Shown here: positions 1 through 20,572 of the stretch, piece after piece | Layout: the number at the start of each line of letters is the position of its first letter | How positions within the stretch are numbered: the first letter of the stretch is position 1 | Source: a virus | IMG/VR virus record: IMGVR_UViG_3300023184_000611 | Location: 1-20,572 of that record | Strand: one strand, 5' to 3' | Length of the DNA: 20,572 nucleotides | Notes under the pieces: generated by a model | What the model saw: the letters and a program-made list of their open reading frames with translations, nothing else | Database searches by the model: none | Told to the model about the DNA's origin: nothing | Made by a program: the position numbers and the translations under genes

Positions 1-2
1 AT

Positions 3-1013
3 GTTGGAGCAAATGTTCAATCAAATACTTCAGCATTCTTCGTTGGTAACTCAACTGTAAATACAGTTATCACTGCTGGTGCATATAATGTAAACAATGC
101 ATTTATCGCAAATAATTCTGGTGCCTATCATACTGGCACAATGAACGCTGCTTCATTTACAACAACTAATACTGTTGTAAATACCTCACAGATTTCTATT
201 GGAACTGTCAATGCAACAGCGACAGGTGTTGTTTCAAATACAACAACAATCTTGATAGGTAACAGTTCTGTTAATGCTACAGTGAATTCTACGGTATTTA
301 CAGGCACTTCACTGAGCGCAAACAATGCATCATATCTTGGTGGCATTGCTGCGGCATCTTATGTTGCAGCAAGCGCAAATATCAACTTCACTGGCGCAAA
401 TATTTACTTTGGTAACTCAACAACAACATCTAATGTTTACTTCCAAAACAATTCTGTAATCTATGCAAACAATAGATTTGGTACAGTTAACCAGTTGCTT
501 GCATCTAATGGAACATCGATGTATTGGGCTGACTCGTCAGTCGTTGGCGCAAACGTTCTTTATGCATACAATTGGACAAACTCACATAGTTGGGGCAACT
601 CAACACAGCAAGCAAATATTACTATGTCAAATGGTTATTTTCTTGCAAGCACAATTAATGCTACATCTATCACAACAACTAGTGTTACTATCAATACAAC
701 AGCAGCAGCTGTCGGTGCAAATGTATACTTGACTTCTACAACACACTTTGCAGGTAACTCGACTATCAATGCGACTGTTACTTCTACAGGATTGAGTGTT
801 GCTAACGGAACAGTTACATCTAATGTTGGTACAGCGGGCGTTTATGTTGGCTCAAATACATATATGAACGCCACTCATATGTTTACTTCAACTAACTCAA
901 CAATGAATACAGTAGTTACTGCTAACCAGATTACACTCAACGGATCAAATGTTGTAACAACAGCAACAGCGCTTAAAGTATATTATGCTAACAATACTCA
1001 AGCATTCCCATAA
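3..1013 (+). CDS. Asn/Thr/Ser-rich tail fibre-like protein, 5' partial
   Basis: The frame is open from base 3, so the start lies outside the window; 336 residues are visible. The first internal ATG, at 141, has no special claim to be the start. The protein is almost entirely Asn, Thr, Ser, Ala, Val and Gly, with loosely repeated NST/NAT-type beta-strand units and a YLGGIAAASYV motif of a kind common in marine phage fibres. There is no signal peptide or membrane segment. The end, KVYYANNTQAFP, resembles the end of the fibre-like protein at 9228-9815 (VVYYANGDIAFS). It precedes the baseplate genes by 14 bases. A role as a trimeric beta-structured fibre or receptor-binding protein is inferred from composition and position; the attachment domain is not visible. 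Confidence 0.7.
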   Translation, partial: VGANVQSNTSAFFVGNSTVNTVITAGAYNVNNAFIANNSGAYHTGTMNAASFTTTNTVVNTSQISIGTVNATATGVVSNTTTILIGNSSVNATVNSTVFTGTSLSANNASYLGGIAAASYVAASANINFTGANIYFGNSTTTSNVYFQNNSVIYANNRFGTVNQLLASNGTSMYWADSSVVGANVLYAYNWTNSHSWGNSTQQANITMSNGYFLASTINATSITTTSVTINTTAAAVGANVYLTSTTHFAGNSTINATVTSTGLSVANGTVTSNVGTAGVYVGSNTYMNATHMFTSTNSTMNTVVTANQITLNGSNVVTTATALKVYYANNTQAFP

Positions 1014-1027
1014 TAGGTTAATTAATA

Positions 1028-2830
1028 ATGTCTAAAATTGTTACAAGAAATTTTTCTAGAAAAATTGCTAATGCCGTTCAAGCAGAATTGAGCAGCAATA
1101 TCTATTATTTTGCCTTGTCAAAACATACACAATGGACAGATGAAAATAGTCCAGATACAGCATTAGATACAACTGAATATATTAACAATTTTCATCGTGA
1201 GATGATTCTTGGTAAAAGAATTAAATCATCAGATGTATCAAATCTTATTGACAGACATTTTTGGAATTCTGGCACTGTCTATGCTCAATATGATGATACT
1301 GATGAAAATCTTTTTTCTAAAGAATTTTATGTAGTTAACGGTTCAGAAAACGTATATAAATGTCTTTATAATAATAATGGCGCAGAATCAACTGTAGAGC
1401 CAACAACTATTTCTACAAACAAATTTCAAACAGCAGATGGATATATTTGGAAATATATGTATTCTATTGGTACAGCTAATAACACAAAGTTTTCAACATC
1501 TTCATTTATGCCAATAGACGCAAATTCTACAGTTTCTTCAGCTGCATCTAATGGCGCTATTGATATTCTTGTTATTGAAACAGTAGGAACAGGATATCTT
1601 GGCTATATCACTGGTTCGGTTGCAGAAGTAATTAGTAATTCTATTTTTAGAATAGATTCATCTAGTTCTCTTTCTCCTGATAATTTCTTTTATAATGATT
1701 CTGGATTTTATATTTCAACAGGGACGGGTGAAGGTTCACTAACAACTATTTCAAACTATATTGTTAATAGTTTAGGACATTTTGTATATACAGCTAATCT
1801 TTTAAATTCTCCTGCACTAGATTTAACTTCAGAATATAGAATAGCACCACAAATTAAAATTACAGGTGATGGTACTGGGGCAAAAGCAGTTTGCACCGTT
1901 AATACATCTTCTGGTTCTTATTTTGTTGAAACTGTAGATATTCTCAATTCAGGTTCTAATTATTCTTATGCAAATGTTTTAGTCATTGCTAATCCTTCAT
2001 ACGGATCAAATGCAACTGTTCGTGCAATAATTCCACCTAAGGGTGGTCACGGATATGATGCTGCGACTGAACTTGGATGTTTCCATGTTGGGGTTTCTTT
2101 ATTGTTTAATAATACTGAATCTAATTCTATTACAACAAATGTAACTTTCAGACAAGCAGGAATCATCTCATACCCTTATAAGTTTACAGCACCAAATACT
2201 TTTGCATCGTTTTCTGTAACTGCTGGAATATCTAATACAGATGATACTATTTCTATTGCAAATGCAAATACACATATGTTGCCGGGTGATCTTGTAACAT
2301 ATGTAACTGATGCAGCAGGTGCTGCATTAACTGGGTTTGTTAACAATGCAACATATTATATTAAAACGTCTAATACAACCAAAATAACTTTATCTGATAC
2401 ATATGAAGGTGCAACAAAGAATTTAACATCTGCAGCTGTAACAAATGTTCATTATCTGTATACTACAAGAGCATATGGAGCAAACACATTTAATGCATTA
2501 ACAACTTTAAATGTTAGTGGTGTTGGTGGATCATTTCAAATAAATGAAAAAGTAACGGGTGGTACTTCAGGAGCATTTGCCACAGTCGTTTCTGCAAATA
2601 GCTCTGTAGTTAAAGTATCTGCTATTACAGGAACTTTCTTATATAGTTCAAATGGTTATACCTCTGAAACATTATCTGGCGCAAATTCTTTTGCGACTGG
2701 TACTATTACAAGTATAAATAATCCTGATATACAACCGTTCACAAGTTCAATCTTGTATATTGATAATATCGAACCCATCACAAGATCTAATTCTGATTTT
2801 GAACAAGCATATTTAATATTAACTATCTAA
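1028..2830 (+). CDS. 8: T4-like baseplate wedge subunit gp8, enlarged
   Basis: Baseplate wedge protein of the gp8 family, which in T4 joins gp7, gp10, gp6 and gp53 in the wedge. The N-terminal part is typical: YYFALSKHTQW at 26-36, GKRIKSSDV at 62-70, a W-x-SGTVY segment near 79-85, VYKCLYNNNG at 109-118 and DGYIWKYMYSIG at 137-148. PPKGGHG lies at 336-342. The C-terminal SSILYIDNIEPITR (573-586) matches the usual family ending. At 600 residues it is well above T4 gp8 (334 residues, from memory). Much of the excess is two beta modules between about 393 and 563: a YYIKTSN-type module (401-470) and a GGTSGA-type module (about 495-563). A weak TAGG lies 10 bases before the ATG. The next gene follows after 9 bases. 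Confidence 0.85.
   Translation: MSKIVTRNFSRKIANAVQAELSSNIYYFALSKHTQWTDENSPDTALDTTEYINNFHREMILGKRIKSSDVSNLIDRHFWNSGTVYAQYDDTDENLFSKEFYVVNGSENVYKCLYNNNGAESTVEPTTISTNKFQTADGYIWKYMYSIGTANNTKFSTSSFMPIDANSTVSSAASNGAIDILVIETVGTGYLGYITGSVAEVISNSIFRIDSSSSLSPDNFFYNDSGFYISTGTGEGSLTTISNYIVNSLGHFVYTANLLNSPALDLTSEYRIAPQIKITGDGTGAKAVCTVNTSSGSYFVETVDILNSGSNYSYANVLVIANPSYGSNATVRAIIPPKGGHGYDAATELGCFHVGVSLLFNNTESNSITTNVTFRQAGIISYPYKFTAPNTFASFSVTAGISNTDDTISIANANTHMLPGDLVTYVTDAAGAALTGFVNNATYYIKTSNTTKITLSDTYEGATKNLTSAAVTNVHYLYTTRAYGANTFNALTTLNVSGVGGSFQINEKVTGGTSGAFATVVSANSSVVKVSAITGTFLYSSNGYTSETLSGANSFATGTITSINNPDIQPFTSSILYIDNIEPITRSNSDFEQAYLILTI
2228..2437 (+). repeat. Inserted beta module in gp8, shared with the next gene
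   Basis: Encodes gp8 residues 401-470. It begins ISNTDDTISI, continues through NNATYYIKTSN and LSDTYEGA, and ends in KNLTS. The same pattern (SNTnDTIa, then NNtYwYv, then LSsaqGGsaqNLT) appears at residues 1912-1986 of the next protein (8573-8797). The similarity is at protein level only. It is best read as a mobile structural module of phage virion proteins rather than a recent DNA repeat. Confidence 0.6.
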
Positions 2831-2839
2831 GGAATAGAA

Positions 2840-5800
2840 ATGGTTTCTCTAAGTAATTCTACACTTACAACGCTTGAGTCAAAATACTTCGATGATTTTG
2901 ATGAAACTAAACAGTATTATCGTATTCTTTTTAGACCAGCAACTTCTGTTCAAGCTAGAGAATTAACACAACTTCAAACAATGATGCAGTTGCAAGTTTC
3001 AAGATTTGCAGATCATGTTTTTAAAGATGGTTCGGTAGTAACTGGCTGTGCGCCATTGATGATTGCTAATGCAGATTTTGTTAGAGTATTAGATTCATTT
3101 AGTTCAAATACAACATACTTTACAAGTATGAGTGATCTTAATGATACTTACACATTGACAAATGGTGTTAACAGCAACACAGCAGTAAGAGCAAGAATTT
3201 ATAAAGCAGTTGCAGGATTCCAATCAAATTATCCAGATACAAATGTTATCTATGTTAGATATCTGTATACAGGTAAAGACGGTTCAAATAATGACGTTAC
3301 ATCATTTGCTAATGGTGATACGCTCTATGTTTATTCAGCAAATCAAAACCCAATCGGACAACTTTCAAATACAAATATTCTATCAACTATTAGCGTATTC
3401 ACAACCAATACTACAGCAAATGCTGCTGTTGGTCAAGGATATCTCGTATCTGTTACTGATGGGCAAATTTACCAAAAAGGATTCATTCAAAAAGTAGACA
3501 AACAGCTTGTCATTGTTAACAAATATACATCTGCTGCTAATAATTCTTTGGTTGGGTTTGAAACTACAGAATCAATTGTAACAGAATATCAAGACACATC
3601 ATTGAATGATAATGCTAATGGGTCTTCAAACTATAATGCACCCGGTGCTCATAGATTAAAACTTGTTCCTACATTGGTTGTAAAATCAAAAACAGATACA
3701 ACAAATAAAGACTTCTTCCCAATTGTTGAATTTGATAATGGCGCAGCTGTTATTTCAGCAGCAGATGCTCAATATGCATCTCTTGGTGATAGGATAGCAA
3801 AAGAAAAATATGAAGAATCTGGCGACTATAATGTCGTTCCTCATGCTGTTGAAACAACAGCACACAGTTCAAACGCTGCTTTGTTTGTCTATAATGCATC
3901 ACCTGGCATCTCATATGTCAAAGGTCGTCGTGTAGAATTGATTGGAACAAGAACAGCAAATGCTGAAAGAGCATCAACAACCGCTATTCAACAAAATAAA
4001 ATTCTAACAGCAAACTATGGCAACTATGTATACTGTAAAGAAGTACTAGGTGCTATGAATTTTGATAAGCTTGGTGAAGTTATTCTGTATGATGCAGCAC
4101 AGTCTGCAATCACTGATCGTGAAGGTCTTTCTGGTGGCGTTACAGGAAACATTGTTGGTTATGCAAATATCAAATCTGTATTGCACTATGACGGAACAAA
4201 AGGCACTGCAGGTGCTCAATACTATGTTTATATCTTTAATATTCGTATGAATGTTGGTAAAGCATTTAAAGATGATGTAAAGAGCATGTATAGTGCAGGA
4301 ACTGGTGGATATAGTAAATTCAAAGCAGATCTTGTTCTTGAATCTAGCAAAGCTGTTATTTACGATTCTACCTTTACACCTATGATCTTTGATACAGGTT
4401 ATAAGGCTGTCAAATCATTGAGCGCACCAACTCGTGATACAACATTCTATTATAGAAAAACAACATCATCTACATTAAACTCTAACGGGTTTATGTCGTT
4501 TACATTAGCTGGCGGTTTGGGTGCAGCAGGTGCAGAGCAACTATATAATACCTCATCAAGAGATTACCAAGTCATTCTTACAGCAAATAGCTATTCTGCA
4601 AATCTTGCTGGAACGGTTAATGTCTATTCTACTGTAAACTCAACAGCATCAAACAGCACTGCATCTTTTGTTACAGGTAGTTCAACAACATTTGAAACAT
4701 CATTTAAGGTTGGCGATACAATTCGTATCTCAAATACTACAGCAGGAACACCTGCAATCTATACAGTAGGTGGAATTGCATCAAATACTTCTATGTATGT
4801 TACTCCAGCCGCAACCGTAAATTCAGTCGCAAACACATACCAAAGATATTATCAAGATGGTTCTATTTTGAATCTTACAGATTCAATGCTTTCTGTAAAT
4901 GCAACATCAAATACATTTACTGTAAGCACAGGCATTACATTCGATTCTGGTTCAGGTAATACTGTTTATGCACAATATCCCGTTGCAAAATCACCGGCAG
5001 TTCAATCAGCAAAAACTGTAAGTAAAAGTCGTCTTGTTAAGATTGATTGTTCTAATAATATAACAACATCTAATGGTCCATGGTGTTTAGGTATTCCTGA
5101 TGTTATTAAGATCAATAATATCTGGGTAGGAACAACTTATGCAAATACAACTTCAGATAGAAGCGCATGGTTTAATTTTGATAATGGACAAAGAGATGAT
5201 AGTTATGATCTTGCAACACTAACTGTAAAACCTGCGTTCAAAACAAACATTACAGGATCAACTAAAATTCTTGTTGATCTCGACCATCTTGTAACAGATA
5301 CTTCTTCTGGTATTGGATATTATTCTGTTGATTCTTATCCTATTAGTAATGATGGAATTACATCAAATAGCACAACCATCAGTGTTGCAGAAATTCCTTT
5401 GTATAAATCAAAGACAGCAAACACAACATATGATCTAAGAAACTGTATTGATTTTAGACCAATAAAAGTAGCAACTGCTAATTCTATTGCAAATACAGAT
5501 TTTGCAAATACTCTTATCACAATCAATCCAGCAACTTCAAATGCTAATACATGGTCAATCAGCACCTATGGTCAATACCATGCTGAAGCAGATTCAAACA
5601 TGACTGCCGACTATGAGTATTATCTAGGTCGTCGTGATCTTCTCTTGTTAGGCACAACCGGTCAATTCACATATACATCTGGCGTTCCAGAAATTTATCC
5701 AAAGAAACCTTTGAATAATTCTGAAGCGACTGTTATTGCTGAAACATTTGTTCCTCCATTCCCATCTCTTACAATGAGAGAAGCAGCAGATGCAAATAGA

Positions 5801-8800
5801 CAAGACCTTGCAACAAGCATTGTATTAACATCTAACCGCCGCTATACAATGCGTGATATCGGCGTTCTAGAAAACAGAATTAATAGATTAGAATATTATA
5901 CTGTTCTTACAACGCTTGAAAAACAAGCAAAAGATATGTCAATTCCTGATGCATCAGGAATTGATAGATTTAAGAATGGAATCTTTGCAGAACCTTTCAA
6001 CAGCCACAATTTAGGTGATGTAAATAACGCAGAATATAGACATGCTATTGATCCAGCACATTCTATTTCTCGTCCAGGATTTAAAAATCACTTTATTGAT
6101 TTTCAATACAATGCTGCAGAATCATCAAACGCATTGTCTATTGCTGTAAAAGGTCCCTATGTTATGTTGGCTTATAACCATGAGCAATTTGCAGCAAATC
6201 CTTATGCAACAAACTATAGAGCATGTACTGAGAAATATTGGACATGGAATGGTTCTGTTTTTCTATCGCCAGAAGCAGACATCTTTACAGACGAAACAAA
6301 TCTTCCAGCAATCAATACAACAATTGATATGGCATCTCCTTTGCAAGATCTTATGGCTGCAGGGGCACTTAACGCTCAAGTATTTGGAAAACAAAGTTCA
6401 CAGTCAACACAAACACAAGCATCTGTTTCTACAAATGTTTCTGGCGGGACAAACATAACAACTGAAACAACTACTACAACTACTAATTCACAAGACATAA
6501 CAAAAATTTCAATTGGTTCTTCTTCTGAAACAAAGACGTTGACTAATGCAGTGGTAGATGTTTCACAGGTTGACTATATTAGATCAATCGATGTTGCTTT
6601 CTATTCTAAAAATCTAAGACCTAATACAAAACTCCATGTATTCATGGATGATGTTAACCTAGATGCATATGTTGCACCTGGAACACTATCTGTAGAATTA
6701 AAGAATTTTACCTACGACAAAAAAGCAAAAGAAATCGTTACAACTACTGCGCCAAAAGGAACTACGTTAGTCGCAAATTCCTCAGGTTGTGTTGCAGGTA
6801 TTGTTACAATTCCTGAAAAAACATTTAGAGCAGGTGATAGAAGATTTATGATCTGTGATGTTGATAATCTTATCACAGGTAAAGATGCTATTCTTACAAA
6901 ATCAATGGGCACATTCCATGCTTCAGGTATTGCGGTAACAAAACAAGCATCTACTCTTACAACAGTAAATCCTAAAATCTTTACACAACAAGGTAAAATT
7001 GTTAATACAGTTGTAACAAAATCTTCTCATGTTGACTTTATTCCTGATCCAGCTCCTGATTACGTTCCCGGTAGTTATAGTGTTGGTGATGGTACTGGCG
7101 ATAAAGGTGATCCTATTGCACAGTCATTCATGGTCACGGTTCCAAGCGATAGTGCAGGACATTTTGTTTCTAAAATTGATCTTTATTTTAAATCAAAATC
7201 AACCGACAAAGGAATTTCAATATTCTTGGTTCCGTTGACTGCAGGTATTCCCGATTTCTCACAAATTCTTGGAAATGCAACACTATTAGCTTCTGAAGTA
7301 AACGTTTCAGATACAGGACAAACTGCAACTACATTTGAATTTGATCATCCAATTTATCTAAGTTCAGGTACTGACTATGCATTTGTTATTGAACCAGAAG
7401 CACATTCACCTGATTACTTGATCTGGACATCGACTGTTGGTGGATTTGATGTATTCACTAATGAACAAGTATATAAGAATCCATATGACGGTGTGTTGTT
7501 TGTTTCAGCAAACAGAGCATCATGGACTGCATATCAATCAGAAGATATTAAATTTAGATTATACAGAGCAAGATTTGTATCAAGTTCTGGTACAGCAGTA
7601 TTGAACAATGAAGCAGACGAATATCTAACATTGACTGGCGTCACAAAGAATTATTCTTCAGCATCAATTACCGTCGGTGATGTTGTATATTCATCTAATG
7701 CAACAGTTGCTAATACAAATGCACTAGCACCTTTTGGTATTGTTCAATACTATGATGATACTACAGGAACAATTATCCTTGATAGTTCAAAAAATGGTGG
7801 GTTTTCTAATGTTGCAGGATCTGAAAGAATTCAAATTCATAGAGTTCAACCATATTCAAATACATCATTAGCATACGCTGGTGCGTCAAATACATTGATT
7901 GCCTCTGCAAATGTTGCATCTGTAGACAACATGAAGTATCACGTAATCACACCTAAATTTGCTACAATGACACCTCAAAATACAAAACTTGATTTTTCGG
8001 TAAAAGGAACTGATACAAGTTATAATTTTGATAGTTCTTGGAAAACTGTAACAAATGAAGGAATGAATGAGTTACTAGATAAAGAACGCATTGTGATGAG
8101 TAAGTCGAATGAAGTTGCATATCTAAGTTCAGCAAAATCTGCAAAAATTCAAATAAATCTTACAACAAATGACTCGCTTGTTTCTCCTGTAATTGACTTA
8201 AGAAGAAAATCATCATTCTATATTGAAAATATTATTAATAATGATTTAACAAATGAGCAGTTTACTTACGGAAATGCTATTGCAAAATATATCTCTAAAA
8301 AGGTTGTTCTTGCAGATGGACAAGATGCTGAAGATTTGAAAGTAGCAATAACTGCATATCGTCCAGTAAATTCTGATATTACAGCATATGCTAAATTCCA
8401 ATCAGCAGATGATCCAGAATCATTTGATTCTAAACTTTGGACAAAACTAACATATTTGAATGATGGCGATGCAGTAACAAGTACCCAAGGTAAACTAGAC
8501 GATTATATAGAATATGAATTTGGTGTTCCTGCTGGTGTTCTTACAACAGAGCCTTTCAATGGACTCACTGCTGTATCAAATACAAATGATACTATTGCAT
8601 TAACAAATAATTTATTTGTAAACAATCAAGTAGTCAAGTATTATACTGCCGCTGGCAACACAGGTATTACTATCGGAAGTTTCACAACTACTACAGCAAA
8701 CAATACATATTGGTATGTTGTAAATGCATCATCTTCGTCATTACAACTTTCGTCTGCACAAGGTGGTTCTGCTCAAAACTTGACTGCATTTTCTAGCAGT

Positions 8801-9022
8801 GAATTTGGGCACTATCTAGAAGCAGTTATTCCAACAGTAATAAATACTGCATACTTGAATCCACAAAGTTCACCAACAGCAAACGTTATAGAATATTATA
8901 ACGCTAGAGGGTCAAGAATGCAATCATTCAAATACTTTTCTATTAAGTTGGTGTATACTTCTTCTGATCGTGTAAATATTCCTAGAGTAAATGATTTGAG
9001 AGCGATAGCATTACAGAAATGA
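2840..9022 (+). CDS. Giant DUF4815-type baseplate/tail structural protein
   Basis: A 2060-residue virion protein. The N-terminus (residues 15-50: KYFDDFDE, YYRILFRPATSVQARELTQL) is the hallmark of the DUF4815 family, found in large structural proteins of marine T4-like phages. Other typical parts are DLRNCIDFRP at 865-874, and a region from 1427 (AQSFMVTVP) through FLVPL and YAFVIEPEAH that looks like a jelly-roll or lectin-like beta domain. A Gln/Thr/Ser-rich linker lies near 1184-1224. A module shared with gp8 sits at 1912-1986. The ATG follows AAGGAA at 2829-2834, a good ribosome binding site. The position after gp8 suggests a gp9/gp10-like role at the baseplate rim where fibres attach; the exact role is inferred. 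No frameshift or break is seen. Confidence 0.82.
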   Translation: MVSLSNSTLTTLESKYFDDFDETKQYYRILFRPATSVQARELTQLQTMMQLQVSRFADHVFKDGSVVTGCAPLMIANADFVRVLDSFSSNTTYFTSMSDLNDTYTLTNGVNSNTAVRARIYKAVAGFQSNYPDTNVIYVRYLYTGKDGSNNDVTSFANGDTLYVYSANQNPIGQLSNTNILSTISVFTTNTTANAAVGQGYLVSVTDGQIYQKGFIQKVDKQLVIVNKYTSAANNSLVGFETTESIVTEYQDTSLNDNANGSSNYNAPGAHRLKLVPTLVVKSKTDTTNKDFFPIVEFDNGAAVISAADAQYASLGDRIAKEKYEESGDYNVVPHAVETTAHSSNAALFVYNASPGISYVKGRRVELIGTRTANAERASTTAIQQNKILTANYGNYVYCKEVLGAMNFDKLGEVILYDAAQSAITDREGLSGGVTGNIVGYANIKSVLHYDGTKGTAGAQYYVYIFNIRMNVGKAFKDDVKSMYSAGTGGYSKFKADLVLESSKAVIYDSTFTPMIFDTGYKAVKSLSAPTRDTTFYYRKTTSSTLNSNGFMSFTLAGGLGAAGAEQLYNTSSRDYQVILTANSYSANLAGTVNVYSTVNSTASNSTASFVTGSSTTFETSFKVGDTIRISNTTAGTPAIYTVGGIASNTSMYVTPAATVNSVANTYQRYYQDGSILNLTDSMLSVNATSNTFTVSTGITFDSGSGNTVYAQYPVAKSPAVQSAKTVSKSRLVKIDCSNNITTSNGPWCLGIPDVIKINNIWVGTTYANTTSDRSAWFNFDNGQRDDSYDLATLTVKPAFKTNITGSTKILVDLDHLVTDTSSGIGYYSVDSYPISNDGITSNSTTISVAEIPLYKSKTANTTYDLRNCIDFRPIKVATANSIANTDFANTLITINPATSNANTWSISTYGQYHAEADSNMTADYEYYLGRRDLLLLGTTGQFTYTSGVPEIYPKKPLNNSEATVIAETFVPPFPSLTMREAADANRQDLATSIVLTSNRRYTMRDIGVLENRINRLEYYTVLTTLEKQAKDMSIPDASGIDRFKNGIFAEPFNSHNLGDVNNAEYRHAIDPAHSISRPGFKNHFIDFQYNAAESSNALSIAVKGPYVMLAYNHEQFAANPYATNYRACTEKYWTWNGSVFLSPEADIFTDETNLPAINTTIDMASPLQDLMAAGALNAQVFGKQSSQSTQTQASVSTNVSGGTNITTETTTTTTNSQDITKISIGSSSETKTLTNAVVDVSQVDYIRSIDVAFYSKNLRPNTKLHVFMDDVNLDAYVAPGTLSVELKNFTYDKKAKEIVTTTAPKGTTLVANSSGCVAGIVTIPEKTFRAGDRRFMICDVDNLITGKDAILTKSMGTFHASGIAVTKQASTLTTVNPKIFTQQGKIVNTVVTKSSHVDFIPDPAPDYVPGSYSVGDGTGDKGDPIAQSFMVTVPSDSAGHFVSKIDLYFKSKSTDKGISIFLVPLTAGIPDFSQILGNATLLASEVNVSDTGQTATTFEFDHPIYLSSGTDYAFVIEPEAHSPDYLIWTSTVGGFDVFTNEQVYKNPYDGVLFVSANRASWTAYQSEDIKFRLYRARFVSSSGTAVLNNEADEYLTLTGVTKNYSSASITVGDVVYSSNATVANTNALAPFGIVQYYDDTTGTIILDSSKNGGFSNVAGSERIQIHRVQPYSNTSLAYAGASNTLIASANVASVDNMKYHVITPKFATMTPQNTKLDFSVKGTDTSYNFDSSWKTVTNEGMNELLDKERIVMSKSNEVAYLSSAKSAKIQINLTTNDSLVSPVIDLRRKSSFYIENIINNDLTNEQFTYGNAIAKYISKKVVLADGQDAEDLKVAITAYRPVNSDITAYAKFQSADDPESFDSKLWTKLTYLNDGDAVTSTQGKLDDYIEYEFGVPAGVLTTEPFNGLTAVSNTNDTIALTNNLFVNNQVVKYYTAAGNTGITIGSFTTTTANNTYWYVVNASSSSLQLSSAQGGSAQNLTAFSSSEFGHYLEAVIPTVINTAYLNPQSSPTANVIEYYNARGSRMQSFKYFSIKLVYTSSDRVNIPRVNDLRAIALQK
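8573..8797 (+). repeat. Second copy of the gp8-shared beta module
   Basis: Encodes residues 1912-1986 of the DUF4815 protein: VSNTNDTIAL, then NNTYWYVVNASSSSLQLSS, then GGSAQNLT. It aligns in order with gp8 residues 401-470, with a few short gaps. It lies between FGVPAGVLTTEPFNGL and the C-terminal EYYNARGSR segment, so it looks like an insert near the C-terminus. Confidence 0.55.
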
Positions 9023-9231
9023 TGAAAAAAAAACTATTACCTACAGATGGGTTTGTAAGACAAGAAGATAATCTTGGCGCTATAGTAAATGTAGACAACA
9101 GTGGACTTCAAGCTTACAAACTCAAACGTGAAGCAGAAAAACGTAAAGAATCTGATATAAATACACTTAGAGAAGAAATGTCAGATGTCAAAAACATGCT
9201 TTCGCAAATTTTAGAGAAGATCAGTAAATGA
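9019..9231 (+). CDS. Small coiled-coil phage protein of unknown function
   Basis: A 70-residue protein whose ATG overlaps the stop of the giant baseplate gene (ATGA), so translation is probably coupled. The first part is polar (LPTDGFVRQEDNLGAIVNVD). The second half, from about residue 30, is rich in Lys and Glu with heptad-spaced Leu/Ile/Met (NTLREEMSDVKNMLSQILEK) and should form a coiled coil. Small proteins of this layout sit beside fibre genes in marine T4-like phages, but I do not know a function. Chaperone or fibre-linking roles are guesses. The start contains nine consecutive A bases after the ATG (9025-9033), a possible slippage site. A second in-frame ATG follows directly at 9022. 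Confidence 0.65.
   Translation: MMKKKLLPTDGFVRQEDNLGAIVNVDNSGLQAYKLKREAEKRKESDINTLREEMSDVKNMLSQILEKISK
9156..9163 (+). promoter_or_regulatory. Possible internal late promoter box TATAAATA
   Basis: An exact TATAAATA inside the 70-residue gene. A T4-type start would fall near 9169, 59 bases before the ATG at 9228, so it could drive the fibre-like gene separately. In AT-rich DNA of this length a few exact matches are expected by chance, so confidence is low. Confidence 0.25.
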
Positions 9232-9815
9232 CTATAACAGTAGCAAATGTTGATACAACAACCGATTCCTTTGGGGGTTGGGTAACCAAAACAAACATCA
9301 TTGCAGATGCTTTGACAAATAAAGTGGTTACAACAAACTCTAATACTGCTACAGGCAATGCTGCTATTAGCGGCTCATGGACAGCAAACGCAGTTTATTC
9401 AAATAACTTCTATGGCGGAACGACTGCTCTTACAGCTAATATTACTTTCAATTCAAATGCAACATTTATTGGTGCAAGAACAAAATTAGGTCTTGGAGCT
9501 AATGTTCAGATAGATTCTGGTAATAGCACATTTAGAGTATTAACTGTTAATAGTGCATCATCTAATACGCTTGTTGCGACTAAGTTAACATTTTCTGATC
9601 ATTCAGATGTAGCAGTGACTACTGCATCTAATGCACAATATTTAGTATATAGTGCGGCGAATACTACTTGGTATAATAAAACAGGCTTATCAGACATTGC
9701 TGTTTCTACAGTATCAAATGGTCAATTTTTAGCATATAATTCAGCAAACACTACTTGGTATAATAGAACAGGATTGGTTGTTTATTATGCTAATGGTGAT
9801 ATAGCGTTTTCTTAA
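9228..9815 (+). CDS. Short tail fibre-like protein with tandem repeat
   Basis: A 195-residue virion-type protein whose start overlaps the preceding stop (ATGA). The N-terminal segment (DSFGGWVTKTNIIADAL, then NSNTATGNAAISG, to about residue 50) resembles the attachment end of many marine phage fibres. The middle is Asn/Thr/Ser-rich beta structure. Residues 127-154 and 156-183 are a tandem repeat with consensus D-[VI]-AV-[TS]-T-x-SN-x-Q-[YF]-L-x-Y-x-x-ANTTWYN-[KR]-TGL. The C-terminus, VVYYANGDIAFS, resembles the end of the fibre protein at 3-1013. It is much shorter than usual fibres, so it may be a truncated fibre, a fibre connector or an assembly part. The structural role is inferred. Confidence 0.68.
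   Translation: MTITVANVDTTTDSFGGWVTKTNIIADALTNKVVTTNSNTATGNAAISGSWTANAVYSNNFYGGTTALTANITFNSNATFIGARTKLGLGANVQIDSGNSTFRVLTVNSASSNTLVATKLTFSDHSDVAVTTASNAQYLVYSAANTTWYNKTGLSDIAVSTVSNGQFLAYNSANTTWYNRTGLVVYYANGDIAFS
9606..9776 (+). repeat. Tandem 28-residue repeat in fibre-like gene
   Basis: Two adjacent units, 9606-9689 and 9693-9776, separated by one codon. The proteins match at about 20 of 28 positions, with ANTTWYN and TGL identical. The DNA has diverged, so the duplication is not recent. Confidence 0.75.
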
Positions 9816-9830
9816 GAGAAATAATAAAAC

Positions 9831-10934
9831 ATGGCAGCGCAATTAAAAATTAATGCTACTTCTCCTGTTTCTCTTAAGCAGATGTCTGGGACTGATTATG
9901 ACTACACAACATATCAGATTTTAAATACATTTGCTGCTTCAGATACAGGTGTAGGCACAGTTTCTGTAAATCCTGCATCTACTACAGGATTAACTTCTGT
10001 AGGAACATTTACTGATACTTATTATGATGTTGGCGCACCAGGAACACATCCCGTAGGCACAACAGTAACTTCGACAACTTATACTTTTTATCAAGATCTA
10101 CAATCTGCATCTGAAACTTCATTAGTTCGTCCTATAGAATATATTTCAGGTCTTAAAGAACAAACAGATACAAATCTTAATGCTGATGCTATCACAGTTG
10201 CAACTGCAAATCTTGTTGCAAACGGACAAGGTTCATATGCACTAACACCATCATCACCTACTGGCGGAACATGGGTAGCAAAGTCAACAATATCTAACTT
10301 TACATATACTGGTGCTTCCAATGTCACATATCTCTGGAGAAAAACTGCGCCTGCTTCTGTTCCTTCAGCTTTACGTCCTTTAAAGATAAATTCTACTTCA
10401 CCCGTTTCTGTTAAAGAAATGTCTGATGCTGAAATTCAAACATTAACTGCACGCTTTAGAAACCAAATTGTTTCTACAGGTATTGGTAAATACGCAGTGC
10501 AAACATCTGCACCAGTTTCAGGTGGAACATGGGTAACACAAGGTGCTGCATTTAGTGATACTAGAAATACAATATCTGCTATAGGTTATACAGGATCATA
10601 TTCAGGTGGCTATACAGGATCATATTCTGGAACATATCAAACAACATTTACTGGTACGTATACAGGTTACTTCACAGGATCATATTCTGGAGCGTATGCT
10701 GGATCATATAGAACATACTATGTTGGATATGCTGGTCCTTTATATACAGGGTATTATACAGGGTTTTATTCTGGTACATACAGTAGAGGATTTACAGGTG
10801 GATATGTTGGTTCCTTTACAGGATCATATTCTGGAACGTATACAGGTTCATATTCTGGAACATATACGGGTAATACATTAGATGCAACAACAACAACTAT
10901 TTCAACAGTATCGTTATGGATGAGGACAGCTTAA
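9831..10934 (+). CDS. Structural protein with duplicated modules and Tyr/Gly/Ser tail
   Basis: A 367-residue protein of a type found beside fibre genes in marine T4-like phages. Motif A (LKIN-[AS]-TSPVS-[LV]-K-[QE]-MS) occurs at 5-18 and 184-197. Motif B (G-x-G-x-YA, then S-x-P, then GGTWV) occurs at 132-149 and 217-235. The protein is therefore an A-B unit present twice, although the first copy carries an extra stretch with TYTFYQ (83-88). Residues 252-348 are Tyr/Gly/Ser/Thr-rich repeats of about four residues (YTGS, YSGT). The end, TISTVSLWMRTA, is not repetitive. The purine-rich AAGAGAAA lies shortly before the ATG. The repeat tail suggests a surface-exposed extension or adhesin, but no direct function is known. 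Confidence 0.7.
   Translation: MAAQLKINATSPVSLKQMSGTDYDYTTYQILNTFAASDTGVGTVSVNPASTTGLTSVGTFTDTYYDVGAPGTHPVGTTVTSTTYTFYQDLQSASETSLVRPIEYISGLKEQTDTNLNADAITVATANLVANGQGSYALTPSSPTGGTWVAKSTISNFTYTGASNVTYLWRKTAPASVPSALRPLKINSTSPVSVKEMSDAEIQTLTARFRNQIVSTGIGKYAVQTSAPVSGGTWVTQGAAFSDTRNTISAIGYTGSYSGGYTGSYSGTYQTTFTGTYTGYFTGSYSGAYAGSYRTYYVGYAGPLYTGYYTGFYSGTYSRGFTGGYVGSFTGSYSGTYTGSYSGTYTGNTLDATTTTISTVSLWMRTA
10584..10874 (+). repeat. Tyr-Gly-Ser/Thr tetrapeptide repeat tract
   Basis: About 24 near-tetrapeptide units of form [YF]-[TSA]-G-[STY], encoded by variants of tatacaggatcatattctgg. The blocks around 10590-10645, 10675-10705 and 10815-10870 are nearly the same at DNA level, which allows slippage or recombination. 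The repeat also leaves another frame open, so longer frames read here are artefacts. Confidence 0.85.
10921..10926 (+). promoter_or_regulatory. Ribosome binding site that decides the next start
   Basis: TGAGGA lies 10 bases before the ATG at 10937. An earlier in-frame ATG at 10916 would put this site inside the gene and overlap the upstream gene, so 10937 is preferred. Confidence 0.6.
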
Positions 10935-10936
10935 TT

Positions 10937-11377
10937 ATGAGTAGAGAAATTTTAACACCTAGATGGGGCAGTGCTGAAAAAATAAACATTATTGCTAAGT
11001 TTAGATATGATGACGGTCGTATGCAAACAGCATCAATTTCAGTACCAGAAGGCGGATCAAATCCTGATTGGGATGAGATTATAGAAACATTTGGCATAGA
11101 ATATTTAGATAGTGAATTAGAAAAAGATTTAGCTAATCATATAAGACGTAAAGAAGAAACTGCAAACAGACGCCAAATAGATATGGAACGTATGCAGAAA
11201 GAAACGCTATTCAATGCAAAAGCAGAAGCATTTGATATGGATATTGTGAAGAATTCTACCAACCGTGAAATCAAAAATAAGATTCGTCGTGCTACATCTA
11301 TCATGGAAGTTCAAGTATATACAGCAATGCTTCATATGATGGAAGATCCTATCGCTAATCCTACAGCAAACACTTAA
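10937..11377 (+). CDS. Conserved phage protein of unknown function, 146 residues
   Basis: Starts MSREILTPRWGSAEKINIIAKFRYDDGR, two bases after the previous stop. The first 50 residues look like a small beta domain (INIIAKFRYDDGRMQTASISVPEGG); the rest is helical and highly charged (LEKDLANHIRRKEETANRRQ, then MERMQKE). It has no membrane segment and no enzyme motif that I recognise. It is the last gene before the cargo block and runs with the structural genes, so a tail or fibre accessory role is likely by position only. Confidence 0.6.
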   Translation: MSREILTPRWGSAEKINIIAKFRYDDGRMQTASISVPEGGSNPDWDEIIETFGIEYLDSELEKDLANHIRRKEETANRRQIDMERMQKETLFNAKAEAFDMDIVKNSTNREIKNKIRRATSIMEVQVYTAMLHMMEDPIANPTANT

Positions 11378-11394
11378 ATTATAAAGTTTTTATT

Positions 11395-12150
11395 ATGAAT
11401 GGTTATGTGTATATTGCCTCGCTATCGAAGGCATATTATAAAGCAGCAGTCAATTCTGCTATTTCATTGCGGGATCATTATCCAGAAGCAAACATTACTT
11501 TGTTTACTCACGAAGTATTTTTGCAAGATAATGACCGCAAATTTTTTAATAATATCATCACAAATATTCCGGTCCACAAACGAGCAAAGATGTGGGGTAT
11601 GGCAAAGACGCCATATGACAAGACACTTTACTTGGACAGTGATACAGAAATTAGATCAGAACGTATTAAAGATGTATTTGACATCTTAGACAAAAATGAT
11701 ATTATGTTTACAAAGATTGTTCCTCATGTTTCTAACACTAGACGCATTGATGATAATAATGATTTACAATATCATGGGGGAGTAATCCTATACAACAATA
11801 AGAAACCAACAATCAAATTGATCAATGAATGGTATGAATTATACGCAGAACAAGTAAAATGTTCTTGGAGTAAATCACAATTTGCTCAGTATGATCCTAA
11901 AATGAAACCATGGGATCAATTCACAATTTGGTATCTGTTACAACAAAAAGAATACAAAAAAATAAAACATGACTTTTTCCCAAATGGCGGAACAGAATGG
12001 AATTTTATTTACCTATTAGAGGAAAATAAGGAAAACAACGTTCCTTACAAAGAACTTGAACAAATCATATATCATTATACTATACCAGGAGAAAAAGTCT
12101 ATGTTGGTAATATCCAAACTCCACCCGGATCTATTACAGATTTTAACTGA
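11395..12150 (+). CDS. DxD glycosyltransferase (GT-A fold, GT8-like)
   Basis: A 251-residue protein with the layout of a GT-A glycosyltransferase. The N-terminal strand and helix (YVYIASLSKAYYKAAVNSAI) begin a nucleotide-sugar binding half. The metal-binding DxD appears as KTLYLDSDTEI, with DSD at 81-83. A later YHGGVILYNN segment (near 126-135) and WDQFTIWYLLQQ (near 184-195) match the acceptor-side pattern of such enzymes. It probably transfers a sugar from a nucleotide sugar in the cytoplasm; donor and acceptor are unknown. No clear ribosome binding site lies in the 17-base gap before the ATG. It is unlike the three paralogous enzymes downstream apart from general fold. Its last 50 bases overlap the next gene. 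Confidence 0.72.
   Translation: MNGYVYIASLSKAYYKAAVNSAISLRDHYPEANITLFTHEVFLQDNDRKFFNNIITNIPVHKRAKMWGMAKTPYDKTLYLDSDTEIRSERIKDVFDILDKNDIMFTKIVPHVSNTRRIDDNNDLQYHGGVILYNNKKPTIKLINEWYELYAEQVKCSWSKSQFAQYDPKMKPWDQFTIWYLLQQKEYKKIKHDFFPNGGTEWNFIYLLEENKENNVPYKELEQIIYHYTIPGEKVYVGNIQTPPGSITDFN
12087..12092 (+). promoter_or_regulatory. Ribosome binding site inside the glycosyltransferase gene
   Basis: AGGAGA lies 8 bases before the ATG at 12101. It is the best ribosome binding site near this gene and supports 12101 over the in-frame ATG at 12056. It sits in the coding sequence of the preceding gene. Confidence 0.65.
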
Positions 12151-12757
12151 GTTTAGCGATTGGTTTTTTGCACGAGATAATTCAGACCTAGAAGCATGTA
12201 TTGGTCTCAATCCTTCTATGAAAAAAGTAGTAATAAAGGATATGGCAGAAAAAGCAACTTCTATGGCATATCTTCAAGAAGCATTGAAGGATCCAAACAA
12301 ATACGGATTCCCACACAATTCATGGGGAATTGAACTTGCACATGACCAAGCATATTATGATAACAAAGAAGTAAAACAGCGCTCACATGACACCAATAAT
12401 AAATTAATGGATTTCTTTGGCGCAAGAAACAATGCGCTTCAGATGTATTATCCTGCAGGGGGATATATCGGATGGCATCACAACGGAAATGCTCCTGGAT
12501 ACAATATTGTTCTCTCATGCAATCCGGGTGCTGATGGCGAGTTTGAAAATTGGGACCACAACAACAATAAGTTAAACGTATTCAAAGATCAGTCAGGCTG
12601 GAACTGTAAGGTTGGATATTTTGGTGATCAGTGGAAGGAACCTGAGAAACTTTATTGGCATTGTGCGAGAACTCGCACACCACGGTTGACTATGAGTTAT
12701 GTTATCTATGATAAGAATTTATGGGAAGATATGGTTGCAGACATCAACTGTGATTGA
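12101..12757 (+). CDS. 2-oxoglutarate/Fe(II) oxygenase-like protein
   Basis: A 218-residue protein resembling the small 2OG-Fe(II) oxygenases common in cyanophages. The core is MYYPAGGYIGWHHNGNAPGY (115-134), then GWNCKVGYFGD (166-176), then YWHCARTRTPRLTMSYV (185-201). H126/H127 with N128 and the distal H187 are the likely metal site, and R195 with S199 fits the 2-oxoglutarate carboxylate site. The usual H-x-D carboxylate is Asn here (H126-H-N128), so the ligand set is unusual. The start at 12101 is chosen for the AGGAGA just before it, giving a 50-base overlap with the glycosyltransferase. It may hydroxylate a protein, sugar or lipid; the substrate is unknown. Its last 14 bases overlap the end of the convergent minus-strand gene. 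Confidence 0.7.
   Translation: MLVISKLHPDLLQILTEFSDWFFARDNSDLEACIGLNPSMKKVVIKDMAEKATSMAYLQEALKDPNKYGFPHNSWGIELAHDQAYYDNKEVKQRSHDTNNKLMDFFGARNNALQMYYPAGGYIGWHHNGNAPGYNIVLSCNPGADGEFENWDHNNNKLNVFKDQSGWNCKVGYFGDQWKEPEKLYWHCARTRTPRLTMSYVIYDKNLWEDMVADINCD
12662..12679. other. GC-rich inverted repeat within the oxygenase gene
   Basis: TGTGCGAG and CTCGCACA are separated by AA, giving an 8-base inverted repeat; as RNA the likely stem is 7 pairs with a GAAC loop. It encodes the conserved C188-A-R-T-R-T193. No T-run follows on either strand, so it does not look like a terminator. Confidence 0.5.
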
Positions 12758-13364
12758 CCTTATGATTGATATAGATGCAAGGATCAACAACTAAGTAGGT
12801 TGAACTATTTGTAAAATTATGTGGGATGATTCTGCGGTCGAGGTATCTGCAGTTTCCCCACATGCTAATAAATGTATCATCACCAAAATGTTCTGCAGTA
12901 TGCTTGAACGGATCAAGTAAAAGCATTTCTGTTAAGTAATCAAAATTATTTCCTTGCCAGAGCATTACAGATGAATTGCCGTATCCTGTGAAAGCATCTT
13001 TATCCTTATTCAATTCAAAAAACTTTTTGTTTTTCCATACAGTATCTACAACATAAAGATCATCATGTGGGTCTTTAATCAAGAAATCAATGTTATCTGT
13101 AAACAAAACATCTAAGTCAAAGTATAGATTGATTCCATCACTAGATATATCTTTTGAGAAAATGAGAACTTTGTTCCACCAGGTATCTAGTTCATAGTGA
13201 TTGATATCAATAAATGTAATTGGAAAATCTGTCTTCTGTTTTGTATCCGTAAGACAAATGAACTTAAATTCATGAGATAAATACTTATTACACATGTTGT
13301 AGAGATTCTCAACATGCTTTATATTATAGCTTGGTTTGACTAATACACAGTAGATATTGATCAT
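12744..13364 (-). CDS. Minus-strand DLD glycosyltransferase, paralogue of the next gene
   Basis: The only minus-strand gene in the window. The chosen start at 13364 gives 206 residues beginning MINIYCVLVKPSYN; a 12-residue longer version exists, but this start aligns with the paralogues. HVENLYNMCNKYLSHEFKFICLTD (16-40, in part) aligns with YVNRLYANLKNAYTGEFNF in the next gene. The DxD is YFDLDVLF (DLD 83-85). GYGNSSVMLWQ (127-137) corresponds to WVNSSFVTW there. It is therefore a GT-A type sugar transferase, probably cytoplasmic, with unknown substrates. Its start codon and the plus-strand start at 13363 share the bases CATG (13362-13365), and its end overlaps the oxygenase gene by 14 bases. 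No strong ribosome binding site or late promoter is seen upstream. Confidence 0.7.
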   Translation of the reverse strand: MINIYCVLVKPSYNIKHVENLYNMCNKYLSHEFKFICLTDTKQKTDFPITFIDINHYELDTWWNKVLIFSKDISSDGINLYFDLDVLFTDNIDFLIKDPHDDLYVVDTVWKNKKFFELNKDKDAFTGYGNSSVMLWQGNNFDYLTEMLLLDPFKHTAEHFGDDTFISMWGNCRYLDRRIIPHNFTNSSTYLVVDPCIYINHKVNHS

Positions 13365-14079
13365 GGTCGTTAATTTCATCACTTTAAAATGGGGAACCAA
13401 ATATGGTCCCGAGTATGTTAATCGATTATACGCAAATCTAAAAAATGCGTATACCGGCGAGTTTAACTTCTATTGTTTCACTGACAATGCAGTAGGCATA
13501 AATACTGAAATTCATATTAGAGATATTCAAGAATTAAGACCCGATCCTACACAATGTTTTACTGTAGAAAAAATATTCCTATTTGACCCAGACATAATTA
13601 AGATGTCTGGCAATTTTGTGTTACTTGATTTAGACATACTCATCATTAATGATTTATATCCATATCTTTCTTCATATAATTTCACTGAAGGTCGGTTTAT
13701 CAAGAATTATTGGAGTAATGTGACTGCAGGAAGTTTATTATCTAAATTTGGATGGAATTGGGTAAATAGTTCTTTTGTAACATGGAAAGATAATCAACTA
13801 AAACATATCATAGATTTTTACTATGATAATAAACAAATAATAGAATTAAAATTTGGTGACTTAGATTTCTTTTTATTTCAGGGTATGAGAAATGAATTGC
13901 ACTATCATCCAGAAAAAATAGTATATTCATACTGTGATGGCGCAGATGATGAAGATAAAGATGCTTATGCTTATAGAAAAGATTATTCAATCGTCTTATA
14001 CAATACATCCCATGGGAGGGGAGTAGAACTACATGAAGCTAGAGATTGGTCAAGGGATATTTGGACGAGATTTGGATGA
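13363..14079 (+). CDS. DLD glycosyltransferase, first tandem copy
   Basis: 238 residues from the ATG at 13363, chosen because MVVNFITLKWGTKYGPEYVN aligns from the first residue with the second copy at 14667. A TTG six bases earlier is less likely. About 28 of the first 42 residues are identical between the copies. The metal-binding motif is VLLDLDILI (DLD 89-91). WVNSSFVTW (133-141) and YNTSHGRGVELHEARDW (213-229) are shared family blocks. It is likely a GT-A sugar transferase acting in the cytoplasm on a glycan or lipid; donor and acceptor are unknown. Its 3' end overlaps the next gene by 47 bases in the +1 frame, the same layout as in the second copy. No good ribosome binding site precedes the ATG. 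Confidence 0.74.
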   Translation: MVVNFITLKWGTKYGPEYVNRLYANLKNAYTGEFNFYCFTDNAVGINTEIHIRDIQELRPDPTQCFTVEKIFLFDPDIIKMSGNFVLLDLDILIINDLYPYLSSYNFTEGRFIKNYWSNVTAGSLLSKFGWNWVNSSFVTWKDNQLKHIIDFYYDNKQIIELKFGDLDFFLFQGMRNELHYHPEKIVYSYCDGADDEDKDAYAYRKDYSIVLYNTSHGRGVELHEARDWSRDIWTRFG

Positions 14080-14677
14080 AGTCTATGGCGACCTATTTGA
14101 AAAAATTCGTATACCATCAATAGCAAAAGCGTTATATATTTTAATAAGAACAACTAGCAGATCAGTAGTAGCTGCAAAAGATACTCACTGTGTTGATATT
14201 ATTTTAAAAAATACTACTAATTTAAAAAAGGTTGCCGTGATAGGAGCAAAACTTCCTATTACCTATATGATAAGAATTCAAAATCGTTATCCAGAGGTAA
14301 AATTTATAACTATCAATGATAGTGAAATGATGGTGATGAGTGAAGAGTATCTTAAAGGACTATTCAACTATACAAATTATAATATAAATCCTATTTTCAA
14401 TGATCTTTCAGAACACATTAAAGATTGTGATCTTGTGATATATCCAGAAACAGAATTATTAGTTCCTTTTAAATACCTTAGATATAAACATACAATGCCA
14501 TATTTTTGTGCTAACTTTATCTATTATCCAAACATAGTAAATACAAATGAGATATATAGTGAAGAAGATTTATTAGAAATTTGTGAAATGAAAAAGCCAA
14601 TTGTTTGTGGGTCAAGAAGGGTAATATTTTCTGGAAACTCTAAAAAATATTATTATGCATTAGGCTATGATAGTTAA
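14033..14677 (+). CDS. Unknown protein paired with glycosyltransferase, first copy
   Basis: 214 residues; I do not recognise a family. The pattern suggests an alpha/beta Rossmann-like core: LKKVAVIGAKLPITYMI (64-80), VKFITIND (89-96), then IKDCDLVIYPETELLVPFKY (129-148). These blocks align in order with KKVCLIS and KCDTVILHDFQFMAPFDVLP in the gene at 15328-15783. The only good start is the ATG at 14033, which lies in the codons for the ELHE block of the upstream glycosyltransferase. The related gene starts at the equivalent ATG. The overlap suggests coupled translation and a joint function. There is no signal peptide or membrane segment. A SAM- or nucleotide-binding role is possible, but no glycine-rich loop is clear. 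It overlaps the next gene by 11 bases. Confidence 0.6.
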   Translation: MKLEIGQGIFGRDLDEVYGDLFEKIRIPSIAKALYILIRTTSRSVVAAKDTHCVDIILKNTTNLKKVAVIGAKLPITYMIRIQNRYPEVKFITINDSEMMVMSEEYLKGLFNYTNYNINPIFNDLSEHIKDCDLVIYPETELLVPFKYLRYKHTMPYFCANFIYYPNIVNTNEIYSEEDLLEICEMKKPIVCGSRRVIFSGNSKKYYYALGYDS

Positions 14678-15371
14678 ATTTATTACATTAAAATGGGGCA
14701 CAAAATATAGTCCTAAATATGTCAATAGGTTGTATAAATCTATTAAAAAAACATATTCAGGTGACTTTAAATTTTATTGCTATACAGATGATGATACCTA
14801 TTTAGATAGTTCTATCTGTGTAGGAAACATAACAGATTTGCCACACTTTGATACCAATGTATTTACTCTAGTAAAAATGGATCTATTCACACATCTTCCT
14901 TTTGATGGTCCTTATGCATTTTTAGATTTAGACGTTTTAATTTTAAAAGATTTAAAACCTTACTTTGATGAGTATCAATTTAAAGAACCTAGAATAGGAT
15001 ACTGCTATTGGACAGATCCTAACAGAGTATACAATTCATACCATAAAGGTGATTGTTATGTGAACAGTTCTTTCTTGACTTGGGACAAAGATCAATTCAA
15101 TTATGTCTGTAATATATACGAAGAAAACAAAACGTTGATAAACTATAAATTTAAATCATTTGACAAATTTTTGTTTTACTTTTGCAAGTTAAATTATCAT
15201 CCAAAAGGTATTATGTATAGCTATAACTTTGGTGCAGAATATCCTGATAACATAGAAAAACAAAAATTTTTAGAAGATCAACATATAGCAATCTTTAATA
15301 CATCGAATGAAAGAGGAATAGAATTGCATGATTGCTCTGGGTGGGCCAAAAGATATTGGGAATGTTTTTAA
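14667..15371 (+). CDS. DLD glycosyltransferase, second tandem copy
   Basis: 234 residues starting MIVKFITLKWGTKYSPKYVN, a close paralogue of the preceding enzyme over its whole length. DLD lies at 87-89 (AFLDLDVLIL); VNSSFLTW is at 132-139; the C-terminal block is FNTSNERGIELHDCSGW (210-226). The region between the blocks has diverged strongly (FDGPYAF against MSGNFVL; CYWTDPNRVYNSY against NYWSNVTAGSL), as expected if acceptor specificity changed. The ATG lies within the end of the previous gene, an 11-base overlap. It is probably a cytoplasmic sugar transferase acting with its neighbours on one glycan; the substrate is unknown. Confidence 0.74.
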   Translation: MIVKFITLKWGTKYSPKYVNRLYKSIKKTYSGDFKFYCYTDDDTYLDSSICVGNITDLPHFDTNVFTLVKMDLFTHLPFDGPYAFLDLDVLILKDLKPYFDEYQFKEPRIGYCYWTDPNRVYNSYHKGDCYVNSSFLTWDKDQFNYVCNIYEENKTLINYKFKSFDKFLFYFCKLNYHPKGIMYSYNFGAEYPDNIEKQKFLEDQHIAIFNTSNERGIELHDCSGWAKRYWECF

Positions 15372-15783
15372 AAAACTACAAAAATTTGAGGTGTTTCTTC
15401 GAATCTATAAGTTTGATGAGATATTAGAAAAGATAGATGAATGTAAAAAGGTATGTCTCATAAGCCCAACTATACCTTATGATATAGCATATGCTCTTTC
15501 AAATTTCTATAATTGTCAATTCTATCTATTATACAATCATCCTAGTTTTCAGTTTGTAGAAGATGATTTTGCAAAACTAAAAAACTTACAGCTTATTAAC
15601 TTGAATATCTATACAAAAGAAACTAATAAATATATTGAAAAATGCGATACAGTAATTCTGCATGATTTTCAATTCATGGCACCGTTTGATGTTTTACCTT
15701 ATAATTTAAAAAATAAAAGAATAATTACTTTCTATGATGATACTCGTGAATTTTGTGATGAAGAAATAAGACAGAATTTTTGA
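15328..15783 (+). CDS. Unknown protein paired with glycosyltransferase, second copy
   Basis: 151 residues, shorter than its apparent paralogue (214); the C-terminal portion is missing after FYDDTREFCDEEIRQNF. KKVCLISPTIPYDIAYALSN (40-59) and IEKCDTVILHDFQFMAPFDV (103-122) align with the blocks KKVAVIG and IKDCDLVIYPETELLVPFKY of the first copy. The ATG sits inside the ELHD codons of the upstream glycosyltransferase, giving a 44-base overlap in the +1 frame. No other ATG gives this frame; a GTG at 15391 is the only reasonable alternative. Function is unknown. The gene is very AT-rich, and the shorter C-terminus may reflect truncation when the transporter genes were gained, but that is inference. 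Confidence 0.55.
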   Translation: MIALGGPKDIGNVFKKLQKFEVFLRIYKFDEILEKIDECKKVCLISPTIPYDIAYALSNFYNCQFYLLYNHPSFQFVEDDFAKLKNLQLINLNIYTKETNKYIEKCDTVILHDFQFMAPFDVLPYNLKNKRIITFYDDTREFCDEEIRQNF

Positions 15784-15784
15784 T

Positions 15785-17230
15785 ATGATATTTTATTTGT
15801 TATGGTTACTTGCGGGAACTTTCTATGGGTTCATCATAGGATTGATTCCAGTTGCTGGCGCAACAACAGCTCTTATTACTATTTATTCTTTCATAGATGT
15901 ATTCAGAGCAGACCCTTATACTTTAGTTGTATTCACAACAGCAATTGTTGTCTCATCGACTATAGGTGATTCTTTCTCGTCAGTCATGCTTAACGTCCCA
16001 GGTGCAGGTGGGTCTGCTGCTACTATGGTCGACGGGTTCCCATTGGCGAAGAAAGGCGAAGGTGCAAGGGCACTGTCTGCTGCTATCACAACATCCGCAA
16101 TCAATGGATTCATCTGGGGAATTCTTGTCTTTTCGTTCCTGCCATTCTATGCATCGGCAGTCATGTATTTTGGAATCCCAGAACAGCTTGCTTTCATGTT
16201 TTTGGCATTTGCGTCTGTCTGTTTTGTTTCAAATCACTATTGGGCAAGAGGTATCTTTAGTTTAGGATTAGGTATTTTCTTAGGACTCATTGGACAGGAT
16301 CCTCACACAGGTTCTGCACGACTGACGGGCGGATGGGATTACTTAGGCAACGGAATCCAAATCATCCCGATCCTTGCCGGAGTCCTTGCTTTCCCAGAAC
16401 TTATTGAACTATACATAAACAAGTATGAGACAGTAAAGTTCGAGATAGAGAACTATAAATCTCAAGTCGTTCAAGGTATCAAAGATTCATTCATCCATTG
16501 GAAAGAATCGCTCGCAGGAGGAGCAATTGGAGCTTTTATCGGAATACTCCCTGGAATTGGTGGCGCTATTGCTGATTGGGTGTCTTACAGTTTCACTGTG
16601 GGATTAAACAAGAACGAAACCTTTGGTAACGGAAACATCAAAGGTGTTATAGGATGTGAAGGAGCAAACAACTCACAGAAAGCAACAGGTTATATTCCAA
16701 CAGTATTGTTTGGTATACCAGCAGCACCTTTCGAAGTTGTCATTATGAGTTTATTTGTCTTAGTAGGCATAGAACTCGGCACACCGGCATTGTTGAAAGA
16801 TACAATGTTCTTTGACACTTTACAGTATTCATATCAAGCATCCTTATTTCTAACCTACATCATTAGTATAATCACTATTCGATACATTGTCAAGATATTT
16901 CTTATCCCAATCGATATTTGGTTCTGGTCACTTGTCGCTTTAATTGTTTGGAGCTGTGTTCAGTATACAGGATACGCTGAAGATTACTTGATGATAATTC
17001 TATGCACATTGCTAGGACTTTCTTTAAAATATCTCAAGATGAGTCGTGCAGCTTTCATCATAGGATTTGTCTTGAGTGACAGAATCGAAAAATTGTTATA
17101 TCAATACTTGACATTATTTGATTGGTCTGATATTATAATGAGACCAGTGAGTGTATCATTGCTTGTTGCAACAGCCGGCGCAATGATATACGGCATTTTC
17201 TACAGTAAAATAAAGGTGAACTACACATGA
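15785..17230 (+). CDS. tctA: TctA-type large permease of tripartite tricarboxylate transporter
   Basis: A 481-residue membrane protein of the TctA family, the large permease that works with a TctC binding protein and a small TctB subunit to import tri- or dicarboxylates across the inner membrane. The two halves carry the related loops GLIPVAGATTA (19-29) and GILPGIGGAIADW (253-265). Other family marks are NVPGAGGSAATMVDGFPLAKKGEGARAL (within 70-97), a central PELIELY segment, EGANN (292-296) and PTVLFGIPAAP (305-315). About a dozen hydrophobic segments can be seen. The N-terminus is roughly 20 residues shorter than in usual TctA and no better upstream start exists. The ATG follows the previous stop by one base with a poor ribosome binding site. 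GC content is higher than in the glycosyltransferase genes. No TctB is seen nearby. Confidence 0.88.
   Translation: MIFYLLWLLAGTFYGFIIGLIPVAGATTALITIYSFIDVFRADPYTLVVFTTAIVVSSTIGDSFSSVMLNVPGAGGSAATMVDGFPLAKKGEGARALSAAITTSAINGFIWGILVFSFLPFYASAVMYFGIPEQLAFMFLAFASVCFVSNHYWARGIFSLGLGIFLGLIGQDPHTGSARLTGGWDYLGNGIQIIPILAGVLAFPELIELYINKYETVKFEIENYKSQVVQGIKDSFIHWKESLAGGAIGAFIGILPGIGGAIADWVSYSFTVGLNKNETFGNGNIKGVIGCEGANNSQKATGYIPTVLFGIPAAPFEVVIMSLFVLVGIELGTPALLKDTMFFDTLQYSYQASLFLTYIISIITIRYIVKIFLIPIDIWFWSLVALIVWSCVQYTGYAEDYLMIILCTLLGLSLKYLKMSRAAFIIGFVLSDRIEKLLYQYLTLFDWSDIIMRPVSVSLLVATAGAMIYGIFYSKIKVNYT
17212..17218 (+). promoter_or_regulatory. Ribosome binding site of the TctC-like gene
   Basis: AAAGGTG lies 8 bases before the ATG at 17227, inside the end of the permease gene. 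It suggests the binding protein is made efficiently in its own right as well as by coupling through the ATGA overlap. Confidence 0.55.
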
Positions 17231-18288
17231 GAATTTTAGCATCAATCTTTGCCCTTATGTTGTCTGCAACAGCAGCAATGGCTGATTATCGTCTAATTGT
17301 TCCACAGAGTCCAGGTGCCGGAACATCTGTATGGGCTGCGATCTTCGCAAAGCATATGTCTGAAGCAATGAAAGAGAAGTTTATTGTTGAGCATATCCCA
17401 GGTATCAATGATATCCCAGGATTCAACAAGTTCCATAATGAACTGCGCTTTGATGACAAGACAATCATGGTTGCTCATGGTGGCAATGCTGAATCTTTCT
17501 TGGTTGATAGGGTCGACTACAACTATGCAGATTATGAACCAATTGCGACTATGAGCCTTAATACCATTGTCACAAGAAACAAGACAGTTGATATTGAGAA
17601 AGACAAGATTCGTATGGCACACAACTCAGGCGTCAATCCTGACATGATGGCAATCATTATGTTGGTCTGTGGTCCTCAGAAAGACGTGACTGCATATCTA
17701 GATTGTTATAAGAAACGTATTATCTATGTTAAAGGTATGCCAGGATCAGAATCACGCCTTGCTTTTCTGCGAGGTGAGTTGAATACTATCCGTGAGACCT
17801 ATGTCGCACATGAGAAATTCTTTGCAGAAAAAATTCGTTTCAATGAAGTGATTGATTGGTTCAATCATGGAGTCTATGACTTTAACACAGGCAAGATTGT
17901 AGATGATCATAACTTTAAGAATGTAAAGACATTTGCTCAGGTATACAAAGATCGATGGAAAGTCGAACCGTCAGGTGATTTCTATGAAGCCTATGCTTTG
18001 ATGAAGAATTACCGTGATGTTTTGCAGAAAGCATTGTTTGTAAACAAAGGCAATCCTAATGCAGAAAAACTGCGCCAAGGTGTTGCATACATGTTGACTA
18101 ACCTAGAAGCAAAGAAAGCATTTGAAGCAGATATTGGCGATTATGATTGGTTTGTTGGCAAAGATTTGACTTTAGTCATGGGTAAGTTAAAGACACAAAT
18201 CACTGAAAAGAAATTAAAGACATTGGTCAAGATCTCCAATGAAGGATTCGGATTTGAAACAGTTTATAAACCAGAGCTTTTAAAATGA
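17227..18288 (+). CDS. tctC: TctC-like periplasmic substrate-binding protein
   Basis: 353 residues with a clear Sec signal peptide: MRI, then the hydrophobic LASIFALMLSATA, with likely cleavage after AMA at residue 19. The mature start, DYRLIVPQSPGAGTSVWAAI, follows the TctC/Bug pattern of a first beta strand ending in VP, a glycine-containing loop and a helix. FIVEHIPG (52-59) matches the second strand. It should capture a carboxylate in the periplasm and deliver it to the permease encoded directly upstream; the genes overlap as ATGA. It is slightly longer than usual (about 320-330 residues) and the rest is diverged, so the ligand cannot be read from sequence. A phage-encoded exported binding protein implies a Gram-negative host and action before lysis. 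Confidence 0.75.
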   Translation: MRILASIFALMLSATAAMADYRLIVPQSPGAGTSVWAAIFAKHMSEAMKEKFIVEHIPGINDIPGFNKFHNELRFDDKTIMVAHGGNAESFLVDRVDYNYADYEPIATMSLNTIVTRNKTVDIEKDKIRMAHNSGVNPDMMAIIMLVCGPQKDVTAYLDCYKKRIIYVKGMPGSESRLAFLRGELNTIRETYVAHEKFFAEKIRFNEVIDWFNHGVYDFNTGKIVDDHNFKNVKTFAQVYKDRWKVEPSGDFYEAYALMKNYRDVLQKALFVNKGNPNAEKLRQGVAYMLTNLEAKKAFEADIGDYDWFVGKDLTLVMGKLKTQITEKKLKTLVKISNEGFGFETVYKPELLK

Positions 18289-18896
18289 GTGAGCGTAAAT
18301 TTAAGTATATCTTTGTCACAGGTGCACCGGGTTCCAAATGGAGCTCGGTCGCCCGAACAATGTGGCATAGTCCTGACGTAGATCATTCTGACAATAAGAA
18401 TGAATACAAAGAAGGTAATGTGAGACATCAAGGCGCCTATTGGGGTCCTGGTATGGAATATGGTAATGACTTTAATGCAATGCATCTTTTCTCTAAAGAA
18501 GAACTTGAGAAAGAATTTGATAAACCATTTTCAGGCAAAGGTGTGCGGATCATCAAGTCACATGATTTTGCACACAATCTAGAATTCATTAGGGAAACAT
18601 GGCCTGAATGTCCTATTGTTATGTGTTTGAGAGGCACAGATGCATGTCTTGGATGGTGGGTTAAAGCAGGTGGGTTCGATATTACCTATCCTAACTATTC
18701 AGAATACAAAAACTTTAAATTGATGGGCATGGCAATTGAAAATCAAAATAAGGGTATTCACGACTTCCTTGATATTAAACCATCATACTACACACCATCG
18801 AGTTATAACTTGAGCAATTTGCTTGGCATTGAATACAGTAAGATAGAACAAGATTTTAGCAAAGACGATATAGACGTCTATTTGAACTGGAGTTAA
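18285..18896 (+). CDS. Sulfotransferase-like P-loop protein
   Basis: 203 residues starting in an ATGA overlap with the binding protein gene. The N-terminal strand and loop YIFVTGAPGSKWSS (8-21) resembles the 5'-phosphosulfate loop of PAPS-dependent sulfotransferases. RIIKSHDF (88-95) and CPIVMCLRGTDACLGWW (109-125) match the core strands and the 3'-phosphate region, where R117 would be the key Arg. Similar proteins occur in cyanophages, often labelled sulfotransferase. If active it would move sulfate from PAPS to a hydroxyl on a glycan, lipid or small molecule. A kinase-like P-loop protein is the alternative, since the loop lacks a standard GKS/T. The C-terminus (YLNWS) is short and without further domains. 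Confidence 0.55.
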   Translation: MSERKFKYIFVTGAPGSKWSSVARTMWHSPDVDHSDNKNEYKEGNVRHQGAYWGPGMEYGNDFNAMHLFSKEELEKEFDKPFSGKGVRIIKSHDFAHNLEFIRETWPECPIVMCLRGTDACLGWWVKAGGFDITYPNYSEYKNFKLMGMAIENQNKGIHDFLDIKPSYYTPSSYNLSNLLGIEYSKIEQDFSKDDIDVYLNWS

Positions 18897-18899
18897 ATT

Positions 18900-19526
18900 A
18901 TGAAAATCTATGGATTAATCAAGGAAGCATCTGATGAATTGTTGTGGAACTTTACCCATGATGTTCATAAATTGATTCTTGACAAATACTTTAGCACCTA
19001 TTGGAGAGGTGACACAAAGGACTTTAGTCATACAGGACATGAGGTTCTTTCTAGAAAAGTAAAAGAACACAACCCAAAGAATATCTTAGATGTAGGTTGT
19101 GGGTATAATGACTATAAGAAATTCTTTGATGGATATGAGTTTGTAGGCATTGATCCTTATAATGATAAGGCAGATATCAAGCAAGGAATCTATGAGTATT
19201 ATCAAGAAAATAAAGAAAAGCAATTCGATGCAATCCTTGCTTTGGGTTCTATCAACTTTGGACCTTATGACAAGATTTTGCAAGAAGTAGAATGGATCGA
19301 TAGATTGACAGCACCCGGTGGTCGTTCTTACTGGCGTGTCAATCCAGGAATTCCTCATAAGACACTGAAAGAATTTCCTCTCGTTGACTTGATTGAATTC
19401 TTTGATTGGACAAAAGAATTTATTGAAAAACTTGCAGAAGTTTTTGGGTATGAGATTGAAGAATATGCTGAGGAAACAAATCATAACGGAGACAAGCGTA
19501 TATATTTCTGCTTTCATAAACTATAA
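18900..19526 (+). CDS. Class I SAM-dependent methyltransferase
   Basis: 208 residues. Motif I is NILDVGCGYNDY (61-72); the acidic end of strand 2 is FVGIDPY (81-87, D85 binding the ribose); the strand 4 region is FDAILALGSINFGP (109-122); and the post-core loop is RLTAPGGRSYWRVNPG (135-150). This is a complete small Rossmann methyltransferase. The substrate is unknown; by position it may act on the same glycan or product as the transferases upstream, or on a virion component. A GGAG lies 7 bases before the ATG. The stop codon is inside the late promoter box at 19522-19529, so this gene closes the cargo block. Confidence 0.75.
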   Translation: MKIYGLIKEASDELLWNFTHDVHKLILDKYFSTYWRGDTKDFSHTGHEVLSRKVKEHNPKNILDVGCGYNDYKKFFDGYEFVGIDPYNDKADIKQGIYEYYQENKEKQFDAILALGSINFGPYDKILQEVEWIDRLTAPGGRSYWRVNPGIPHKTLKEFPLVDLIEFFDWTKEFIEKLAEVFGYEIEEYAEETNHNGDKRIYFCFHKL

Positions 19527-19529
19527 ATA
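19522..19529 (+). promoter_or_regulatory. T4-type late promoter, TATAAATA
   Basis: Exact match to the T4 late consensus, overlapping the stop of the methyltransferase gene. With T4 spacing the start is near 19535, 17 bases before the ATG at 19552. T4-type late transcription uses gp55 with the gp45 clamp; those genes are not in this window. Confidence 0.65.
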
Positions 19530-19553
19530 TGAGAAACAGGGATAAAAACTCAT
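19529..19553 (+). promoter_or_regulatory. Short inverted repeat that could cover the start codon
   Basis: ATGAG (19529-19533) can pair with CTCAT (19549-19553), which holds the first two bases of the ATG. The upstream arm lies before the predicted start at 19535, so only read-through RNA would carry both arms. Five pairs with a 15-base loop is weak. Confidence 0.3.
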
Positions 19554-19881
19554 GGCTACAAAATTAAATCTTATTATTGATCAAGGTGCTACATATACAA
19601 ATAGCAGCATTATTGCCTATAATAGTTCTAATGCTGCTATTGATTTATCAACATATACAGTAGCATCCAAGATTAGAAAACACTATACATCAACAAATTC
19701 TGTGTCTTTTACTGCTACTGGTAACAGCACAGGATATGTTTCTCTTACTTTAACTGCAAATGTTACAGCAAATATTACTGCTGGCCGTTATGTCTATGAT
19801 GTTGAAGTAACAAGTAATACTGGTGTTGTGACCAGAGTTAAAGAAGGTATCGTTACAGTTACCCCAAATGCAACTTACTAA
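19552..19881 (+). CDS. Small Ig-like virion structural protein
   Basis: 109 residues with the layout of small beta-sandwich proteins found in many marine T4-like phages. LNLIIDQGATYTNSSII starts the domain, IDLSTYTVASKIRKHY (31-46) is the central strand pair, and AGRYVYDVEVTSN followed by RVKEGIVTVTP ends it. The family resembles the N-terminal domain of fibre or baseplate attachment proteins (BppU-like). It is probably a virion decoration or fibre-linking part. It is the first gene after the late promoter at 19522 and is transcribed together with the endolysin gene; the gap to that gene is 11 bases. Confidence 0.65.
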   Translation: MATKLNLIIDQGATYTNSSIIAYNSSNAAIDLSTYTVASKIRKHYTSTNSVSFTATGNSTGYVSLTLTANVTANITAGRYVYDVEVTSNTGVVTRVKEGIVTVTPNATY

Positions 19882-19886
19882 GGAGA
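19880..19886 (+). promoter_or_regulatory. Strong ribosome binding site of the endolysin gene
   Basis: AAGGAGA overlaps the preceding stop codon and lies 6 bases before the ATG at 19893. It is among the strongest ribosome binding sites in the window, consistent with high endolysin output. Confidence 0.75.
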
Positions 19887-19892
19887 TATAAA

Positions 19893-20507
19893 ATGGAACT
19901 TACATCAGAAATGATCTTAGAAGAATTTCCTCATGCAAAGCCTGAAATTGTAGAAGCACTTTGCAATGCGCTTCCTGTATTGGAAGAATATGGAATAGAT
20001 ACACCTCTTCGCTTGGCACATTTTCTTGCACAGACATCTCATGAGTCAGGTGGATTCCGTGCGGTTGAAGAAAATCTAAACTATAAAGCAGAAACACTTA
20101 CAAAGATCTTCCCAAAGTATTTCCGTGATAAGGATCCAAATGACTATGCAAGACAACCAGAAAAGATTGCTAACTTGGTATATGGTGGGCGCATGGGTAA
20201 TGGTTTAGCTGAATCGGGTGACGGTTATCGCTATCGTGGTCGTGGGCTTATTCAATTGACAGGACATGATAACTACAAGCGCTTTGCCGATGGCATTGAG
20301 TCAACATTAGAAGAAGCAGTTGCATATTTGACAACTCCTGAAGGTGCAGTTGAGTCAGCAGCTTGGTTCTGGGCAAATAACGGTTTGAACGAGATCGCTG
20401 ATACTGATGACGTTACAAAAGTGACTAAGCGTATCAATGGCGGAACAATCGGTTTGGCAGAACGTGAAGCTCACACAGAAGCTTTCAAAGAAATGTTAGG
20501 AGTGTAA
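19893..20507 (+). CDS. GH19-family endolysin (chitinase/lysozyme-like)
   Basis: 204 residues of the glycoside hydrolase 19 type used by many phages as endolysin. LAHFLAQTSHESGGF (41-55) carries the likely general acid E51; E59/E60 in RAVEENLNY is in the region of the second acidic residue. GYRYRGRGLIQLTGHDNY (111-128) is the family signature, and AAWFWANNGLNEIAD (156-170) plus KRINGG (179-184) complete the fold. It should cleave the peptidoglycan glycan strand to release progeny. No signal peptide or membrane segment is present, so it needs a holin, which is not in this window. Its place among structural genes could also mean a virion-associated lysin. Only the catalytic domain is present, with no cell-wall binding domain. 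Confidence 0.85.
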   Translation: MELTSEMILEEFPHAKPEIVEALCNALPVLEEYGIDTPLRLAHFLAQTSHESGGFRAVEENLNYKAETLTKIFPKYFRDKDPNDYARQPEKIANLVYGGRMGNGLAESGDGYRYRGRGLIQLTGHDNYKRFADGIESTLEEAVAYLTTPEGAVESAAWFWANNGLNEIADTDDVTKVTKRINGGTIGLAEREAHTEAFKEMLGV

Positions 20508-20510
20508 ATT

Positions 20511-20533
20511 CTCCATAAATAATCAAAATGGAG
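20511..20533 (+). promoter_or_regulatory. Inverted repeat able to hide the next ribosome binding site
   Basis: CTCCAT (20511-20516) pairs exactly with ATGGAG (20528-20533), which contains most of the GGAGG ribosome binding site of the next gene. The loop is 11 bases. The upstream arm lies before the predicted late start at 20527, so late RNA would lack it. Confidence 0.5.
20514..20521 (+). promoter_or_regulatory. T4-type late promoter, CATAAATA
   Basis: Seven of eight match to TATAAATA, placed between two genes. T4 spacing puts the start near 20527, again 17 bases before the ATG (20544), the same as for the promoter at 19522. Confidence 0.55.
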
Positions 20534-20534
20534 G
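20530..20534 (+). promoter_or_regulatory. Ribosome binding site of the gene cut by the window end
   Basis: GGAGG lies 9 bases before the ATG at 20544. Its first four bases are the downstream arm of the inverted repeat at 20511-20533. Confidence 0.7.
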
Positions 20535-20543
20535 TTTATACCA

Positions 20544-20572
20544 ATGGCAACACCAGTAACAAGAGCCGCGTT
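20544..20572 (+). CDS. Start of a phage structural gene, 3' partial
   Basis: Only MATPVTRAA and part of a codon are visible. The start is supported by GGAGG at 20530-20534 and the late promoter before it. A MATPVTR-type start is seen in a conserved neck/tail structural protein of cyanophages, so that is a possible identity, but nine residues are too few to be sure. Confidence 0.45.

Follow-up and report, generated by a model that had tools for sequence, protein, structure and literature searches.

The window analysed here (20,572 bases, the whole of one uncultivated virus record) is from a marine virus of bacteria, and it probably carries two ancient glycan-modifying units in a row. Each consists of a glycosyltransferase (GT) gene followed by a partner gene of methyltransferase origin; the second partner would be non-catalytic, and the overlap between the two genes of a unit would be ancestrally short. 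The pairing of a glycosyltransferase with a methyltransferase-like tailoring gene is a known kind of arrangement, of which the units in the window are a new and uncharacterised variant; among the papers listed by full-text searches of the literature, none deals with this particular gene pair. The original prediction's claim for the overlap largely dissolves, and the predicted pseudo-methyltransferase of the second unit is the more interesting result. A fold can now be proposed for an unnamed protein family that recurs behind glycosyltransferases in many marine virus contigs.

The two units and their ancestry

The four open reading frames are present on the plus strand as had been described, each GT gene with a partner behind it in the +1 frame. 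In unit 1 (W1), the GT1 open reading frame (13363–14079, 238 amino acids, alignment A6) is followed by partner 1 (14033–14677, 214 amino acids from ATG 14033, protein P0002), and in unit 2 (W2) GT2 (14667–15371, 234 amino acids) is followed by partner 2 (15328–15783, 151 amino acids, P0004); partner 1 and GT2 overlap by 11 bases (14667–14677). Related loci are labelled L with a number, and _1 or _2 gives the unit. A third, more distant GT of this family lies on the minus strand at 12744–13364 (A6 HMM E = 1.1e-10; the stretch tested was 12747–13376).

GT1 and GT2 are clear paralogues, as had been thought (97 of 238 residues identical, 41%; E = 9e-60), and they probably attach sugars. Both match the PHROG 1962 “glycosyltransferase” family (E = 1e-4 and 0.0023, respectively), as do the minus-strand GT (E = 2.4e-8) and a bacterial relative (E = 4.6e-17); the GT1 and GT2 matches are weak and cover only about the first 100 residues, so that the ELH-x-A-x-x-W C-terminus lies outside them. 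The DxD feature of GT-A enzymes is present, with both aspartates (D87 and D89 in L015 numbering) invariant in 20 GTs; in GT1 it lies in LDLDILI, and the C-terminal motif of that protein is GRGVELHEARDW. A search of PDB sequences with the GT profile returned a single match, an ARF-like protein at E = 0.99.

The relationship between the partners, which had been surmised from ordered blocks of shared residues, is borne out. The motif blocks are present in both proteins, which are 26% identical (25/97; E = 5e-7 as a single comparison), and their Smith-Waterman score is 100, whereas 2000 shuffles reach no more than 71. Removal of the first 15 residues leaves the score the same, and again no shuffle reaches it. 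An HMM built from 17 family members, with the unit 2 lineage excluded, finds partner 2 with E = 1.9e-17 among 15,286 open reading frames.

On the other hand, tandem duplication, taken as local copying, is not supported, as each unit has its own orthologues in other phages. Those of W1 are in L003, L005, L006, L008, and L042, and those of W2 are L008 unit 2 and L010–L028; the split between W1 and W2 is therefore older than the phages named. By their placement in the trees (29 GTs and 23 partners), W1 and W2 are ancient paralogous units and not a recent tandem copy. The GT and partner trees contain four clades whose partner-bearing membership is identical, and the two sets of distances are correlated (Mantel r = 0.824, reached in none of 20,000 permutations), with r only 0.174 at GT distances above 0.4. 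These trees show the GT and its partner to be one evolutionary unit, inherited together.

The pairing recurs widely. Scans of viral contigs for GT relatives yielded 13 loci and then 79 (from the best 80 of 93), in which 75 distinct viral GT genes were counted (complete 3′ end, less than 97% alike). A methyltransferase-like gene lies directly behind 43 of them, or 45 with L015 and L057, which were added by hand because their frames open too far upstream for the script. The profiles for classes A8, A9, and the “insert” class were made from genes already in this position, so the count of 43 measures the recurrence of related genes and is not an unbiased search. For one further GT, that of L067, the sequence available behind the gene amounts to only 34 bases. 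A partner is missing from some GTs of the family (for example L005 GT2 and the GT1 genes of L010, L011/L013, and L012), which speaks against the suggestion that the two proteins must be made together. When GT1, partner 1, a partner from L012, and the GT of L015 were compared by tblastn with 50,697 phage records, none gave a match, and related-locus searches with partner 2 alone or with a three-row partner alignment (A4) gave no confirmed locus.

Predicted folds of the partners

Partner 1 is predicted to have a complete class I SAM methyltransferase fold. Its AlphaFold2 model, made from an input alignment of 14 sequences (pLDDT 84, pTM 0.79), has strands at residues 66–70, 90–94, 112–116, 134–137, and 157–162 and a final pair at 188–199/202–212, and this predicted seven-stranded Rossmann-like arrangement, whose strand order was read off the secondary structure and the matched structures, includes the final strand pair of such enzymes. 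The 50 matches listed in a Foldseek search of the PDB are all of methyltransferase fold and nearly all are named methyltransferases (best E = 5.8e-6; 272 matches with E ≤ 0.001); alignment with BioC by VIA-align gives Z = 15.4 and an rmsd of 2.7 over 162 residues. Among viral proteins, the best structural match (E = 3.4e-14) is an uncharacterised one from a phage. Over about residues 33–214 partner 1 shares its predicted fold with class I SAM methyltransferases such as BioC, NodS, and SgvM, from which the partners differ in that they lack GxGxG, are only 4–12% identical in the VIA rows listed, and, in partner 2, lack the last strands.

The GxGxG sequence is motif I of class I SAM methyltransferases; the family consensus here is VxIIGSxxP, which becomes VAVIGAKLP in partner 1 and VCLISPTIP in partner 2. 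We take this “IGS..P” motif I to resemble that of the nicotianamine-synthase-like methyltransferases MtNAS and CntL. Those enzymes have no sequence match to the partners, and CntL is among the structural matches of partner 1 and MtNAS among those of partner 2. The acidic residue that class I SAM methyltransferases carry after strand 2 is present or one residue off in most members and is Asn in partner 2 and L008_2. A Glu-x-x-x-Pro motif (E141 and P145) is invariant in all 17 family members outside the unit 2 lineage; in a profile alignment with A9, a methyltransferase-like family of marine phages named for its SCEHM motif (E = 1.8e-7), the invariant Glu and Pro of the partner class, A5, are aligned with the conserved Glu of SCEHM and the Pro four residues on.

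Partner 2 is predicted to share the core of this fold; the original prediction would have been contradicted by different folds, and both models have the same core. Its model (pLDDT 72.9) contains strands 1–5 as in partner 1 and lacks the last two. Methyltransferases again make up most of its PDB matches, but these are weaker than for partner 1 and include other Rossmann proteins, with one at E ≤ 0.001 and a best VIA Z of 10.3. Among 19 aligned members, only W2 and L008_2 have Gln where the family has its invariant Glu, and these two carry YNHP and YNNP after strand 2 where seven of seven clade mates have SDHP; both proteins also stop short of the last two strands. Even so, the two are 50% identical to each other, with a dN of 0.41 and a dS of 1.51, which indicates purifying selection on partner 2. 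We infer that partner 2, with its truncated methyltransferase-like core, is a pseudo-enzyme retained by selection. A testable prediction is that partner 1 should be an active methyltransferase and partner 2 a dead one that selection has kept.

Beyond the immediate partners, profile-profile comparison joins A5 to the insert class (E = 9.4e-15) and A8 to A9 (E = 4.4e-10). The direct comparison of A5 with A8 is weak (E = 0.045), so the widest grouping depends on A9. That family includes the “putative methyltransferase” Mosig_00090 of Pelagibacter phage Mosig EXVC030M (MT647606.1), which has the SCEHM motif and is tied to the partners in the window solely by profile-profile comparison; it sits among genes annotated as carbamoyltransferase, aminotransferase, and cofactor enzymes and, unlike the units in the window, has no annotated glycosyltransferase adjoining it. 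Against Pfam methyltransferase models A9 scores weakly and below threshold, and its matches among PDB sequences (E = 0.018–0.68) are designed TIM barrels, some methyltransferases, and spermidine synthases. The partners themselves gave nothing significant against Pfam, PHROG, NCBIfam, or PDB sequences, nor did the partner profile match any PDB sequence; single family members reach E = 0.007–0.1 with unrelated PHROG or Pfam models. Among 299 genomes from a sample of one phylum, six (G002 among them) matched the A9 profile, and the A5 profile, run without a positive control, matched none.

The gene overlaps

The overlaps have the predicted lengths, 47 bases in unit 1 (14033–14079) and 44 bases in unit 2 (15328–15371), both in the +1 frame. 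They had been interpreted as copied and kept with the units, and this is not supported: the W2 sister units L010, L012, L015, and L016 overlap by just 8–14 bases, which makes common inheritance of a long overlap less than the simplest explanation, and the ATG arises as a by-product of a GT motif. In ELH-[DE], a CAT codon followed by GA automatically creates an ATG in the +1 frame. When the GT amino acids were held fixed and synonymous codons were redrawn according to each gene's own usage, the probability of a +1 ATG with an open frame was 0.71 for unit 1 and 0.75 for unit 2, and across 28 GT genes the redraws predict 14.1 such cases, of which 12 are seen in reality. The partnerless GTs L005 GT2 and L042 GT2 have the ELH-motif +1 ATG as well. 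The long overlap is mostly a by-product of the GT protein sequence, and the conserved His-Asp/His-Glu protein motif that generates these upstream ATGs calls for caution in treating such overlaps as regulation.

Possible partner starts were surveyed in 27 units of the A5 and insert classes (the 26 flagged by profile plus L015; the near-copies L007 and L014 are counted and L081 is left out). Nine of them (L005_1, L006_2, L007_2, L010, L012, L014, L015, L016, and L043) can start only 8–14 bases ahead of the GT stop, and they are relatives of the kind, with partners that begin after the long overlap, that the original prediction had named as evidence against itself. Another three have a start ahead of the GT stop only at 23 bases (L028) or 44 bases (W2 and L008_2), and 15 have several options, which include one of 11 bases or less in 12 cases. 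In W2, ATG 15328 is the sole ATG, GTG, or TTG start ahead of the GT2 stop, with a further GTG 19 bases past that stop; with no better start, it may be the real start of partner 2. Partner 1 has an alternative TTG (14072–14074, plus strand) 8 bases ahead of the end of GT1, at residue 14, where the first helix of the model begins (residues 1–9 have pLDDT below 50). Its upstream ATG 14033 is preceded by a Shine-Dalgarno-like GGGAGGGGAG (14014–14023, plus strand), whose duplex of −10.7 kcal/mol is the strongest found (the best of 15 other starts in the window is −8.2) and is equalled in 1% of synonymous redraws; among 26 genes only W1 and L003_1 fall below 0.1 in this comparison. W1 and L003 also differ at none of the 47 overlap positions, against 75 differences over the remaining 670 positions of GT1. 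These two observations suggest that the upstream start may be used in W1 and L003, and ATG 14033 is perhaps the real start of partner 1.

These features, together with the lack of any other start before the GT stop in W2 and L008_2 and the co-inheritance of GT and partner, are what could be expected if the long overlap had been selected, and duplicated together with the unit, as a means of enforcing joint production of two proteins that act as a complex. We regard this as unlikely, because the ATG and open frame are expected by chance, a third of the surveyed units have only the short overlap, and the W2 Shine-Dalgarno sequence is ordinary (77% of redraws are as strong). Moreover, the W1 and L003 overlap lies in a 111-base identical run across the junction (13996–14106) that extends past it on both sides, so recombination may explain the identity. 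In long-overlap pairs the tail has a synonymous identity of 44/60 against 793/1279 elsewhere (tail 30/46 without W1–L003), and short-overlap controls have 25/44 in the tail against 680/1088 elsewhere; the 23-base class L011/L026/L028 has 30/38 against 269/547, from three non-independent pairs. Dual-coding constraint as a general feature was rejected, as there is no clear excess outside W1–L003 and that class. A programmed +1 frameshift that fuses the GT to its partner could account for the +1 position of the partner in all 26 profile-flagged units of the A5 and insert classes and for a +1 frame that in many units stays open over some 50 bases, but it is highly improbable and was rejected: L005_1, L010, L012, and L016 have a +1 frame that is closed upstream, with a proper ATG at the GT stop, and no natural GT-partner fusion occurs in the loci read.

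Possible roles of the units

Our preferred reading, in which each unit pairs a GT with a methyltransferase-derived partner across an ancestrally short overlap, most likely makes the units a glycan-building and glycan-methylating cassette. The GT would transfer a sugar to an acceptor that could be a virion tail protein or a host surface glycan. The likeliest task of partner 1 is to methylate this sugar or its acceptor. Partner 2, which has lost its C-terminal strands together with key residues, is most likely retained as a helper without catalytic activity, which might act on GT2 or partner 1 as a scaffold or regulator. To judge from the relatives, translation of the partner would be coupled to GT termination by the overlap of 8–14 bases; the long +1 frame would follow incidentally from conservation of the GT C-terminus, and the upstream ATG may have been taken into use as the start in unit 2 and in the lineage of unit 1 and L003.

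It is rather doubtful that all of the partners lack SAM chemistry and serve as non-catalytic GT subunits. The absence of GxGxG from the aligned members and the clear degeneration of the partner 2 lineage would fit, but the Glu/Pro motif is invariant in the members outside that lineage, partner 1 has the full predicted fold, A9 relatives retain the SCEHM and acidic residues, and some family GTs have no partner. We give a similarly low probability to a two-component glycosyltransferase of marine phages, in which a methyltransferase-derived partner is obligate and that of unit 2 is a pseudo-methyltransferase regulatory or scaffold subunit started inside the GT gene. That GT and partner are chance neighbours in a gene-rich variable region is scarcely credible; the region is mosaic, but the congruence of the trees and the recurrence behind 45 of 75 viral GTs argue against it.

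The mosaic character of the region is seen in the GT1 proteins of L003 and L005, which are identical over about 117 residues and diverge after that. Elsewhere in the window, the protein encoded at 2840–9022 resembles many tailed-phage tail proteins (the best is from Rhizobium phage RHph_I1_18, 42.6%), and a GH19-like lysin lies at 19893–20507 (PF00182, E = 7.9e-6); the position of the units beside tail genes and this lysin suggests that virion or host-surface glycans may be the target. In the two A9 loci read from the 299-genome sample, L182 and L185, the matching gene adjoins a convergent gene that by eye resembles a MurG-type glycosyltransferase.

Recombination and gene order around the glycosyltransferases

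The first glycosyltransferase proteins of two viral loci carrying relatives of the window enzymes, L003 (2671–3387) and L005 (352–1068), match residue for residue along a stretch of about 117 amino acids, beyond which they differ sharply; this sequence comparison places a putative recombination breakpoint within the glycosyltransferase gene. A third, distant member of the same family lies on the minus strand of the window (12744–13364), between the gene at 12104 and the first glycosyltransferase gene. A similar minus-strand gene is present in the related viral locus L008 (5221–5838), where it sits between the two units rather than before the first glycosyltransferase gene, and the order of the block is thus shuffled.

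Transport and putative tailoring genes

Directly behind the second partner, the stretch 15785–18288 begins with a tctA gene (PF01970, E = 9.5e-86), followed by a gene whose product resembles a TctC periplasmic receptor by eye; a Pfam search with the latter gave no significant match. Among the related viral loci, L006 encodes a TctC protein (PF03401, E = 2e-20) and L016 a sodium:solute symporter (PF00474). By eye, L010 also has a sodium:solute symporter, and a TctA-like protein lies behind the last partner of L005. In SUP05 viral contigs, tctA has been reported as a domain hit (PMC4164917).

At 18285–18896 lies a gene for a putative sulfotransferase, recognized by eye and matching no family, and at 18900–19526 one for another methyltransferase, of a more ordinary kind (below-cutoff match to PF13489, E = 9.5e-5); both look like additional tailoring genes of this block. 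The protein encoded at 12104–12757, by eye a putative 2-oxoglutarate/Fe(II) oxygenase, had no significant match in a Pfam search and has three related places in Phage C48C1 (best 28.8%).

Bacterial relatives of the marine phage family

Two bacterial genomes of 6–7 Mb contain SCEHI-type relatives of A9, the marine phage SCEHM methyltransferase-like family linked to the partners by profile (L182, 1372–2046; L185, 1339–2046). At both loci the relative adjoins a convergent gene whose product is, by eye, MurG-type glycosyltransferase-like.

Follow-up and report, generated by a model that had tools for sequence, protein, structure and literature searches.

Does a phage that carries a TctA permease and a TctC-like binding protein, with no TctB, bring a working transporter into the cell it infects? 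The question is posed by IMG/VR record IMGVR_UViG_3300023184_000611, a metagenomic fragment that we analysed as a single window covering all of its 20,572 bp. T4-like tail and baseplate genes lie around the pair, and a PHROG scan of the window identified a baseplate wedge protein (phrog_438, E = 1.7e-87). The gene order is T4-like tail genes, fibre-like genes, glycosyltransferase-like genes, then tctA and the tctC-like gene (Table 1). The original prediction, made from this sequence alone, had described such a phage setting and an ATGA overlap between the two genes; both descriptions were accurate, with exact coordinates. It had also proposed that the phage either borrows TctB from its host or uses a two-part system. 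We favour the second branch and put a probability of about 0.6 on the reading that the pair is a TctB-free, two-part importer of a small carboxylate, a phage-specialised version of the tripartite tricarboxylate transporter (TTT) working in the infected cell.

Table 1. Coordinates of the features discussed (window positions unless a record is given).
Feature	Position	Strand	Remarks
TctA-type permease, 481 aa	15785..17230	+	PF01970; TctA domain only, without fused TctB domain
Phage-type TctC/Bug solute-binding protein, 353 aa (predicted)	17227..18288	+	Start overlaps tctA as ATGA; signal peptide; AF2/Foldseek/hhalign
Signal peptide of TctC-like protein, MRILASIFALMLSATAAMA	17227..17283	+	Read from sequence
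VP-loop of binding protein, VPQSPGAGTSVW, residues 25–36	17299..17334	+	Alignment of 35 viral members
Downstream neighbour	18285..18896	+	Start overlaps tctC; no Pfam match; P-loop/sulfotransferase-type look by eye
Fibre-like protein	9831..10934		
TGSYSG-type repeats in fibre-like protein	10530..10900		
HHN...H...R pattern protein	12056..12757		No significant Pfam match
Three similar glycosyltransferase-like genes	12744..15371		Includes a minus-strand gene (phrog_1962, E = 2.7e-8)
TctB-like shadow ORF	19086..19517	antisense	Rejected
Inserts of ~240 aa between tctA and tctC	L012:9273..9998; L016:2898..3629; L098:11449..12204; L131:11443..12159; L132:2109..2810; L139:11569..12276		
Exported beta-barrel gene between tctA and tctC	L017:9433..9987; L022:9383..9970; L095:11436..12023		
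Phage-type TctA–TctC pair, Omnitrophota MAG	L076:3168..5675		
One TctA flanked by two TctC-like genes	L137:6214..9891		
TctB, then bacterial-type TctA (ESANN)	L150:4986..6919		Record G051

The gene directly downstream of the pair has a relative near the pair in twenty-nine of fifty-one lineages, as judged by neighbourhood clustering, and is probably on the same transcript. The T4-type late promoter TATAAATA occurs at three sites in the window, which is not above chance, and at none upstream of tctA; scans for sigma-70 promoters and terminators gave chance-level results. Elsewhere in the window, the glycosyltransferase-like genes diverge much faster among related contigs than tctA and tctC do, one protein has a pattern that recalls 2OG-Fe(II) oxygenases, and a fibre-like protein contains short repeats.

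The first gene of the pair encodes a complete TctA-family permease. Its product matches the whole of PF01970 (positions 1–423 of 423; 288.5 bits against a cut-off of 28.9, E = 9.5e-86), and both glycine motifs and EGANN (residues 292–296) are present. An alignment of twenty-four viral TctA sequences, combined with a motif check, shows G11, G15, G19, P22, G25, G245–G260 and EGANN to be invariant. The family is characterized by a motif found in both TM1 and TM7, G-Hy3-G-Hy3-G-Hy2-P-G-Hy-G (PMC5812351). Each copy of this duplicated glycine motif was found in forty-four of the forty-five viral lineages tested, with P-x-[AS]-G in place of P-G-Hy-G in the viral TM1. The gene is under strong purifying selection (dN/dS 0.05–0.09 against relatives 87–96 per cent identical). 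A Foldseek comparison of the TctA model with the PDB gave nothing significant, and a sequence search of solved structures returned no TctA relative.

The second protein had been described as exported and TctC-like. It begins with a classical signal peptide, with cleavage before D, and a hydrophobic N-terminal leader is common to an alignment of thirty-five such proteins. It has no Pfam, PHROG or NCBIfam match. The cut-off of PF03401 was not reached: the window protein gave no match, and three of the thirty-five members scored E ≤ 0.1, the best at 0.008. Because no model in these collections reaches the phage binding protein, annotation pipelines overlook it. When a profile of the thirty-five viral relatives was compared with the PDB, Bug/TctC proteins ranked first, though weakly (BugD, E = 0.0012). 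The AlphaFold (AF2) model (pLDDT 93.8, pTM 0.90) has the two-domain Bug fold. All of its top seventeen Foldseek matches and top eleven VIA matches are TTT binding proteins (Z 18.8–22.6 over ~270 residues; the next unrelated family has Z 13.8), and the model therefore identifies the product as a highly diverged TctC. The solved structures that share the fold at these Z scores (BugD, Bug27, MatC, AdpC, TphC) are only ~12–17 per cent identical to the phage protein, which is ~30–50 residues longer, lacks the motif Phe and has mostly lost the Asp. Proteins of uncultured Caudovirales labelled ‘PBP2_Bug_TTT’ in UniProt and BFVD also place the Bug fold in phages, but at 13–14 per cent identity they form a different subfamily. 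Selection on the tctC-like gene is likewise strongly purifying (dN/dS 0.10–0.17 over the same range of relatives).

The VP-loop lies at the start of the mature protein, as predicted. P26, Q27, G30, G32, T33 and W36 are invariant in the thirty-five viral members, and the pattern PQxxGxGT[STD]xW retains the family motif's glycines and its Thr. The TctC/Bug motif is P-F-x-A-G-G-x-x-D (PMC8556258), which the viral consensus P-Q-x-x-G-x-G-T-S does not match. Gln replaces the conserved Phe in all forty-eight motif-matched lineages and in two more read by eye, and the Asp is mostly Ser, being left in only four lineages. In a Vibrio TTT-C, alanine in place of the motif Phe (F19A), Thr or Asp abolished binding (PMC13390454). 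Since the Phe and mostly the Asp are replaced in the phage protein, its binding pocket has changed, and its ligand could therefore differ from known carboxylates.

We then asked how far the pair extends beyond this record. Scanning 2.9 million viral contigs gave seventy proteins related to the binding protein, and TctA relatives turned up on 543 contigs. Clustering at 85 per cent identity gave fifty-one lineages, one of which is an Omnitrophota MAG, and forty-five of them carry both genes. The pair is no lone curiosity but a conserved module. TctC lies within 100 bp downstream of TctA in thirty-two of the forty-five and overlaps it by 68 bp in one more; in eleven the two are further apart, mostly with one to three readable genes between them, and one has the reverse order. 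The remaining six lineages comprise one with TctA at a contig end, four with TctC on fragments of 5–13 kb, and one (L066, a 71 kb record, and L070, of 205 kb) with a TctC-like gene and no detectable TctA. In a further arrangement, one TctA is flanked by two TctC-like genes. Among cultured phages (INPHARED) we found seven remote TctA matches (25–34 per cent) and no TctC match. Judged by the baseplate protein, the nearest cultured relatives are phages of Sinorhizobium, Prochlorococcus, Methylophilales and Caulobacter.

In a maximum-likelihood tree of TctA set against cellular copies, the forty-four phage-type sequences, one from the Omnitrophota MAG and the others from forty-three viral lineages, group together in a single clade (support 100/100). 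This clade sits on a long branch nearest to fusion-type TctA, though its exact sister is uncertain given the long branches and an outgroup that is limited to plasmids and mostly alphaproteobacterial. The best plasmid-borne relatives are ~30–34 per cent identical to phage TctA, and many are proteins of 644–682 aa that end in a TctB domain, encoded beside a long TctC of ~360 aa. The closest cellular relatives that we found are thus alphaproteobacterial TctA–TctB fusions, an arrangement that is rare in the family, where the function of TctB is unknown (review PMC5812351).

Profile comparisons give the same picture for both proteins. The viral TctA profile scores 329–360 bits on fusion-type bacterial TctA versus 210–234 on canonical TctA, and the viral TctC profile 63–100 bits on long TctC versus ~20 on canonical TctC. 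With hhalign, viral TctC matches bacterial long TctC at 99.9 per cent (E = 7.8e-32, 306 columns) and canonical TctC at 92.9 per cent (171 columns); the homology to long TctC spans the whole mature phage protein. The closest subfamily for both proteins therefore consists of fusion loci on plasmids of Palleronia, Sagittula, Rhizobium rosettiformans, Gemmobacter and Thalassospira (L153–L155, L157, L159), which share the W of the VP-loop, a TctC colinear over those 306 columns, and a TctC gene near TctA. They differ from the phage system in several ways. Full-length phage TctA has 441–509 aa and no C-terminal TctB domain, ending where the fused TctB part would start; phage TctC is downstream of TctA, whereas it is upstream in most fusion-type loci; the VP-loop Phe has become Gln; and TctC identity is 20 per cent. 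Canonical TctCBA systems (the Salmonella citrate transporter; Azospirillum L158, Sinorhizobium L160) also combine a TctA permease with a periplasmic binding protein, but they have a separate tctB gene and are more distant from the phage proteins than the fusion type is. Judging from these sequence comparisons, the phage module most likely descends from a fusion-type TTT with a TctC of ~360 residues by loss of the TctB part.

Three-part TTT systems have TctB, free or fused, and the phage system has neither. As predicted, the window contains no sense-strand ORF with the size and membrane pattern of TctB; the only TctB-like candidate is an antisense shadow ORF, which we rejected. No recurrent sense-strand TctB-like ORF was found within 6 kb of TctA across forty-six lineages. 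PF07331 (TctB) matched one of fifty-nine viral records, none of which is known to be complete; as a positive control, the search found the fused TctB domains in eight of eight plasmids. The exception is G051, where tctB directly precedes a second, bacterial-type TctA without an adjacent TctC, ~45 kb from the phage-type pair. G051 is a 182 kb record with T4 Gp23, and genes that look by eye like radical-SAM and 2OG-oxygenase genes lie near this second TTT locus.

The absence of tctB leaves room for the other branch of the original prediction, in which the pair is an incomplete system that needs TctB from the host to function. We consider this unlikely, though it is the alternative that survives best. 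Genes for tctB are common in Proteobacteria, including several on the plasmids examined, and the small membrane subunit is essential in studied TRAP systems, which casts doubt on TctB-free transport (review PMC5812351). However, in the nearest cellular relatives TctA and TctB form one fused protein, and a free TctB to match is therefore not to be expected; archaeal TctA homologues occur without TctB (PMC5812351). The Omnitrophota MAG with the pair also has no detectable TctB, though a MAG can be incomplete. Since the nearest cellular TctA carries a fused TctB, phage TctA ends before that part, and the MAG pair stands without detectable TctB, we favour a two-part system over a borrowed subunit; carboxylate uptake itself remains the likely role, as first proposed.

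That MAG holds the single cellular copy of the pair among 84,980 genomes, in a scan seeded by two short motifs that may miss more distant cellular relatives. Searching 285 Omnitrophota genomes with a profile returned only the same copy and one marginal partial match. We rejected the idea that its contig is a binned phage, as its NifU, Na/Ca exchanger, GAF-HD and metallophosphatase genes read as cellular. The phage-type pair contains the only TctA in this MAG. The copy may have passed from virus to bacterium, or it may belong to a donor group that has so far gone unsampled. We are evenly divided on a broader evolutionary reading, in which the phage system is a virus-spread bipartite TTT that arose from a TctA–TctB fusion, lost TctB permanently, works as a TctA–TctC pair, and has been transferred at least once to a bacterial chromosome (Omnitrophota).

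How would a two-part importer operate? We infer uptake, its substrate and its timing. The phage would make TctA and TctC in an infected Gram-negative cell, where the host Sec machinery would export TctC to the periplasm and insert TctA in the inner membrane. TctC would trap a small di- or tricarboxylate and pass it to TctA, which would import it by ion symport without TctB. Import could then feed the supply of carbon, or of a 2-oxoglutarate-type cofactor, during phage production. Three related lineages have an exported beta-barrel gene between tctA and tctC; in the two tested, Pfam matched Porin_4 (E = 1.1e-9) in one and OMP_b-brl in the other. Such an insert fits an import route across both membranes.

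A different kind of role, which we think improbable, is that the pair is in practice no importer and alters the cell surface or periplasm, for example by shutting out a rival phage that makes use of the host's TTT permease, or by acting as a sensor, as orphan Bug proteins can. Some phages do keep TctC alone, and signalling roles have been discussed for bacterial orphan binding proteins (PMC11452294). Yet the two genes stay paired and are both under selection, the permease motifs are intact, and the porin insertions fit transport.

As for the substrate, the nearest bacterial operons suggest a tricarboxylate, because they carry genes annotated as TcuA tricarballylate dehydrogenase and 4-oxalomesaconate tautomerase. 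A rather poorer candidate is 2-oxoglutarate or a close dicarboxylate, supplying phage Fe(II)/2-oxoglutarate oxygenases. It is raised because a possible oxygenase sits between tctA and tctC: a protein of ~240 aa, found exactly there in six lineages spread over two distinct TctA clades, has the pattern HID...PHATCNMG...R (HxD...H...R) and looks oxygenase-like by eye. Against this, the insert has no Pfam, PHROG or PDB family match, its identity as an oxygenase is putative, and C6 tricarboxylates are what the nearest bacterial operons suggest.

Bacterial contamination or a chimeric contig, a danger for any 20.6 kb metagenomic fragment, has a negligible chance of explaining the pair, as the independent contigs L003 and L004 match the window at the DNA level through the fibre, glycosyltransferase, TctA and TctC genes, and the pair occurs in dozens of other phage contigs, with the T4 major capsid protein Gp23 on thirteen of the forty-four long pair-carrying records. 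The pair is a conserved phage module, neither a chimera nor a one-off.

Phages carry phosphate-binding proteins and some permeases. Two earlier reports touch on the genes described here: tctA was recorded by domain match on SUP05 viral contigs (eLife 2014, PMC4164917; repeated in a review), and, in an OMZ myovirus, the surroundings of norB/nirK were said in passing to include ‘tricarboxylate transport’ genes (ISME J 2020, PMC8115048). The main texts of both concern marine viral contigs with such genes and give no account of the pair or of its spread and phylogeny, nor of the absence of TctB. Our literature search, which covered the main texts of open-access journal papers, returned no description of a TctA–TctC pair, its spread or the missing TctB, and queries on K07793, ‘tricarboxylic transport’ and solute-binding proteins encoded by phages came back empty. 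As far as these papers show, a conserved, phage-specific organic-acid importer pair across dozens of T4-like lineages has not been described before.

The pair suggests that these phages nourish the cell they infect and that the transporter can do without its third component. If it works without TctB, it would show that TctB can be dispensed with, and would offer a natural test of TctB’s role, an open question in the TTT field. If the reading of a virus-spread bipartite TTT is true, the pair would be the minimal TTT that nature provides and a means of nutrient uptake widespread among phages.
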